From NCBI RefSeq assembly GCF_900101335.1, contig NZ_FNKA01000001.1, forward strand, positions 1,116,001-1,180,000: a stretch of DNA of 64,000 nucleotides, read 5' to 3'. Made by a program: the position numbers and the translations under genes. This document shows, piece by piece, positions 1-64,000 of the stretch; position 1 is the first letter of the stretch, and each line of letters opens with the position of its first letter. Under the pieces are notes generated by a model. It saw only the letters and a program-made list of their open reading frames with translations. It did not search any database and was not told where the DNA came from. Source of the DNA: Quadrisphaera sp. DSM 44207. GTDB lineage: Bacteria; Actinomycetota; Actinomycetes; Actinomycetales; Quadrisphaeraceae.

Positions 1-195
1 GACCTGGCCGCGCAGGTTGATCAGGCCGGCGACGGCGGTGGGCGCCAGCGGCACCCGGGTCAGCCCCTGGAAGCGCAGCACCTCCTGCACGTGCTCGACC
101 TCGACGCCGTACAGGTCGCCGTCCAGCCAGAACGTGGCCAGCTGCGAGGTCCGGGACGCCGCCGCGGCGGCCCTCCCCAGGGTCGGTGCGCTCAT
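1..195 (-). CDS. cheW: CheW-type chemotaxis coupling protein (N-terminal part; cut by window edge)
   Basis: CheW links chemoreceptors to the CheA kinase at the cell pole. Only about 65 residues are in the window. They contain the typical start of a CheW fold (LATFWLDGDLYGVEVEHVQEV), followed by the LTRVPLAP and INLRG elements that form the beta-barrel and binding surface. The ATG start lies one base after the stop of cheA, so the two are almost certainly translated from the same message. The rest of the gene lies to the left of the window. It could also be a CheW-domain fusion such as CheV; the missing C-terminus would decide. Confidence 0.88.
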   Translation of the reverse strand, partial: MSAPTLGRAAAAASRTSQLATFWLDGDLYGVEVEHVQEVLRFQGLTRVPLAPTAVAGLINLRGQV

Positions 196-196
196 C

Positions 197-2530
197 TCAG
201 ACCTCCAGCAGGTCGGACGGGACGCCGTCGAGCGGGTCGGCCCCGGCGACGGACGTGTAGAAGGCGGGGTCGGCGGCCAGGATCGCCGCGCGGACGTCGA
301 GCAGCTCGGTCACGCGGTCGCCGAAGACGGCGGAGCCCACGAGGCCGATGTCGTCGATGTCGCTGCGCACGGCGGCCTCGCCCTCGACGATGTCGAGGAT
401 CTCCTCGACGACGATCGCGACGGAGCGGCCGTGGTCGGAGTAGACGACGACCTCCAGCTCCTCGTGCTCGGCGTCGCCGTAGGCGCCCAGGTGCCGGTCG
501 AGGCGCACGATCGGCAGGATCGCGCCGCGGTACTGCACCACCTCGCGCGAGCCGACGGTCTCCACCTGGGCGGTCTTCACCTGCTCCAGGCGCGTGACCG
601 TCTCCAGCGGGATCGCCACGCGGCGCCCGCCGCCGATCGAGGCCAGCAGCATCCGCTGCTCGCTGGCCGCGGTGGCGGCCGCGGCGGCGGAGCTGCTCTC
701 CTGCCGCTCGCCGGCCTCGCCGCGCAGCGCGCGCCGGGCCAGGGCCTGGACGTCGAGGATCAGCGCCACGGTGCCGTCGCCGAGGATCGTGGCGCCGGAG
801 TACAGCCCGACGGCCTTCAGCTGGTTGCCCACCGCCTTGACGACGATCTCCTCGGTGTTGATGACGCGGTCGACGATGAGCCCGAAGCGGCGCCCCTCCG
901 AGCGCAGGACGGCGATCACGACGTGGCCGTCGTGCCGGTCGGAGGTCAGGTTCAGCACGTCGGCGAGGGTGACCAGCGGCAGCAGCTCCCCGCGCAGGCG
1001 GTACACCGGTGCGCCGCCGACGTCCTCGACGCTCGCGGCGGCCTTCTCGGCGTCCAGGGAGACGAGCTCCTGCAGGCTGACCTGCGGGATCGCGTACCGG
1101 TCGCCGGCGCACTCGACGGTCAGCGCCGGGACGATCGCCAGGGTCAGCGGGATCCGCAGGCGGCAGGTGGTGCCGCTGCCCGCGGTCGACTCGACCTCGA
1201 TGGTGCCGCCGATGGCCTCGATGTTCGTCTTGACGACGTCCATGCCGACGCCGCGCCCGGAGACGTTGGTGACCGCCGCGGCGGTCGAGAAGCCCGGCAG
1301 GAAGATCATCTGCAGGACCTCCTGGGGCGCCATGCGCGCCAGGGCCTCGGCCGTGACGAGGCCGCGCTCGACGGCCTTCGCGCCGACCCGGGCGGGGTCG
1401 ATGCCGCCGCCGTCGTCGCAGACCTCGACGAGCACCTGGCCGCTCTCGTGGCGGGCGCGCAGGGTCAGGACGCCCTCGGCGGCCTTGCCGGCGGCCACGC
1501 GCACGTCGGGGGCCTCGATGCCGTGGTCGACGGCGTTGCGCACCAGGTGCGTCAGCGGGTCCTTGACCGCCTCGAGCAGGGTGCGGTCGAGCTCGGTGTC
1601 GCGGCCGACCATCTCCAGGCGCACCTGGCGGCCGCACTGGGCGCCGAGGTCGCGCACGACGCGGGGCAGCTTGGACCACAGCGTGTCGATGGGCTGCATG
1701 CGCGTCTTCATGACGCCCTCCTGCAGCTCACCCGCGATGAGGTTGAGCCGCTGGGAGGCGCGCAGGAGCTCCATGTCGGCGCCGTCGGCGACCTTCTGCA
1801 CGATCTGGTTGCGGGTGAGCACGAGCTCGCCCGTCAGGCGCATGAGGGTGTCCAGGACGTCGACGTCCACGCGGATCGAGGAGTCCGCGGCGGTGCGCCG
1901 CGACGTGGGCAGCTCGCCGTCGGCGGCCGCGGGCCGGTTCGCCGCGGGCGCCGCCGGAGCCGGTGCCGGAGCGGGAGCCGGGGCTGGAGCGGAGGCGGGT
2001 GCCGGAGCCGGTGTCGGAGCGGGTGCCGGAGCCGGTGCCGGGGTCGGGACCGCGGCCGCCTCGACGACGGGCTCGGCCACCGGCTCGGGCGCCGGCTCGG
2101 ACGCTGCCGCGGGCGCCGGCTCGGGCGCTGCCGCGGGCGCGGCGCCGCCCTCGAGGACCGCCTTGATGTGCACGACGGTCGGCTCGACGTCGATGCTGCC
2201 CTCGGCCCCCTCCGACTCGATCGTCGTCAGCAGGGTGCGGATGGTGTCGACCATCTCGAGCAGGACGTCGGCGACCCCGGGGGTCATCGCCATGACGCCG
2301 TCGCGCAGCTTGGCGAGCAGGTTCTCGCCGACGTGGGCGACCGACTCCAGCTTGTTGAAGGCCAGGAACCCGCTGGTGCCCTTGATGGTGTGGATGGTGC
2401 GGAAGACGCTGGCGAGCAGGTCGCGCGCGTCGGGCTGCTGCTCGAGCGCGACCAGGTCGCGGTCGAGCTGGTCGAGGTTCTCGTAGCTCTCGACCAGGAA
2501 CTCGCCGACGATCTCGTCGATGCCGTCCAT
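197..2530 (-). CDS. cheA: Chemotaxis histidine kinase CheA with two CheW-like domains
   Basis: Receptor-coupled histidine autokinase (777 aa) that phosphorylates CheY-type regulators. Domains in order: an Hpt domain with phospho-acceptor His47 in the IHTIKGTSGF motif; a Pro/Ala-rich linker at about 130-205, made largely of PA dipeptides; a dimerisation helix (DVLDTLMRLTGELVLTRNQ); an ATPase domain with N-box HLVRNAVDHG (Asn332), G1 DDGGG and G2 GRGVGMDVV; then two CheW-like beta domains at about 465-600 and 625-755. Most CheA proteins have one regulatory CheW domain, so the second is unusual. No P2 (CheY-binding) domain is apparent; the PA linker occupies its place. The gene lies 27 bases after the receptor gene and directly before cheW. 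Confidence 0.97.
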   Translation of the reverse strand: MDGIDEIVGEFLVESYENLDQLDRDLVALEQQPDARDLLASVFRTIHTIKGTSGFLAFNKLESVAHVGENLLAKLRDGVMAMTPGVADVLLEMVDTIRTLLTTIESEGAEGSIDVEPTVVHIKAVLEGGAAPAAAPEPAPAAASEPAPEPVAEPVVEAAAVPTPAPAPAPAPTPAPAPASAPAPAPAPAPAPAAPAANRPAAADGELPTSRRTAADSSIRVDVDVLDTLMRLTGELVLTRNQIVQKVADGADMELLRASQRLNLIAGELQEGVMKTRMQPIDTLWSKLPRVVRDLGAQCGRQVRLEMVGRDTELDRTLLEAVKDPLTHLVRNAVDHGIEAPDVRVAAGKAAEGVLTLRARHESGQVLVEVCDDGGGIDPARVGAKAVERGLVTAEALARMAPQEVLQMIFLPGFSTAAAVTNVSGRGVGMDVVKTNIEAIGGTIEVESTAGSGTTCRLRIPLTLAIVPALTVECAGDRYAIPQVSLQELVSLDAEKAAASVEDVGGAPVYRLRGELLPLVTLADVLNLTSDRHDGHVVIAVLRSEGRRFGLIVDRVINTEEIVVKAVGNQLKAVGLYSGATILGDGTVALILDVQALARRALRGEAGERQESSSAAAAATAASEQRMLLASIGGGRRVAIPLETVTRLEQVKTAQVETVGSREVVQYRGAILPIVRLDRHLGAYGDAEHEELEVVVYSDHGRSVAIVVEEILDIVEGEAAVRSDIDDIGLVGSAVFGDRVTELLDVRAAILAADPAFYTSVAGADPLDGVPSDLLEV

Positions 2531-2557
2531 GGGGTCCTCGTTTCCGGGTCTGGGCGT

Positions 2558-4159
2558 TCAGCGGGTGAAGCGGGAGACGGTGGCGCGCAGGTCGGCGGCC
2601 ATGCGGGACAGCTCGTCCACCGCGGTGCGCGTCTGCGTCAGCGCCTGCGTGGTCGCGTCCGCGCCGCTGGCGACGCCGGTGATGGTGTCGGCGATGGTGC
2701 TCACCCCGCCGGCGGCCTCGGTGACCGAGCGGGACATCTCCGCGGTGGTGGCGGTCTGCTCCTCCACCGCGGAGGCGATGGTGGTCTGGAAGTCGCTGAT
2801 CTGGCCGATGATCGTCGAGATCTGCTCGATGGAGGCCACTGCGCCGGCGGTGTCGGCCTGGATCGTCTCCACCCGCGTCGCGATGTCCTCCGTCGCCCGC
2901 GCGGTCTCCTGGGCCAGCTCCTTGACCTCGTTCGCCACCACCGCGAAGCCCTTGCCCGCCTCCCCCGCCCGCGCCGCCTCGATGGTGGCGTTCAGCGCGA
3001 GCAGGTTCGTCTGCTCCGCGATCGAGGTGATCACCTTCACCACGTCCCCGATCTTCCTGGAGGAACTCCCCAGCTTCGACACCGTGCTGGTGGCCTGCTC
3101 CGCCGCCCCCACCGCCCGGGCGGCCACCTGCGCCGCCTCCGAGGCGTTGGAGGAGATCTCCCGGATCGAAGCACCCATCTCCTCGGCGCCCGCCGCCACC
3201 GTCTGCACCGAGTGCGAGACCTCCGAGGCCGACGCCGAGACCACGCCCGACTGCACGCCGGTCTCCGCCGCCGAGGCGGAGATCTGCGCGGCCGAGGCCG
3301 ACAGCTCCTCGCTGGAGGCCGCCACCGCGTCGGCGGAGGCCGCGACCGACCCGATCACCGCGAGCAGCGACTCCAGCGCGCGGTCGAGGGAGGCGGCGGT
3401 CTGCCCGACCTCGTCCCGCTGCACCACGCCGGTGGGCCGGCCGAGGTCGCCGTCCGCGAGCGCCGCGAGGGAGGCCTGCACCTTCCGCAGCGGCCGGGTG
3501 AGCGACAGCATCGTCAGGACGCACAGCAGTGCCACGACGAGGGCACCGACGCCGGCGGTGGCCAGCGCCACGACGGAGGCGCGGGCCGTGCCCGCCGCGA
3601 GGTCGGCGCGCTCGGCCTCGGCGGTCGCCGCGAGCACGTCCTTGGCCTCGCTCACGGCGCCGTCGGTGATGTCGTTCGCCGCCTGGATCTCCTCGTAGCG
3701 GGAGCGCGTGCCCTCCTGGTCGGCGACGGCGTCGTCGACGAAGGTGGTGATCGCGCTCAGGTACCCGCCGTAGGTCTCCTGCACCGCCGCGGCCGCCGCG
3801 GCCGCCTCGCCGTCCAGCGGGACGGCGGCGAGCTCCTCGAGCAGGGCCGTGGGCGTCTCGACGTCCTCGGCGAGCTCCGCGAGCTGCTCCGACGGGTCCT
3901 CGCGCACGAGAGCCTTGAAGCCGTCGACCTTCAGCTCGCTGGCGCGCGTGTCCAGCTGCAGCACCAGCGCCTGGGCGTGGTCGACCTCGGCGACGCGCTG
4001 GCTCTCCTCGCGCACGTGCGCGTTCGACACCTGCACCACGCCCGTGAGGACGGCGAGGACGACGAGGACGGCCGCCGTGAGGACGAGGAACTTCGACCGC
4101 AGCGAGCGGTCGGCGTACCACGAGGTCGGGCTCGGAGCGGTGCGCGGCGGTGCACCCAT
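2558..4159 (-). CDS. Methyl-accepting chemotaxis protein
   Basis: Transmembrane chemoreceptor (533 aa), first gene of the mcp-cheA-cheW operon. A short cytoplasmic N-terminus is followed by TM1 (about 24-43), a helical periplasmic sensing domain of roughly 150 residues rich in Ala/Glu, TM2 (about 194-218), a HAMP domain and a long coiled-coil signalling domain. The hairpin tip is well conserved ([20 protein letters not shown] then [11 protein letters not shown]), which is where CheA and CheW bind. The sensing domain looks like a four-helix bundle; its ligand cannot be told from sequence. The ATG has a GGAGA ribosome site, and a sigma-28-like promoter lies about 60 bases upstream. Confidence 0.96.
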
Positions 4160-4216
4160 GGGCTTCTCCAGGAGACGGCCGGTCGTCGGGGACCGGTGCG
4201 GAGTTCTTCTCCGGTC

Positions 4217-4245
4217 CCATCGGCGGGCGGCGCGCTCGCCTTGAG
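4217..4245 (-). promoter_or_regulatory. Candidate sigma-28 (FliA/WhiG-type) promoter of the chemotaxis operon
   Basis: On the minus strand a CTCAAG box (4240-4245) is followed by GCCGATGG (4217-4224). The spacing of 15 bases between CAAG and GCCGAT matches the sigma-28 pattern (TAAA or CTCA, N15, GCCGATAA). The mcp start codon is about 58 bases downstream of the -10 box, leaving room for a normal leader. Motility and chemotaxis genes are classic targets of this sigma factor, so position and sequence agree. This is motif reading only. Confidence 0.6.
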
Positions 4246-4374
4246 CCGCCTCAGCGCGGAGGGGCTGCGGCAGGCGGCTCCCTCCGGCGCAGGCACCTCA
4301 GCGGGCGGCTGGGGAGGAGCCGTCGAGGAGCGGGAAGCCGCTGAGGACCTGCTGCAGGTGCATCTGTGCTCCGG

Positions 4375-5031
4375 GCGTCCTGGCGCCTGGCCCAGGGCGA
4401 GGCGCGCGCAGTCGCCGCCCTGCTCCCGCAGCGACTGGGCGACGCCTGCGTCGAGCTGGTCGGTGCGCTGTCGCTGGCGGCGGCGCTGCACGTGGGCTGG
4501 CGCTCTTCTGCGTAGTGGCGGCCGAGTGGTGCGTCGCCGCCTGGGGCGCGACCTTCGTCGAGCAGACCGCGTGTCGACGGACACCGCGGTCGCGCCGATG
4601 GCCGGCTGCTTCGGCGGCGCGGTGGCCGGGCAGGTCATCGGCAGCCGGCCGGCGCGCCGGTACGACCCGGAGCGGCTGCTCGCGGTCGCGCTCGCCGTCA
4701 CCGCCGCGGGTTCGCGGTGCTGTGGCCGGCCACGACGCCGGCCCAGGCGCTGGCCGGCCTGTCGCTGCTCGAGCTCGGGCTCGGGCTGGGCGACCTGTTC
4801 CCCACGGGCATGTCCGTGGTCGTCGTGCTGGCACCCGGGCGGGCGATGCGGGCGAGCCGGCAGGCGGTGCTGATGACGTCCTTCGCGGTGCTGGTCGCGC
4901 CCCTGGCGGTCGGGGCGCTGGCGGACGCGACCTCGCTGACGGCCGCCCTCAGGATCGTGCCGGTCACCCTCGCGCTGGCGGCGGGAGGGCTCGCGCTCGT
5001 GCACCGGGCCGGCAGGCCGTCGCCGCGGTGA
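4375..5031 (+). pseudogene. MFS transporter remnant (C-terminal half, at least three frameshifts)
   Basis: Translated pieces in successive frames line up as the second half of a 12-helix major facilitator protein. The first is RLGDACVELVGALSLAAALH, ending at a TAG at 4513. The second is CVVAAEWCVAAWGATFVEQ in the next frame. Then come APMAGCFGGAVAGQVIGSR and LLAVALAVTAAG in a third frame. The last (4717-5031) carries LELGLGLGDLFPTGMSVVVV and MTSFAVLVAPLAVGALAD and ends at a normal TGA. Helices 7-12 can be followed; the N-terminal half is missing. The gene cannot make a transporter. Confidence 0.72.
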
Positions 5032-5113
5032 CACGCGCTCCGCTTCCTCCGGCCCAGATGTCGCCCGACCGCATCCCTGGACCTGACTGCGTTGTGTCTG
5101 ACAGTATGAGGGA

Positions 5114-5368
5114 GTGGAGGTCCGCTTCACCCAGGCCGCACGTCGACACCGCATCGGCCGAGCGTCCGCTCGTCACGTCCTGGTCACCGCCACGCCGACT
5201 CGCACGACGACCATCCAGGGCAACGCGGCGTGGTCGTACGTCGGCGACGACGAGCGGGGACGCGAGCTGGAGATCGTCGCGGTTGAGGTCACCCAGGACG
5301 ACACCACCGTCCTGCTGGTCATCCACGTCATGCCGACCGCACTCCGAGGAGCGAGCACCGATGAGTAG
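5114..5368 (+). CDS. Small protein, possible toxin of a toxin-antitoxin-like pair
   Basis: An 84-residue protein with a GTG start. It begins MEVRFTQAARRHRIGRASA and ends with a beta-rich stretch, VVEVTQDDTTVLLVIHVMP-like, before PTAL. The stop codon lies inside the start region of the next gene (8-base overlap), so the two are translationally coupled. Small basic, beta-rich proteins of this size that precede a ribbon-helix-helix-type partner are often toxins; no catalytic motif can be named here. Function is inferred from layout only. It lies between a dead transporter gene and tRNA-Ser. Confidence 0.6.
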   Translation: MEVRFTQAARRHRIGRASARHVLVTATPTRTTTIQGNAAWSYVGDDERGRELEIVAVEVTQDDTTVLLVIHVMPTALRGASTDE

Positions 5369-5675
5369 TCCAGAGCCGCCCCGCATCACCGCCAACACCC
5401 ACATCGGCCCGGACGTCGATCTCGAGCGCGAGGACATCCGCCTCGCTGACGGGACGCGGCTGACCGAGGACGTCGCCACCGGCATCATCGACCAGGTCCG
5501 GCGGTCCTCGGGGCGCCCGTCACTGTCAGGCCAGCCCGCGACCTCGCCGCAGATCGCGTTCCGGGTGACACCTGCGGTCCGGGAGCGCGCCGCCCGGGTC
5601 GCCGCGCGCGAGGGGAAGACGATCTCCCAGCTCGCTCGCGAGGCGCTCGAGGCAAGGGTCGCTTCCGCGCCCTAG
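5361..5675 (+). CDS. Ribbon-helix-helix-like partner protein (possible antitoxin)
   Basis: A 104-residue protein overlapping the preceding gene by 8 bases. The N-terminal half is acidic (HIGPDVDLEREDIRLADG), as expected for a part that could clasp a basic partner. The C-terminal half, FRVTPAVRERAARVAAREG followed by KTISQLAREALEARV, has the strand-helix-helix look of CopG/Arc DNA-binding proteins. Domain order (binding region first, RHH last) is reversed relative to many antitoxins. The order toxin-then-antitoxin is seen in some modules. Role is inferred. Confidence 0.6.
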   Translation: MSSPEPPRITANTHIGPDVDLEREDIRLADGTRLTEDVATGIIDQVRRSSGRPSLSGQPATSPQIAFRVTPAVRERAARVAAREGKTISQLAREALEARVASAP

Positions 5676-5878
5676 CCCCTCGTTGACAGACCGGACAAGA
5701 CACCGGGCGAGGGTGCGGCAGCAGCGTCGGGTGACCAGGACTACCTGGAGCGCCTGATTGCGGCCGTGGTCCGCCGGGCGGGCGCAAAGGAGGCGCGTCC
5801 ACCGGGGCTCCGTGAAGGTCGCGGTCGCCGCCGTCAGGCGCGGCGACCCTGGCTGGCTGCGACACCGCAGGTCGAGGG

Positions 5879-5963
5879 CGGAGGGCGTGGGATTCGAACC
5901 CACGGACTGTCTCCAGTCAGCGGTTTTCAAGACCGCCCCGTTCGGCCGCTCCGGCAGCCCTCC
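5879..5963 (-). tRNA. tRNA-Ser (anticodon UGA)
   Basis: On the minus strand an 85-nt tRNA folds with acceptor arm GGAGGGC pairing GCCCTCC, discriminator base G (as in serine tRNAs), and an extended variable arm (CTGGAGACAG region) typical of class II tRNAs. The T-loop is GGTTCGAATCC and the anticodon loop is CTTGAAA, giving anticodon UGA (plus-strand TCA at 5927-5929). CCA is not encoded. It reads UCA and other UCN codons. Confidence 0.96.
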
Positions 5964-6079
5964 AGGGGCGCGAGCGTAGCGAGGCCGGCGCACCCGGACG
6001 GCGGAGCGCACCGGAGCGCGGGGATGGCGGCGGGCGCGGCGGGCGTTGCACCGGGTGGGACCACGACCTGGAGGAAGAC

Positions 6080-7075
6080 GTGCTCGCACCCGAGGACCTG
6101 TACGAGGTCGTCGGCGACCTGTCCGACGGCGCCGCGACCACCGCGCTCACCCCCGCCCGCACCGGGTCCGGCCCCGCCGGCGGGCTCGTGCTCGTGCACG
6201 CCCTGACGGGCTTCGTCGACGCCGGCGCCGCCTCGAGCCTGGCGGTGCGCCACCTGCTGGCGGAGCTGCCCTCGCGCCCGCTCGCGCGCTTCGACCTCGA
6301 CCAGCTCTACGACTACCGCGCCCGCCGGCCACCGATGTCCTTCAGCGGCGACCGGTTCACCGACGTCGACCTGCCCGAGCTCGTGCTCCACGAGGTGCAC
6401 GACCGCGAGGACCGCACGTTCCTGCTGCTGGTCGGCCCGGAGCCGGACGTGCAGTGGCAGCGGTTCGCCGCCGCGGTCGGCCAGCTGGTGGGCCGCTTCG
6501 GCGTCGACCTGGCCGTCAGCCTGCAGGGCATCCCGTGGGCGGCGCCGCACACGCGCCCGATCGCGCTGACCGCCCACGCCTCCGAGCGCTCCCTCATCGC
6601 CGGGCGGCCGCGGTGGATCGGCGAGATCACCGTGCCCGGCCACGCCGGGGCCTTCCTCGAGCTGCACCTGGCGCGCTCCGGCGTCCCCTCGATGGGCTTC
6701 TCCGCGCACGTGCCCCACTACCTGGCGAGCGCGGAGTTCCCCCCGGCCGCGGTGGCGCTGCTCGACGCGCTCGCGGCGGCGACCGGCCTGTCCCTGCCGG
6801 TGCAGGCCCTGGCGGCCGCGGGCAGCGTCGTCCTCGGCGAGGTCGACGCGCAGGTGGCGGCCTCCCCCGAGACCAGCACGGCCGTGGCCTCCCTGGAGCA
6901 CCAGTACGACGCCGTGCTCGCCGGGCGCGGCCTCGAGGGGCCGTCCCTGATGGCGCCCCGGCTGCCCGAGGAGGAGGTCGCGGACGGCGACGAGCTGGCC
7001 GCCGAGCTGGAGCGGTACCTGCGCCAGCACGAGGGCGGCGCCGAGGGGCCGGGCGCGGGCGGCGCGGTCGGCTGA
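6080..7075 (+). CDS. PAC2 family protein (proteasome-assembly-chaperone-like)
   Basis: A 331-residue PAC2-family protein. These proteins share a fold with eukaryotic proteasome assembly chaperones; in actinobacteria the exact role is not settled. Recognisable elements are the LVHALTGFVDAGAASSLAVR block near the start, the ARFDLDQLYDYRARRPPM strand, LLLVGPEPDVQWQRF, and VSLQGIPWAAPHTRP with SMGFSAHVPHYLA in the second half. The GTG start has a GGAGG site six bases upstream. It stands alone on the plus strand after tRNA-Ser. The proteasome activator gene bpa lies about 3.5 kb downstream, which may be more than chance. Confidence 0.88.
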   Translation: MLAPEDLYEVVGDLSDGAATTALTPARTGSGPAGGLVLVHALTGFVDAGAASSLAVRHLLAELPSRPLARFDLDQLYDYRARRPPMSFSGDRFTDVDLPELVLHEVHDREDRTFLLLVGPEPDVQWQRFAAAVGQLVGRFGVDLAVSLQGIPWAAPHTRPIALTAHASERSLIAGRPRWIGEITVPGHAGAFLELHLARSGVPSMGFSAHVPHYLASAEFPPAAVALLDALAAATGLSLPVQALAAAGSVVLGEVDAQVAASPETSTAVASLEHQYDAVLAGRGLEGPSLMAPRLPEEEVADGDELAAELERYLRQHEGGAEGPGAGGAVG

Positions 7076-7162
7076 CGCCCGCGGCGCCCCTGCCCGCGTC
7101 GCCCCTGTCCGCGTCGCCCCGACCGCGAGGGCCCTGACCGGGGCGCCCCTGCCGGGGGCTCC

Positions 7163-8002
7163 TCAGATCCAGCCGCGGCGCAGGGCCGCCGCCACCGCGG
7201 AGGCGCGGTCGACGGAGCCGAGCTTGGCGTGGATGCGCTCCAGGTAGGTCTTCACCGTGCTCAGCGACAGCCGCAGCTGGCGGCCGACCTGCTCGTTCGA
7301 GCGCCCCGCGGCGACGGCGGTGAGCACCTCGCGCTCCCGCTCGGTGAGCGGGTTGTCCGCGACGACGCCGCTGGCGCCCGCCAGGGAGCGCAGGTCGCGG
7401 CCGGTCCAGGTCAGGGCGCTCCCGCGCGCGGCGGGCACGGCGTCCCACCGCTCGGTGGTGACGACGACCCGCGGGGCGCCCGGGCCGGCCAGCGGCGCGA
7501 GCAGCTGCGCGGCGGCCCGGGGGTCGCGCCGCAGGCCCGAGTGGTCCACGACGACGGCGGACCACGTCTGCTCGGCCGTGAGGTCCAGCACGAGCGCGGC
7601 GTCGCTCGTGACGGCGGTGCGCACCCGCAGGCCGCCGTCCTCGAGCAGGCGCAGCAGGGCCACGGTCGTCGCGTCGACGCGGTCGACGAAGAGCAGTCCC
7701 TGCTCCGCGGTGCGGGGCGCCGTGCTGCCCAGCCGGCAGAAGATGCGCCGCGCCCGCACGTCGGCGTCGCTGACGTCGAGCAGCCCCGCGCCCGCGGTGC
7801 GCAGCGCCGCGGCGTCGGCGAGCACCGCCTCGAAGACGGTCAGCAGGGAGGCGCCGTGGTGCAGGGCGCAGCGCCCGGCCAGCTCGGCGGCCACCTCGTC
7901 CTGCCGGCGCAGCGCCTCCCCGAGCAGGGCCAGGACCTCCTCGCGGGTCAGCGCCCGGGGCGTCGTCGCGCCGGTGGTCCCCGCGATCGGCTGCGCTCCC
8001 AT
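7163..8002 (-). CDS. LuxR-type transcription regulator
   Basis: A 279-residue regulator. The C-terminus is a clear LuxR/FixJ helix-turn-helix: NPLTEREREVLTAVAAGRSN, then VGRQLRLSLSTVKTYLERIH and a final AAALRRGW. The first 210 residues are not a standard receiver domain: there is no acidic pocket with a phospho-Asp and conserved Lys. A helical segment (LTREEVLALLGEALRRQDEV) is followed by an alpha/beta part (GLLFVDRVDATTVALLRLLE, VVVDHSGL) that distantly recalls the cap-plus-Rossmann layout of corrinoid-binding regulators. No DxHxxG cobalamin motif is present. It is convergent with the PAC2 gene; the signal is unknown. Confidence 0.85.
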   Translation of the reverse strand: MGAQPIAGTTGATTPRALTREEVLALLGEALRRQDEVAAELAGRCALHHGASLLTVFEAVLADAAALRTAGAGLLDVSDADVRARRIFCRLGSTAPRTAEQGLLFVDRVDATTVALLRLLEDGGLRVRTAVTSDAALVLDLTAEQTWSAVVVDHSGLRRDPRAAAQLLAPLAGPGAPRVVVTTERWDAVPAARGSALTWTGRDLRSLAGASGVVADNPLTEREREVLTAVAAGRSNEQVGRQLRLSLSTVKTYLERIHAKLGSVDRASAVAAALRRGWI

Positions 8003-8112
8003 GACCGGCCCTCCTCGTGCGCCCTGCGCACGCGTGCCTCGCCCGCACCTCGTGCGCGGACGGCGGTCGCACCACAGCGTAGATGCAGCGCCACGCTGCG
8101 TCGCACGGCCCG

Positions 8113-8742
8113 TCACCCGGCGGGGTCGCCGCCCGCCGCCGCCGACCGGCGTCCCGCCCGCTCGCCCTGCCCATCGCCCTGGCCGTCGCCCTGACCGTCG
8201 CCCTGACCGTCGCCCGAGCGGACGACGGCGGGCACCCCGACGGCCACGGCCCCCGGCGGGACGTCGCGCACGACGACCGCGTTGGCCCCCACCTGCGCGC
8301 CGGCGCCGACGCGGACGCGTCCGACGACCTTGGCGCCGGCACCGATGACGGCGCCGTCCCCCACGACGGGGTGGCGGGGGCCCCGAGTGCCGCTGCGGCC
8401 CCCGAGGGTGGCGCCGTGGTAGAGCAGGACGTCGTCGCCCACGACGGCGGTCTCGCCGACCACGACGCCGGCGCCGTGGTCGATGAACACCCGGCGCCCC
8501 AGGACGGCGCCCGGGTGGATCTCCACGCCCGTCACCGCCCGCGCCAGGTTCGAGAGCACCCGCGCCGCCAGGCGCCCGCGGGGCACCTGCCACAGCGCGT
8601 GGGCCGCGCGGTGCGCCCAGACGGCGTGCACGCCGGGGTAGGCGAGCACCACCTCCAGCCGCGAGCGCGCGGCGGGGTCGCGCGCCAGGGCGGCGTCGAC
8701 GTCCTCGAGCGCCCGCTCCACCCACCGGCCTGCCGTCCTCAC
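8113..8742 (-). CDS. cysE: Serine O-acetyltransferase
   Basis: Makes O-acetylserine from serine and acetyl-CoA, the entry step to cysteine. The 209-residue protein has the short N-terminus of the EpsC type, then VLAYPGVHAVWAHRAAHALW and the left-handed beta-helix with catalytic elements: IHPGAVLGRRVFIDHGAG, GETAVVGDDVLLYHGATLGG and RHPVVGDGAVIGAGAKVVG. The GTG start at 8742 gives the usual family N-terminus. The C-terminal tail is odd: about four copies of Gly-Asp-Gly-Gln encoded by a 12-bp tandem repeat, then a basic stretch. cysK is not adjacent. Confidence 0.93.
   Translation of the reverse strand: MRTAGRWVERALEDVDAALARDPAARSRLEVVLAYPGVHAVWAHRAAHALWQVPRGRLAARVLSNLARAVTGVEIHPGAVLGRRVFIDHGAGVVVGETAVVGDDVLLYHGATLGGRSGTRGPRHPVVGDGAVIGAGAKVVGRVRVGAGAQVGANAVVVRDVPPGAVAVGVPAVVRSGDGQGDGQGDGQGDGQGERAGRRSAAAGGDPAG
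8164..8220. repeat. 12-bp tandem repeat in the 3' end of cysE
   Basis: About four copies of a 12-bp unit (plus-strand form CCCTGACCGTCG with small changes) encode the Gly-Asp-Gly-Gln repeats at the CysE C-terminus. Copies differ by one or two bases, and reading frame is kept. Confidence 0.85.
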
Positions 8743-8799
8743 GGGACAAGTGCAGCAGGTCCGCGCGCCGCGGGCGCACCCGCACCGCCCGGGTGGGGG

Positions 8800-9597
<798 letters not shown>

Positions 9598-9623
9598 GAG
9601 CGGGCGGCCGTAGGGTCGGCCGG

Positions 9624-10604
9624 GTGAGAGCGGTCGTGGCGCGCACCCCCGGCGGACCCGAGGTGCTCGAGGTGCTCGACGTCCCCGACCCGGTGGCCGG
9701 CCCTGGTGAGGTGCTCGTGCAGGTCGCTGCGGCCGGGGTCAACCGCGCGGACCTGCTGCAGCGCGCTGGGCGCTACCCGCCGCCGCCCGGGGCGAGCGAG
9801 GTGCTCGGGCTGGAGGTCTCCGGCACCGTGGCGGCGCTCGGGGAGGGCGTGGACGGCTGGGGGGTCGGCGAGCCCGTCTGCGCGCTGCTGGCCGGCGGCG
9901 GCTGCGCCGAGCGCGTGGCCGTGCCCGAGGGGCAGGTGATGCCCGTGCCGGCCGGGCTCGACCTCGTCGACGCCGCGGCCCTGCCCGAGGTGGTGGCCAC
10001 GGCGTGGTCCACCGTGTTCATGGCCGCCGGCCTGCGCCCGGGCGAGGTGCTGCTCGTGCACGGCGGCGCCAGCGGCGTCGGCACGATGGCCGTGCAGCTG
10101 GGCGCGCATGTGGGCGCGAGGGTCGCCGTCACCGCGCGCAGCCGCGAGAAGCTGCAGCGCTGCGCCGAGCTGGGCGCGTCGGTGCTCGTGGACCACACCC
10201 GCGAGGACTTCGTCGAGCGGGTGCGCGAGGCCACCGGCGGGCGCGGCGCGGACGTCGTCCTCGACGTCGTGGGCGGCTCCTACCTCGCCCGCAACCTCGA
10301 CGTGCTGGCCACCGGCGGCCGGCTGGTGGTCATCGCCGTGCAGGGCGGCGCGCGCGCCGAGATCGACCTGGCGGCGCTGATGGCCAAGCGCGCCTCGGTG
10401 CTCGGCACGACGCTGCGGGCCCGCCCGCCCGCGGAGAAGGCCGCGATCTGCACCAGCGCCGTCGAGCACGTGTGGCCGCTGGTGGCCGAGGGCCGCGTGC
10501 GCCCCGTCGTGCACGCGCGCCTGCCGCTGGGCGACGTCGCCCGCGCGCACCGCCTCCTCGAGGCGGGTGAGCACGTGGGCAAGGTGCTGCTCGTGGTGCC
10601 CTGA
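9624..10604 (+). CDS. NAD(P)H quinone oxidoreductase, zinc-independent MDR family (PIG3-like)
   Basis: A 326-residue medium-chain dehydrogenase/reductase of the quinone oxidoreductase type. It starts with a GroES-like domain (PGEVLVQVAAAGVNRADLLQ, then RYPPPPGASEVLGLEVSG) and continues with a Rossmann domain (LLVHGGASGVGTMAVQLGA, GADVVLDVVGGSYL). The AAGVNRADLLQRAG and PPPGAS motifs are typical of the PIG3/TIGR02824 branch. No structural zinc cysteines are present. It reduces quinones or enones using NADPH. It follows the mobA-like gene at 26 bases and precedes bpa by 15 bases. Confidence 0.92.
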   Translation: MRAVVARTPGGPEVLEVLDVPDPVAGPGEVLVQVAAAGVNRADLLQRAGRYPPPPGASEVLGLEVSGTVAALGEGVDGWGVGEPVCALLAGGGCAERVAVPEGQVMPVPAGLDLVDAAALPEVVATAWSTVFMAAGLRPGEVLLVHGGASGVGTMAVQLGAHVGARVAVTARSREKLQRCAELGASVLVDHTREDFVERVREATGGRGADVVLDVVGGSYLARNLDVLATGGRLVVIAVQGGARAEIDLAALMAKRASVLGTTLRARPPAEKAAICTSAVEHVWPLVAEGRVRPVVHARLPLGDVARAHRLLEAGEHVGKVLLVVP

Positions 10605-10619
10605 GCGAGGATGGAGCGC

Positions 10620-11204
10620 ATGAGCGAGCAGCCCGGACGGCGTCCCGACCCGCGCTCGGAGGAGCGCGGGGAGCAGCGCGAGCCCGAGCCCGTGGTGGTC
10701 GTCACCGGCAGCGCGATGTCGGTGGCCGGGGGCGAGGGCTCCGACGCCGCCACCGCCGTCGGCAGCGTCGAGCAGCCGGCGAAGGTCATGCGCATCGGCA
10801 GCATGGTCAAGCAGCTGCTCGAGGAGGTGCGCGGCGCGCCGCTCGACGAGGCGGGCCGCGCCCGGCTGGCGCAGGTGCACGAGCGCTCCCTCGCCGAGCT
10901 CGAGGAGGGCCTGTCCCCCGAGCTCGTGGCCGAGCTGCGGCGCATCACGCTGCCCTTCTCCGAGGGGACGACGCCGACGGACGCCGAGCTGCGGATCGCG
11001 CAGGCCCAGCTCGTCGGGTGGCTCGAGGGCCTCTTCCACGGCATCCAGACGGCGCTGTTCGCGCAGCAGATGGCCGCCCGCGCCCAGCTGGAGCAGATGC
11101 GCCGCGCGCTGCCCGCCGGCGCCGGTGGCGCTCCCGGCGTCCCGGGGGCTGCCGGCCGCCTGCCGGTGAGCCCGGACGCGCCGGCGCCCGGCCAGTACCT
11201 GTGA
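10620..11204 (+). CDS. bpa: Bacterial proteasome activator (Bpa/PafE family)
   Basis: A 194-residue protein of the DUF2587 family, the ATP-independent ring-forming activator of the actinobacterial 20S proteasome. The core shows IGSMVKQLLEEVRGAPLDEA, ELEEGLSPELVAELRRITLP and AQLVGWLEGLFHGIQTALFA, a four-helix bundle. It ends exactly in Gly-Gln-Tyr-Leu, the docking motif that inserts between proteasome alpha subunits. The disordered, charged N-terminus is normal for the family. The second ATG (10620) is preferred because GGAG lies just ahead; ATG 10611 is possible. No prcBA genes are in the window. Confidence 0.93.
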   Translation: MSEQPGRRPDPRSEERGEQREPEPVVVVTGSAMSVAGGEGSDAATAVGSVEQPAKVMRIGSMVKQLLEEVRGAPLDEAGRARLAQVHERSLAELEEGLSPELVAELRRITLPFSEGTTPTDAELRIAQAQLVGWLEGLFHGIQTALFAQQMAARAQLEQMRRALPAGAGGAPGVPGAAGRLPVSPDAPAPGQYL

Positions 11205-11226
11205 CGGCTCCTCCCTCGTCGTGATC

Positions 11227-11667
11227 ATGCAGCTCCGGTCCGGTCTGCGCGGTCTGCTCCCGGGGCGCTCCCGCGAGGACCGCGACCTCGGGCGGGGGGT
11301 GTGGCGGCGCGCCCACGACCGGTTCCGCCGGGCCGTCGACCGCTACCACCAGGTCCTCGAGGGCGTTCCGGACGGCGTGCTGCGCGACGACCTGGAGGTC
11401 TGCGGCGCTCGCCTGGCCGCCTGCCTCGACGCCGTCCGCGCGACGTGCGGCGAGGCGCAGGCGGCGTGGCCGAGCGAGGCGCTGGAGGTGCCCGGCGGCG
11501 GCGTCGACCTGCACCGGCGCCTCTCGCGCGCCGGCACCCTCGCCGCCCAGGCCGCCCAGGCCGCGGCCATGGCGCGCACCGGTCCCGCCCCGGCGGGGTC
11601 CTCGGCCGGCGCGGCGGCGGTGCAGCGGGCCGTGAGCCAGGTGGAGCGGCTGGTCAGCGGCGCCTGA
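11227..11667 (+). CDS. Hypothetical helical protein downstream of bpa
   Basis: A 146-residue protein not recognised. It has a basic start (QLRSGLRGLLPGRSREDRD), then likely helices (RAHDRFRRAVDRYHQVLEGV, ARLAACLDAVRATCGEAQAA) and an Ala-rich tail ending VSQVERLVSGA. No signal peptide or membrane helix. The start may be GTG 11221 or ATG 11227. It lies 22 bases after bpa and is probably cotranscribed, so a link to proteasome function is possible but unproven. Confidence 0.7.
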   Translation: MQLRSGLRGLLPGRSREDRDLGRGVWRRAHDRFRRAVDRYHQVLEGVPDGVLRDDLEVCGARLAACLDAVRATCGEAQAAWPSEALEVPGGGVDLHRRLSRAGTLAAQAAQAAAMARTGPAPAGSSAGAAAVQRAVSQVERLVSGA

Positions 11668-11983
11668 GGCGCTGGTCAGCGGTGCCCGAGGCGCCCTCCG
11701 CGCCCCAGCCCCACCAGGTGCTGGGGTCGACGCGCGGGGAGCCGGTGAGGGCGGGCACGGGTCTGGCCGTCGCCTGCGGCTCGGCGGGCCCGAGGTCGAC
11801 CGGGCGCCGGGGCGCGGGTGGCGGCGCCGCGCCCGGGGCCGGGAGCGTCCGCAGGTCGATCACCGGCAGGGGCTGCGTGCGCACGAGGGACTGGTCCTGC
11901 GGCGCGGGCACGGGCGCCGGGGGCCGGGTGCGGCGGGAGAGGTCGCGGACGAGGCCGACGGTGCTGCGGAGGCGGACGGTCAT
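11654..11983 (-). CDS. Hypothetical short Pro-rich protein
   Basis: A possible 109-residue protein beginning MTVRLRSTVGLVRDLSRRTR, followed by a Pro/Ala-rich middle and ending near STWWGWGAEGASG. It is convergent with the preceding gene and overlaps its last 14 bases. The upstream sequence GGAAGACAGGTG could serve as a weak ribosome site. Composition is low complexity; it may be a small real gene or chance open frame. Confidence 0.4.
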   Translation of the reverse strand: MTVRLRSTVGLVRDLSRRTRPPAPVPAPQDQSLVRTQPLPVIDLRTLPAPGAAPPPAPRRPVDLGPAEPQATARPVPALTGSPRVDPSTWWGWGAEGASGTADQRLRRR

Positions 11984-12150
11984 GGCACACCTGTCTTCCC
12001 GTGGACAGCGCGGCGGCGTCGCCGTGCTGGTGCTGCTGTGGCTGGTGTGAAGAAAGTTACTGGGTGGATGAGCAGCGGTGCGTGCGACACGCCGCAGGAC
12101 GCCGTCGCGCGCTCGAGCAGCGTCCCTCGCTCTTGAGCAGACTGAGTGAG

Positions 12151-12369
12151 GTGACTACATCCGTCGGCGTGCACGAGGCCAAGACCCACCTGTCCCGCCT
12201 GCTGGAGAGGGTCGCCGACGGCGAGACCGTGGAGATCACCGATCGCGGGCGAGTCGTGGCCCGCCTGGTGGGTCCTGAGCCCGGCCCGCCGAACCTCGGC
12301 TTCGACCGCGGCCGCGTCCAGGTGGCCGACGACTCCGACGCACCCCTGCCGGACGACGTGCAGGCGGCC
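12151..12369 (+). CDS. Phd/YefM-type antitoxin (own stop codon lost)
   Basis: About 73 residues match a Phd antitoxin: VGVHEAKTHLSRLLERVADG, ETVEITDRGRVVARLVG, and an acidic tail ending DSDAPLPDDVQAA. This DNA-binding protein normally neutralises a VapC-type toxin encoded just downstream. The frame does not end where the family does; it continues open to 12996, because the antitoxin-toxin junction has been deleted. The DNA-binding part could still fold. The start is the GTG at 12151, after an in-frame GAGTGAG element. Confidence 0.75.
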
Positions 12370-12577
12370 TGCTCCTCGACGCCGACCAGCGCCTGCTGTC
12401 CGCGGCGAGCACCTGGGAGCTGGCGATCAAGCGGCCGGCGCGGAGCAGCTGCCGCTGCTCCACCGCGACCCCTTCGACCGCGTCCTCGTGGCGCAGGCCG
12501 TCGCGGAAGGAGCCGTGCTCCTGACCGCCGACCCCGCCCTGGCCGCGTACGGGGACGCCGTCCGCGTGGTGGCGTGA
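12363..12577 (+). pseudogene. VapC-type PIN toxin remnant
   Basis: Two fragments of a PIN-domain toxin are fused. One frame gives LLLDADQRLLSAASTWELAI (first metal-binding Asp kept, but about 40 residues missing after LLLD). The other frame gives LLHRDPFDRVLVAQAVAEGA, then LLTADPALAAYG and a TGA at 12575. The middle of the domain is gone and the reading frame changes, so no active nuclease can be made. The upstream antitoxin remains. Confidence 0.78.
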
Positions 12578-12626
12578 GCGCCGTCCCCCTCCTGCCGGCA
12601 GCGCCGGGGGGGGGGGGGACGGCGCT
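12577..12626. terminator. Bidirectional terminator-like hairpin with a G13 run
   Basis: A perfect 13-bp stem pairs AGCGCCGTCCCCC (12577-12589) with its complement at 12614-12626. The loop contains part of a run of 13 G (12606-12618). It lies exactly between the vapC remnant and the convergent HAD gene, touching both stop codons. No U-tract follows, as is common in high-GC actinobacteria. Confidence 0.65.
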
Positions 12627-13477
12627 CAGCGACAGCGGGCCAGCACCAGCCGCTCGAGCACCTGCGCCACGCCGTCCTCCTCGCACGGCGGCGCGACCGC
12701 CGACGCGGCGGCGAGGACGTCGGGGTGCCCGTCGGCCACGGCGTAGGAGTGGCCCGCCCACGCCAGCATCGCCAGGTCGTTGGGCATGTCGCCGAAGGCG
12801 GCGACCTCCGCCGCGTCGACGCCCCGCTGCGTCGCCAGCCGCGCCAGGGTCGCGGCCTTGCTCACCCCGCGCGCCGAGACCTCCACGAGCCCGCCCAGGC
12901 CCGAGTGCGTCGGCTCGGCCAGCCCGCACAGCGCCTCCTCCGCCAGGGCCAGCGCCCGGTCGGAGGGCACCCCCTCGCAGCGCAGCAGCAGCTTGACCAC
13001 GCCGGGGTCGTCGGCGAGCAGCTGCGGCAGCGGCGCCGCGACCCGGTCGTCGCCGGCGTGGTGGCGCGGGCGGTAGTCCGGCTCGCGGCGGAACCCCTGC
13101 AGCGTCTCCACGGCCGCCGTCGTGCCGGGCACCGCCGCGCGCACCGCCGCCACGGCCGCCAGCACGTCGTCCGGGGCGAGCACCCGCGCCTCGACCACGC
13201 GCCGGCGCGCGATGTCGTAGACGATCGCGCCGTTGGCGCAGATGGCGGTGGCGCGCCCGACCACGTCGGCGAGGTCGGCCAGCCAGCGCGGGGGGCGGCC
13301 GGTCACGGCGACGACGTCGACGCCCGCGCGCCGGCAGGCGTCCAGGGCGGCGACCGTGCGCGCCGAGACGCTGCCGTCGCGGCGCACCAGCGTGCCGTCG
13401 AGGTCGGTGGCGACCAGCCGCACCGGGGAGGGCGCACCTCCCCCGCCGCCTCCCTCGCCGCTCACCCCGCCGCTCAC
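12626..13477 (-). CDS. HAD-superfamily hydrolase (Cof type)
   Basis: A 283-residue phosphatase-like protein with all four HAD motifs: LVATDLDGTLV, VVAVTGRPPRW, the Lys of RGVSKAATLARL, and AAFGDMPNDLAMLAWAG. The C2-type cap domain fits Cof-like sugar phosphatases. The GTG start overlaps the stop of the upstream HAD gene by four bases (GTGA), so they are coupled; downstream GTG codons are possible starts and would drop a Gly-rich leader. The substrate is unknown. The two may be functionally linked to the polyol operon upstream. Confidence 0.88.
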   Translation of the reverse strand: MSGGVSGEGGGGGGAPSPVRLVATDLDGTLVRRDGSVSARTVAALDACRRAGVDVVAVTGRPPRWLADLADVVGRATAICANGAIVYDIARRRVVEARVLAPDDVLAAVAAVRAAVPGTTAAVETLQGFRREPDYRPRHHAGDDRVAAPLPQLLADDPGVVKLLLRCEGVPSDRALALAEEALCGLAEPTHSGLGGLVEVSARGVSKAATLARLATQRGVDAAEVAAFGDMPNDLAMLAWAGHSYAVADGHPDVLAAASAVAPPCEEDGVAQVLERLVLARCR

Positions 13478-14304
13478 CCGGCCGCCGCCGGGTGCAGGGC
13501 GAGCACGTCCTCGAGGACGTCGGCGAGGCCGTCCTCCTCCACGGGGGCCGTGACCTCCCCCGCGGCGGCCAGCACCTCCGGCGGCGCCTGCCCCATGGCC
13601 ACCGAGCGGTGCGCCCACGCGAGCATCTCCAGGTCGTTGCGCCCGTCGCCCGCGGCCACGGTCGCCGTCGGCGGGACGCCGAGGCGCTCGCGCACCTGCT
13701 CCAGGGCGCTGGCCTTGCTCACGCCCTCGGGGGCGATGTCGAGCCACGCCGTCCAGCCGACCGCGTAGCTGACGCCCTTGAGGCCCACGCGCTCGGTCAT
13801 CTCCAGGAACTGCTGCGACGTGTGGTCGGGGCTGCGCACCACCACGCGCGTCGCGGAGGCACCGGCCAGGTCGGCGAACTCCACGGCCCGCAGGTCCCCC
13901 TCCAGCTCCCCCTCGGGGAAGGGCCCCGCGACGAGGATGCCCTCGCCCTCCACCTCCACGGCGAAGGCGGCCCCGGGCAGCTCCGCGCGCAGCAGCGCCA
14001 GCGCGGGCGAGGGGTCGAAGGTGGCGAGGTCGACGACCTCGTGGCCGCCCGGCAGGGCCGGGTCCAGGCGCACCGTCAGCGACCCGTTGCTGCACACCGC
14101 GTAGCCGGTGTCCAGGCCCAGGGCGTCGAGCACGGGGCGGGTGGCCGCCAGCGTGCGGCCGGTGGCGAGGACGACGTGGTGGCCGGCGTCGACCAGGCCG
14201 CGGACGGCGTCCGCCACCCGCGGCGAGAGCCGCAGGTCGTGGTCGACGATCGTGCCGTCGACGTCCAGGGCCACGAGCAGGGGTCGGCAGTCACGGGCGG
14301 TCAC
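13474..14304 (-). CDS. HAD-superfamily hydrolase (Cof type)
   Basis: A 276-residue paralogue of the following gene. Motifs: LLVALDVDGTIVDHDLRL, HVVLATGRTLAATR, the Lys of EGVSKASALEQVRERL, and VAAGDGRNDLEMLAWA. A GTG start lies 33 bases after the end of the ABC permease, so it may be at the tail of the polyol operon. Sugar-phosphate dephosphorylation is the family's common activity. Two tandem Cof-type genes suggest a duplication. Confidence 0.88.
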   Translation of the reverse strand: MTARDCRPLLVALDVDGTIVDHDLRLSPRVADAVRGLVDAGHHVVLATGRTLAATRPVLDALGLDTGYAVCSNGSLTVRLDPALPGGHEVVDLATFDPSPALALLRAELPGAAFAVEVEGEGILVAGPFPEGELEGDLRAVEFADLAGASATRVVVRSPDHTSQQFLEMTERVGLKGVSYAVGWTAWLDIAPEGVSKASALEQVRERLGVPPTATVAAGDGRNDLEMLAWAHRSVAMGQAPPEVLAAAGEVTAPVEEDGLADVLEDVLALHPAAAG

Positions 14305-14337
14305 CCCCGCGACCCTAGCCGCAGGCCGCGGGCGCCC

Positions 14338-15273
14338 TCACTTGACGGCGCCCATGGACAGGCCCTGCACCAGCTTGTCCTGCGCCGCGAACCCGGCGGC
14401 GAGGACGGGCAGGGAGATCGCGGTGGCCGCCGCGCACACCTGCGCGAGGAACAGGCCCTGGCTGGTGACGAAGCTGGTGAGGAACACCGGCGCCGTCCCG
14501 GCCACCGTGGCGGTCAGGGTGCGGGCCAGCAGCAGCTCGTTCCAGCTGAAGATGAAGCAGATCAGCGCGGTCGCGGCCAGGCCCGGCAGCGCCACCGGGG
14601 CGACGACCCGGCGCAGGGTGGTGATCAGCCCCGCGCCGTCCAGGGCCGCGGCCTCGAGCATCTCGGTGGGCACCTCGGCGAGGAACGAGCGCATCATCCA
14701 CAGCGCGATCGGCAGGTTCATCGCCGTGTAGAGCACGATCAGCAGGTTGATGTTGTCCAGGGTGCCCGTGCGGCTGGCGAACAGGTACAGCGGCAGCAGG
14801 GCCGCCACGACCGGCAGGAACCTCGTGGAGAGGAAGAAGAACATCACGTCCCGCCACTTCTCCACCGGCTTGATGGACAGCGCGTACGCCGCCGGGAAGG
14901 CCAGCAGCAGCACCAGGGCCGTGGAGACGACCGAGGCGGTCAGGGAGTTGATCAGCGGGGGCCACGGGCTGGCGCCGCTCTCGGCCCCGAAGAAGGAGCG
15001 GTAGCCGTCGAGGGTGAGCGGGGCGAGCACCGACGGCGGGTTGGTGGCGGCGTCGGTCTCGCTGTGGAAGGAGGTGAGCACCATCCACAGCACGGGGGCC
15101 GCGAAGAGCAGCGCCAGGGCCCAGGCGAGCAGGCCCCAGACCGGGTTGTCCTTGCGCTCCACGCCCCGCCCGCGCCGGTGGGCCTTCAGCGAGCTGCGGG
15201 TCGCCCCCGGGTCGACGGTGGCGCGGTCGGGGACGCGGGCTCCCTCGCCCGCTCGTGCACTGGTCGCGGACAT
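14338..15273 (-). CDS. ABC sugar/polyol transporter permease (MalG/SmoG type)
   Basis: Inner-membrane permease of 311 residues with six predicted helices and a long cytoplasmic N-terminus. The ATPase-docking EAA loop reads EAAALDGAGLITTLRRVVAP. The helices WGLLAWALALLFAAPVLWMV and INSLTASVVSTALVLLLAFP are clear. It overlaps the upstream permease by one base (TGATG). It forms the importer with the other permease and the lipoprotein at 16318-17697. Association with a mannitol-type dehydrogenase favours sugar alcohols as the substrate. Confidence 0.93.
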   Translation of the reverse strand: MSATSARAGEGARVPDRATVDPGATRSSLKAHRRGRGVERKDNPVWGLLAWALALLFAAPVLWMVLTSFHSETDAATNPPSVLAPLTLDGYRSFFGAESGASPWPPLINSLTASVVSTALVLLLAFPAAYALSIKPVEKWRDVMFFFLSTRFLPVVAALLPLYLFASRTGTLDNINLLIVLYTAMNLPIALWMMRSFLAEVPTEMLEAAALDGAGLITTLRRVVAPVALPGLAATALICFIFSWNELLLARTLTATVAGTAPVFLTSFVTSQGLFLAQVCAAATAISLPVLAAGFAAQDKLVQGLSMGAVK

Positions 15274-16244
15274 CAGTCCTCCTCGTCGAAGAGCGACGAC
15301 ACCACGCGCAGCGCGAACGTCGCGATGATGATGGTCCCGATCACCACGACCACGCCCTGCGCGGAGGCCAGGCCGTAGTCCTGCGCGGAGAAGAAGGTCT
15401 GGTAGATCGTGTAGGGCAGGTTCGCCGTCCCCAGCGCGCCCGACGTCATGGTGAAGACGTGGTCGAAGTTCTGGACGATGTAGATGCTGCCCAGCAGGGC
15501 GCCGAGCTCGAGGTAGCGGCGCAGGTGCGGCAGGGTGATGTAGCGGAAGATCTGCACCGCCCCGGCGCCGTCCATGCGCGCCGCCTCCACGGCGTCCAGC
15601 GGCCGGCTCTGCAGCCCGGCCAGCAGGATCAGCATCATGAACGGCGTCCACTGCCAGATCAGGGCAAGCTCGATCGAGAGCAGCGGGTACTGCGTCATCC
15701 ACGCGATCTGCGGCGGGTCGCTGCTGCCGAACAGCCCCCAGATCCACGTCAGCACGCCGTTGAACAGCCCGTAGGCCGGGTTGAGCAGCGCGTGCTTCCA
15801 CAGCAGCGCGGCGGCCACGGGCACCACGAGGAACGGCGCGATGAGCATGGTGCGCACGGCGCCGCGGCCGAAGAACCTGCGGTCCAGCAGCAGGGCGAGA
15901 ACGAGGCCGAGCACGAGGCTGGCGATGACCACCGCGGCGGTGAGGACGATCGTGGTGATGACGGAGTCGCGCAGCCGGGCGTTGGAGAAGATCTCCACGT
16001 AGTTGTCCAGGCCGGTGAAGCCGCGCTGGTTCGGGTAGAGCGCCTCCCACTCCATGAAGGAGACGACGAGCGTCACCACGAACGGCAGCTGGGTGACGAC
16101 GACGAGGAAGACCAGCGCCGGCAGCAGGGGCAGCCTGCGCTGCCAGGCCTTCTTCCTCGTGCGGGCCGCCGCGCCCTGCGGCGGCTGGTACACGGTGCGC
16201 TGCGCGGCGGTGGTGCCTGTGGCCGCGTCCGTGGCAGAGCTCAT
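15273..16244 (-). CDS. ABC sugar/polyol transporter permease (MalF/SmoF type)
   Basis: Permease partner of 323 residues. The first helix (LPLLPALVFLVVVTQLPFVV) is followed by a large periplasmic loop and further helices. The EAA loop reads EAARMDGAGAVQIFRYITLP. ATG 16244 is chosen because it has an excellent GGAAGGAAGG site. A strong hairpin separates this gene from the binding-protein gene upstream, which would let the lipoprotein be made in excess. No ATPase gene lies in this operon; a shared MsiK-like ATPase is likely. Confidence 0.93.
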   Translation of the reverse strand: MSSATDAATGTTAAQRTVYQPPQGAAARTRKKAWQRRLPLLPALVFLVVVTQLPFVVTLVVSFMEWEALYPNQRGFTGLDNYVEIFSNARLRDSVITTIVLTAAVVIASLVLGLVLALLLDRRFFGRGAVRTMLIAPFLVVPVAAALLWKHALLNPAYGLFNGVLTWIWGLFGSSDPPQIAWMTQYPLLSIELALIWQWTPFMMLILLAGLQSRPLDAVEAARMDGAGAVQIFRYITLPHLRRYLELGALLGSIYIVQNFDHVFTMTSGALGTANLPYTIYQTFFSAQDYGLASAQGVVVVIGTIIIATFALRVVSSLFDEED

Positions 16245-16262
16245 CAGGGCCTTCCTTCCCGA

Positions 16263-16297
16263 GGGTCCCGCCACCCCGGCGCGGGGTGGCGGGACCC
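16263..16297 (-). terminator. Intercistronic hairpin after the polyol-binding lipoprotein gene
   Basis: A perfect 15-bp stem (16263-16277 with 16283-16297) and a 5-base loop lie between the binding-protein stop and the permease start. Such hairpins commonly act as partial terminators or mRNA stabilisers that raise the level of the binding protein relative to the permeases. Confidence 0.7.
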
Positions 16298-16317
16298 GCC
16301 GTGGAGCGCTGGGACCG

Positions 16318-17697
16318 TTACTGGTTCTGGTACTGCTCGGTGACGGTCTGGGCGATCGGCTCGCACTGGGCGAGGGCGTCGGCGACCGTGGACTGGCCGG
16401 CGATGGCGGCGCTCACGAGCTCGGAGCACCGGGTGCCGACGTCGGCGAACTCGGGGATGGCGACGAACTGGATGCCCGGGGCCGGGCGCGGCTGGACGCC
16501 GGGGTTCGTCGGGTCGGCGGTGCTGATCGCCTCCTGCGTGGCCTCCCAGAACGGGCCAGCGGACTCCCGGTACTGCTCGTTGTCGTAGGTGGAGGCGCGC
16601 TTGCCGGCGGGCACCTGCGGCCAGCCGAGCTGCTCACCGACGAGCTCCTCGTACTCCTGGCTGGAGGCCCAGGAGATGAACTCCCACGCCGCCTCCTTGT
16701 CGTCGCTGGCCTCCTGGACGCCGAAGGCCCAGCTGTACAGCCACCCGGAGGACTCCGTCTCCTTCACCGGCGCCGCCACGTAGCCGACCTTGCCGGCGAC
16801 CGGGGAGCCCTCGGCCTCGAGGGAGCCGGCCGCGGACGTGGCGTCGTACCACATGGCCGTGCCGCCCTGGGAGAAGGCGTTGAGGCACTCGGTGAAGCCG
16901 GCCTGCGCCGCGCCGGACTCCCCGTGCTCCTGCACCAGGTCGACGTAGAACTGCGTGGCCTCGGTGAACTCCGGGGAGGTGACCTGGGTGTTCCAGTCCT
17001 CGTCCCACCAGGTGCCGCCGAAGGTGTTGACCACGGTGGTCAGCGGGGCGAAGACCTGGCCCCAGCCGGGCAGGCCGCGCAGGCAGATGCCGCGCATGTT
17101 CGGCTGCGCGCCGTCGACCTGGGCGGCCAGCTGCGCCACCTGCTCCCACGTCGGGTTCTCCGGCATGGTCAGGCCCGCCTGCTCGAACACGTCCGTGCGG
17201 TACATGAGGAAGGAGGACTCGCCGTAGAAGGGCTCGGCGTAGATCTGCCCGTCCTCGCCGGTCAGGCCGGCCTGGATCGGCGGGAGGACGTCCTCCTGGT
17301 CGAACTCCGCGTCCGCCTCGACGAACTCGTCGAGCGGGGCGAGCCAGCCGTTGGTGGAGAAGAACGGCACCTCGTAGTTGGAGATCGTGGCCACGTCGAA
17401 CTGGCCGGCCTGCGCGGCGAAGTCCTGGGCGATGCGGTCGCGGACGTCGTTCTCCGGCAGGACGGTGTAGTTGACTGTGATGCCGGACTCCGCGGTGAAG
17501 TGCTCCTCCGTCAGGGCCTGGAGGTCCTCCATCTGCGGGTTGTTGACCATGATGACGTCGATCGACTGACCGCCGCCCTCCCCGCTCTCGCCCCCGGCGC
17601 TCTCGCCGCCGCCGCCCGCGCCGGCGCAGCCGGAGGTGACGACGGCGAGCCCAGCGGCGGCGGCGACCAGAGCGCCGGCACGTCGGCGTGCTTCCAT
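16318..17697 (-). CDS. ABC transporter solute-binding lipoprotein (sugar alcohol type)
   Basis: A 459-residue extracytoplasmic binding protein. Its lipoprotein signal ends VVTSGC with Cys24 as the lipidation site, followed by a Gly/Ser-rich tether. The mature part starts IDVIMVNNPQMEDLQALTEE and resembles SmoE/MalE-like cluster B proteins (DVATISNYEVPFFSTNGWLA, GTAMWYDATSAAGSL). Neighbouring permeases, LacI regulator and mannitol-type dehydrogenase point to mannitol, sorbitol or arabitol as ligand; the binding pocket cannot be read by eye. Confidence 0.93.
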   Translation of the reverse strand: MEARRRAGALVAAAAGLAVVTSGCAGAGGGGESAGGESGEGGGQSIDVIMVNNPQMEDLQALTEEHFTAESGITVNYTVLPENDVRDRIAQDFAAQAGQFDVATISNYEVPFFSTNGWLAPLDEFVEADAEFDQEDVLPPIQAGLTGEDGQIYAEPFYGESSFLMYRTDVFEQAGLTMPENPTWEQVAQLAAQVDGAQPNMRGICLRGLPGWGQVFAPLTTVVNTFGGTWWDEDWNTQVTSPEFTEATQFYVDLVQEHGESGAAQAGFTECLNAFSQGGTAMWYDATSAAGSLEAEGSPVAGKVGYVAAPVKETESSGWLYSWAFGVQEASDDKEAAWEFISWASSQEYEELVGEQLGWPQVPAGKRASTYDNEQYRESAGPFWEATQEAISTADPTNPGVQPRPAPGIQFVAIPEFADVGTRCSELVSAAIAGQSTVADALAQCEPIAQTVTEQYQNQ

Positions 17698-17770
17698 GGG
17701 TGGTCCCTTCCTCGGTCCTCGCCCGGGCGGGCGCCCCGGCGATCGGTGTGGGTGGTGCTCGGTGGTGCGG

Positions 17771-18823
17771 TCAGGCGACCGGCGCCCTCCGGCGTCCGGG
17801 GATGACGGGCGCGCCGGTCGCGCCGGGCGGGGGCAGCTCGCCGGAGCCGCGCTGGATCAGCCGCAGGGCCACCTGCTCGTGGCGCGGCGGCCCGGCGTAG
17901 CCGCCGATGCGGTCGAAGAGCAGCCGCGCCGCGCGGGCGCCCATGTCCTCGACGTCCTGCTCCAGCACGGTCAGCGGGGGGTCGAAGGCGTCGGCGCCGG
18001 CGAGGTCGTCGACGGCGGCGACCGCGAGGTCGCGGCGCCCGAGGGCGCGCACCGCCGAGACCAGGCCCGTCGTGGTGCGGGCGACGCCGGAGACCACGGC
18101 CGTGACGTCGCCGGCCTCGCGCAGGGCGCGCACGGCCCGCTCGGGCACCTGCCCCGGCAGGTAGCCGAGCCAGGCGCAGCGCGGGGTCAGCCCCGCGGCG
18201 CGCATGGTCGCCGCGTAGCCCTCCGCGCGCAGCACCACGGTGCTGGCCGCCCGCCCACTGCCGACGAACAGCACGCGCTCGTGGCCGGAGGCGAGCACGT
18301 GCTCGGTCAGCTGCGCCCCGGCGGCGGCGTTGTCGATGCCGACGGCGTCGGAGACCGCGCTCGGGCCGGGGGCGTCGACCTGCACGACCGGCAGCTCGCG
18401 GGCGACGTCGGCCAGGTAGCCCTCCGGCGCGCCGGCGGTGCCGGTGGCGACGACGAGCCCGGCCACGCTGCGCGACAGGAGCGGCTCGACCGCCTCCTCC
18501 TCCGAGCGCCCGGACCCCGCGCACGTGATGACGACGCCGTAGCCGCGCTCGTGGGCCGCCTGCTCGACCACGGCCACGACGCGCCCGAAGAAGGGAATGG
18601 TGAAGTCCTCCACCGCGACGCCGATCGCCTCGTCGTGCCCGCGCCGCAGCGAGCGGGCGTTGCGGTTGGCGCGGTAGCCCAGGCCCTCGGCGGCCGCGCG
18701 CACCCGGGCGGCGAGCTCGTCGGAGACGCCGGCGCCGCCGTGCAGGGCGCGGGAGGCGGTGGAGGGGCTCACGCCGGCGGAGGCTGCGACGTCCGCGAGG
18801 GTCACGCGGGTGAGCGGGGACAC
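17771..18823 (-). CDS. LacI-family transcription regulator of the polyol operon
   Basis: A 350-residue repressor with N-terminal helix-turn-helix LADVAASAGVSPSTASRAL, a hinge helix (ANRNARSLRRG), and a periplasmic-binding-like sugar sensor. GTG 18823 is chosen because GAGGAGG lies eight bases upstream; earlier GTG or TTG codons give longer N-termini. It stands between the dehydrogenase and the transporter genes, all on the minus strand, so it is probably a local regulator that controls its own operon from the site at 18881-18895. Confidence 0.92.
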   Translation of the reverse strand: MSPLTRVTLADVAASAGVSPSTASRALHGGAGVSDELAARVRAAAEGLGYRANRNARSLRRGHDEAIGVAVEDFTIPFFGRVVAVVEQAAHERGYGVVITCAGSGRSEEEAVEPLLSRSVAGLVVATGTAGAPEGYLADVARELPVVQVDAPGPSAVSDAVGIDNAAAGAQLTEHVLASGHERVLFVGSGRAASTVVLRAEGYAATMRAAGLTPRCAWLGYLPGQVPERAVRALREAGDVTAVVSGVARTTTGLVSAVRALGRRDLAVAAVDDLAGADAFDPPLTVLEQDVEDMGARAARLLFDRIGGYAGPPRHEQVALRLIQRGSGELPPPGATGAPVIPGRRRAPVA

Positions 18824-18880
18824 CGGTGCCACCTCCTCGACGTCGTCGTCAGGCCAGTGCGACGGAGTCTGGTGGGGCCC

Positions 18881-18895
18881 TGCAATCGTTGTCAA
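18881..18895 (-). promoter_or_regulatory. Candidate -35 box and LacI operator upstream of the regulator
   Basis: The minus-strand sequence TTGACAACGATTGCA combines a consensus -35 hexamer (TTGACA) with an imperfect dyad around a central CG, the usual form of LacI-family operators. It lies about 60 bases ahead of the chosen LacI start. A binding protein there would block transcription of the regulator and transporter genes. The -10 element is weak. Confidence 0.45.
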
Positions 18896-18905
18896 CGCGA
18901 GCAGG

Positions 18906-20396
18906 TCACGAACCGGTCACGTCCGCGGCGACCAGGCGCTCCAGCGTGGCGCGGGCCCCGCGCTCGTGCAGGGAGGCCAGCGCCTCGCGGTAGGGGGTGG
19001 TGAAGCGCTCGTCGTCGACGAGGTCGCCGAAGAGGCTGCGGTCGGCGAGGAAGGCCAGGGGGTCCTCGCGCTGGCGCTCGGCCAGCGCCTGGATCCGCTC
19101 GACCAGGCGGTCCACCACCTGGATCGGCCGGCCCTGCTCGTCGACGCCCTCGGCGTAGCGGGCCCAGCTGGCCACGATCGCGGCGGAGCGGTGCACCTCG
19201 CCCCCGCGCGCCAGCTGGGCGCGCACCACCGGCAGGAGCCACTTGGTGATGCGGTCGGAGCTGTCCGTGCACAGGCGCGCGACGGTGTCGCGGACCTCCG
19301 GGTTGCTGAAGCGCTCGATCAGGGTGGCCTTGTAGTCGTCGAGGTCCACGCCCGGCACGGGGTGCAGCGTGGGGGTGGCCTCGCGGTCCATGTACGCGCG
19401 CAGGAACGCGCGCCACAGCGGGTCCTGCGCGGCGTCGTGCACCAGCCGGTACCCGGCCAGGTGCGCGAAGTAGCACAGGCCCTGGTGGCCGGCGTTGAGC
19501 AGCCGCAGCTTCATCAGCTCGTACGGCTCGACGTCGGCCACCACCTGGACGCCGACGTCCTCCAGCGGGGGCCGCCCCGCGGGGAAGCGGTCCTCGACCA
19601 CCCACTGCGTGAAGGGCTCGCACACCACCGGCCACGCGTCGTCGACGCCGAAGCGCTCGCGCACCATCGCGACGTCCTCGGGGGTGGTGGCCGGGGTGAT
19701 CCGGTCGACCATGGCGTTGGGGAAGGCGACCTCGGCCTCCACCCACGCGCCCAGCTCGGGGTCGCGCAGGCGGGCGAAGGCGGTGAAGGCCTTGCGCGCG
19801 AGGTCGCCGTTGCCCTGCAGGTTGTCGCACGACATCACCGTGAACGGCGCGATCCCCCGCTCGCGGCGGCGCGCGAGGGCCTCGGTGACGAGGCCGAAGG
19901 TGGAGCTCATCACGGCGCCGGGCGCCAGGTCGCGCTGCACCGCCGGGACCGAGGCGTCGAAGACGCCGGTGACCGGGTCGATGCTGTAGCCGCCCTCGGT
20001 CACCGTCAGGGAGACGATGCGGATGGCCGGGTCCGCCATCCTCTCGACCACGGCCTCGGGGTCGTCGGGCGCCAGCAGGTACTCCACGACCGAGCCGACC
20101 ACGCGCGGCTCCAGCGCGCCGTCCGGGTGCTTGAGCACGAGGGTGTACAGGCAGTCCTGGGGCAGGAGGGCGTCCTTCATGCGCCGGTCGCCGGGCAGGA
20201 CGCCGACGCCGCAGATCCCCCACTCGAGGGCCTGCCCCTGCTGCATCAGGCGGTCGAGGTACATCGCCTGGTGGGCGCGGTGGAAGCCGCCGACGCCGAT
20301 GTGCACGATCCCGGCGGTGACCCGGCTGCGGTCGTACGTCGGGACCGGCACCTCCTCGGCGATGGACGGGAGCGCGTCGGTGCGCAGGGCGGGCAT
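18906..20396 (-). CDS. Mannitol/polyol 2-dehydrogenase family (long-chain PSLDR)
   Basis: A 496-residue NAD(P)-dependent polyol dehydrogenase or fructuronate reductase. It shows the nucleotide-binding start IVHIGVGGFHRAHQAMYLDR, a middle block MSCDNLQGNGDLARKAF, the signature PNAMVDRITPATTPED, and the catalytic region ELMKLRLLNAGHQGLCYF with the conserved Lys and Asn-Ala-Gly-His. The ATG has an AGGAGG site. Clustered with a polyol ABC importer, it most likely oxidises imported mannitol or arabitol to the ketose. Mannonate oxidoreductase is the alternative. Confidence 0.92.
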   Translation of the reverse strand: MPALRTDALPSIAEEVPVPTYDRSRVTAGIVHIGVGGFHRAHQAMYLDRLMQQGQALEWGICGVGVLPGDRRMKDALLPQDCLYTLVLKHPDGALEPRVVGSVVEYLLAPDDPEAVVERMADPAIRIVSLTVTEGGYSIDPVTGVFDASVPAVQRDLAPGAVMSSTFGLVTEALARRRERGIAPFTVMSCDNLQGNGDLARKAFTAFARLRDPELGAWVEAEVAFPNAMVDRITPATTPEDVAMVRERFGVDDAWPVVCEPFTQWVVEDRFPAGRPPLEDVGVQVVADVEPYELMKLRLLNAGHQGLCYFAHLAGYRLVHDAAQDPLWRAFLRAYMDREATPTLHPVPGVDLDDYKATLIERFSNPEVRDTVARLCTDSSDRITKWLLPVVRAQLARGGEVHRSAAIVASWARYAEGVDEQGRPIQVVDRLVERIQALAERQREDPLAFLADRSLFGDLVDDERFTTPYREALASLHERGARATLERLVAADVTGS

Positions 20397-20549
20397 CGGA
20401 CCTCCTGGGACGCGGACCGCGCGCTCCCGGGCGGGGCGCCGGCGGTGGCTGGGGCGACCCTACGAGAGATCACCCGCGCGCCCCAGCCCCCGGGTCCGGG
20501 TCCGGGTCACCGCGCCTCGTCCGCGCCCGGTCGGCCCGGAGGAGCGAGA

Positions 20550-21584
20550 TCACGAGCAGGGACGGGGCGCGGGCGGCGCAGGGGCCTGCACGCGCACCGG
20601 GGCGCCGGACTCCAGCGCGGCCTGGGCCGCGTCGGCGACGACGGCGGCCGCCACGGCGTCCTGCGGCGGGCAGGGGTTGCCCCGCTCCCCGCGCACGAGG
20701 TCGACGAACGCGGCCAGCTCGTCGCGGTAGGCCTGCGCGAACCGCTCGGCGAACGTGGCGTGCGGCGCCCCGGCGGGGAAGGCGACGCCCGGGTCGGCCG
20801 AGCGCAGGGCGGTGTGGTCGTCCAGGCCGGCGCACAGCGACCCTCGCGAGCCCTGCACCTCCAGGCGCACGTCGTGGCCGGCGCCGTTGTACCGGGAGGC
20901 GGTCACGGTCGCCAGCGTCCCGTCGTCCAGGGTGCACACGGCCAGGGCGGTGTCGACGTCCCCGACCCGCCCGATGTCCGGGTCGCCGTTGTTGGACCCG
21001 CGCGCCCACACCTCCACCACCTCCCGGCCGGTCACCCAGCGCAGGACGTCGAAGTCGTGGACGCTGACGTCGCGGAAGAGCCCCCCGGAGGTGGCGAGGA
21101 ACGCCACCGGGGGCGGCGCGGCGTCGCAGGTGACCGCCCGCAGGCCGTGCAGCCACCCCAGCTCCCCGCCGAGGACGGCGCGGCGCACCTGCAGGTAGCC
21201 GGCGTCGAAGCGCCGCTGGTGGCCCACCTGCACCGTCCCACCGGCGGCGGCGACGTGCTCGAGCACCCGCACCGACGCCGCGACGTCGGGCGCCACGGGC
21301 TTCTCGCAGAACACCGGGACGCCGGCGTCCACCCCGGCCCGGATCAGGTCCGGGTGCGCGCCGGTCGGGGCCGCCACGAGCAGGCCGTCGACCCCGGCGT
21401 CCAGCAGCGCCTCCACGCCAGGGGCGTGCCCGGCGCCGACGTCGGCCGCGACGCGCTGCGCCGCGCCGGGCACGGCGTCGACGAGCGTCAGGCGCGCGAC
21501 GCCGTCCAGCGCCGCGGCGTGGCGCGCGTGCATCGCGCCGATGCGCCCGACCCCGACGAGCCCCAGGTGCAGCCCTGCCGCCAC
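20550..21584 (-). CDS. Gfo/Idh/MocA oxidoreductase (inositol 2-dehydrogenase-like)
   Basis: A 344-residue NAD(P)-dependent sugar oxidoreductase. The Rossmann start is LGLVGVGRIGAMHARHAAAL; the family catalytic motif is VPVFCEKPVAPD; the C-terminal domain shows VQVGHQRRFDAGYLQ and FRDVSVHDFDVLRWVTG, with the Asp and His that usually line the active site. These features are close to myo-inositol 2-dehydrogenases. It is the last gene of the minus-strand group at 20.5-24.3 kb and has a GAGGG site before the GTG. Confidence 0.88.
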   Translation of the reverse strand: MAAGLHLGLVGVGRIGAMHARHAAALDGVARLTLVDAVPGAAQRVAADVGAGHAPGVEALLDAGVDGLLVAAPTGAHPDLIRAGVDAGVPVFCEKPVAPDVAASVRVLEHVAAAGGTVQVGHQRRFDAGYLQVRRAVLGGELGWLHGLRAVTCDAAPPPVAFLATSGGLFRDVSVHDFDVLRWVTGREVVEVWARGSNNGDPDIGRVGDVDTALAVCTLDDGTLATVTASRYNGAGHDVRLEVQGSRGSLCAGLDDHTALRSADPGVAFPAGAPHATFAERFAQAYRDELAAFVDLVRGERGNPCPPQDAVAAAVVADAAQAALESGAPVRVQAPAPPAPRPCS

Positions 21585-21614
21585 GACCAGCCCTCCTCTC
21601 CTCCGACGAGCCGC

Positions 21615-22019
21615 TCAGGTGCGCCGGTGACCCTCCTGCACCGCGAGCACGGGGCACCGGGCGCCGAGGAGCACCCGCTGCGCGGTGCTGCCCAGCAGCA
21701 CCTTGCCCACGGGCGAGCGCCGCTTGAGGCCGATGACCACCAGCTCGGCGCCGACCTCGTCGGCCACCGCGATGATGGCCTCGGCGACGTCCTCGGCGCG
21801 GTCGAGCTCGCGCACCTCGCAGTGCAGGCCCGAGTTCCGCAGCGAGGCGAGCGCGTACGCGAGCCCGGAGGTGGGCGGGTACTCCGGGTCCACCCGCGAC
21901 TCGCCCCGGTGGGCGCGGACGACGACCAGGGCGCGGCCGCGCAGGATCGCCTCCTCCCCCGCGGCCGCGAGCGCGGCCTCCCCCTGCGGCGTGGGCGCGT
22001 AGCCCACCACGAGCGTCAC
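21615..22019 (-). CDS. Universal stress protein (UspA family)
   Basis: A 134-residue single-domain Usp protein. The start (LVVGYAPTPQGEAALAAAGE) and the ATP-binding tail, LVVIGLKRRSPVGKVLLGST followed by AQRVLLGARCPVLAV, match the nucleotide-binding Usp class, although the usual G-x2-G-x9-G-S/T spacing is slightly altered. It is placed inside a sugar-oxidoreductase operon between the TIM-barrel protein and the Gfo/Idh gene; its role there is unclear. Confidence 0.9.
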   Translation of the reverse strand: MTLVVGYAPTPQGEAALAAAGEEAILRGRALVVVRAHRGESRVDPEYPPTSGLAYALASLRNSGLHCEVRELDRAEDVAEAIIAVADEVGAELVVIGLKRRSPVGKVLLGSTAQRVLLGARCPVLAVQEGHRRT

Positions 22020-22074
22020 GGGGTTCCCGCCCCGGCTCGCGGGGTCGCGTCCTCGAGCGAGCGGTGCAGCACGG

Positions 22075-23079
22075 TCATCCCAGTCCCGCCTCCTCCCGTG
22101 CGGTCGTCAGCGTGCTCGCCGCGACCTGCAGGCCCTCGATGCGCCCGAGGGAGACGTCCTCGTGCTCGATGTTGACCGCCATGTTGGGGTCGACGGCGTG
22201 CAGCGCGCGCAGGAACCGGGCCCAGAACGCGGCGTCGTGGCCGCGGCCGACGGCGACGAAGTCCCACGCGGAGTCCTGCGGCCACTCGTTGACCCACTCG
22301 TCCCCGCCGAGGTTGACGCGGTCCTCGTCGGGGCGCAGGCGGCGGAACCGCTCGTCGAGGACGCCGTAGACCCTCGCGTGCTCCTCGTTGATCCGCACGT
22401 CCTTGGCGGCGGCGTGCAGGACCAGGTCGCCCAGGTGCTCCACGGCGGCGACGGGGTCCATGCCCTGCCAGAACAGGTGGCTCGGGTCCATCTCGGCGCC
22501 CACGTGCGTGGCGCCCGTGCGCTCGACCAGGCGCTGGAGCGTCGGGGGGTTGAAGACGACGTTCTGCGGGTGCATCTCGATCGCGACCTGCACGCCGGAG
22601 TCGGCGGCGAGGCGGTCGATCTCGCGCCAGAACGGGACGACGACGGAGTTCCACTGGTGGTCGAGGACGTCGAGGGCCCCGGAGCTCCACGCGTTGACGA
22701 CCCAGTTCGGCACGGTGGCCCCCGGCTCGCCGCCGGGCAGGCCGGACATCGTCACGACGCGGGTCTGGCCGAGGGCGCCGGCGGCGCGGATCGCCCGGCG
22801 CAGGTCCTCCGCGTGCCTCGGCCCGATGGCCGGGTTCGGGTGCAGCGGGTTGCCGTTGCAGTTCAGGCCGGCGAGCGCCACGCCCCTGTCCGCGAACAGA
22901 CCGAGGTAGTCGTCGCGGGCGCTCTGGCTGGTCAGGACGTCGTCGATGGGGATGTGCACCGGGGGCAGGAACCCTCCGGCGTTGATCTCCGCGCCCTCCA
23001 GGCCGAGGTCCTTCACGACGTCCAGGGCGGCGGGCAGGTCGCGGTCGTGCAGGACCGCGGTGTAGACGCCGAGCTTCAC
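22075..23079 (-). CDS. Sugar phosphate isomerase/epimerase (TIM barrel, AP endonuclease 2 fold)
   Basis: A 334-residue xylose-isomerase-like TIM-barrel protein. It begins VKLGVYTAVLHDRDLPAALD and carries metal-site elements typical of the fold: VAIEMHPQNVVFNPPTLQRL, HVGAEMDPSHLFWQGMD, VLHAAAKDVRI and NIEHEDVSLG. The GTG start overlaps the stop of the Gfo/Idh gene by four bases. Such pairs usually act in sequence on one sugar or inositol derivative; the substrate cannot be named. Confidence 0.88.
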   Translation of the reverse strand: MKLGVYTAVLHDRDLPAALDVVKDLGLEGAEINAGGFLPPVHIPIDDVLTSQSARDDYLGLFADRGVALAGLNCNGNPLHPNPAIGPRHAEDLRRAIRAAGALGQTRVVTMSGLPGGEPGATVPNWVVNAWSSGALDVLDHQWNSVVVPFWREIDRLAADSGVQVAIEMHPQNVVFNPPTLQRLVERTGATHVGAEMDPSHLFWQGMDPVAAVEHLGDLVLHAAAKDVRINEEHARVYGVLDERFRRLRPDEDRVNLGGDEWVNEWPQDSAWDFVAVGRGHDAAFWARFLRALHAVDPNMAVNIEHEDVSLGRIEGLQVAASTLTTAREEAGLG

Positions 23080-24257
23080 GACCCCACCTCCACCGACTCG
23101 CCGCCGGCCGCGGCCGAGCGGGCCACGGCGTCGAGGACCTCCAGGTTGTGCAGGCCGTGCGCCAGGCCCGGCAGCGGCGGCAGCGCGCCCAGCCCGGCCA
23201 CCTGGTCGAGCCAGCAGCGGGCCTGGAAGACGAACAGGTCGTTCTGACCGTGCCCGACGGAGGGGAAGTCCATCGCCAGGCCGCGGGCGAGGTAGGGGTG
23301 CTGCGGCCCGACGAGCACCTGCCGGAAGCCGTTGACGGCAGGCTCGGGGGCGGTGTCGAAGATGCTGAACTCGGCGGGGCGGGTGAGGTCGAAGCCCACG
23401 GTGCCGTGCTCGGCGGTGACCTCGAACCCCAGGCCGTTGGCCAGCCCGGGGGTCGCCCGCGAGACGGAGAAGGTCCCGACCGCACCGCCGGCGAAGCGCG
23501 CCGTGAAGGTGGCGACGTCCTCGTTCTCCACGGCCTCCAGCTCGTCCGAGACCGCCGCGCCGGCGTGGCCGACGACCGCGCCGAGGGGCACGGGCCGCTG
23601 GGGCGTGAAGGTGGCGAAGACCGCGCCGGAGACGCTGCGCACGGGGCCGCACACGAACTCGCCGAGGTCCACCGCGTGGCTGCCGACGTCGGCCAGGGCG
23701 CCCGAGCCGGGGCCGCCGCGGTAGCGCCAGCTCATCGGCGCCCCGGGGTCGACCGCGTAGTCGCACCAGTAGTGGCCGTTGAAGTGGCGCACCCGCCCCA
23801 GCGCCCCCGACGCCAGGTGCTCCTGCACCGCGGCGATCGCCGGCGAGCGGCGGAAGGTGAAGCCCACCGCGCTGTGGCGGTCGCTGGACTGAGCGGCCGC
23901 GACCATGGCGCGGGCGTCCTCGAGGCTGGGCGCCAGCGGCTTCTCGCACAGGACGTGCTTGCCGGCGCCCAGCAGGCCCTCGACGACCTCGCGGTGGAGG
24001 TGGTTGGCCACGACGACGCTGACGACGTCGACGTCATCGGCCTGCGCGACCGCCTGCCAGGAGGTCTCGGCGCGCTCGTAGCCGTAGCGGGTCGCCGCGT
24101 CGCGGGCGAACGGCTCGTGGGCGTCGGCGATCGCGACCAGCCGCACGGGCGGCAGGTCGGTGGCGTACAGGGACGTCGCGGTGCGGTAGCCCTGGGCGTG
24201 CGCCCGCCCCGCCATGCCGGCGCCGATGACGGCCACGCCCAGCCCTGCAGCGCCCAT
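23076..24257 (-). CDS. Gfo/Idh/MocA family oxidoreductase
   Basis: A 393-residue oxidoreductase, first gene of the minus-strand group. The Rossmann motif is VAVIGAGMAGRAHAQGYRT and the signature is VLCEKPLAPSLEDAR. The C-terminal domain contains RYRGGPGSGALADVGSHAVD, a typical active-site block with the catalytic His. It is longer than the other Gfo/Idh proteins here and belongs to a different branch. It is coupled to the TIM-barrel gene behind it. A very good promoter lies about 50 bases upstream. Confidence 0.9.
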   Translation of the reverse strand: MGAAGLGVAVIGAGMAGRAHAQGYRTATSLYATDLPPVRLVAIADAHEPFARDAATRYGYERAETSWQAVAQADDVDVVSVVVANHLHREVVEGLLGAGKHVLCEKPLAPSLEDARAMVAAAQSSDRHSAVGFTFRRSPAIAAVQEHLASGALGRVRHFNGHYWCDYAVDPGAPMSWRYRGGPGSGALADVGSHAVDLGEFVCGPVRSVSGAVFATFTPQRPVPLGAVVGHAGAAVSDELEAVENEDVATFTARFAGGAVGTFSVSRATPGLANGLGFEVTAEHGTVGFDLTRPAEFSIFDTAPEPAVNGFRQVLVGPQHPYLARGLAMDFPSVGHGQNDLFVFQARCWLDQVAGLGALPPLPGLAHGLHNLEVLDAVARSAAAGGESVEVGS

Positions 24258-24306
24258 GGCGCCCCCTCGTCGTCGAGTCCCGCGCCGCCCCCGGCGCGAG
24301 GTCCCG

Positions 24307-24340
24307 AACCTAGGAACCGCCGCGGATCATGTCAAGACAA
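24307..24340 (-). promoter_or_regulatory. Vegetative promoter with overlapping GntR-like half-palindrome
   Basis: On the minus strand TTGACA (24330-24335) and TAGGTT (24307-24312) are separated by exactly 17 bases, an excellent housekeeping promoter. Transcription would start near 24300 and reach the Gfo/Idh ATG at 24257. The -35 box is part of TTGTCTTGACA (24330-24340), which resembles the palindrome at 55178-55193 near the inositol GntR gene, so the same regulator may act here. Confidence 0.6.
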
Positions 24341-24409
24341 CCGGTGCATTCAGGCGCGGCGCGCCACCGGTCCCCCCGTGCGGGGACCCGGCGTCCGCGA
24401 GAGCGTCGC

Positions 24410-26797
<2,388 letters not shown>

Positions 26798-26926
26798 CGT
26801 GCCTCCCTGTCCACGGGCCTGCGGGTCACCTGCCAGATCGTGCCAGCGGACGGCGTCCCGGCGGGGGATCTGCCGGCAGCCCGGGACCACCTTCCTGCGC
26901 CGGTGGGCCTCTGCCAGGCTCCGCCC

Positions 26927-27559
26927 GTGCCGATCGACGAGACCCTGCTGATCGCCTTCACCGTGACCACGGTCATCGCGATGATCACGCCCGGGCCGGA
27001 CGTGCTCTTCGTCCTCGGCTGCGGCATGCGCGGCGGCCCGCGCGCCGGCCTGCTGGCCACGGCCGGGGTCGCCACCAGCGAGGTCGTGCACGTCGCCGCG
27101 GTCGCCGTCGGGCTGGCCGCCCTGTTCGAGGCGGTGCCCACCGCCTTCACCGTGCTGCGCGTCGTCGGTGGTGCGTACCTGATCCACCTGGGCGTGCAGA
27201 TGATCCGCCACCGGCGCGACGCCCACCTGGACGAGCCGGTGGCGGGCGGGGACCTGTCCGGGCGGCGGGCCAGCACCAGCGGGCTGGTGACGAACCTGCT
27301 CAACCCCAAGATGGTCACCTTCACCCTCGCCTTCCTGCCCCAGTTCGTCGACCCCGCCCTGGGGCGGGTGTGGCTGCAGCTGGCCGTCCTCGGCGCGATC
27401 CTCATCGCCCTGGAGTTCGTCGTCGACGGCACCGTGGGGGTGCTGGCCGGGCGCATCGGGGCCTGGCTGCGCCAGCGGCGCACCGCCCGCCAGCGCATCG
27501 ACGCCGCCACCGGAGGGATCTTCATCGGCCTCGGGGGGCGCCTGGCCGTCGACCGCTGA
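26927..27559 (+). CDS. LysE/RhtB family exporter
   Basis: A 210-residue membrane protein with about six helices. The family start is clear: LLIAFTVTTVIAMITPGPDV followed by LFVLGCGMRGGPRAG. Further helices include VVHVAAVAVGLAALFEAVPT and VLRVVGGAYLIHLGVQMIRH, and the conserved block TNLLNPKMVTFTLAFLPQFV is present. These proteins export amino acids or related small molecules. The GTG start is 129 bases from the divergent UvrA-like start. The substrate is unknown. Confidence 0.93.
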   Translation: MPIDETLLIAFTVTTVIAMITPGPDVLFVLGCGMRGGPRAGLLATAGVATSEVVHVAAVAVGLAALFEAVPTAFTVLRVVGGAYLIHLGVQMIRHRRDAHLDEPVAGGDLSGRRASTSGLVTNLLNPKMVTFTLAFLPQFVDPALGRVWLQLAVLGAILIALEFVVDGTVGVLAGRIGAWLRQRRTARQRIDAATGGIFIGLGGRLAVDR

Positions 27560-27783
27560 CCCTCCGCAGCCGATCGAGGCGGGCAGCCCCGGCACCGAGG
27601 ACGAGACCAGGCTGCGGCTGGCCCTCCTGTCCGGCGTCGCCCGTGCCGCTCGTGGCCGAGGCGACGGCCGTCACCCCCGAGACTTGCCGTTCTCGCAACG
27701 ACGCTTGTCAACCCGCGGGGAGGCGGCGGACAGTCCTGGGCATCGGACGACCGCCGCACGGCGGTGCACACGGAGGAGGACGC

Positions 27784-28899
27784 GTGGTGGACCTCGATGC
27801 TCAGGCGGTGCCCACGGACGAGCCGGGCGCGCCGGGAGGGCGGCTGCACCAGTGCTACGACGTCGTGGTGGTCGGCGGCGGTGCGGCCGGGCTCTCCGCG
27901 GCGGTGGCCCTGAGCCGGGCGCGCCGGGACGTGCTCGTCCTCGACGACGGCGCCCCCCGCAACGCCCTCGCGCACGGGGTGCACAACTACCTGGCCCTGG
28001 ACGGCGTGGCGCCGGGAGACCTGCTGGCCGCCGGCCGGGAGGAGGTGGCCCGCTACGGCGGGCACCTCCTCGCCGCCGCGGCCACCTCGGCGCAGCGCCT
28101 GCCCGGCCCGCTGGACACCGCGGAGGGGGCCTTCGCCGTCACGCTCGCCGACGGGCGCGAGGTGCGCGCGCGCCGGCTGCTGGTGACCACCGGTGGCGTC
28201 GACGACCTGCCGGACGTCCCCGGGGTGGCCGAGCGGTGGGGGCGGGAGGTCGTGCACTGCCCGTACTGCCACGGCTGGGAGGTCCGCGACCAGCCCGTCG
28301 CGGTCCTGGGGACCGGCCCGCTGGCGGTGCACCAGGCGCTGATGTGGCGGCAGTGGAGCGGGAACGTCACCCTCCTGCGGCACACCGCGCCCGAGCTGAG
28401 CGACGAGCAGGAGGAGCGGCTGGCGGCCCGCGGCATCACGGTCGTCGACGGGCGGGTGACCGGCCTGCAGCTGCACGACGACCAGCTGACCGGGGTGAGC
28501 ACGGCCGACGGTCGGGTCGTGCCCTGCCGGGCGCTGGTGGTCTCCCCCCGCCTGCACGCCCGCTCCGGTGTGCTCACCGCGCTCGGCGTGGAGCCGGCGG
28601 AGATGCGCATGGGCGAGCACGTGGTGGCCACCCACGTCCCCGCCGGCCCCACCGGCGCCACCGCGGTGCCCGGGGTGTGGGCGGCCGGCAACGTCGCCGA
28701 CCCCATGGCCCAGGTGGTCAGCTCCGCCGCCCAGGGGCTGGCGGCCGGGGCGGCGATCAACGCCGAGCTGATCGAGGAGGACACCGCCCGCGCCGTCGCC
28801 GACCGGGCGCGCCGGGCCGACCGGGCCGACTGGGCCGACCGGGCCGGTCAGGCCGACCCAGCCGGCCAGGCCGAGCGCCGCGTGGTGGTGGCGCCGTGA
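27784..28899 (+). CDS. FAD-dependent thioredoxin-reductase-like oxidoreductase
   Basis: A 371-residue flavoprotein. The FAD motif is VVVGGGAAGLSAAVALSRAR; the redox motif CPYCHGWEVRD places a CxxC pair at Cys159 and Cys162, as in thioredoxin-reductase-like enzymes; a final FAD-contact block GVWAAGNVADPMAQVVSSAA is present. The NADPH site is GTGPLAVHQALMW. The C-terminal tail is a degenerate repeat of RADRADWADRAGQAD type. GGAGGAGG precedes the GTG. It overlaps the methyltransferase by four bases, so the two act together or are at least made together. Confidence 0.9.
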   Translation: MVDLDAQAVPTDEPGAPGGRLHQCYDVVVVGGGAAGLSAAVALSRARRDVLVLDDGAPRNALAHGVHNYLALDGVAPGDLLAAGREEVARYGGHLLAAAATSAQRLPGPLDTAEGAFAVTLADGREVRARRLLVTTGGVDDLPDVPGVAERWGREVVHCPYCHGWEVRDQPVAVLGTGPLAVHQALMWRQWSGNVTLLRHTAPELSDEQEERLAARGITVVDGRVTGLQLHDDQLTGVSTADGRVVPCRALVVSPRLHARSGVLTALGVEPAEMRMGEHVVATHVPAGPTGATAVPGVWAAGNVADPMAQVVSSAAQGLAAGAAINAELIEEDTARAVADRARRADRADWADRAGQADPAGQAERRVVVAP

Positions 28900-29630
28900 C
28901 GAGCCCCGACCCGACGCAGCACGCCGGGGCCCACCACCACGGCGCCGCGGGCCACCACCCGGGCCACCACCCGGGCCACGGCGGCCACGGCGGCGAGCCC
29001 TCCGTCGCCGTCCCCGACGACGTGGAGCGGTTCTGGGAGGACCTGTACCGCCCCGGTCCCCGCTGGAGCGGGAACCCGAACCCGGCGCTGGTCGACGTCG
29101 CCTCGCCCCTGCCCCCCGGCACCGCCCTCGACCTCGGCTGCGGCGAGGGCGGCGACGCCCTGTGGCTCGCCGGGCGGGGGTGGCGGGTGACCGCCGTCGA
29201 CGTCTCCGCCACGGCCCTGGAGCGGCTGGCCGCCAGCGCCGCGGCGGCCGGCCTCGCGGAGCGCCTCGAGATCGGACGGCACGACCTCACCGCCTCCTTC
29301 CCGGACGGCGCCTTCGACCTCGTCTGCGCCTGCTACCTGCACAGCCCCGTGCCGATGGACCGCGACCGGGTGCTGCACCGGGCCGCGCAGGCCGTCGCCC
29401 CCGGCGGGGTGCTGATCGTCGTCGACCACGAGTGGATGAGCCCGTGGTCGTGGACCGACGCCGACGCCGCGTCCAGCGCCGCGCCGCAGGTGCTCGACGC
29501 CCTCGGCCTCGACCCCGCCGAGTGGCGCACGTCCCGCGCCGGGGCCCCGCGACGGGGTGCCACCACCCCGGACGGGGAGGCCGTGACCGTCACCGACCTG
29601 GTCCTCGCCCTCACCCGGCGCGCCTCCTGA
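28896..29630 (+). CDS. SAM-dependent methyltransferase with His-rich N-terminus
   Basis: A 244-residue class I methyltransferase. Motif I is ALDLGCGEGGDALWLAGRGW, followed by VTAVDVSATALERL, FDLVCACYLHSP and GGVLIVVDHEWMSPW. The core resembles TehB-like and thiol/metalloid methyltransferases. The first 35 residues are unusual: about a dozen His with Gly, Pro and Ala (HHHGAAGHHPGHHPGHGGHG), a potential metal-binding tail. Its GTG start overlaps the stop of the flavoprotein (GTGA). Substrate unknown; metal, metalloid or thiol methylation is a reasonable guess. Confidence 0.9.
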   Translation: MTSPDPTQHAGAHHHGAAGHHPGHHPGHGGHGGEPSVAVPDDVERFWEDLYRPGPRWSGNPNPALVDVASPLPPGTALDLGCGEGGDALWLAGRGWRVTAVDVSATALERLAASAAAAGLAERLEIGRHDLTASFPDGAFDLVCACYLHSPVPMDRDRVLHRAAQAVAPGGVLIVVDHEWMSPWSWTDADAASSAAPQVLDALGLDPAEWRTSRAGAPRRGATTPDGEAVTVTDLVLALTRRAS

Positions 29631-29631
29631 G

Positions 29632-29658
29632 GCGCCGCGCCGTCCGGCTCCGCGGCGC
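29632..29658. terminator. Terminator-like hairpin between convergent genes
   Basis: An 8-bp perfect stem (GCGCCGCG with CGCGGCGC) with an 11-base loop immediately after the methyltransferase stop and before the TetR stop on the other strand. Confidence 0.5.
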
Positions 29659-29669
29659 AGCGGGTCCCC

Positions 29670-30329
29670 TCACCGCGCCCGCGCGAGGTCTCCGGTCAGG
29701 TAGTGCTGGACGGTGGGCGCGAGGAGGGCGACGACCTCGTCGCGCTCGAGGCTGGCCAGCGGCTCGACGTGGAGGACGAACCGGGCGACGACCGTGCCGA
29801 GCAGGTGGGAGCTGGCCAGCAGCGCCCGCAGCTCGGGCCGGTCGGTCCCCAGGCCGGGGGCCACCTGGCGCAGGACGCGGGCGCTGAGGAAGTCGCGCAG
29901 CAGGTCGGCGGCCTGCTCGGTGGTCACGGCCGAGCGGAACATCGTCAGCAGGGGCGCGGCGGTGGCCGGGTCCTCCCACAGGCCCAGGTAGGTGCGCACC
30001 ATCCGCTCCCCCAGGCCCTCGACGGGCCCGGCCAGGACGGTGGCGACGCGCTGGGGCAGGTCGGGCGGGAGGTCCACGGCGGCGGCGAACAGGTCGTCCT
30101 TGCTGCCGTAGAAGTAGCGGATCAGGGCCACGTCCACTCCGGCGGCGGCAGCGATGGTGCGCAGGCTGGTGGCGCTGTAGCCGGTGGCGGCGAACTGCTC
30201 GCGCGCGGCGGTCAGGATCGCCGCCCGGGTGCCGCTGTGCCCGCGCCGGCGCCCGCTGGGCCGCTGGGGCGGCTCCGCCGTTCCCGCCGACCCCTCCTCG
30301 CGGACCTCGCCGGACGCGCGCGCGCTCAT
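29670..30329 (-). CDS. TetR-family regulator
   Basis: A 219-residue TetR/AcrR repressor. After a low-complexity start, the helix-turn-helix reads AAREQFAATGYSATSLRTIA then AAGVDVALIRYFYGSKDDLF. The C-terminal ligand domain (LTMFRSAVTTEQAADLLRDF) belongs to a common actinobacterial subgroup. It is divergent from the NmrA-type gene; a 32-bp perfect palindrome in the shared promoter region is the obvious operator, so it probably represses that gene and itself. Confidence 0.93.
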   Translation of the reverse strand: MSARASGEVREEGSAGTAEPPQRPSGRRRGHSGTRAAILTAAREQFAATGYSATSLRTIAAAAGVDVALIRYFYGSKDDLFAAAVDLPPDLPQRVATVLAGPVEGLGERMVRTYLGLWEDPATAAPLLTMFRSAVTTEQAADLLRDFLSARVLRQVAPGLGTDRPELRALLASSHLLGTVVARFVLHVEPLASLERDEVVALLAPTVQHYLTGDLARAR

Positions 30330-30378
30330 CGACCGCCTCCCTCGTGGCAGCGCCCACCGTACATCCCCACCTGTTGAC

Positions 30379-30410
30379 TTCTACGACTGTAGATATCTAC
30401 AGTCGTAGAA
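30379..30410. promoter_or_regulatory. Perfect 32-bp palindrome, TetR operator candidate, overlapping a promoter
   Basis: Positions 30379-30410 form a fully perfect inverted repeat centred between 30394 and 30395, with inner core CTGTAGATATCTACAG. A plus-strand promoter overlaps it: TTGACT (30374-30379) and TACAGT (30398-30403), 18 bases apart, serving the gene at 30478. AT content is far above the surroundings. Bound repressor would cover the -35 to -10 region. Confidence 0.8.
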
Positions 30411-30477
30411 CACCGGCTTCGGCGGCTGCTCGGGCGACCGCCCCACCGCCGGTGCGCAGGAGGAAGGAGAGGCCCTC

Positions 30478-31347
30478 GTGATCCTCGTGACCGGAGCCAC
30501 CGGAGCGCTCGGCTCCGCCGTGCTCGCCGGCCTGCTGCAGCGCACCGACGCCGCGGACGTCGCCGTGCTCGTGCGCGACGCGTCCAGGGCCGCCGACCTC
30601 GCCGACCGCGGCGTCTCGGTGCGCGTCGGCGACTACGACGACACCGCCGCCCTGGACGCCGCCGTGGCCGGCGTCGAGCGGGTCCTGCTCGTCGCGAGCA
30701 ACGACCCCGACCACGAGAGGCGGGTCCAGCAGCACCAGAACGCCGTCGACGCCGCCGCCCGCGCCGGCGTGGGCCTGCTCGGCTTCACCAGCCGGTCGCT
30801 GCGGGACGGGTCGGCCTCGGTGAACCCCTTCATGGGCGACTACCTGCGCACCGAGGAGCGCATCGCCGCCAGCGGGCTGCCCCACCTGCTCTTCCGCAAC
30901 GCCCTCTACCTCGACACCGTCCCGCTCTACGTCCAGGGCCCGCGCGTGTTCGAGACCGGCATCCGGCTGCCCACCGGCGACGGTGCGGTCGCGTACGCCC
31001 TGCGCCGGGAGATGGGCGAGGCCATCGCCGACGCGATGCTCGACCACGCCGGCACCAGCGCCGCCCGCGTGATCGCCGCCCCCCGCGCCTACGGCTTCGA
31101 CGACGTGGCGGCCGCCCTCACCGAGATCTCGGGCAGGACCGTCACGTACACGCCGGTCTCCGACGAGGAGTGGCTCGCCGGCGCGGTGCGGGCCGGAGTG
31201 CCCGAGCACCGCGCCCGCCAGGTCCTCGGCTTCTCCTGCGACATCCGCGACCACCAGCTGGAGGAGACCAGCACCGACCTGCAGGCGCTGCTGGGCCGCG
31301 AGCCCGCTCCCCTGCAGCAGGGGCTGCGCGAGGTCTTCGGCCTCTGA
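30478..31347 (+). CDS. NmrA-type NAD(P)-binding oxidoreductase (QOR2-like)
   Basis: A 289-residue atypical short-chain dehydrogenase. The cofactor loop is ILVTGATGALGSAVLAGLLQ, followed by VAVLVRDASRAADLADRGV. The rest follows QorB/NmrA-like quinone reductases (DYLRTEERIAASGLPHLLFR, NALYLDTVPLYV). The catalytic Tyr-Lys pair of classical SDRs is absent, as usual in this group. GTG start with a GGAGGAAGGAGA site. It is probably controlled by the divergent TetR in response to an electrophile or quinone. Confidence 0.9.
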   Translation: MILVTGATGALGSAVLAGLLQRTDAADVAVLVRDASRAADLADRGVSVRVGDYDDTAALDAAVAGVERVLLVASNDPDHERRVQQHQNAVDAAARAGVGLLGFTSRSLRDGSASVNPFMGDYLRTEERIAASGLPHLLFRNALYLDTVPLYVQGPRVFETGIRLPTGDGAVAYALRREMGEAIADAMLDHAGTSAARVIAAPRAYGFDDVAAALTEISGRTVTYTPVSDEEWLAGAVRAGVPEHRARQVLGFSCDIRDHQLEETSTDLQALLGREPAPLQQGLREVFGL

Positions 31348-31365
31348 GCCGGACGTCCTCGACGG

Positions 31366-32724
31366 TCACGACCCGCACGGCAGCTCCACCGCCACGGTGG
31401 TGGGCCCACCGGGCGGGGAGGTCACGACCAGGGTGCCGTCGTGGGCCTCGACGCGGCGGCGGACGCCGGCCAGGCCCGGCCCACCGCCCTCCTGCGCCTC
31501 CCCGCTCCCGTCGTCGACGACGCGCAGGTGCAGCCGCTCCCCACGGCGGTGGGCGGTGACCACGACCTGCGCGGCCCCGCCGCGCCGGGCGGCGCCCGTC
31601 AGGGCCTCGGCCACCACGGAGTAGGCGGTGGCCTCCACGGACGCCGGGCACCGGCCGGGCACGTCGACGTCGACGCGGGTGGGCACCGGGCTGGCGGCGG
31701 CCAGCCCGGTCAGCGCCCCGGCCAGCCCCCGGTCGGCGAGCACCGGGGGCAGGATGCCGCGGGCGACCCCCCGCAGCTCCTCCAGGGCCTGCTCGGCGGC
31801 GCCGTGCGCCTGCTCGAGCAGGGGCCCGAGCACGACGTCGGCGCGGGTGGGGTCGCGCTCCAGCGCGCGTCGGGCGGCCCCGAGCAGCACGGTGACGGCG
31901 ACCACCCGGTTCTGGGTGCCGTCGTGCAGGGCGCGCTCGATGCGCCGCAGCTCGACGGCGTGGGCGTCGAGGGCGGCGGCGCGGGTGGCGGCCAGCTGCG
32001 CCACCCGCAGCGTCAGGTCCGTTCCCGGGGGCGGGGCCAGCAGGCGCCGTGCAGGCGCCGCCTGCAGCCGGGCCGCGCCCGGGCTGAGCCAGACGATGGC
32101 GGCGACCCAGACCAGGCCCAGCACCAGCGGGGCGACGGTGTCGCCCCACTCGTGCGCGGTGCCCCAGCCCACGGAGGTGCTCGTCGAGCCGGGGGGCGCC
32201 GCCCGCCAGTACAGCGGGAACAGCAGGTCGCGCACGGCCAGGGCGGGCAGCAGCACACCGGCCAGGCCGAGCAGCAGCCCGGCGGTGGCGTGCCAGAGCA
32301 GCCACGTCAGCTCCCGCCGCAGAGCGCGGTCGGCGGCGGCCTCTCGCAGCCGCTCCGGCGCCGGGCCCGGCGGCACCACCTCCGGGCCCCACTGGCCCAG
32401 CCGCTCCCGCTCCAGGTCGGCGGCGGCGCGCACCGCCCGCAGGACCGGCGGCACCGCGAGCAGCCCTCCCCGCACCAGGCAGGCCAGGGCGGTGAGCACC
32501 ACCCCGAGCATGACGAGGAGGGCCAGCAGCGCGGTGCCGAACCCGCCCGCGAGCTGCTGCAGCGCCGCGAAGCCGCGCTGGGCCACCCGGGCCACCCGGG
32601 CCACCCGGACCGCTCGAGGCTCCCGCACCCTGACGTCCGCGACGTCCGCGACCTCGACGTCACGGGCGTCGTAGACCTCACGGGCGTCGCGGACGCCGGA
32701 CGCGCTGCGCTGCTGCACCGGCAT
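31366..32724 (-). CDS. Orphan NarL-type sensor histidine kinase with altered N-box
   Basis: A 452-residue membrane kinase. The first 50 residues carry short repeats (VARVARVA). Helices lie at about 63-85, 143-165 and 197-215. The HisKA_3 phospho-acceptor block is RRIERALHDGTQNRVVAVTV (His267). In the ATPase domain the N-box reads VVAEALTGAARRGGA: the Asn expected in ALTNAARH-type motifs is Gly377, and the following His is also missing. G1 (VVDDGSG) and G2 (GPGLAGVRRRV) are kept. No response regulator gene is next to it. It may be inactive as a kinase or have moved to a phosphatase role. Confidence 0.85.
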   Translation of the reverse strand: MPVQQRSASGVRDAREVYDARDVEVADVADVRVREPRAVRVARVARVAQRGFAALQQLAGGFGTALLALLVMLGVVLTALACLVRGGLLAVPPVLRAVRAAADLERERLGQWGPEVVPPGPAPERLREAAADRALRRELTWLLWHATAGLLLGLAGVLLPALAVRDLLFPLYWRAAPPGSTSTSVGWGTAHEWGDTVAPLVLGLVWVAAIVWLSPGAARLQAAPARRLLAPPPGTDLTLRVAQLAATRAAALDAHAVELRRIERALHDGTQNRVVAVTVLLGAARRALERDPTRADVVLGPLLEQAHGAAEQALEELRGVARGILPPVLADRGLAGALTGLAAASPVPTRVDVDVPGRCPASVEATAYSVVAEALTGAARRGGAAQVVVTAHRRGERLHLRVVDDGSGEAQEGGGPGLAGVRRRVEAHDGTLVVTSPPGGPTTVAVELPCGS

Positions 32725-32880
32725 CCCACCTCCTGCTCGGCGACCCTAGGTCGCCGCGGGGTCGCCGTCGGTACAGCCTGCTGCACCTCGTGCCGTCCAG
32801 TGCGCGGGATCGATCCCCGGGGCGGGGACGGGGAGCCTTGACGGGTCAGAGCCCGACGGCCCGTCGAAGGAGTGGTCCTC

Positions 32881-33192
32881 GTGCCCGCTCGCCCCCCGAC
32901 CGCTCCCGCTGCCGCGCCGGCGTCCTCGGGCCGCCGCTGGAGGGTGCCGGCCGTGCTGGCCTCGGCAGCGGCGGCCCTGGTCCTCAGCGGCTGCGCCGCC
33001 GGAGTCGCTCCCCCGTCCGCCGGCGGGAACGGCGCAGCCGCGGGGGACCGGCCCGACGTCGTGCAGCACCTGGACCTCCTGGCCGGTCTGGTGCTCCAGG
33101 CCGTCACCGGCCGCCCGGTGGAGGCGACCATCCGCCGGATCATGGAGCCGCTGCACCTGGAGGACGTCTACTGGCCCGGGGCGGGGACGTAG
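32881..33192 (+). pseudogene. Truncated serine hydrolase (class C beta-lactamase-like) lipoprotein
   Basis: A 103-residue remnant. It starts with a good lipoprotein signal (PAVLASAAAALVLSGCAAG) and then jumps to DLLAGLVLQAVTGRPVEATI and RRIMEPLHLEDVYWPG, a block found in the middle of class C beta-lactamase/penicillin-binding-like hydrolases after the catalytic Ser-x-x-Lys. The Ser-x-x-Lys part and all later motifs are missing, so both an internal deletion and a 3' truncation have happened. The 3' end overlaps the MFS gene on the other strand. Confidence 0.7.
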
Positions 33193-34426
33193 AGCATCCG
33201 CGGAGCGGGCCCCGGATCCCACCGGAGGACGCAGCGTCGCGGCGCGGTGCGCGGACCGCGCCGGCGGCGGCCCCGGAGAGCAGGACGGCGACCAGCACCA
33301 CCAGCAGGGCGCGGGAGAGCCCCACCCGCTCACCGAGGGCCCCGATCAGCGGCGGGCCGACGAGGAAGGCGCCGTACCCGACGGTGGAGACGACGCCGAC
33401 CCGGGCCGCCGCCCGGGTCGGGTCGTCGGCGGCGGCGGACATCCCGACGGGGAAGCCGAGCGCGGTGCCGGTGCCCCACAGCGCCACCCCGAGCACCGCG
33501 ACGGGCGCCGTGGGGGCGAGGACGACCAGGGCCAGGCCGGCGGCGGCGCAGCCCGCGGAGGCGCGCACCACCAGGACGCGGCCGAACCGGTCCAGCACCC
33601 GGGCGCCGGCGAGGCGGGTGAGGAGCACGGCGGTGAGGAAGACGCCGAGCACCGCGGCGCCGGCGCCCTGACCGATGTGGTGGTCGTCGACCACGACCAG
33701 GCCGATCCAGTCGTTGGCGCTGCCCTCGGCGAAGGCGGCGCCGAAGACCACCGATCCGATCAGCAGCACCTGGGGCTCGCGCCACGCGCTCGGCGCCCTC
33801 CCGGTGCCGACGTCGGGTGCGACGGCGGGGACGTCGGCGGCGGGAGCGGGGGCCGGGACGCGGGTGGGGGCGTCGGCGGGCAGGCCCCGCACCAGCACCA
33901 CCAGGGCGGCGGCGGCCGCCAGGCCCGCGCCGGCGGCGTGGGGGCCGACCGGGACGCCGGCGGAGGCGAGCAGCACGGCGCTGCCCGCTCCGACGAGGCT
34001 GCCGAGGCTGAAGGCGGCGTGCAGGCGCGGCATGAGGGTGCGATTCAGCACCTCCTCGGCCGCCGCTCCGGAGACGTTCATGGCCACGTTGAGCACGGCG
34101 TTGCCGGCGCCGACGACGGCCAGGACGGCGAAGGCGGCGGGCAGCGAGGACGATCAGGTGACGACCGCCCCGGCGCCGGCCACCCCCGCGGCGGCCACGA
34201 CGGCGAAGGCGGCGACCGTGCGGGTGGCGCCCAGGCGCGCGACGACGCAACCGGCCAGCAGCAGCCCGGTGACCGCGCCGCTGGAGACGCCGAGGACCAG
34301 CAGCCCCACCTGGCTGGTGGAGGCTGCGAGCTCGTCGCGCACCGCGGGCAGCCGCGAGAGCAGGCTGACGACGAGGAACCCGGCGGCGGTGAAGACCCCC
34401 AGCAGGCTCCGGTACCAGCGCCGCAC
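33140..34426 (-). pseudogene. MFS transporter interrupted by an in-frame TGA
   Basis: The reading frame encodes a 12-helix major facilitator protein (about 400 aa) but has a TGA at 34154-34156, codon 91. Before it: MRRWYRSLLGVFTAAGFLVV and TRTVAAFAVVAAAGVAGAGA. After it, in the same frame: LPAAFAVLAVVGAGNAVLNV, AMNVSGAAAEEVLNRTLMPR and the C-terminal half ending near ALLVVLVAVLLSGAAAG. Both parts look intact, so the stop is a recent nonsense change or a sequencing error. The 3' end runs on into the hydrolase remnant. The GTG start is two bases after the SDR stop. Confidence 0.8.
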
Positions 34427-34427
34427 C

Positions 34428-35189
34428 TCAGCCGGCGAAGACGGCGACGGCGCCGCGGCCGCCGTCGACGTCCAGGCAGGCGCCGTGCACGCCGAACGCC
34501 TCGTCGCTGGCCAGGGACACCGCGGCGGCGGCGATCGCGCTCGGGGGCAGGATCCGTCCGTAGGGCGTGCCCGCCATCGCGGCCGCGCCGGGGTCGGGAC
34601 GCTGCGGGTCCTCGCGGACCACGCCCGGCGCGATGGCGTTGACCCGCACTCCGGCCGGCCCGAACTCGGCCGCCCAGTCCCGGGTGAGCACCTCGATCGC
34701 CGCCTTGCTGGCGGTGTAGGCGACGACCCCGGCGGTGCCGGGCCGCGCCATCCAGGAGCTGGTGTTGACGACCGCCCCGCCGCCGCGCGCGGCCATGGCC
34801 GGGGCCAGGCGGGCGACGAGGAAGAAGGGCGCCTTGACGTTGACCGCCCACACCGCGTCCAGCGCCGCCTCGTCGGTCTCCGCGGTGCCCGCGACCGGCA
34901 CCACCGCGGCGTTGTTGACCAGGACGTCGACGCGGCCGCCGAGGGCCCGCTCGGCGCGGTCCGCGAGGTCGTGCGAGGTCGCGACGGTGCCGTCGAGGTC
35001 GGCGGGCACGAACACCGCCCGCCCTCCGGCAGCGGCGACGGCCTCGACGACGGCCCGGCCGCGCCCGGCGTCCCGGCCGCTGACGGCCACGTGCGCGCCC
35101 TGCGCGGCGAAGGCCTCGGCGACCGCCCGCCCGATGTTGCTCGTCGCCCCGGTCACCAGCGCGGTCTTCCCCGACAGCCTCGTCCCCAC
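34428..35189 (-). CDS. Short-chain dehydrogenase/reductase
   Basis: A 253-residue classical SDR. Cofactor loop: GKTALVTGATSNIGRAVAEA; DVLVNNAAVVPVAG; catalytic Ser and Tyr-x-x-x-Lys in GAVVNTSSWMARPG and VVAYTASKAAIEVLTRDW; then VRVNAIAPGVV. All catalytic residues are present. It forms a two-gene operon with the interrupted MFS gene and is divergent from a TetR regulator. Substrate unknown. Confidence 0.92.
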   Translation of the reverse strand: MGTRLSGKTALVTGATSNIGRAVAEAFAAQGAHVAVSGRDAGRGRAVVEAVAAAGGRAVFVPADLDGTVATSHDLADRAERALGGRVDVLVNNAAVVPVAGTAETDEAALDAVWAVNVKAPFFLVARLAPAMAARGGGAVVNTSSWMARPGTAGVVAYTASKAAIEVLTRDWAAEFGPAGVRVNAIAPGVVREDPQRPDPGAAAMAGTPYGRILPPSAIAAAAVSLASDEAFGVHGACLDVDGGRGAVAVFAG

Positions 35190-35206
35190 GGCAGGTCCTC
35201 CTCTGG

Positions 35207-35267
35207 AAGTAAGCGGATACTTGTATACAGCTGTCGTGCAGCGGAGTCAACAACCGCATACTTGCGT
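35207..35267. promoter_or_regulatory. Operator-like repeats between SDR and tetR
   Basis: The 93-base divergent region holds several related AT-richer elements: an inverted pair AAGTA/TACTT (35207-35222), an 8-bp palindrome TGTATACA (35222-35229), and a repeat of the GCATACTTG type (35256-35264; first copy GGATACTTG at 35215-35223). They are likely binding sites for the TetR protein and the promoters it overlaps. Confidence 0.5.
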
Positions 35268-35282
35268 CGCTAGGCTGGAGGT

Positions 35283-35861
35283 GTGGTCCGGGACGCGGCA
35301 GCGACGCGCGCGCGCATCCTGCGGGCGGCCGTGGACGAGTTCGCCGCCCACGGCCTGGCCGGCGGGCGGGTCGACCGCATCGCCCGGGCCGCCGGCGCCA
35401 ACGTGCGCTCCCTCTACGTCTACTACGGCAACAAGGAGCGGCTCTTCCACGCCGCCGTCACCGAGGCGCTGCACGCCCTGGGCGAGGAGGTGCCGGTCAC
35501 CCCCGAGGACCTGGCCGGCTTCGCCGGGCGCACCTTCGACTGGCTGCTGGCCCACCCCGACGCCGTCCGGCTCAGCCGCTGGCGGTTCCTGGAGGCTCCG
35601 GACGCCGGGCCGGACGACACCGGCGTCTACGCCGACCTGACCGCCCGCATGATGGAGGACCCCGCGCGCTCCCCGCACGCCCTGCCGGCGGCGGACGTGC
35701 TGGTCCTCGTGCACGGCATGGCCGCCGCCTGGGTCAGCACGTCGCGGGACCTGCTCAGCGCCGACGGCCGCGACCCGCAGGACCCCGTGCGCGTGGCCGA
35801 CCACCGCGCCGCCCTGGTCGAGGCCGTCCGGCGCCTGGGCGCGCCGCCCGCGACAGGATGA
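35283..35861 (+). CDS. TetR-family regulator coupled to a beta-lactamase gene
   Basis: A 192-residue TetR protein. The DNA-binding part is [20 protein letters not shown] followed by [20 protein letters not shown]. The rest resembles the TetR subgroup with a DUF1956-like or WHG-type ligand domain ([20 protein letters not shown]). Its stop overlaps the ATG of the beta-lactamase (ATGA), so both are made from one message, while the SDR-MFS pair is transcribed in the opposite direction from the same spacer. Confidence 0.92.
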
Positions 35862-36832
35862 CGACCGTGACGACGACCCACCCCCCGCCCACCAGCCGCC
35901 CCGGCCGCGCGGCCCGCGCCGGGGTGGCCGCGGTGCTGGCGCTCATCCCGCTCACCGGGTGCTCCGCGACGGGGCAGCCGGCCGACCCCCCTGCGGCCAC
36001 GGCATCGAGCTCCGCCGCACCGTCCGCGCCCTCCTCGGCGCCGGCCTCCGCGGCGCAGGCCGCCTTCGCCCAGCTCGAGGCCGACCACGACGCCCGGCTC
36101 GGCGTCTACGCCCTCGACACCGGCTCCGGTCGCAGCGTCGAGCACCGCGCCGACGAGCGGTTCGCCCACGCCTCGACGTACAAGGCGCTGGCCGCCGCGG
36201 CCGTGCTGGAGCGGACTTCCTCGGCCGACCTGGAGCGGGTCGTCCCCGTCACGGACGCCGACCTGGTCACCCACTCCCCGATCGCCGAGCAGCGCGCGGG
36301 CACGGGCATGACCCTGCGCGAGGTGGCCGACGCCGCGATCCGCTACAGCGACAACACCGCCGGCAACCTGCTGCTGCGCGAGCTCGGCGGGCCCGACGGG
36401 TTCGAGCGGTCGCTGCGCAGCCTCGGCGACGCCGTCACCGACCCCGAGCGCCTCGAGACCGACCTGAACGAGGCCGTCCCGGGCGACGTCCGCGACACCA
36501 GCACCCCGAGGGCCCTGGCCACCGACCTGCACGCCTACGCCGTCGGCGACGCCCTTCCCGAGGACGACCGCGCCCTGCTCACCGGGTGGCTGCGCGAGAA
36601 CACCACCGGGGACGCCCTCGTGCGCGCCGGAGCCCCCGCCGGGTGGGTCGTCGGGGACAAGACCGGCGCCGGCGGCTACGGCACCCGCAACGACATCGCC
36701 GTCCTCTGGCCACCGTCCGGGGACCCGGTCGTGCTCGCGGTGCTGTCCAGCCGCGACGAGCCGGACGCCGACCACGACGACGCGCTCGTCGCCGACGCCA
36801 CGCGGGTCGCGCTCGCCGCGCTCACCGGATGA
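35858..36832 (+). CDS. Class A beta-lactamase (lipoprotein)
   Basis: A 324-residue serine beta-lactamase. The lipoprotein signal ends PLTGC with Cys35, followed by a Pro/Ser/Ala tether. All active-site motifs are intact: Ser-Thr-Tyr-Lys (Ser106, Lys109), Ser-Asp-Asn (from residue 164), Glu200 of [11 protein letters not shown] in the omega loop, and Lys-Thr-Gly (Lys268) in [14 protein letters not shown]. This gives a functional-looking, surface-anchored penicillinase. Being translationally coupled to TetR rather than to a BlaI/BlaR or AmpR system is unusual. Confidence 0.95.
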
Positions 36833-37055
36833 GCCGGGCGGGCACCTCGACCTGGACGGGGTCTCCCGCGTCCCCGGTCAGGTCCGTGTCGACGACCCGG
36901 GTCCGCTCCTCGGTGCCCAGGTCCGCGGTGGGGGTCCGGGACTGCTCGACCCCGGCGTCGTCGAAGGCCCGGGCGGTGGCGCGTCCGGTGCCGGTGCCGG
37001 CACCGGTGACGAACGCGGTCCTGCCGGGGAAGCGCTGCGCGTCTGCCGTGGTCGT
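36822..37055 (-). pseudogene. SDR remnant with damaged start codon
   Basis: A 77-codon frame on the minus strand begins TTTADAQRFPGRTAFVTGAG and continues TGTGRATARAFDDAG, the cofactor loop of a short-chain dehydrogenase. It then passes straight to an unrelated-looking tail (DLGTEERTRVVDTDLTGDAG) and a TGA. The first codon after a good GAAGGA site is ACG, one base from ATG. Two thirds of the enzyme is missing. It lies between bla and the alcohol dehydrogenase gene. Confidence 0.55.
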
Positions 37056-37076
37056 GGGTCCTTCCGCGGTCTCGTG

Positions 37077-38096
37077 TCAGGGGCGCAGGAGCGCCTTGAT
37101 CGCGCGGCGCTCGTCCATCGCCCGGTAGGCCTCGGCGGCCTCCTCCAGCGGCAGGTCCAGGTCGAAGACCTTCCCCGGCCCGATCCGGCGACTGATGACG
37201 AGGTCGATCAGCTGCGGCGGGAAGCGGCGCACCGGGGCGGGGCCGCCGTGCAGGTGGACGCCGGAGGAGAACAGCTGCTCCCCGGGCAGGGAGACGTCGT
37301 GGTTGACCCCGACGTAGCCGACGTGCCCACCGGCGCGGGCGGAGCGGATGGCCTGCATCATCGACTCCTGGGTGCCGACCGCCTCGACCACCGAGTGCGC
37401 GCCGAGCCCGTCCGTGAGCTCCTTGATGCGCGCCACGCCCTCGTCGCCGCGCTCCTCGACGACGTCGGTGGCCCCGAACTCCCGGGCCAGCGCCTGCCGG
37501 TCGGCGTGGCGGCTGAACGCGATGATCCGCTCGGCGCCCAGCTGCTGGGCCGCCAGCACCCCGAGCAGGCCGACCGCGCCGTCCCCGACGACGGCGACGG
37601 TCCGGCCCGGGCCGGCCTCGGCGGCCACCGCGGCGAACCAGCCGGTGCCCAGGACGTCGGAGGCGGTCAGCAGGTGCGGCACCAGGTCCGGGTCCGGCGT
37701 CCCCGGGGTGGCCACCAGCGTGCCGTCGGCCAGCGGGACCCGGGTGTACTGCGCCTGGGAGCCGGTGCAGCCGGGCTGGGCGTTCACGCAGTGGGTCTGG
37801 TACCCGGCCCGGCAGATCTCGCAGGTGTTGTCGCTGGCGAAGAACGTGCCGACGACGAAGTCGCCGGGGCCGACGGTGCTGACCTCGGAGCCCACCTCCT
37901 CGACGACGCCGACGTACTCGTGACCCATCGGGGTCGGCTGGTCCACGGGGTCGACGCCGCGGTAGGGCCACAGGTCCGAGCCGCACACGCACGCGGCGGC
38001 CACCCGGAGCACCGCGTCCGTCGGCTGCTCGATCGTCGGGTCCTCCCGCTCCTCGATCCGGACGTCACCGGGGGCGTGCATCACGACACCACGCAC
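37077..38096 (-). CDS. Zinc-dependent alcohol dehydrogenase
   Basis: A 339-residue medium-chain dehydrogenase. The catalytic zinc site is ACVCGSDLWPYRG with GHEYVGVVEEVG. The region that usually holds the structural zinc keeps only three clear cysteines, in TCEICRAGYQTHC, plus a later one. The Rossmann motif is VAVVGDGAVGLLGVLAAQQL. It belongs to the branch acting on secondary alcohols or glutathione-independent aldehydes. GTG start with a GGAG site. It is divergent from the XRE regulator, a common pairing in which the regulator controls the enzyme. Confidence 0.92.
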   Translation of the reverse strand: MRGVVMHAPGDVRIEEREDPTIEQPTDAVLRVAAACVCGSDLWPYRGVDPVDQPTPMGHEYVGVVEEVGSEVSTVGPGDFVVGTFFASDNTCEICRAGYQTHCVNAQPGCTGSQAQYTRVPLADGTLVATPGTPDPDLVPHLLTASDVLGTGWFAAVAAEAGPGRTVAVVGDGAVGLLGVLAAQQLGAERIIAFSRHADRQALAREFGATDVVEERGDEGVARIKELTDGLGAHSVVEAVGTQESMMQAIRSARAGGHVGYVGVNHDVSLPGEQLFSSGVHLHGGPAPVRRFPPQLIDLVISRRIGPGKVFDLDLPLEEAAEAYRAMDERRAIKALLRP

Positions 38097-38265
38097 GAGA
38101 ACTCCTCAGGTCGGGTCAGCTGCGGTGCGACGGCGCCGGGTCCGGCCCGGGACCGTCGCGTCGACGCTCCCAGGCAAGCCGCTGAGGACGCCGCGGGACA
38201 GTCCCTGTCGAGGGGTGTACCGGCAGGGCGTCCCAGGCCCCTCAGGAGCGGCCTACCGTCGAGGC

Positions 38266-39012
38266 GTGGACGACCGCGCCGAGGTCAGGGACTTCCTCAC
38301 CACCCGCCGGGCCGAGATCGGCCCGCAGCAGGCGGGCCTGCCGGACGTCGGCGCCCGGCGCGTCCCCGGCCTGCGGCGCAGCGAGGTCGCCGCCCTGGCG
38401 GGGATCAGCGTGGAGCACTACGCCAAGCTCGAGCGCGGCGCCCTCGCCGGCGCCTCGCCGTCCGTGCTCGACGCCCTGCAGTGGGCCCTGGACACCGTCA
38501 CCGCCGGACCGGTCGTCGTCCGCAACGGGCGCATGGACCTCCTCGCCACCAACGCCCTCGGACGCGTGATGCACTCCTCGCTGTACGACGCGCACCCCAC
38601 CGGCCCGCCGAACTTCGCCCGGTACACCTTCCTCGACGCCGACGCGCGCCGCTTCTACCCCGACTGGGAGCGCGCCGCCGACACCGCCGTCGCCATCCTG
38701 CGCACCGAGGCCGGCCGCGACCCGCACGACAAGGGCCCGCACGACCTCGTGGGGGAGCTGTCGACGCGCAGCGAGGAGTTCCGCCGCCGGTGGAGCTCCC
38801 ACGACGTGCGGCTGCACGGCGCCGGCGCCAAGACCTTCTCCCACCGCGTCGTCGGCGACCTCGAGCTCGCCTACGAGAGCATGGACGTGGTCTCCGAGCC
38901 CGGCCTCAGCCTCACCCTCTACGCCGCCGAGCCGGCCTCGCCGACCGCGGAGCGCCTCGCCCTCCTGGCGTCCTGGACGGCCACCCGGGAGCCCGCGACG
39001 ACGAGCGGCTGA
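38266..39012 (+). CDS. XRE regulator with MmyB-like ligand domain (internal deletion)
   Basis: A 248-residue regulator. The helix-turn-helix region is VPGLRRSEVAALAGISVEHY then AKLERGALAGASPSVLDAL. The MmyB domain follows at once: QWALDTVTAGPVVVRNGRMD, LLATNALGRVMHSSLYD, RYTFLDADARRFYPDWE. Relatives have about 40 more residues between the two domains (the end of the HTH bundle and a Pro-rich linker), so an in-frame deletion is likely. The rest is well kept to the end. Confidence 0.88.
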   Translation: MDDRAEVRDFLTTRRAEIGPQQAGLPDVGARRVPGLRRSEVAALAGISVEHYAKLERGALAGASPSVLDALQWALDTVTAGPVVVRNGRMDLLATNALGRVMHSSLYDAHPTGPPNFARYTFLDADARRFYPDWERAADTAVAILRTEAGRDPHDKGPHDLVGELSTRSEEFRRRWSSHDVRLHGAGAKTFSHRVVGDLELAYESMDVVSEPGLSLTLYAAEPASPTAERLALLASWTATREPATTSG

Positions 39013-39038
39013 CGTCCGCGGCCGTGCGCTGCGCAGGA

Positions 39039-39067
39039 GGTCCTCGACAGGACCACCCCCTGAGGGG
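39039..39067. terminator. Terminator-like inverted repeats between convergent genes
   Basis: Two adjacent short inverted repeats (GGTCCT/AGGACC with a 4-base loop, then CCCCTGAGGGG) lie between the XRE gene and iolH, which converge here. Weak but well placed. Confidence 0.4.
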
Positions 39068-39072
39068 CGGGG

Positions 39073-39954
39073 TCAGCCCGCGCCGCCGGCCTTCGCGACC
39101 CACTCCCGGATGGTCCGCAGCTGGTAGCGCGAGACCTCCTCGGCGGCCTCGTTCTCCGCGAAGACGCTGGAGGCCATGACCGTCTCGGGCCGGTCGAAGA
39201 ACCCCAGGCCGGCCAGGCCGCCGAAGAACTGCTGCCAGTCGACGTCCCCGTCGCCGATCTTCAGGTGCGAGTGCACGCGCACGGGGTTGCCGGGCGGGTT
39301 CGTGATGTAGCGCAGGCCCGCCGAGCGGCGGTGGTCGAAGGTGTCGGAGACGTGCACCAGCCGCAGCAGGTCACCGGCCGCGGCGAAGATCTCCTCCGGC
39401 GGGTCGGCCATGTGGAAGGTGTGCGAGGCGACGTAGACGAAGCCCGCGTTGGGCGAGTTCAGGCCGCGCAGGACGCGCACCGCCTCCAGGCCCTCCTCGA
39501 CGAAGTCGTCGGGGTGGGGGTCGATGCGCAGGTCCAGGCCCTCGCGCTCGACGATCGGCAGCAGCTCCTCCATGGACCGGAAGAAGGCGCGCTCGGACTC
39601 CTCCGCCCGCTCCGGGCGCCCGCTGAACTCGGTGCCGATCACGTCCACGCCGAGGTCGACCGTGATCTGGATGATGCGCTTGAAGTTGCGCACCGCCGCC
39701 TCCCGCGCGTCCTCGTCGGGGCCGGAGATCCGCTGCACCGGCAGCACCGAGGCGATGCCGATCCCGGCGTCGGCGCACGCCGTGCGGAACCTGCGCACGA
39801 GGTCGTCGTCCGCGCGGGGGTGGCGGAAGAACGGGATGAAGTCGCGGTGCGGCGTCAGCTGGACGTGCTCGTAGCCGAGGTCGGCGACGAGCCGGGGGAG
39901 GTCCAGCAGGGAGTGCGTCGCGTGGAACGGCGTGGGGTCGAGGGCGATCTTCAC
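39073..39954 (-). CDS. iolH: Inositol catabolism protein IolH (sugar phosphate isomerase/epimerase)
   Basis: A 293-residue TIM-barrel protein that follows IolH closely. It starts MKIALDPTPFHATHSLLDLP-like (GTG), then EHVQLTPHRDFIPFFRHPRA, VIGTEFSGRPERAEESERAF, LRIDPHPDDFVEEGLEAVRV and a final GDGDVDWQQFFGGLAGLGFF. IolH is a member of inositol operons whose exact step is still debated. The GTG overlaps the iolE stop by four bases. Confidence 0.93.
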   Translation of the reverse strand: MKIALDPTPFHATHSLLDLPRLVADLGYEHVQLTPHRDFIPFFRHPRADDDLVRRFRTACADAGIGIASVLPVQRISGPDEDAREAAVRNFKRIIQITVDLGVDVIGTEFSGRPERAEESERAFFRSMEELLPIVEREGLDLRIDPHPDDFVEEGLEAVRVLRGLNSPNAGFVYVASHTFHMADPPEEIFAAAGDLLRLVHVSDTFDHRRSAGLRYITNPPGNPVRVHSHLKIGDGDVDWQQFFGGLAGLGFFDRPETVMASSVFAENEAAEEVSRYQLRTIREWVAKAGGAG

Positions 39955-40871
39955 CGGATCCGCGCCCGGCTGCTCGTGGCGAAGATCTGCTCCCGCGTGC
40001 GGACGGCGATCTTCAGCGGCTCGTCGAAGCTGGCCACGGGGTACATGTCCTGCTCCACGACGGCGAAGGTGCTCGGGTCGAGGTCGGCGACCACGTCGAT
40101 GATCGGCGCGAGCTCGGGCTCCCCCAGCGGCGGCTCGACCATGATCCCCTGCTGGACGGCGGTGGCGAACGGCGTGTCGTTCTTCAGCGCCGCCGCCCGC
40201 AGCTGCGGGTCCACCTGCTTCAGGTGCAGGTAGCCGATGCGCTCGGGGTGGTTGCGGATCAGCGCCAGGCTGTCGCCGAGGTAGTACGCGAAGTGGCCGG
40301 TGTCCAGGCACAGGTTCGTGTAGCGGGGGTCGGTCTCGGCGAGGAGGCGCTCGACCTCGGCGGAGGTGCCGATGTGGCTGTCGGCGTGGGAGTGGAACTG
40401 CTGGTGCAGCCCGTACTGCTCGAGCAGGAGGCGGCCGAGCTGGTCGTGCCCCGATGCGAGCCGGCGCCACTGCTCGTCGCTGAGGGTCCGCGGCTCCAGC
40501 GCCTCCCCCGTGGCGTCCGAGCGCCACAGGGCGGGGATGACCACGATGTGCTGGCCGCCGAGGGCGGCGGTCAGGGCGGCGACCTGCTCCACCTGCCCGC
40601 GCGCGTCGTCCCACGCGTCGTCGTCCTCGCGGTGGAAGTGGGTGAAGACCGTGCCGCCGGACAGCTCCAGGTCGCGCTTCGCGAGCTCGTCGCGCAGCTG
40701 CTCGGGGTCGGTGGGCAGGTAGCCGTAGGGGCCCAGCTCGATCCAGTGGTAGCCGGCCTCGGCGACCTCGTCGAGGAACCGCTGCCACGGCACCTGCTTC
40801 GGGTCGTCGGGGAACCACACCCCCCAGGAGTCCGGAGCCGTCCCGATCCTCAGTCCCGTCGCCTCGCTCAC
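39951..40871 (-). CDS. iolE: Inosose dehydratase
   Basis: Converts 2-keto-myo-inositol to diketo-4-deoxy-inositol (second step of inositol catabolism). The 306-residue TIM-barrel protein has the family start LRIGTAPDSWGVWFPDDPKQ, then GYHWIELGPYGYLPTDP, metal-site blocks FHSHADSHIGT, LCLDTGHFAYYLGDS and LHLKQVDPQLRAAA, and a late VVEQDMYP. GTG start. It follows the ABC ATPase gene at 120 bases and is coupled to iolH. Confidence 0.95.
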   Translation of the reverse strand: MSEATGLRIGTAPDSWGVWFPDDPKQVPWQRFLDEVAEAGYHWIELGPYGYLPTDPEQLRDELAKRDLELSGGTVFTHFHREDDDAWDDARGQVEQVAALTAALGGQHIVVIPALWRSDATGEALEPRTLSDEQWRRLASGHDQLGRLLLEQYGLHQQFHSHADSHIGTSAEVERLLAETDPRYTNLCLDTGHFAYYLGDSLALIRNHPERIGYLHLKQVDPQLRAAALKNDTPFATAVQQGIMVEPPLGEPELAPIIDVVADLDPSTFAVVEQDMYPVASFDEPLKIAVRTREQIFATSSRARIR

Positions 40872-40991
40872 CCTCGTGCTCCCCCTCGTCCCCGCGGCGC
40901 GCCGGCGGCGCCGTCTCCCGTGCTCGTCGTGCCCCGGCCGCGGGGCTCGTCCGTGGTGCTCGCGCTGCGTCGGCGCTGCGTCGGCGCTGCG

Positions 40992-41807
40992 TCAGCGCTG
41001 CAGCTCGTGCGAGAGCTCCTCCAGCTCCTGACCGCCCGCCATCTCGGCCGTCAGCTCCTCCAGGCCCACCTCGGAGCGCTTGCGGTCCAGCACGCGCCGA
41101 CCGAGCTTGAGGATGATGAAGTGGTCGCCGACCAGGTAGGCGTGGTGCGGGTTGTGCGTGATGAACACGACGCCCAGCCCCGCGTCGCGGGCCGCGGCGG
41201 TGTACTTGAGCACCACGCCGGACTGCTTGACGCCCAGCGCCGCGGTGGGCTCGTCGAGGATGAGCACCCGGGCGCCGAAGTAGACGGCGCGGGCGATGGC
41301 CACGCACTGGCGCTGGCCGCCGGAGAGGGTGCCGATGGGCTGGTTGATGTCCTTGACGTGGATGCCCATCTTCTGCAGCTCGGTGTCGGCGATGCGGCGC
41401 ATGGCCTTCACGTCGAGCGGCGCGAGGGGGTAGCCGCCCTTGCGGATCTCCGAGCCGAGGAAGAAGTTGCGCCAGACCTCCATCAGGCCCACGACGGCGA
41501 GGTCCTGGTAGACGGTGGCGATGCCGTGCTGCAGCGGCTCGCGCGGGGAGGAGAAGCGCACCTCCGCGCCGTCCACCTTCAGCGTGCCCTCGGAGTGCTG
41601 GTGCAGCCCGGAGATGATCTTGATGAGGGTGGACTTGCCGGCGCCGTTGTCGCCGAGGACGCAGGTGACCTCCCCGGCGTTGACCCGCAGGTCGACGCCC
41701 TCGAGGGCGCGGATGGCCCCGTAGGTCTTGCCGACGCCGTGCATCTCGACGAGGGGCGTCCCGGCCTGCAGGTCCGGCGCGGCGTGCTCCTGGATGGTGT
41801 CGGTCAT
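40992..41807 (-). CDS. ABC transporter ATPase (inositol/ribose-type importer)
   Basis: A 271-residue single ABC domain. Walker [22 protein letters not shown]-loop: [20 protein letters not shown]; signature: [20 protein letters not shown]; Walker [13 protein letters not shown]; then [17 protein letters not shown]. Ribose-type importers often have a fused double ATPase, but inositol, rhizopine and fructose importers of actinobacteria use a single one like this. It lies one base after the permease gene. Confidence 0.95.
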
Positions 41808-41808
41808 G

Positions 41809-42870
41809 TCACTTCCTCTGCGCGGCGTAGTTCTTGATGTAGAGGTTGACCATGACCGCGAGCAGGAGCATCACGCCGAGGAAGGTCCTGAACCAGTTGG
41901 GGTCCCAGCCGGCGTAGACGATGCCCTGCACGGTCATGCCGAAGATGAAGGCGCCGATGGCGGCTCCCACGGCGGAGCCGTAGCCGCCCGTCAGCAGGGC
42001 GCCGCCGACGACCGCGGCGATGATGTAGACGAACTCGTTGCCGACGCCGAGGCCCGCCTGCACGGAGCTGAAGTTGAAGAGCAGGTGCATGCCCAGGAAC
42101 CAGGCCAGGAAGGCCACGGCCATGAACAGGCCGATCTTGACCTTGGCGACGGGGACGCCGACCGCGCGGGCGCTGGCCTGGTTGCCGCCGGCGGCGGTGA
42201 TCCAGTTGCCGGTGCGGGTGCGCAGCAGCACCCACGTGGCGACGGCCGTGAACAGCAGCCACCACAGCACGGTGATGTTCACGGTGATGACGCCGAGGTC
42301 GACGTCGGCGGCGAAGACGGCGTTCGCGGCGGCGAAGCCGTCCATGTCGCTGATGTTGGTCGTCGCGACCGTGTCGGTCACGGCCTTGGTCACGCCGAGG
42401 TTGGCGCCCTGGAGCACGAAGAAGGTGCTCAGGGTGACGAGGAAGCTCGGGATGCCCGTGCGCATGACGAGCCAGCCGTTGACGAAGCCGATCGCGAGGG
42501 CCACGACGAGGGCGATCGCCGCCCCGACCCACACGTTCAGGGTGAGCTGGTAGCTCGTCATCGCGGCGGTGATGGCCGAGGTCGTCACGGCGACGCCGGA
42601 GGACAGGTCGAACTCGCCGCCGATCATCAGCAGCGCCACGCCGAGGGCGACGATGCCGATGGTGGAGCTGGCGTACAGGACGGTCGAGAGGGCGGCCAGC
42701 GTCCGGAAGGACGGCGCCATCGCGAAGAAGAAGGCGAAGATGACGACCGCCGCCGCGAGGGCGCCGATCTCCGGACGCGCCAGGACGCGGGAGAGCAGCG
42801 ACCGCTGGGCGCGCGCTGGTGCGCCGGCCCGGGTCGGCGATGACGGCTGCGTCACCACGGATGAGCTCAT
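41809..42870 (-). CDS. ABC transporter permease (inositol/ribose-type importer)
   Basis: A 353-residue permease with about nine helices of the RbsC/BPD-transp-2 family. Characteristic stretches are [37 protein letters not shown] and [20 protein letters not shown]. With the lipoprotein and ATPase it forms one importer; the iolE-iolH genes behind it make myo-inositol (or an isomer or rhizopine) the likely substrate. ATG start. Confidence 0.95.
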
Positions 42871-42916
42871 GGCCTGCTCCGCTCAGAGGGGGTCGGGGTG
42901 GTGGGGCCGGTGCGCG

Positions 42917-42947
42917 CGAGGGGAGCCGGCCCGGTCGGCTCCCCTCG
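42917..42947 (-). terminator. Intercistronic hairpin after the inositol-binding lipoprotein gene
   Basis: A perfect 12-bp stem, CGAGGGGAGCCG (42917-42928) with its complement (42936-42947), and a 7-base loop, in the 86-base gap between binding protein and permease. It matches the arrangement in the polyol operon (16263-16297). Confidence 0.7.
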
Positions 42948-42956
42948 CCGCGCGGG

Positions 42957-43955
42957 TCAGCGGGTGTTGTTCCGGGCGTACTCGACGATCGGGCCGATGT
43001 TCTCGGAGTCGACGATGGACGGGCCGGTCAGGACCGGCTGGCCGCCGCCGATGTCGTTGCCGTTGGTGAGGTTCAGCCACAGCGCCGTGACGGCCATGTA
43101 GCCCTGCACGTAGGGCTGCTGGTCGACGGAGAAGGTGATGGTGCCGTCCTGGATCGCCTGCGCGACGTCGGCGTTGAGGTCGAAGGTGACGACCTCCGCC
43201 TGGCTGCCGGCGCCGTCCTTGGCCTCCATCGCGGCCAGGGCGATCGGGGCGCCCAGGGTGACGATGTGGGTGACCGAGGGGTCCTGCTGCAGCTTGGCGC
43301 CGATGGTCTGCTGCACCGAGGGCAGGTCGGTGCCGGTCACGTAGAGGATCTCCGTGTTCGAGAAGCCCTTCGTCACACCGGCGCAGCGCGTCTCGAGGGC
43401 GACCTGGCCCTGCTCCTGGATCACGCAGAGGGTCTTGCCGCCGCCGTCCTCGCCGATGCGCTGGCCGACCGTCTGGCCCGCGAGGTCCTCGTCGGAGCCG
43501 AAGTACATCGGGATGTCGTAGGTCGTGTAGTCGCTGATGCCCGAGTTGAAGGCCACGGTGGGGATGCCGCCCCCGGCGGCGGCCTGGGCGGCCGGGCCGA
43601 CCTGGTCCGGGTAGGCGAGGGTGGTGGCGATGCCGTCCACCTCGCTGTCGACGGCGTTCTGGATCAGCGTGGCCTGCTCGCCGGCGTCGGGGTCGTTGGA
43701 GTACCGCAGGTCGACGCCGTGGTCGGCGGCGGCCTGCTCGGCGCCGGCGCGGATCTTGTCCCAGAACGTGTCGCCCGGCGCCTCGTGCGTGATCATGGCG
43801 ATCGAGTGCTCGGTGCCGCCCCCGCCCCCGCCGGCCGCGGACGCCTCGGGCGCCTCGTTCTCCGCCGCGCCGCCGCTGCTGCTGCACGCGGCCAGGGCCA
43901 GCGCGGCGGCGACGCCGACGCCCGTGGTCCTCAGGGACCTGCGGGTGATCCTCAT
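42957..43955 (-). CDS. Solute-binding lipoprotein of inositol/ribose-type ABC importer
   Basis: A 332-residue type I periplasmic-binding protein. Lipoprotein signal MRITRRSLRTTGVGVAAALA then LAAC with Cys24. The mature part shows MITHEAPGDTFWDKIRAGAE, DPDAGEQATLIQNAVDSEVD and VAFNSGISDYTTYDIPMYFG. This start is chosen because AGGAAGGA lies eight bases upstream; the frame is open further but has no signal-peptide logic. Similar proteins bind inositols, rhizopine or ribose. Confidence 0.94.
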   Translation of the reverse strand: MRITRRSLRTTGVGVAAALALAACSSSGGAAENEAPEASAAGGGGGGTEHSIAMITHEAPGDTFWDKIRAGAEQAAADHGVDLRYSNDPDAGEQATLIQNAVDSEVDGIATTLAYPDQVGPAAQAAAGGGIPTVAFNSGISDYTTYDIPMYFGSDEDLAGQTVGQRIGEDGGGKTLCVIQEQGQVALETRCAGVTKGFSNTEILYVTGTDLPSVQQTIGAKLQQDPSVTHIVTLGAPIALAAMEAKDGAGSQAEVVTFDLNADVAQAIQDGTITFSVDQQPYVQGYMAVTALWLNLTNGNDIGGGQPVLTGPSIVDSENIGPIVEYARNNTR

Positions 43956-44125
43956 CGGGAGTCCTTCCTGTGGCGCGTCCCGCCCGGTCTGCGGTGATCC
44001 GGGGAGGACGTCGAGGGGAGTGGCGCCGGAGCCGACCAGCGACTGGGCCGACCCTCCCGGCGTCGCCGCCGCGCGGGTCGGGGAGCGGTCAGGACCGGCT
44101 CGGGGCGTGCAGGTGGAGTTGTGCG

Positions 44126-44158
44126 TCGTTGCGACAACGAGCATGTACTGACATGCTC
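44126..44158. promoter_or_regulatory. Two adjacent palindromes upstream of the inositol ABC importer
   Basis: TCGTTG-CGA-CAACGA (44126-44140, 6-bp arms) and GAGCATGT-ACTG-ACATGCTC (44139-44158, perfect 8-bp arms) sit side by side about 170 bases ahead of the lipoprotein start. They look like operators for one or two regulators, possibly the LacI protein at 46.5 kb. No clear -10/-35 pair was picked. Confidence 0.55.
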
Positions 44159-44250
44159 ACATCCGCACTGTGGCACGGGGCTCGGACAGGGTCAAGGGTC
44201 GTGACGGCCCCGGTCGCCGCGGGGCGCCGGCACGAGCGCGGGGGTGGGCG

Positions 44251-44517
44251 GTGGGGAGCGGTCCGTGGTCGGCGCAGCGCGTGCAGCAGGACCTCCTGGC
44301 CCTGCTGCGCCCGCCGTCCGCGCGGCTGGAGCGGCAGCTGAGCGAGCGGGTGCGCCCGCACCTGTCCGCCGTCGCGCGCGCGCACGCCGGTCGACCCGCG
44401 CCGCAGGTCCTCGCCGCTCTGGCGGAGGTCGTGCGCGCGGCCGGCGCGGAACCGGACCTGACGGCCCTGGCCGAGCACGCCGAGCGCGTCAGCGCGGGCG
44501 AGGACCCCTACGCCTGA
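44251..44517 (+). CDS. Hypothetical small helical protein
   Basis: A possible 88-residue protein from GTG 44251: SAQRVQQDLLALLRPPSARL, then ERQLSERVRPHLSAVARAHA and APQVLAALAEVVRAAGAEPD. Codon use and helix-like periodicity look real, but no family is recognised. Its end overlaps the convergent TIM-barrel gene by ten bases. Earlier GTG (44170) is possible. Confidence 0.5.
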   Translation: MGSGPWSAQRVQQDLLALLRPPSARLERQLSERVRPHLSAVARAHAGRPAPQVLAALAEVVRAAGAEPDLTALAEHAERVSAGEDPYA

Positions 44518-45326
44518 GCCGCCGCTCCCGCGCCCGACGCGTCGGCGGGAGGGACGGTGAACGCGTCGCGGAACCGCTGCAGGGCCGTCGCGGGGTCGCC
44601 CGACGCCCAGCCCTCCAGGGCGACGACGCCGCAGTAGCCGAGGCGGTCCAGGGCGGCCGCGACCGCCGGGTAGGAGATCTCACCGGTCCCCGGCTCGCAG
44701 CGGCCGGGGACGTCGGCGACCTGCACCTCGCCGACCAGCGGCAGGGCCCGCTCGACGAGCGCGACGAGGTTCCCCTCGCCGATCTGGGCGTGGTACAGGT
44801 CGAGGTTCAGCCGCAGGGAGGGGCTGGCGACCGCCTCCACGAGGGCGGTGGTGTCCTGCGCGCGGGCGAACGGGGTGCCGGGGTGGTCCACGGCGGTGTT
44901 GAGGTTCTCCAGCGTGAACACCCGGCCCGCCCGCTCGCCGAGGGCGGCCAGCCGCTCCAGGGTGCGGGCGGCCTGCAGCCACATCGCGGGCGTGACCACC
45001 TCGACCGGCACGAGCGGCAGCCCGCGGGGGTCGAGCCCGGTGCCGTGCACGTTCAGGCGCGGGCAGTCCAGCTGCTCCGCGGCGCGCAGGGACGCCTCGG
45101 CGGTGCGCAGCAGCTCCTCGGCGCCCTCGGGGTCGGCCAGCGCCCCGGTGACGTAGCCGGTCATGGACGAGAACGTCGCGCCGGTGGCCGCCAGCGCCGC
45201 CAGGTCCTTGGCGGTCCAGTCCCAGATCTCGACCTCGAAGCCGAGGTCGGCGATGCGGCGCACCCGCTCGGTCACGGGCAGGTCGAGGAAGAGCATCTCC
45301 GCCGACGCCGCGAGCCGGAAGCTCAC
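44508..45326 (-). CDS. TIM-barrel hydroxypyruvate isomerase-like protein
   Basis: A 272-residue xylose-isomerase-like TIM barrel with the hydroxypyruvate isomerase/OtnI look: AEMLFLDLPVTERVRRIADL, GFEVEIWDWTAKDLAALA, VFTLENLNTAVDHPGTPFA, LRLNLDLYHAQIGEGNL and EVQVADVPGRCEPGTGEISY. Metal-binding Glu, Asp, His and Glu are all visible. It is coupled by a four-base overlap to the Gfo/Idh gene. It may isomerise a keto-inositol or keto acid; hydroxypyruvate itself is not certain. Confidence 0.88.
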   Translation of the reverse strand: MSFRLAASAEMLFLDLPVTERVRRIADLGFEVEIWDWTAKDLAALAATGATFSSMTGYVTGALADPEGAEELLRTAEASLRAAEQLDCPRLNVHGTGLDPRGLPLVPVEVVTPAMWLQAARTLERLAALGERAGRVFTLENLNTAVDHPGTPFARAQDTTALVEAVASPSLRLNLDLYHAQIGEGNLVALVERALPLVGEVQVADVPGRCEPGTGEISYPAVAAALDRLGYCGVVALEGWASGDPATALQRFRDAFTVPPADASGAGAAAQA

Positions 45327-46399
45327 CGCGGCACCTCGTCGACCCGCACCTCGTCGACCCGCACCTCGTCGATCGGCACCTCGTCGATCCGCACCGGGCG
45401 CCGCGAGCGCACCGACTCCGCCGCGGCCAGCGCGATCGCCAGGGCGGCGTAGGCGTCCTCCCCGGTCACCGCGGCCGGGGTCCCGGCGCGGACGGCGTCG
45501 GTGAAGGCGGCCAGCTCGGCGGTGTAGGCGCCGGCGAACAGCTCCTGGTCGCTGCGGGCCGTGTCGACCCGGCGCCCGTCGGCGCCGGAGAACACCATCC
45601 CGGTGCGCCGCCCGTCGCCCGTCGTCGCCGAACCGCCGGAGCCGAGGACCTCCCCGCGCACGTCGTAGCCGTAGGCGGCCTCGAAGCACGCCTCCGCCGT
45701 CCCGATCGCCCCGTCGTCGAAGCGCACGGTCACCACGGCGGTGTCGAGGAGCCCGCGCTCGCGCCAGCCGGGCTCGACGAGGGCGTCGGCGAGGGCGAAG
45801 ACCTCCACCGCCTCGGCCCCGGGGTGCAGGAAGCGCAGGGTGTCGAAGTCGTGGATGAGGGTCTCGCGGAAGATCGTGTCCGGCGCGACGCGGGAGGGGT
45901 CGAAGCCGCCGGGGTCGCGGGTGAGCGAGCGCAGCAGCCGGACGGCGCCCAGGCGGCCGTCGTCGAGCAGCGCCCGCGCGGCGCTCCAGTCGGGCGCGAA
46001 GCGCCGGTTGAACCCCACCTGCAGCACGACCCCGGCCTCGCGCGCGGCGTCGATGGCCCGCCGGGCGTCGGCCAGGTGCATCGCCATGGGCTTCTCGCAG
46101 AAGACGTGCTTGCCCGCGCCGGCGGCGGCCACGACCAGGTCGGCGTGGAAGCGCGCCGGCGCCGCGACGACGACGGCGTCGACGTCGGGGTCGGCGAGGA
46201 CCTCCGCGGGGTCGGTGCTCGCCCGCGCGGCGCCCAGCGCGTCGGCGAGCCGCTGGGCGGCTCCCGGCGCCGGGTCCGCGACGGCGGCCAGCCGCACCCC
46301 GGGCAGCCGGCTGCTCAGCGTCCGCCCGTGGAAGGAGCCCATCCGCCCCGACCCGACCAGCGCCACCCGCACCGGCTGCTCTCCCGCGCCCTCGCTCAC
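45323..46399 (-). CDS. Gfo/Idh/MocA oxidoreductase (inositol 2-dehydrogenase-like)
   Basis: A 358-residue oxidoreductase. Rossmann motif VRVALVGSGRMGSFHGRTLS; signature HVFCEKPMAMHLADARRA; then VLQVGFNRRFAPDWSAARAL and FRETLIHDFDTLRFLHP with catalytic Asp/His. GTG 46399 is chosen since AGGAGG lies five bases upstream. The C-terminus has a four-fold repeat of the VDEVR type from a 15-bp tandem repeat. Divergent from a LacI gene across a perfect palindrome. Confidence 0.9.
   Translation of the reverse strand: MSEGAGEQPVRVALVGSGRMGSFHGRTLSSRLPGVRLAAVADPAPGAAQRLADALGAARASTDPAEVLADPDVDAVVVAAPARFHADLVVAAAGAGKHVFCEKPMAMHLADARRAIDAAREAGVVLQVGFNRRFAPDWSAARALLDDGRLGAVRLLRSLTRDPGGFDPSRVAPDTIFRETLIHDFDTLRFLHPGAEAVEVFALADALVEPGWRERGLLDTAVVTVRFDDGAIGTAEACFEAAYGYDVRGEVLGSGGSATTGDGRRTGMVFSGADGRRVDTARSDQELFAGAYTAELAAFTDAVRAGTPAAVTGEDAYAALAIALAAAESVRSRRPVRIDEVPIDEVRVDEVRVDEVPR
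45328..45390. repeat. 15-bp tandem repeat in the 3' end of the Gfo/Idh gene
   Basis: Four copies of a 15-bp unit (plus strand CACCTCGTCGACCCG with changes) encode Asp-Glu-Val-Arg/Pro-Val/Ile repeats just before the stop. Confidence 0.85.
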
Positions 46400-46408
46400 A
46401 CCCACCTC

Positions 46409-46422
46409 CTAGAACGTTCTAG
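46409..46422. promoter_or_regulatory. Perfect 14-bp palindrome, LacI operator candidate
   Basis: CTAGAACGTTCTAG is a perfect palindrome with a central CG, the form expected for a LacI-family site. It lies between the divergent Gfo/Idh gene (start 46399) and the LacI gene (start 46497) and abuts the ribosome site of the former. Confidence 0.75.
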
Positions 46423-46496
46423 TGGCGGTCAGCGTGGCCCGGGTGCCTCCCGGCCGTCAAGGCCGGGGCTCAGGGCGCCCGGGCTAGGTTGCCGGG

Positions 46497-47510
46497 GTGG
46501 CGGCCCCTGGACCCGGCGAGGGGCGACGTCCCACCCTGGCCGACGTCGCGGCGCGCGCCGGGGTGTCCACCGCCCTGGTCTCGATCGTCGTGCGCGAGGC
46601 CCCCGGTGCGAGCGCCGCCACGCGCGAGCGCGTCCTGCGGGCCGCGCGGGAGATCGGCTACCGCCCCGACGCCCGGGCCCGCCTGCTGCGCGCCCACCGC
46701 AGCCGCCTGCTCGGCGTGGTGTTCGAGGTGCAGGGCACCTTCCACGGCGACCTGCTCGGCGGCCTGTACGAGGCCGCCGAGGCCGCCGGGTACGAGCTCG
46801 CCCTCAGCGCCGTCACGCCCTCGCGCGACGAGGCCCGCGCGGTCGGGAGCCTGCTGTCCGACCGGTGCGAGGCGCTGGTGCTGCTGGGGCCGCGGTCGCC
46901 GGCGGCGCAGCTGGCCGAGCTGGCGGCGCGCCTGCCCGTGGTCGTGGTCGCCCGGGCCGTGCGCGCGCGCGGCGTGGACGTCGTCCGCACCGCGGACGAC
47001 GAGGGGCTGCACCTGGCCGTCGACCACCTGGTCGGCCTCGGCCACCGCCGCATCGCGCACGTCGACGGCGGGCGCGCCCCCGGCGCCGCCGAGCGCCGCC
47101 GCGGCTACCGCGAGGCGATGGCGCGGCACGGGCTGTCCGCCGAGGTCCGCACCGTCGCCGGCGGGCCCGCCGAGGACGACGGCGCTGCCGCGGCCCGGTC
47201 CCTGCTCGAGGGCGCGCCGCCCACGGCCGTCACGGTCTTCAACGACCGCTGCGCCACGGGGGTGCTGGACGTGCTGCGCCGGGCGGGCCGCTCGGTGCCC
47301 GGAGACGTCAGCGTCACCGGCTACGACGACAGCCGGCTGGCCCGCCTCGCGCACGTGGACCTGACCACCGTCGCGCAGGACGCCGCACGGATGGCGTCCC
47401 TGGCGCTCTCCCGCGCGCTCGCCCGCCTCGAGCGCGCGGACGAGCCCGCGGGCGAGGAGGTCGTGCCGCCGCGCCTGGTGGTGCGCGGCACGACCGCCCC
47501 GCCGCGCTGA
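46497..47510 (+). CDS. LacI-family transcription regulator
   Basis: A 337-residue regulator. Helix-turn-helix: LADVAARAGVSTALVSIVVR; hinge: RPDARARLLRAHRSR; sensor domain with VFEVQGTFHGDLLGGLYEAA, FNDRCATGVLDVLRR and VTGYDDSRLARLAHVDLTTV, typical of LacI proteins binding sugars. GTG start. Divergent from the Gfo/Idh-TIM pair, which it most likely represses through the palindrome at 46409. Confidence 0.92.
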   Translation: MAAPGPGEGRRPTLADVAARAGVSTALVSIVVREAPGASAATRERVLRAAREIGYRPDARARLLRAHRSRLLGVVFEVQGTFHGDLLGGLYEAAEAAGYELALSAVTPSRDEARAVGSLLSDRCEALVLLGPRSPAAQLAELAARLPVVVVARAVRARGVDVVRTADDEGLHLAVDHLVGLGHRRIAHVDGGRAPGAAERRRGYREAMARHGLSAEVRTVAGGPAEDDGAAAARSLLEGAPPTAVTVFNDRCATGVLDVLRRAGRSVPGDVSVTGYDDSRLARLAHVDLTTVAQDAARMASLALSRALARLERADEPAGEEVVPPRLVVRGTTAPPR

Positions 47511-47545
47511 CGCGCCGGCGTCAGCGCGGCGAGGCCGGCGCGTCA
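47508..47545. terminator. Bidirectional hairpin spanning both stop codons
   Basis: A 12-bp perfect stem pairs TGACGCGCCGGC (47508-47519) with its complement (47534-47545), loop of 14 bases. The outer TGA is the stop of the LacI gene, and its complement TCA is the stop of iolG on the other strand. Confidence 0.7.
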
Positions 47546-48622
47546 GGCCTCGCGCGGGGCCAGCCGCACCTCGGTGCGGCGCCCGGTGCGCAGGGCCTCC
47601 ACGCCGGCCGTGCACACCGCCGTGGCGGCGTACCCGTCCCAGGTGCCCGGCCCGTCGACGGTGCCGCGGCGGGCGGCGTCCGCCCAGCGCTGGACCTCGA
47701 TGTCGTAGGCCTGCGCGAAGCGCTCGCGGAAGCCCGGGGTGATCACCTGGCCGCGCCGGCCGTCCCCGCTGGAGCGCACGACGCCGGTGTCCAGGCCGAT
47801 CATGGCGGTGCCGCGCTCGCCGACGACCTCGGTGCGCACCTCGTAGGCGACGCCGGTGGTGACGAACAGCTCGACGTCCACCAGCCGCCCGCTGCCGGTC
47901 TCGAACAGCACGACCATGGGGTCGGCCAGGCCCGCCGGGGCGTCCCGGGAGGCCGCGGGGGTCAGGACGGTGACCGCGGTGACCTCCTCGCCGAGGAGGA
48001 AGCGCGCCACGTCGACCTCGTGCACCACCGAGTCCGTGATCATCATCTCGGAGGTGAAGTGGGCCGGCACGGCGGGGTTGCGGTGCGCGCAGTGCACCAG
48101 CAGGGGGCGGCCGAGGTCGCCGGAGGCGATGAGCTCGCGCAGGGAGGCGTACTCCGGGTCGAACCGGCGCATGAACCCGACCTGCACGAGCGGGCGCCCC
48201 AGGGCCTGCTCGGCCCGCACGACCGCCAGGGAGGTGTCGGCCTCGGTGGTCAGCGGCTTCTCGCACAGCACGGGCAGCTCGCGCTCGAGGCAGGCGAGGA
48301 CGAGCTCCTCGTGCGTGGCGCCCGGCGTGGCGATCACCACCGCGTCGACCTCGGGGTCCGCGATGGCGTCGAACGGGTCCTCCACCACCCGCACGCCCGG
48401 GAGCTCGCCGGCCACCTCCCGCGCCCTGTCGGCGAAGGCGTCGGCCACGACCACCGGGCGCGCCCCGGAGGTCCTCGCGGCCAGGCGCCTCAGGTGGTCC
48501 GCGCCCATCAGGCCGACGCCGAGGACGGCGACCCTCAGCTCCTGCAGCGGGGTGGCGGACCCGGCCCGGGCCTGGACCGCCGTCTGCGTCGTCGTCTGCG
48601 TCATCGTCGTCGTCTGCGTCAT
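47543..48622 (-). CDS. iolG: myo-Inositol 2-dehydrogenase (Gfo/Idh/MocA family)
   Basis: Oxidises myo-inositol to scyllo-inosose with NAD, the first catabolic step. The 359-residue protein has Rossmann motif [20 protein letters not shown], signature [19 protein letters not shown], and active-site blocks [20 protein letters not shown] and [20 protein letters not shown]. The substrate loop resembles actinobacterial IolG. It is the last gene of the iolC operon, 15 bases after mmsA. The first residues repeat MTQTTT twice (18-bp repeat), so ATG 48622 or 48604 may be used. Confidence 0.92.
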
Positions 48623-48637
48623 CGTCGTCGCAGCCCT

Positions 48638-50203
48638 TCAGTCGTTGGTGGGGAACCCGAGGTCCATCCCGGCGTGGGAGGGATCCGACCAGCGGGAGGT
48701 GACGACCTTGCCGCGGGTGAAGAAGTGCACGCCCTCGGTGCCGTGGGCGTGGGTGTCCCCGAACAGGGAGCTCTTCCACCCGCCGAAGGAGTAGTAGGCC
48801 ATCGGCACGGGCACCGGCACGTTCACCCCGACCATCCCGACCTGGATCTCGTGCGTGAAGCGCCGCGCCGCGCCGCCGTCGTTGGTGAAGATCGCCACCC
48901 CGTTGCCGTAGGGGTTGGCGTTGACCAGGTCCACCGCGGCGGTGTAGGTGTCCTCGCGCACCACGAGCAGCACCGGCCCGAAGATCTCGTCGGTGTACGC
49001 GGAGCTGGTGGTGGGCACGCGGTCCAGCAGCGTCGGCCCGAGGAAGAAGCCCTCGCCGTCGGCGTCCGGGCTCACCTGCCGGCCGTCGACGACGACGCTC
49101 GCGCCGTCGCGCTCGGCGGCGTCGACGTAGGAGGCGACCTTGTCGCGGTGGGCGCGCGTGACCAGCGGACCCATGTCGCAGCCGCGCCGGCCGTCGCCGG
49201 TGCGGATCTTCCCCGCCCGGTCGGCGATCCGGGAGACCAGCTCGTCCCCGGTGCCGCCGACGGCGACCACCGCGGAGATGGCCATGCAGCGCTCCCCCGC
49301 CGAGCCGAACCCGGCGTTGACCGCCGCGTCGGCGGCCAGGTCGAGGTCGGCGTCGGGCAGGACCACCATGTGGTTCTTCGCCCCGCCCAGGGCCTGCACC
49401 CGCTTGCCGTGCGCGGTGCCGGTCTCGTAGACGTAGCGCGCGATCGGGGTGGAGCCGACGAAGGACACCGACGCGACGTCGGGGTGGGTCAGCAGGCCGT
49501 CGACGGCGACCTTGTCGCCCTGCAGGACGTTGAAGACGCCGTCGGGCAGCCCGGCCTCCTTCCACAGCTGCGCCAGCCACAGGGACGCCGAGGGGTCCTT
49601 CTCGCTCGGCTTGAGCACCACGGCGTTGCCCGCGGCGACGGCGATGGGGAAGAACCACATGGGCACCATCGCCGGGAAGTTGAACGGGGAGATGATCGCG
49701 GCCACCCCGAGCGGCTGGCGCAGGGCGTGCACGTCGACGCTCGTGCTGGCGTTCTCGGTGAAGGCGCCCTTGAGCAGGTGCGGCATGCCGCACGCGAACT
49801 CCACGACCTCCTGGCCGCGCGCGACCTCCCCGGCGGCGTCGGAGAGCACCTTGCCGTGCTCGGCGGTGATGATCGCCGCCAGCTCCGGGGCGCGGGCGTT
49901 GAGCAGCTCGCGGAAGCGGAAGAGCACCTGCGTGCGCCGGGTCAGGGAGGTGTCGCGCCACGCCGGGAACGCCGCCGCCGCCGCGGCCACCGCCGCCTCG
50001 ACGTCCGAGGGCTCCGCGAGGACCACCTGGCGGGCCACCTCACCGGTGGCGGGGTCGAACACGTCCGCCCGCCGCGCGGAGCCGCCGGGGGTGGCGGCTC
50101 CGCCGATCCAGTGCTGGACGACCTCCGGCGGGCGGACGTCGGCGGGAGGGCCTCCCTGCTCGTGGTCCATCCCCTGGTGCTCCTCGGGCAGCAGCTCGGT
50201 CAT
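48638..50203 (-). CDS. mmsA: Methylmalonate-semialdehyde dehydrogenase (CoA-acylating)
   Basis: Converts malonate semialdehyde to acetyl-CoA and CO2 (last step of inositol catabolism; iolA). The 521-residue aldehyde dehydrogenase shows ISPFNFPAMVPMWFFPIAVA, the cofactor region VSFVGSTPIARYVYETG, ALGGAKNHMVVLPDADLD in place of the usual catalytic-Glu motif (a mark of the MMSDH branch), and catalytic Cys306 in GSAGERCMAIS. It sits between iolD (37 bases) and iolG (15 bases). The first 25 residues are extra relative to many relatives; ATG 50170 (MDHEQ) would also fit. Confidence 0.94.
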   Translation of the reverse strand: MTELLPEEHQGMDHEQGGPPADVRPPEVVQHWIGGAATPGGSARRADVFDPATGEVARQVVLAEPSDVEAAVAAAAAAFPAWRDTSLTRRTQVLFRFRELLNARAPELAAIITAEHGKVLSDAAGEVARGQEVVEFACGMPHLLKGAFTENASTSVDVHALRQPLGVAAIISPFNFPAMVPMWFFPIAVAAGNAVVLKPSEKDPSASLWLAQLWKEAGLPDGVFNVLQGDKVAVDGLLTHPDVASVSFVGSTPIARYVYETGTAHGKRVQALGGAKNHMVVLPDADLDLAADAAVNAGFGSAGERCMAISAVVAVGGTGDELVSRIADRAGKIRTGDGRRGCDMGPLVTRAHRDKVASYVDAAERDGASVVVDGRQVSPDADGEGFFLGPTLLDRVPTTSSAYTDEIFGPVLLVVREDTYTAAVDLVNANPYGNGVAIFTNDGGAARRFTHEIQVGMVGVNVPVPVPMAYYSFGGWKSSLFGDTHAHGTEGVHFFTRGKVVTSRWSDPSHAGMDLGFPTND

Positions 50204-50240
50204 CGTTCCTCCAGGTCGGGTGCGGGCTCGCCGTCGCGGC

Positions 50241-52187
50241 TCAGGCGCCGGCGGGGTCGGACGGGGTCAGGTGCGGGCGCTGCTCGGCCTTGTGCTGCTC
50301 GTAGACCTCGCGCGCCCGCCGGGTCGACTCCAGCGTCGAGGTCTCCGCCACCGGCACGTCCCACCAGGACCGGCTCGACGGCGCCCCGACGAACGGGTCG
50401 GTCTCGACGTGGATGACGGTGGCCGTGGTGCTGGCCCTGGCGTCGAGGATCGCGGCCTCGAGCTCCTTGCGGCTGTGCGTGCGCACGACGTGGATGCCGA
50501 AGCTCTCCGCGTTGGCCGCCAGGTCGACGGGCAGCAGGTCGCCGTCGAGGCGGTGGCTGGAGGCGCTGCGGGCGCGGTAGCGGGTGCCGAAGCGCTGGGA
50601 GCCGAGCTCCTCCGACAGGGCGCCGATCGAGGCGAACCCGTGGTTCTGCACGAGGACGACGACCACCTTCACGCCCTCCTGGACGGCGGTGACCAGCTCG
50701 GTCGCCATCATCAGGTAGGAGCCGTCGCCGACCATCACGAACACGTCGCGGTCCGGGCAGGCCATCCGCACGCCGATGCCGCCGGCGACCTCGTAGCCCA
50801 TGCAGGAGTAGCCGTACTCGACGTGGTAGCCCTTGGCGTCGCGCACCTGCCACAGCTTGTGCAGGTCGCCCGGCATGGAGCCGGCCGCGCACACCACGAC
50901 GTCGCGCGGGTCGGACAGCTCGTTGACGGCGCCCAGCACCTGGCTCTGGGTGGGCTGGGCCGACAGGTCCCCGCCCTCGGCGGCGGCGCGGTCGTAGGCG
51001 CGGGCGACGGTGGCGTCCCACTCGGCCCGCAGGCGGGCGACCTCCTGCCGGTAGCCGTCGTCGACCGACCAGCCCTGCAGGGCTGCCGTCAGCGCGGTCA
51101 GGGCCTCGCGGGCGTCGGCGACGACGGAGACGCCGGCGTGCTTGACGGCGTCCAGGCCGGCGACGTTGACGTTGACGAACTGGACGCCGGGGTGCTGGAA
51201 GGCCGTCCTGGAGGCGGTGGTGAAGTCCTGGTAGCGGGTGCCGACGCCGATCACGACGTCCGCCTCGCGCGCCAGGGCGTTGGCGGCCGTGGTGCCGGTG
51301 GAGCCGATCGCTCCGACGGAGGCCGGGTGGTCGAACGGCAGGGAGCCCTTGCCGGCCTGGCTCTGCCCGACCGGGACGCCGGTGGCCTCGACGAGGGCCC
51401 GCAGCTCCTCGGTCGCGCGCGAGTAGACCACCCCGCCGCCGGCGACGAGCAGGGGACGGCGCGCGGAGCGGACGACCTCCACCGCGCGGGCCAGGGCGTC
51501 CGGCTGCGGCAGCGGGCGCCCGACGTGCCAGGTGCGCTCGGCGAACAGCTCCAGCGGCCAGTCGTGCGCCTCGGCCTGCACGTCCTGGGGGATGGCGATG
51601 GTCACGGCGCCGGTCTCGGCGGGGTCGGTGAGCACCCGCATCGCGCTCATCAGGGCGCCGGGCAGCTGCTGGGGGCGCCAGACCCGGTCGAAGTAGCGCG
51701 ACAGCGGGCGGAAGGCGTCGTTGACGGTGACGTCGCCGCTGCTGGGCAGCTCCAGCTCCTGCAGCAGCGGCCCCGCGGAGCGGGTCGCGAACGTGTCGGC
51801 GGGCAGCAGCAGCACCGGCAGGCGGTTGATGGTGGCCAGCGCGGCGCCGGTGAGCATGTTCGTCGAGCCCGGCCCGACGCTCGCCGTCACCGCCCACGCC
51901 TGCAGCCGGTCCTTCGCGCGGGCGTAGGCGACCGCGGTGTGCACCATGGCCTGCTCGTTGCGGCCCAGCACGTACGGCAGCGCCGGCTCCTCCCCCTCCG
52001 GGGTCTCCAGCTCCGCCTGCAGCAGCGCCTGCCCCAGGCCGGCGACGTTGCCGTGGCCGAAGATGCCGAAGCACCCCGCGAAGAAGCGGCTGCGCTCCCC
52101 GTCGCGCTCGACGTGCTGGGCGACCAGGAAGCGGACGACGGCCTGGGAGGTGGTGAGCCGGACGGTGTCGTCGGGGCTGGGGGTCAT
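50241..52187 (-). CDS. iolD: 3D-(3,5/4)-trihydroxycyclohexane-1,2-dione hydrolase
   Basis: ThDP enzyme that opens the inositol ring to 5-deoxyglucuronate. 648 residues. N-terminal ThDP domain: VRLTTSQAVVRFLVAQHVER, GIFGHGNVAGLGQALLQ, AYARAKDRLQAWAVTASVGP; middle domain LLVAGGGVVYSRATEEL; C-terminal domain with HVEYGYSCMGYEVAGGIGVR and the ThDP-binding GDGSYLMMATELVTAV to QNHGF. The ATG overlaps the iolB stop by four bases. All expected blocks are present. Confidence 0.97.
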   Translation of the reverse strand: MTPSPDDTVRLTTSQAVVRFLVAQHVERDGERSRFFAGCFGIFGHGNVAGLGQALLQAELETPEGEEPALPYVLGRNEQAMVHTAVAYARAKDRLQAWAVTASVGPGSTNMLTGAALATINRLPVLLLPADTFATRSAGPLLQELELPSSGDVTVNDAFRPLSRYFDRVWRPQQLPGALMSAMRVLTDPAETGAVTIAIPQDVQAEAHDWPLELFAERTWHVGRPLPQPDALARAVEVVRSARRPLLVAGGGVVYSRATEELRALVEATGVPVGQSQAGKGSLPFDHPASVGAIGSTGTTAANALAREADVVIGVGTRYQDFTTASRTAFQHPGVQFVNVNVAGLDAVKHAGVSVVADAREALTALTAALQGWSVDDGYRQEVARLRAEWDATVARAYDRAAAEGGDLSAQPTQSQVLGAVNELSDPRDVVVCAAGSMPGDLHKLWQVRDAKGYHVEYGYSCMGYEVAGGIGVRMACPDRDVFVMVGDGSYLMMATELVTAVQEGVKVVVVLVQNHGFASIGALSEELGSQRFGTRYRARSASSHRLDGDLLPVDLAANAESFGIHVVRTHSRKELEAAILDARASTTATVIHVETDPFVGAPSSRSWWDVPVAETSTLESTRRAREVYEQHKAEQRPHLTPSDPAGA

Positions 52188-53104
52188 CGCTGCTCTCCTC
52201 CGGGCGCGGTGGGGACGGCGTCGGTGCTCTGGTGCAGGGGCAGGCGCGGGTCGACGTCCTGGTGCGCCCACTGCCCGCGCACCCAGGCGAAGGCGGGGTC
52301 GTCGACGATGCGCCACTCGCGCTCGGCCCCCGGCCCGGCCATGACGTTCAGGTAGTACATGTGGTGCCCGGGCGCGGCGGCGCAGGGGCCGTGCCAGCCG
52401 TGGGGCACGAGCACGGTGTCGCCGGTGCGCACCTCGGCGAGCACGTCGACCGGGCGCTCCGGCGTGCCGTAGGTGCGGTGGTAGCCCACCCCCGGCTGGC
52501 CGTCCGGGCCCGGCGCGATCTCGTAGTAGTAGACCTCCTCGAGCTCGCTCTCGTGCTCGCTGGCCTCGTCGTGCTTGTGCGGCGGGTAGGACGACCAGTT
52601 GCCGCCCGGGGTGATGACCTCGACGGCGATCAGGGAGTGCGCCTCGAAAACCCCGGCGGCGGCGAAGTTGTGCACCTGGCGGCTGCACGAGCCCGCGCCG
52701 CGCAGCTCCACCGCCACGTCGGACGCCGCGACGCGCCGCACCGGCAGCCGCGGCCGGCCCTCGTCCACGCGGGCCGCGGGCAGCGCCACGCGGGCGCCCT
52801 GCGCGCTGCGCAGGACGGCCCGGGTGCGCTGCGGCAGGTACGCGAAGTCGCTCGGGCCGGCGAAGACGCCGCTGCGCCCGGCCAGCTCGTGCGCGGTGCC
52901 GTCGACGCTCACGGTGCACCCGCCGCGCAGCGGCAGGACGACGACCTCGTCGGGGCCGGTGCTCAGGTCCACCGCCTGCCCGGGCGCCAGGTCGGCCACG
53001 TGCAGGGAGCTGTGGCCCCAGCCCGCGCTGGCGGGCGTGACGGACACGTCGTACGGGCCGCGGCGCGTGGAGCCCGCGGGCAGGTGCCACGGGTGCGCGA
53101 CCAT
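52184..53104 (-). CDS. iolB: 5-Deoxyglucuronate isomerase
   Basis: Isomerises 5-deoxyglucuronate to 2-deoxy-5-keto-gluconate. The 306-residue double-cupin protein has GPYDVSVTPASAGWGHSSLH, VVVLPLRGGCTVSVDGT, the metal site GGNWSSYPPHKHDEA, then ELEEVYYYEI and LVPHGWHGPCAAAPGHHMYY. Start overlaps the aldolase stop by one base (TGATG); end overlaps iolD. Confidence 0.97.
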   Translation of the reverse strand: MVAHPWHLPAGSTRRGPYDVSVTPASAGWGHSSLHVADLAPGQAVDLSTGPDEVVVLPLRGGCTVSVDGTAHELAGRSGVFAGPSDFAYLPQRTRAVLRSAQGARVALPAARVDEGRPRLPVRRVAASDVAVELRGAGSCSRQVHNFAAAGVFEAHSLIAVEVITPGGNWSSYPPHKHDEASEHESELEEVYYYEIAPGPDGQPGVGYHRTYGTPERPVDVLAEVRTGDTVLVPHGWHGPCAAAPGHHMYYLNVMAGPGAEREWRIVDDPAFAWVRGQWAHQDVDPRLPLHQSTDAVPTAPGGEQR

Positions 53105-54054
53105 CAGCGCACCAGGGACACGGCGGTGTCGACCGCCGCGGCCACGTCGTCGTCCGGGGGGAAGAGCAGGGCCCGACCCACCACGAGGCCGCGCACGGCG
53201 GGCAGGGCGAGCGCCGTGCTCCACGCGGCGTAGGTCTCCTCCGGCGCGGCCACCGGGTCGCCGCCGAGCAGGAGGGTCGGCAGGGTGGTGGCGTCCATGA
53301 CGCGCTCCATCTGGTCGACGACGGGCAGCTTCAGCCACGTGTGCGCGGAGGAGGCGCCGAGCCCCTGCGCGACGTGGACCGACCGGACCACGGCGGCGGG
53401 CGAGAGGTCGTTGACCACCCTGCCCTCGCGGCGCGAGGACCAGAAGGGCTCGAGCAGGGCGGCCCGGCGGGCGCGGTTCAGCTCCGTGACCGCGCGGCCG
53501 CACGCCTGCAGCGTGGCGGCCGTGCCGGGGTCGTCCAGGGCCACGCGCAGGAGCATCTTGCCGCCGTCGAAGCCGGCCTCGACGATGCCGGGCACGTCGT
53601 AGCCGGTCATCCGGTCGTCCAGCTCGAACGACGCCCCGGCGAGGCCGCCGCGGTTCATCGAGGCGATGACGACCTTGCCCTCCAGCGCGCCCAGCAGCAG
53701 GAGGTCCTCGGCGACGTCGGCGGTGGCGAGCAGCCCGTCGACGCCGGGGCGGGCCAGCGCCGCCTGCAGGCGGTCGAGCAGCTCGGTGCGGCTGGCCATG
53801 GCGTCGGCGCGGCCGCGCGCGGCCAGCGCCCCGCGCGCCGGGTGGTCGGCGGCGACGATCATGAGGCGGCCGTCGTCGCCGAGCAGCGGACGGCGGGCGC
53901 GCCGGGCCAGGGCCTGGGCCACGACCTCGGGACGGCGCGCGCGCAGCTCGGTGACCTCCGCGTAGCTGCGCGCCAGCGGCGGGAGGTGCGCGGGCTGCGC
54001 GGCGGGCTGCGCAGCGGGCGGTGCGGGCGCGGACGGCGCGGCGGTGTCAGGCAC
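53104..54054 (-). CDS. Class I aldolase-like protein of the inositol operon (IolJ-role candidate)
   Basis: A 316-residue TIM-barrel protein of the group found in corynebacterial and other actinobacterial inositol operons. It has RLMIVAADHPARGALAA, VVIASMNRGGLAGASFELDD, GGKMLLRVALDDP and a candidate Schiff-base Lys in AHTWLKLPVVDQME. Position next to iolC fits the cleavage of 2-deoxy-5-keto-gluconate 6-phosphate into dihydroxyacetone phosphate and malonate semialdehyde. A role in a related aldol step is possible. The Ala/Pro/Gln-rich first 25 residues overlap iolC by eight bases. Confidence 0.85.
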   Translation of the reverse strand: MPDTAAPSAPAPPAAQPAAQPAHLPPLARSYAEVTELRARRPEVVAQALARRARRPLLGDDGRLMIVAADHPARGALAARGRADAMASRTELLDRLQAALARPGVDGLLATADVAEDLLLLGALEGKVVIASMNRGGLAGASFELDDRMTGYDVPGIVEAGFDGGKMLLRVALDDPGTAATLQACGRAVTELNRARRAALLEPFWSSRREGRVVNDLSPAAVVRSVHVAQGLGASSAHTWLKLPVVDQMERVMDATTLPTLLLGGDPVAAPEETYAAWSTALALPAVRGLVVGRALLFPPDDDVAAAVDTAVSLVR

Positions 54055-55057
54055 GGCTGGCCTCCGGGTGGGGACGGGGTGCCGCGCCGTGCGCGGCGAG
54101 GAAGGCCTCGACCTCGGCGGCCGTGGGCATCGCGGTCGAGCACTCCAGGCGGGAGGCGACGATCGCCCCGGCGGCGTTGGCCGCGCGCAGCACCTGCTCC
54201 AGGGGCCAGCCGGAGAGCAGGCCGTGCACCAGCGAGCCGCCGAAGGCGTCGCCGGCCCCGAGGCCGTTGACGACCTGCACCGGCGTGGGCGGCACGACGA
54301 CGCGCTGGTCGGCCGTGGCGGCCATGACGCCCGCGGGGCCCTGCTTGACCACCGCCAGCTCCACGCCGGCCGCCAGCAGCGCGTCGGCGGCGCGGTCGGG
54401 GTCGCTCTCGCCGGTGGCCACCTCGCACTCGGCGCGGTTGCCGACCGCGACGGTCACGCCGGCCAGGGCGCGCTGCACCTGCTCGCGCGCGGCCTCCACC
54501 GAGGGCCAGAACATCGGGCGGTGGTCCAGGTCGAGGACGGTGCACCCGCGCCGCTCGCGCGCCTCGAGCGCGGCCAGGTGGGCGCTGCGGCTGGGCTCGG
54601 CGGACAGGCCGGTCCCGGTCAGCCAGAGCAGGTCGGCGTCCCGCACGGCCCCGGGGTCGACGTCCTCGGGGCGCACCCGCAGGTCCGGCGCGGTGGGGCG
54701 CCGGTAGAAGTAGAGGGGGAAGTCGTCGGGGGGGAAGACCTCGCAGAAGGTCACCGGGGTGAGGTTGTCCGGGTCGACGACGACGTACCGGTCGTCGACG
54801 CCGCGGGTGCGCAGCTCGCGGCGCACGAAGCGGCCGAACGGGTCGTCGCCGACGCCGGAGACCAGGGCGACGCCGTGGCCCAGCCGGGCCGCGGCCACCG
54901 CGACGTTGGCGGCGCTGCCGCCGAGGAACTTGCCGAAGGTCTCGACGTCCTCCAGGCCGACGCCGGTCTGCAGGGGGTAGACGTCCACCCCGCAGCGGCC
55001 CATCACGAGCACCTCGGCCGGGCGGTCGGGGAGCGCGTCCTGGGACGCACCGGTCAC
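54047..55057 (-). CDS. iolC: 5-Dehydro-2-deoxygluconokinase
   Basis: PfkB-family kinase that phosphorylates 2-deoxy-5-keto-gluconate. 336 residues. Blocks: VLVMGRCGVDVYPLQTGVGL, the di-Gly substrate motif FLGGSAANVAVAAARLGHGV, and the ATP/anion-hole motif VNGLGAGDAFGGSLVHGLLS with catalytic Asp. GTG 55057 is chosen because GGAGG is five to six bases upstream. It is the first gene of the iolC-aldolase-iolB-iolD-mmsA-iolG operon. Confidence 0.95.
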   Translation of the reverse strand: MTGASQDALPDRPAEVLVMGRCGVDVYPLQTGVGLEDVETFGKFLGGSAANVAVAAARLGHGVALVSGVGDDPFGRFVRRELRTRGVDDRYVVVDPDNLTPVTFCEVFPPDDFPLYFYRRPTAPDLRVRPEDVDPGAVRDADLLWLTGTGLSAEPSRSAHLAALEARERRGCTVLDLDHRPMFWPSVEAAREQVQRALAGVTVAVGNRAECEVATGESDPDRAADALLAAGVELAVVKQGPAGVMAATADQRVVVPPTPVQVVNGLGAGDAFGGSLVHGLLSGWPLEQVLRAANAAGAIVASRLECSTAMPTAAEVEAFLAAHGAAPRPHPEASRA

Positions 55058-55168
55058 GCGGGCCTCCACAGCGTCGTGAGTTCCGGGGTGGTGCCGGGAT
55101 GGTTCCGGGATGCTCGGAGCGGCGGGCCGCTGTCCGTGCCTCCGTACTCTGGTCCTCGCCGCCGAGCA

Positions 55169-55200
55169 GTGTCAACTCTTTGTCCTGACAAAGTGTCAAC
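55169..55200. promoter_or_regulatory. GntR operator candidate in the iolC/gntR divergent promoter
   Basis: CTTTGTC-CT-GACAAAG (55178-55193) is a perfect palindrome with 7-bp arms. It is flanked by a direct repeat GTGTCAAC (55169-55176 and 55193-55200), which on the minus strand reads as two TTGACAC elements, each a possible -35 box for iolC. A repressor bound here would block iolC and possibly gntR. Confidence 0.75.
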
Positions 55201-55257
55201 ACGACCGCACGGGTGGTCGCCCTGCCCGGCCGCGGCCGCTCCTGAGATGCTGGGCGC

Positions 55258-56037
55258 ATGGACGCCGCCGCCGACGCCCGGGCCCGGGGCCAGCAGGACC
55301 TCGCCGCCCTCCTGCTGCGCGGCCTGGACCGCTCCAGCCCCGTGCCGCTCTACCACCAGCTCGCCGAGCTGATCCGCGGGGCCGTCGACGACGGCGTCCT
55401 GCCGGCGGGCACGCGCCTGGAGAACGAGGTCGCCCTCGCCGACCGGCTGGGGCTCTCGCGCCCGACGATGCGCCGCGCCCTGCAGGAGCTCGTCGACCGG
55501 GGCCTGCTCGTGCGCCGCCGCGGCGTGGGCACCCAGGTGGTCCACCCCAAGGTCAGCCGCTCCATGGCGCTGACGAGCCTGCACGACGACCTCGCCGGGT
55601 CCGGGCAGGTGCCGAGCACCGAGGTCCTGGAGTACGCCCTGGGCCCCGGGCCGGCGGAGGTGACCGAGGCGCTGGGCCTGGAGCCGGGCGCCGAGGTCCT
55701 CACCCTGCGGCGGCTGCGGCGGGCCGGCGGCGAGCCGCTGGCGGTGATGACGAACTACCTGCCCGCCGCGCTGGCGCCCTCGCGCGAGCAGCTGGAGGTC
55801 GAGGGCCTCTACCAGTGCCTGCGCGACCGCGGCGTGCACCTGCGGGTGGCCCACCAGCGGGTGGGGGCCCGGCTGGCCACGGCCCCCGAGGCGAAGCTGC
55901 TCGAGGAGCGCCCCCGCTCACCGCTGGTGACGATGGTGCGCACCGCCTACGACGACGCCGGCCGCGCCGTCGAGCACGGCTCGCACGTCTACCGGGCCTC
56001 GCGCTACGCGGTGGAGAGCACGGTCGTCGACCGCTGA
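55258..56037 (+). CDS. GntR-family (HutC/UTRA) regulator of inositol genes
   Basis: A 259-residue regulator. Winged-helix part: VPLYHQLAELIRGAVDDGVL, ENEVALADRLGLSRPTMRRA and LVRRRGVGTQVV. UTRA effector domain: LTLRRLRRAGGEPLAVMTNY, LPAALAPS and VTMVRTAYDDAGRAVEHGSH. ATG start. Divergent from iolC across a strong palindrome, so it is the likely inositol-responsive repressor of the operon. Confidence 0.93.
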   Translation: MDAAADARARGQQDLAALLLRGLDRSSPVPLYHQLAELIRGAVDDGVLPAGTRLENEVALADRLGLSRPTMRRALQELVDRGLLVRRRGVGTQVVHPKVSRSMALTSLHDDLAGSGQVPSTEVLEYALGPGPAEVTEALGLEPGAEVLTLRRLRRAGGEPLAVMTNYLPAALAPSREQLEVEGLYQCLRDRGVHLRVAHQRVGARLATAPEAKLLEERPRSPLVTMVRTAYDDAGRAVEHGSHVYRASRYAVESTVVDR

Positions 56038-56065
56038 GCGCGGGCCCGGGGCGCTCGGGTGGTGC

Positions 56066-57169
56066 TCAGGCCGGGCCGAGCAGGACGTCGCGGACGACGC
56101 CGTCGAGCTGGGCGTCGGCGTCCAGGAACTGGTGCAGGGTGCGCACCGTGGCGCCGAAGCGCTCGAAGTCCTCCACGGCCAGGCCGTCCTCGTCGTAGGC
56201 CTTGGTGAACTCGGGCACCCGCGCGCGCAGGGTGTCGATGGCGCGCGGGTCGACGGGCCGCTCGATCGCGTGCGGGTCGACGGGGATGCGGTTCTCGTTG
56301 ATCCGCCGCTGCCAGTCGAAGGGCGGGGAGACGACGAGGTCGCCGCCGACGAGCTCGCTCCACTGCAGGTGGTTGCGGAAGGCGGCGGAGAGGATGCGCA
56401 CGCGGTACCCGCGCTCGGTGTAGATGGCGTGCGCCTTCTTCAGCGCGGCGACGCCGGCCCACTCGAAGTGCCCCGGCTCGATCAGCACGCGGTTCTTCGC
56501 GGCCCAGGCCTTCAGCCAGTCGTCGAGGCGGCCGCCCATGATCGTGCAGACGGACCCGAAGTCGCCCACGGGCAGGCCCTCGGCCTCGCGGCGGGCGAAG
56601 CCGCGCTCGATCGCCTCGGCGACGGCGACGGCCTGGGCGACGGTGAAGGAGACCGTGGCGTTGATGCTCACGCCGCGGTAGGTGGCCTCCTCGATCGCCG
56701 CGATGCCCGTCCTCGTCGCGGGGATCTTGACGATGATGTTCGGCGCGAGCCGGGAGAAGCGCACCGCCTGCTCCACGAGGGCGTCGGCGTCGCGGTGCAG
56801 GCGCGGGTCGGTCTGCACCGACAGGCGCCCGTTGACGCCGCCGTGCTCGGCGAAGGCGGGCTCCAGGAGCTCGGCGGCCTCCACGGACAGCTCCTCGACG
56901 ACCCTCCACCCCAGCTCCGACTCACCGGCCGTGGGGTGCTCCTCGGCGAGCTCGCGGATGCGCGGCACCCAGCGGTCGAGGTGGTTCTTGATCACCGTGA
57001 GGGCGATGACGGGGTTGCACGTGGCCCCCACCGCGCCCCAGGAGATGGCCTGGGTGAGCTCGTCCAGGTCCGCGGAGTCGTTCCACAGGGACGTGGGCGT
57101 GGTCTCGGCCGCGATGCGCAGCGGCAGCTGGGAGGCCTGCGCGGTGGGCGGCTCAACGGTCAGCGTCAT
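56066..57169 (-). CDS. Transaldolase-family protein
   Basis: A 367-residue TIM barrel of the transaldolase family. ISWGAVGATCNPVIALTVIK near the start, then GRLSVQTDPRLHRDADALVE and the Schiff-base Lys148 in APNIIVKIPATRTGIAAIEE; GVSINATVSFTVAQAVAVAE and FGSVCTIMGGRLDDWLKAWA follow. Longer than classical transaldolase B and frequently found within actinobacterial sugar or inositol regions. The exact aldol reaction is unknown. Divergent from the MFS transporter gene. Confidence 0.9.
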   Translation of the reverse strand: MTLTVEPPTAQASQLPLRIAAETTPTSLWNDSADLDELTQAISWGAVGATCNPVIALTVIKNHLDRWVPRIRELAEEHPTAGESELGWRVVEELSVEAAELLEPAFAEHGGVNGRLSVQTDPRLHRDADALVEQAVRFSRLAPNIIVKIPATRTGIAAIEEATYRGVSINATVSFTVAQAVAVAEAIERGFARREAEGLPVGDFGSVCTIMGGRLDDWLKAWAAKNRVLIEPGHFEWAGVAALKKAHAIYTERGYRVRILSAAFRNHLQWSELVGGDLVVSPPFDWQRRINENRIPVDPHAIERPVDPRAIDTLRARVPEFTKAYDEDGLAVEDFERFGATVRTLHQFLDADAQLDGVVRDVLLGPA

Positions 57170-57224
57170 CGTCTCTCCTCGGGGTCTGCGTCGACGTCCG
57201 CGCCGGCCGAGCGGCGCTGCCCGC

Positions 57225-57351
57225 GCTCCATGATGGAGCCAGGTGCATATGTCCTGTCAACCGCGGCGGACGACTGGCTGCGTGCAGGACGGCGCGAGCC
57301 CGGCGGCCCCGCCATCCGGCGCCCTGGTATTGAGCTGTTGACCTGACAAAG
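57225..57351. promoter_or_regulatory. Operator-like elements between transaldolase and iolT-like genes
   Basis: Within the 294-base divergent spacer: palindrome GCTCCAT-G-ATGGAGC (57225-57239); TGTCCTGTCAA (57250-57260), whose complement starts with TTGACAGGACA and gives a minus-strand -35 box; and GTTGACCTGACAAAG (57337-57351), which shares the right arm of the palindrome at 55178-55193 and contains a plus-strand TTGACC. These make it likely that the same GntR protein controls both genes. Confidence 0.5.
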
Positions 57352-57463
57352 TGACGGCTCGTGCGGTCGGGACGACGGTCGACGGCGAGGCACCCGGCCC
57401 GCACCGGACCGCCACCCCCGGACGAGGGCGGGCGAGACCGCCCCGGGCGCGAAGGAGCTCCCC

Positions 57464-58903
57464 GTGTCATCACCGGTCCCGACCACCCGCGCCCCGAGCG
57501 CGGGGCACCGCAGGTTCCTCGTCAGGCTGACCGTGATCTCGACCCTCGGCGGCCTGCTGTTCGGCTACGACACCGGCGTCATCGCCGGGGCGCTGCTCAC
57601 CATGCCCGAGGACCTCGGGCTCACCACCTTCCAGACGGCCACCGTGGTCACGGTCCTGCTGCTGCCCGGCGCCGCGCTGGGCGCGCTGCTCGCCGGACGG
57701 ATCGCGGACCGCCTGGGGCGCCGCTCCACGCTGATCATCTGCGGCGCCGTCTTCCTCGTCGGGGCGCTGGGGTGCGCCCTGTCGCCGGGCTTCCTCTCCC
57801 TGGTCGCCTTCCGGTTCCTCCTGGGCCTCGGCGTCGGGGCGGCGGCGGTGATCTGCCCGGTGTACCTCGCGGAGATGGCGCCGAAGGACGCGCGCGCCCG
57901 CATGGTGACCATCAACGAGCTGATGATCGTCACGGGTCAGCTGCTGGCCTTCGCCGTCAACGCCCTGATCGGCGCCACCGTCGAGGGGCAGGGCGTCTGG
58001 CGCGTCATGCTCGGCGTCGCGGCGATCCCCGCCGTCGGCCTGCTCATCGGCATGTTCCTGCTGCCGGAGTCCCCGCGCTGGCTCTCCCTCGAGGGGCGCA
58101 CCGACGAGGCCCGCACCGTCCTGCACCGCTGCCGCACGGTCGAGCAGGCGGACCGCGAGCTCGCCGAGGTGAAGCACCTGGCCGACGAGGACCGCGGCGC
58201 CTCGCGCGCCTCGGTCCGCCAGGTGCTGCGCGCCAACCCGTGGATGCGCCGCCTGCTGTGGATCGGCGCCGGCCTGGCGACCGTGCAGCAGGCCACCGAC
58301 ATCAACACGGTGAACTACTACGGCACGACGATCCTCGAGGGCAGCGGCCTGGGCGACCAGGCGGCCCTGGTCTCCACCATCGCCATCGGCGCGACCTCGG
58401 TCACCATGACGATCCTCGGCATCTGGCTGCTGGGCTTCGTCAGCCGCCGCAAGATGCTCCTGACCGGCTTCGTCGGCGTGGCCGCCTCCCAGGCGGTGCT
58501 CGCCGCGGTGTTCCTGCTGCCGCAGTCGACCTTCCGCAGCTACACCATCCTCGGCGCCATGATCGTCTTCGTCGCCTTCGTCCAGTGCTTCATCGGCACC
58601 GGCATCTGGCTGGTGCTGGCGGAGATCTTCCCGCTGGCGATCCGCGGCTTCGCGATGGGCCTGTCGGTCTTCGTCCTGTGGACGGTCAACGGCCTGATCT
58701 CCTTCGCGTTCCCCCCGACCGCCGCCACCCTCGGCTCCACGGCCACCTTCGGCCTCTTCGTGCTCATCAACACCGCCTCGATCGTCTTCATCAGCAGGTT
58801 CGCGCCCGAGACCAAGGGCCACAGCCTCGAGAGCCTCGAGGAGCACCTGAAGACCCCGCCCGGCGGCATCCCGGCCGTCGCCGGCGGCGCCCGCGCCGCC
58901 TGA
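57464..58903 (+). CDS. iolT: MFS sugar/inositol transporter (IolT-like)
   Basis: A 479-residue 12-helix symporter of the sugar porter family. Signatures: STLGGLLFGYDTGVIAGALL, the loop RIADRLGRRS, LLPESPRWLSLEGRTDEAR after helix 6, QQATDINTVNYYGTTILEGS at helix 7, and FAPETKGHSLESLEEHL at the end. GTG start with GGAG. Placed directly after the inositol genes with related operator half-sites, it probably imports myo-inositol by proton symport. Confidence 0.92.
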   Translation: MSSPVPTTRAPSAGHRRFLVRLTVISTLGGLLFGYDTGVIAGALLTMPEDLGLTTFQTATVVTVLLLPGAALGALLAGRIADRLGRRSTLIICGAVFLVGALGCALSPGFLSLVAFRFLLGLGVGAAAVICPVYLAEMAPKDARARMVTINELMIVTGQLLAFAVNALIGATVEGQGVWRVMLGVAAIPAVGLLIGMFLLPESPRWLSLEGRTDEARTVLHRCRTVEQADRELAEVKHLADEDRGASRASVRQVLRANPWMRRLLWIGAGLATVQQATDINTVNYYGTTILEGSGLGDQAALVSTIAIGATSVTMTILGIWLLGFVSRRKMLLTGFVGVAASQAVLAAVFLLPQSTFRSYTILGAMIVFVAFVQCFIGTGIWLVLAEIFPLAIRGFAMGLSVFVLWTVNGLISFAFPPTAATLGSTATFGLFVLINTASIVFISRFAPETKGHSLESLEEHLKTPPGGIPAVAGGARAA

Positions 58904-58933
58904 GCCCCACCGCGCTCACCGCTGGGCCCGGCC

Positions 58934-58950
58934 CCCGTCGTCACGACGGG
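58934..58950. terminator. Small hairpin between convergent iolT-like gene and serS
   Basis: CCCGTCG-TCA-CGACGGG, a 7-bp stem with a 3-base loop, lies in the 77-base gap between the two stop codons. Confidence 0.5.
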
Positions 58951-58980
58951 CAGCCGCGGCGGGGTGCGCCTGCGTCGAGC

Positions 58981-60246
58981 TCACCCAGCCGGGGTGAGCA
59001 CCTCCAGGCCCCCCATCAGGGGGCGCAGCGCGGACGGCACGAGCACGGACCCGTCGGCCTGCTGGTGGTTCTCGAGGATCGCCACCAGCCAGCGGGTGGT
59101 CGCCAGGGTGCCGTTCAGGGTCGCCACCGGCCGGTTCGCGCCGTCCGGGCCCTTCTCGCGCACCCCGAGCCGGCGCGCCTGGAAGGTGGTGCAGTTCGAC
59201 GTCGAGGTCAGCTCGCGGTAGCGCTGCTGGGAGGGCAGCCACGCCTCGCAGTCGTACTTGCGCGCCGCGGAGGAGCCGAGGTCGCCGGCCGCGACGTCGA
59301 TCACCCGGTAGGGCACCTCGACGGCGGCGAGCAGCTCCTCCTCCCAGCCGAGCAGGCGCTCGTGCTCGGCCGCGGCGTCCTCGACGCGGCAGTAGGAGAA
59401 CATCTCCACCTTGTGGAACTGGTGCACGCGGACGATCCCGCGCACGTCCCGCCCGTAGGAGCCGGCCTCGCGCCGGTAGCAGGCCGACCAGCCGGCGTAG
59501 CGCAGCGGCCCGCTCGAGAGGTCGAGCACCTCGCCCGCGTGGTAGCCGGCCAGCGGCACCTCGGAGGTGCCGACGAGGTAGAGGTCGTCGGCCTCGAGCC
59601 GGTAGACCTCGTCGGCGTGCGCGCCGAGGAAGCCGGTGCCCGCCATCACCTCCGGCTTGACGAGCGTGGGCGTGATCATCGGGGTGAAGCCGTGGGCGAG
59701 GGCGCGCTCGACCGCGAGGTTGAGCAGCGCCAGCTCCAGGCGGGCGCCGACGCCGGTGAGGAAGTAGAAGCGCGAGCCGGAGACCTTCGCGCCGCGCTCG
59801 GTGTCGAGCGCGCGCAGCGACTCCCCGAGCTCGAGGTGGTCGCGGACGGGGAAGTCGAAGGACGGCGGGGCGCCGACCTCGCGCAGGACGGCGTAGTCGT
59901 CCTCCCCGCCGGCGGGCACGCCCGGCTCGACGACGTTCGGGATGGAGCGCAGCAGCTCCTCGTAGGCGCCGCCCAGCTCCTCGGCCCGCGCGGCGGCGGC
60001 CCTCGCGTCGTCCGCCAGCTGCCTCGCGCGGGCGAGCAGGGCCTGCTTGTCCTCGCCCTGCGCCGACGCGACGCGCTTGCCGAGGGCCTTCTGCTCCGCG
60101 CGCAGCGACTCCGAGCGCGTCATGGCCGCCCGGCGCTCGGCGTCCGCGGACAGCGCCGCGTCCACGACCCCCTCGTCCGCCCCGCGGGCGCGCTGGCTGG
60201 CGCGCACCGCCCCCGGGTCCTCCCGCAGCAGCCGCACGTCGATCAC
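58981..60246 (-). CDS. serS: Seryl-tRNA synthetase
   Basis: Charges tRNA-Ser with serine. 421 residues. It has an N-terminal antiparallel coiled coil ([20 protein letters not shown] to about residue 110) that grips the long variable arm of tRNA-Ser, then the class II catalytic core: motif 2 in [18 protein letters not shown], serine-site [17 protein letters not shown], and motif 3 in [23 protein letters not shown] start with the canonical [11 protein letters not shown] beginning. Single-gene unit. Confidence 0.98.
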
Positions 60247-60304
60247 GAGCGGCCAGCCTAGCCCGCGGGTGCCCGCGGCGGGCCGCGCCGTTAGCGTTCC
60301 GCCG

Positions 60305-61432
60305 GTGACCCGCCTGGAGCTGACGCTGTGGTCGAGCGCGCTCGCCGTGGTCGTCCTCGTCATCGCCGTCGTCGCCGTCCAGAGCCTGCACCGGCGCCGG
60401 ACGGCGCCCCAGGAGGTCCCCGTGCCCGAGCCCGCTCCCGAACCGACGCCCGCGGCGCCCGCGCCGCGCGAGCCCCTGGCGGCGGTCGTGGTCAACCCCA
60501 GCAAGTTCGAGGACGTCGGGCCCCTGCGCGCCGCCGCCACCCGCGTCTGCGCCGACCTGGGGTGGGCGGAGCCGCTGTGGCTGGAGACGACCGCCGAGGA
60601 CCCGGGGGTGGGCCAGACGAAGGAGGCCCTGGACGCCGGCGCCGACGTCGTCGTCGCCTGCGGGGGCGACGGCACCGTGCGCTGCGTCGGCGAGGCGCTG
60701 GCGGGCACCGGCACCCCGATGGGGCTGGCGCCCGCCGGCACCGGCAACCTGCTGGCCCGCAACCTGGACGTCGTCACCCCCCGCGGCGCCGAGCTGTCCC
60801 CCGACGACGTCGATGCGGCGATGCGCGTGGCGCTGACGGGCCAGGACCGGCCCGTCGACGTCGGCTGGATCACCGTCGTCGGCCCCGGCGGCGACGAGCA
60901 CACCGCCCCCGACGAGCAGGCGTTCCTCGTCATGGCGGGCATGGGCTTCGACGCCGCGATCATGGCCAACGCGCCCGAGGCCCTCAAGGCGCGCGTCGGG
61001 CCGATCGCCTACGTGGTCTCAGGCCTGCAGCAGCTGAAGGGCAAGCGGGCTCGGGTGACGATCGACGTGGACGGCGCCCGCCACGAGCGCCGGGTGCGCA
61101 CCGTCGTGGTCGGCAACGTCGGCAAGCTGCAGGGCGGCCTGGCGCTGCTGCCGGACGCCGAGGTCGACGACGGCCGCCTGGACGTGGTGGCGATCGGGCC
61201 GCGCAACCTGGCCGAGTGGGCCGGGGTGACCGGCCGGGTGCTGACCGGCCGCGGGCGCGGCGCGGACCGCATCCACCACTGGAGCGGCAAGGGCATCGCC
61301 CTGCGCGCCGACACCCCCCAGCCCGCGCAGCTGGACGGCGACCCCGTCGGCGACGCCGTGGAGCTGCGGATGCGCGTGGACGAGCACGCCCTGCTGGTGC
61401 GCGTGGCCCCCGGGGTGGGCGCCAAGCCCTGA
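60305..61432 (+). CDS. Diacylglycerol kinase-like lipid kinase
   Basis: A 375-residue DAGK-catalytic-domain protein. An N-terminal membrane helix ([20 protein letters not shown]) and a Pro-rich tether precede the kinase: [14 protein letters not shown], the nucleotide loop [20 protein letters not shown], and [20 protein letters not shown]. The second half ([20 protein letters not shown], then [20 protein letters not shown]) is also complete. Such proteins phosphorylate diacylglycerol, sphingoid bases or glycosylated lipids at the membrane. GTG start; divergent from serS. Confidence 0.93.
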
Positions 61433-61496
61433 GCCGACCGGGGTGGGGCCGCGCGGTGCTGTTGACCCACCGGGCGGCCGCCACCAGCCTGGCCCC

Positions 61497-62177
61497 GTGG
61501 AGCACCCGTCGCACCCCGCGCCGACCCCGTCCGCGGCGAGCCCGTCGTCCCGCGGGCCAGTCGTGGCGGTGCTGCTGGTGCTGGGCGGGCTAGCGCTGCT
61601 GGTGGTGCCGCTCGGGGGCTTCCTGCTCGCCGGTGCCGGCGCGGTCGTCGGCCTGCACGCGGCCCGGCACGGCGACCGGCAGGCGTTCTGGGGCTCGGCA
61701 TGCCTGCTGGGCGCCGTGGTGGGCCTGCCCGCAGCGGCGGTCCTGGCGGTGCTGTCCGTCTCTGGAGATCCCGTCTCGGGTGATCCCGCGGTCTCCGGCC
61801 AGCGCCCGGACCTCGTCCTGGCGTCGCGCGTCGTGGGGTGGACGGCGCTCGGTGCCCTGGTGGCCGGCCTGGTGCTGCTGACGGCGGCGTGGGCGCGCGC
61901 CAGCGGGCAGCAGCGCGGCGCCTGGACGGCGGGCGCAGGGGCCGTCGTCCTCGTCCTCGCCGCCGCCACGGTGTGGGTGACGTGGGGGATGGGCTTCGAC
62001 CTGGCCGACGCCGGCCGCTCCACGGCGCACCTGGACGCCGTGATGGTCCCCGCCGCCTGGACCGCGCTGGCGGCCCTGGTCGTGACGGTGGCCGCGGGCG
62101 CGGTGACGGCCGTGCGCTCCTCGCGCACCCGGCCCGCCGCGCCGGGGGCGCCGCCGTCCGCCACGCTGGGGTCGTGA
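61497..62177 (+). CDS. Hypothetical membrane protein
   Basis: A 226-residue protein with four likely helices: VVAVLLVLGGLALLVVPLGG (with the next segment), FWGSACLLGAVVGLPAAAVL, VVGWTALGALVAGLVLLTAA and AWTALAALVVTVAAGAVTAV, plus one near VVLVLAAATVWVTWGMGF. No family recognised. It is coupled to the next gene by a GTGA overlap. Function unknown. Confidence 0.75.
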   Translation: MEHPSHPAPTPSAASPSSRGPVVAVLLVLGGLALLVVPLGGFLLAGAGAVVGLHAARHGDRQAFWGSACLLGAVVGLPAAAVLAVLSVSGDPVSGDPAVSGQRPDLVLASRVVGWTALGALVAGLVLLTAAWARASGQQRGAWTAGAGAVVLVLAAATVWVTWGMGFDLADAGRSTAHLDAVMVPAAWTALAALVVTVAAGAVTAVRSSRTRPAAPGAPPSATLGS

Positions 62178-62530
62178 GCGAGCCGCTGGACTACGAGCCC
62201 TCCCTGTACCGGGTCACCGTCGTGGTCGACCTGGACGACCCCGCCGCCGACGGCCTCGAGGGCGCCGTCGCGGCGGCGCTGCCGCTGGACCTCGTGCCGG
62301 CCATGGCCGACGAGCAGGCGCGGGAGGACGCCGCCACCCTCAGCACCGACCGCAGGGCGCTCGACGTCGTGGTGCTCGCCGAGGGCGGCACGCCGGCCGA
62401 GGCCGAGCGCACCGGCGTGGCCGCCGTGGAGGCGGCCCTGCGCGGGGCGGGGCTCGGGCCGAGCACGGCGCGGCCGGGGCAGGCGCGCGTGGAGGACGCC
62501 TACGAGCCGGGAGCGCCCGCCGCCCGCTGA
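62174..62530 (+). CDS. Hypothetical protein coupled to the membrane protein
   Basis: A 118-residue acidic protein: LDYEPSLYRVTVVVDLDDPA, EGAVAAALPLDLVPAMADEQ, ALDVVVLAEGGTPAEAERTG. Alternating beta/alpha pattern suggests a small ferredoxin-like fold. No family recognised. It overlaps the preceding stop by four bases and precedes the YcaO gene by 52 bases. Confidence 0.7.
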   Translation: MSEPLDYEPSLYRVTVVVDLDDPAADGLEGAVAAALPLDLVPAMADEQAREDAATLSTDRRALDVVVLAEGGTPAEAERTGVAAVEAALRGAGLGPSTARPGQARVEDAYEPGAPAAR

Positions 62531-62552
62531 GGCGCTCCGCACCCGCCCGCCG

Positions 62553-62586
62553 TCCCGGAGGTCCCGTGATCCCGGAGGTCCCGTGA
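62553..62586 (+). repeat. 17-bp tandem duplication of the ribosome site and start of the YcaO gene
   Basis: TCCCGGAGGTCCCGTGA occurs twice in a row (62553-62569 and 62570-62586). Each copy holds GGAGG and a GTG. The first GTG (62566) opens a six-codon frame (Val-Ile-Pro-Glu-Val-Pro) whose TGA (62584-62586) overlaps the GTG start of the YcaO gene. Confidence 0.9.
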
Positions 62587-64000
62587 GCCGCAGCCCCGCC
62601 GACGTCTACCGCGAGCACCTGCCCCCCGGTCGGGGAGAGGAGTTCGCCCTCGACGGGCTCGACCGCGTCGGCGTGCCGGTGCACGCGGTGCGCCTGATCG
62701 GCGCCGGCGGGCTGGGCGGGGCGGGCATCGGCTACGGCGCGACGCGCGAGGACGCGCGCACCGGTGCCCACGGCGAGCTGGCGGAGGCCGTGCTGCCGAA
62801 GGCGGGCGCCGCCGGGCGCGAGCGGCCGACCGCCTCGTACGCGCAGATGGCGCGCCGCGAGGGCGCCGACCGCGTCGCCGACCCCGTCTCGCTCGTCCTC
62901 GAGGCGGGGTCGGACTACGACGCCGACCGGCCGCTGCAGTGGCTGGCGACCACCCGGCTCTCCGACGGCGAGACGGTGTGGGCGCCGGCGGAGCTGGTCG
63001 CCTCCGACGAGGCGGAGCTGCCCGGTGGCCCACCGCCCGGCGGCTGGCTGACGACGCCGGTCACGAACGGGCAGGGCGCGGGGCTGTCCCGGGCCCAGGC
63101 GCTCTCGCACGCGCTGCTGGAGGTGCTGCAGCGCGACGGCGACGGGCTGTCGTTCCGGGCGATGGGCACCGGGGTCGTGGTCGACCTCGCCGGCCTGGAC
63201 GACCCCGTCGCCCTCGACGTGCTGGCCAGGCTGGAGGCGGCCGACGTCGAGCCGGTCGTCAAGCTCGCCTCGACCGCCTTCGGCGTCCCCGTCGTCTACT
63301 GCGTCGGGGCCGGGCGCGGCAGCGCCGACGACGCGCTGCCCGTCGTGCTCGGCGCCTGCGGGGAGGCGGCCCACCCGGACGCCGTGCGCGCGGTGCGCAA
63401 GGCGCTGCTGGAGTTCGCCGCCGCCCGCGCGCGCCTGGCCTTCATGCACGGCCCCCTGGCCGCGGTGCGGCGCGTGGCGCCGCCGGACTACGTGGAGCGG
63501 GTCGTGGCCGCCGGCCCGGGCGTGCAGGAGCCGCGGGCCCTGGCGGAGATGCTCGCCTGGACCTCCCGCTCCGCGGCCGAGGTGCGCGCGCTGCTGGAGC
63601 CCGTGGTGCTCTCGCGCCGCAGCAGCACGGCCCTGGCGGACCTGCCCTCCACCCCCGCGGACGGCGGCCCGCAGGAGCTGCTCGACGACGTCGCCGGCCG
63701 GCTGCGGGCGGCCGGGACGGACGTGCTGGTCGCCGAGGTCCGCTCGGGCCCGGTGTCCGTGGTCAAGGCGCTCGTGCCCGGGCTGGAGGTGGAGACGATG
63801 AGCTACGGGCGCATCGGCGAGCGCGGCGTGCGCGCGCTGCTCGAGCGCCCCCCGGGGCAGGGCCGGGAGCTGGTCGCGGTCGGGCGGCGGCCGGACGGGC
63901 TGGGCTGGGCCCGGGTGCACCTGACCGCCGAGGCGCTCGAGCGCCTCGGCGGGCCGGCCTGGCTGGACCGCGACGGCGTCGCCGCTCGCGTCGGCCGGCT
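62583..64000 (+). CDS. YcaO-domain protein (3' end beyond window)
   Basis: At least 472 residues, open to the window end. The N-terminal part (VPVHAVRLIGAGGLGGAGIG) is followed by a YcaO ATP-binding block, NGQGAGLSRAQALSHALLEV and LQRDGDGLSFRAM, where Gln stands in the place often held by Glu. Later: VVKLASTAFGVPVVYCVGAG, AHPDAVRAVRKALLEFAAAR and KALVPGLEVETMSYGRIGER. YcaO proteins activate amide backbones with ATP, in azoline-forming or thioamide RiPP pathways, or have other roles. A precursor peptide or partner protein is not visible in the window. Confidence 0.85.
   Translation, partial: MSRSPADVYREHLPPGRGEEFALDGLDRVGVPVHAVRLIGAGGLGGAGIGYGATREDARTGAHGELAEAVLPKAGAAGRERPTASYAQMARREGADRVADPVSLVLEAGSDYDADRPLQWLATTRLSDGETVWAPAELVASDEAELPGGPPPGGWLTTPVTNGQGAGLSRAQALSHALLEVLQRDGDGLSFRAMGTGVVVDLAGLDDPVALDVLARLEAADVEPVVKLASTAFGVPVVYCVGAGRGSADDALPVVLGACGEAAHPDAVRAVRKALLEFAAARARLAFMHGPLAAVRRVAPPDYVERVVAAGPGVQEPRALAEMLAWTSRSAAEVRALLEPVVLSRRSSTALADLPSTPADGGPQELLDDVAGRLRAAGTDVLVAEVRSGPVSVVKALVPGLEVETMSYGRIGERGVRALLERPPGQGRELVAVGRRPDGLGWARVHLTAEALERLGGPAWLDRDGVAARVGR

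Follow-up and report, generated by a model that had tools for sequence, protein, structure and literature searches.

The window analyzed here is a stretch of 64,000 nucleotides in which two forward-strand genes, encoding a FAD flavoprotein and a class I SAM-dependent methyltransferase, follow a predicted operator (Table 1). Each open reading frame starts with GTG (27784 and 28896) and runs to its stop at 28899 or 29630, and GGAGGAGG stands immediately 5′ of the flavoprotein start. The open reading frames and the sequence bear out three points of a preliminary description of this DNA, namely the extent of the unit (27784-29630), its CPYC pair, and the four-base overlap between the genes.

Table 1. 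Features of the flavoprotein–methyltransferase locus, in window coordinates
Feature	Position	Strand	Basis
Predicted operator ACTTGCCGTTCTCGCAACGACGCTTGTCAAC, three TTGCC/GGCAA-type half-sites	27682..27712	+	PWM from 49 relatives
Putative -35 box (TTGTCA); overlaps half-site 3 of the operator	27705..27710	+	Sequence; seen by eye in several relatives; inference
Putative -10 box GACAGT, 18 nt after TTGTCA	27729..27734	+	Sequence; inference
FAD flavoprotein, probably of HlmI/DepH/GliT dithiol-oxidase type, 371 aa	27784..28899	+	Sequence, fold, no NADPH motif
CPYC redox pair (within HCPYCHG) of the flavoprotein	28258..28269	+	Sequence, alignment
Start/stop overlap GTGA, four bases, translational coupling	28896..28899	+	Sequence
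Class I SAM-dependent methyltransferase, 244 aa	28896..29630	+	Pfam PF13649, E 9e-17; AlphaFold pLDDT 87
His-rich disordered N-terminal segment of the methyltransferase, 10 His in residues 9-31	28920..28988	+	Sequence; model
SAM-binding motif I LDLGCGEGG of the methyltransferase	29127..29153	+	Sequence

The flavoprotein has the FAD-binding GxGxxG motif (GGGAAG) and the CxxC pair (CPYC) of an NADPH thioredoxin reductase, and both are invariant positions in the flavoprotein alignment; neither Cys of CPYC varies among the 35 paired flavoproteins aligned. However, the HRRxxxR NADPH motif is absent from it, as it is from HlmI, the other dithiol oxidases in the PDB, and the relatives compared, whereas the thioredoxin reductase of the same genome carries GGGDSA and HRR. 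The score against the thioredoxin reductase model TIGR01292 is 87.7 bits, far below the curated cut-off of 343. By sequence, the best solved relative is HlmI of Streptomyces clavuligerus (PDB 4NTD, E 4e-79; 46% identity over 322 columns, with the same HCPYCHG), followed by an Agrobacterium oxidoreductase and DepH. The AlphaFold model (pLDDT 91.5) likewise has HlmI as its top structural match (TM 0.91), and in a search with a profile of the 35 paired sequences, HlmI, DepH, and GliT come out above typical thioredoxin reductases. Nearest to this group by both sequence and fold, the flavoprotein is probably one of its members, with oxidation of small-molecule dithiols as the predicted activity; the missing NADPH motif and the closeness to HlmI favor dithiol oxidation over NADPH-driven reduction. 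The earlier label "TrxR-like" is thus right for the fold and wrong for the type, and the order of events proposed with it, reduction followed by methylation, is probably backwards. Unlike the window flavoprotein, HlmI is encoded in the biosynthetic cluster for holomycin, and to our knowledge it has no methyltransferase fusion or pairing. In the flavoprotein tree, the main clade of flavoproteins from pairs does not include HlmI, so the substrate of the window enzyme may differ from that of HlmI.

For the methyltransferase, the solved folds nearest to the AlphaFold model are TehB, the 4NEC enzyme (which we take to be Ecm18), which turns a disulfide into a thioacetal during the biosynthesis of echinomycin, and Rv0560c, a heterocyclic-toxin methyltransferase; thiol methyltransferase 1 and, again, Rv0560c are among its profile matches. 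TehB shares the class I fold and supplies top structural matches, but it has ~19% identity to the window enzyme and belongs to a different operon, and we know of no His-rich tail on TehB. Scores against the curated TehB models fall well short of their cut-offs (NF008405, 48.6 bits versus 218; TIGR00477, 32.2 versus 219.5), as does that against the ArsM-type model NF041537 (30.3 versus 510); the cut-off of Pfam PF03848 is passed (29.6 versus 20.4), but across 55 residues only. "TehB-like" was therefore too loose a name for a generic class I enzyme, although TehB is indeed one of the closest solved folds. Scores against the window protein are similar for TehB, heterocyclic-toxin, and halide/thiol methyltransferases; the protein resembles many class I enzymes, so its sequence does not establish S-methylation. 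The proximity of Rv0560c, in fold and in profile matches, and a regulator of generic xenobiotic type (see below) would suit an alternative in which the methyltransferase O- or N-methylates non-sulfur xenobiotics such as hydroxyquinolines, hydroquinones, or phenols, with the flavoprotein acting on a partner that resembles a quinone. We consider this highly doubtful, since the CPYC pair, invariant in the family, is a sign that the flavoprotein half carries out dithiol/disulfide chemistry.

The first 35 residues of the methyltransferase contain 10 His, slightly fewer than the dozen first reported, and every one is encoded by CAC; residues 1-30 have a model pLDDT of 51-57 and are predicted to be disordered. 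Of the 12 genomes in the family with the pair, 11 have a His-rich N-terminus. Outside the family the segment is sporadic and missing from most pairs, but where present it occupies the same junction, in some cases as a fusion linker, and it accounts for ~7 changes on the flavoprotein tree (a quick tree with many weak branches). This recurrence, in same-family genomes and at other loci, rules out an oddity of one genome. Within one fused flavoprotein–methyltransferase (locus L182 of genome G061, ~3125-3400), the linker has 16 His in 59 residues (HDHDHDHGHGHGHGHGHGH), encoded by both CAC and CAT. Histidine is also fairly frequent in the body of the methyltransferase: across 71 loci, 16 junctions versus 28 methyltransferase bodies reached 4 or more His per 25 residues, a threshold that did not single out the junction, whereas at least 8 per 25 occurred in 7 junctions and in none of the bodies, so that only the strong clusters are distinctive. 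As a family-level and otherwise sporadic trait, the tail is not essential to the flavoprotein–methyltransferase unit; metal binding by it is plausible.

The His-rich segment bears on one of the purposes originally suggested for the locus, a unit handling metals or metalloids in which the flavoprotein would reduce tellurite, selenite, or a metal–thiol complex, the methyltransferase would form a volatile product, and the tail would bind metal. The TehB structures at the top of the fold matches, the return of the segment to the same junction, and three conserved residues in the regulator's cupin (H124, E128, and H162) that could hold a metal are consistent with this proposal. Conversely, a flavoprotein devoid of the NADPH motif is unlikely to carry out the reduction, the NCBIfam cut-offs for TehB and ArsM are far from reached, most pairs lack the tail, and the flanks scanned contain neither a metal exporter nor an ArsR/MerR-type regulator. 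We judge a metal or metalloid unit quite unlikely. The missing NADPH motif and the unreached curated cut-offs rule out the TrxR/TehB metal reading as the main explanation, and it gains no support from the neighboring genes or the type of regulator.

To place the pair in a wider context, we surveyed genomes of the same family and the same class. The flavoprotein is present in 12 of 13 same-family genomes, and in all 12 the methyltransferase lies directly downstream. Of 197 genomes drawn evenly from the class, with the window's own genome left out (thresholds, E ≤ 1e-50 for the flavoprotein and E ≤ 1e-25 for the methyltransferase), 98 have the flavoprotein, 96 the methyltransferase, and 67 both. 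In 36 of these 67 genomes, spanning 11 families, the two genes are neighbors on one strand with the flavoprotein gene leading (~600 bases separate the genes in one case), and no other arrangement of the two within 3 kb was found among the 67. A further 31 and 29 genomes have only one of the two genes, which counts against the dithiol unit proposed below. The mosaic presence across genomes also argues against a housekeeping role, and thus against an endogenous thiol valve in which the pair would oxidize or methylate surplus low-molecular-weight thiols, persulfides, or H2S during sulfur overload. The match to thiol methyltransferase 1 fits such a valve, as does one solo methyltransferase of Rhodococcus that adjoins rhodanese, DsrE, and TauE/SafE genes; however, the Rhodococcus locus is without the operator and without an XRE-cupin gene and may represent another subfamily. 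Overall, we regard the endogenous valve as unlikely.

The 71 paired loci examined are a nonrandom set, since 25 of them were collected by searching for close relatives of the methyltransferase and one locus appears twice. In 34 of the 71, one open reading frame spans both domains; of the 37 unfused pairs, 26 have the four-base overlap found in the window. The flavoprotein tree, quickly built and with many weak branches, implies ~13 changes between fused and separate states, indicating that fusion or fission recurred. Recurrent fusion of the two enzymes is strong evidence for a common substrate or pathway, and together with the adjacency conserved in family and class it rules out chance neighbors. 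The idea of a compact, functionally coupled unit, probably for a reactive thiol, is therefore supported by conservation, adjacency, and fusions, and the conservation of both the pair and the tail removes two of the three objections anticipated in the preliminary description. In the openly licensed literature we found neither the pair nor the fusion nor the link to the regulator described, in agreement with the initial impression that no system with exactly this pair had been described. We know of no study of such fusions, to which the NCBI pipeline presumably gives the product name "bifunctional oxidoreductase/methyltransferase." All-against-all clustering of open reading frames for conserved neighbors returned mostly antisense artefacts. 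The genes for IGPD, CutC, HbpS, a class II tRNA synthetase, GntP, MMPL, and a CN hydrolase are varying neighbors and not part of the unit.

Codon-scored gene calls combined with Pfam revealed an XRE-cupin regulator gene (HTH_3 plus Cupin_2, ~190 residues) near 56 of the 71 paired loci; in nearly all 56 it lies directly 5′ of the flavoprotein gene in divergent orientation, and many solo methyltransferases and solo flavoproteins likewise have a divergent regulator gene beside them. The regulator has no conserved Cys. The window itself contains no such regulator gene, adjacent or otherwise; the closest homologue in the same genome (C1:365537-366112, 70% identity) adjoins a paralogue of the methyltransferase, and the regulator of the window pair is likely an XRE-cupin protein encoded elsewhere in the genome. 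At another site in this genome (C1:1053404-1055576), a further methyltransferase homologue lies by two same-strand XRE-cupin-like genes and a weak operator (10.8 bits).

The regulator/flavoprotein intergenic regions of relatives share an operator with the consensus tTTGCc-n5-gGCAA-n6-TTG.CAa (TTGCC-n5-GGCAA-n6-TTGnCA), present in 49 of 50; the commonest dyad occurs in 42 intergenic regions versus 6 in shuffled sequence. The window operator matches this site and ends 72 nt before the flavoprotein start, within the ~160 nt upstream of a gene that we took to mark a regulon member. On the window the PWM finds one site, at 34.1 bits, with the next best in 64 kb at -1.35 and a best score of 4.6 bits in five shuffled windows. 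The site is the genome's only match of the consensus pattern with 0 mismatches; the locus of the regulator and methyltransferase paralogue has a weaker operator (23.7 bits). We also applied the PWM to 20 pairs that lack an immediately adjacent regulator (a few have one further off), none of which had contributed to the matrix. Of the 20, 19 have a site scoring above 18 bits, mostly ≤160 nt ahead of the flavoprotein, and the lone exception has just 107 bases of upstream sequence. Among the solo loci scanned, nearly all flavoproteins have the operator, as do most methyltransferases, usually in a weaker form. The association of an XRE-cupin gene with most pairs and the single shared operator are new observations. 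The third half-site, TTGTCA, is a plausible -35 box, suggesting repression, and the relatives have a putative -10 box (GATAGT, CATAGT, or GACAGT) at similar spacing.

The common operator points to the XRE-cupin protein, rather than a TetR protein, as the regulator. The TetR gene at 29670-30329 was rejected as a candidate, given that among the Pfam-scanned neighbors of relatives a TetR gene adjoins the pair only in locus L183. Just downstream of the pair (29670-31347), this divergent TetR gene and a gene for an NmrA-like NAD(P)-binding protein have an ordinary regulator/target layout, outside the unit. Elsewhere in the window, an AT-richer site on the reverse strand (55171-55201, TGTTGACACTTTGTCAGGACAAAGAGTTGAC) has a palindrome-like repeat and matches the operator weakly (-3.9 bits). 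Also on the reverse strand, 24410-26740 encodes a UvrA-like ABC protein of ~780 aa, before the long frame runs on under a LysE gene. It is a short UvrA paralogue; paralogues of this kind are sometimes linked to drug resistance.

We propose that the pair is an inducible detoxification unit that oxidizes or S-methylates small-molecule dithiols, a function to which we assign an even chance. Candidate substrates would be reduced epidithiodioxopiperazines, dithiolopyrrolones, and sulfur compounds of similar kind that redox-cycle and chelate metals. A repressor of the XRE-cupin type would sit on the operator at 27682-27712, over the -35 box, until an effector releases it. The flavoprotein, through CPYC and FAD, would then oxidize the dithiol to a disulfide that is less reactive and can be exported, and would hand the electrons to O2 or a different acceptor rather than draw them from NADPH. 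The translationally coupled methyltransferase would irreversibly cap the same dithiol as S-methyl thioethers. The His-rich segment, whether tail or fusion linker, probably binds Zn, Cu, or Ni and may accept metal freed from a dithiol chelate. Points against the proposal are that the flanks examined revealed no biosynthetic cluster for such toxins and that most pairs outside the family lack the His tail. A second HlmI-like flavoprotein of this genome (49% identity; locus L216, C2:577000-583000) lies just downstream of a gene of the MFS drug-exporter type, which would fit export of the disulfide form; it has no adjacent methyltransferase and no good operator.

Known dithiol systems offer precedents for both halves of the proposed unit. 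HlmI catalyzes the O2-dependent oxidation of reduced holomycin, and S-methylated intermediates accumulate in an hlmI mutant (PMC3826145). Aspergillus fumigatus needs both GliT, its gliotoxin oxidase, and the S-methyltransferase (bis-thiomethyltransferase) GtmA, the double mutant being the most sensitive to gliotoxin (PMC5356443). S-methylation in the hlmI mutant and the joint need for GliT and GtmA set a precedent for an oxidize-or-methylate strategy. The window pair is expected to direct the same two activities at one dithiol, and we liken it to GliT and GtmA by this expected activity alone, not by kinship of the methyltransferases. Fungal gtmA is a separate gene outside the gli cluster, whereas the bacterial genes are coupled or fused and have their own regulator. 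A bacterial precedent is DnoP (PA4170) of Pseudomonas aeruginosa, a stand-alone dithiol oxidase of TrxR fold that can protect this nonproducer against gliotoxin and related toxins (PMC11317636). Unlike the window flavoprotein, DnoP belongs to the DepH group and is induced by zinc starvation, and it is not known to have a coupled methyltransferase. Gliotoxin also disturbs zinc homeostasis (PMC11317636), which allows us to speculate on a link to the His-rich segment.

Taken further, these findings lead us to suggest, tentatively and with confidence somewhat short of even, an undescribed regulon extending across the Actinomycetota, mycobacteria included. It would comprise an XRE-cupin repressor, a three-half-site operator, and a dithiol oxidase and methyltransferase repeatedly fused into a bifunctional "oxidize or S-methylate" enzyme, with His-rich metal-binding linkers gained repeatedly, and it would give nonproducing soil bacteria resistance to thiol-active, zinc-chelating antibiotics. 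If the proposed function is right, the unit would represent a general bacterial route of resistance to disulfide and dithiol natural products of the gliotoxin, holomycin, and thiolutin types, outside biosynthetic clusters, and its members would be predictable in any actinobacterial genome from one operator and one regulator. S. clavuligerus, which produces holomycin, has a methyltransferase of the window family, with a 30.6-bit operator, on the megaplasmid pF1D18A (locus L173, 5813-6609). The enzyme that forms the S-methylated holomycin intermediates was not found identified in the literature, and this plasmid-borne methyltransferase could be their source.
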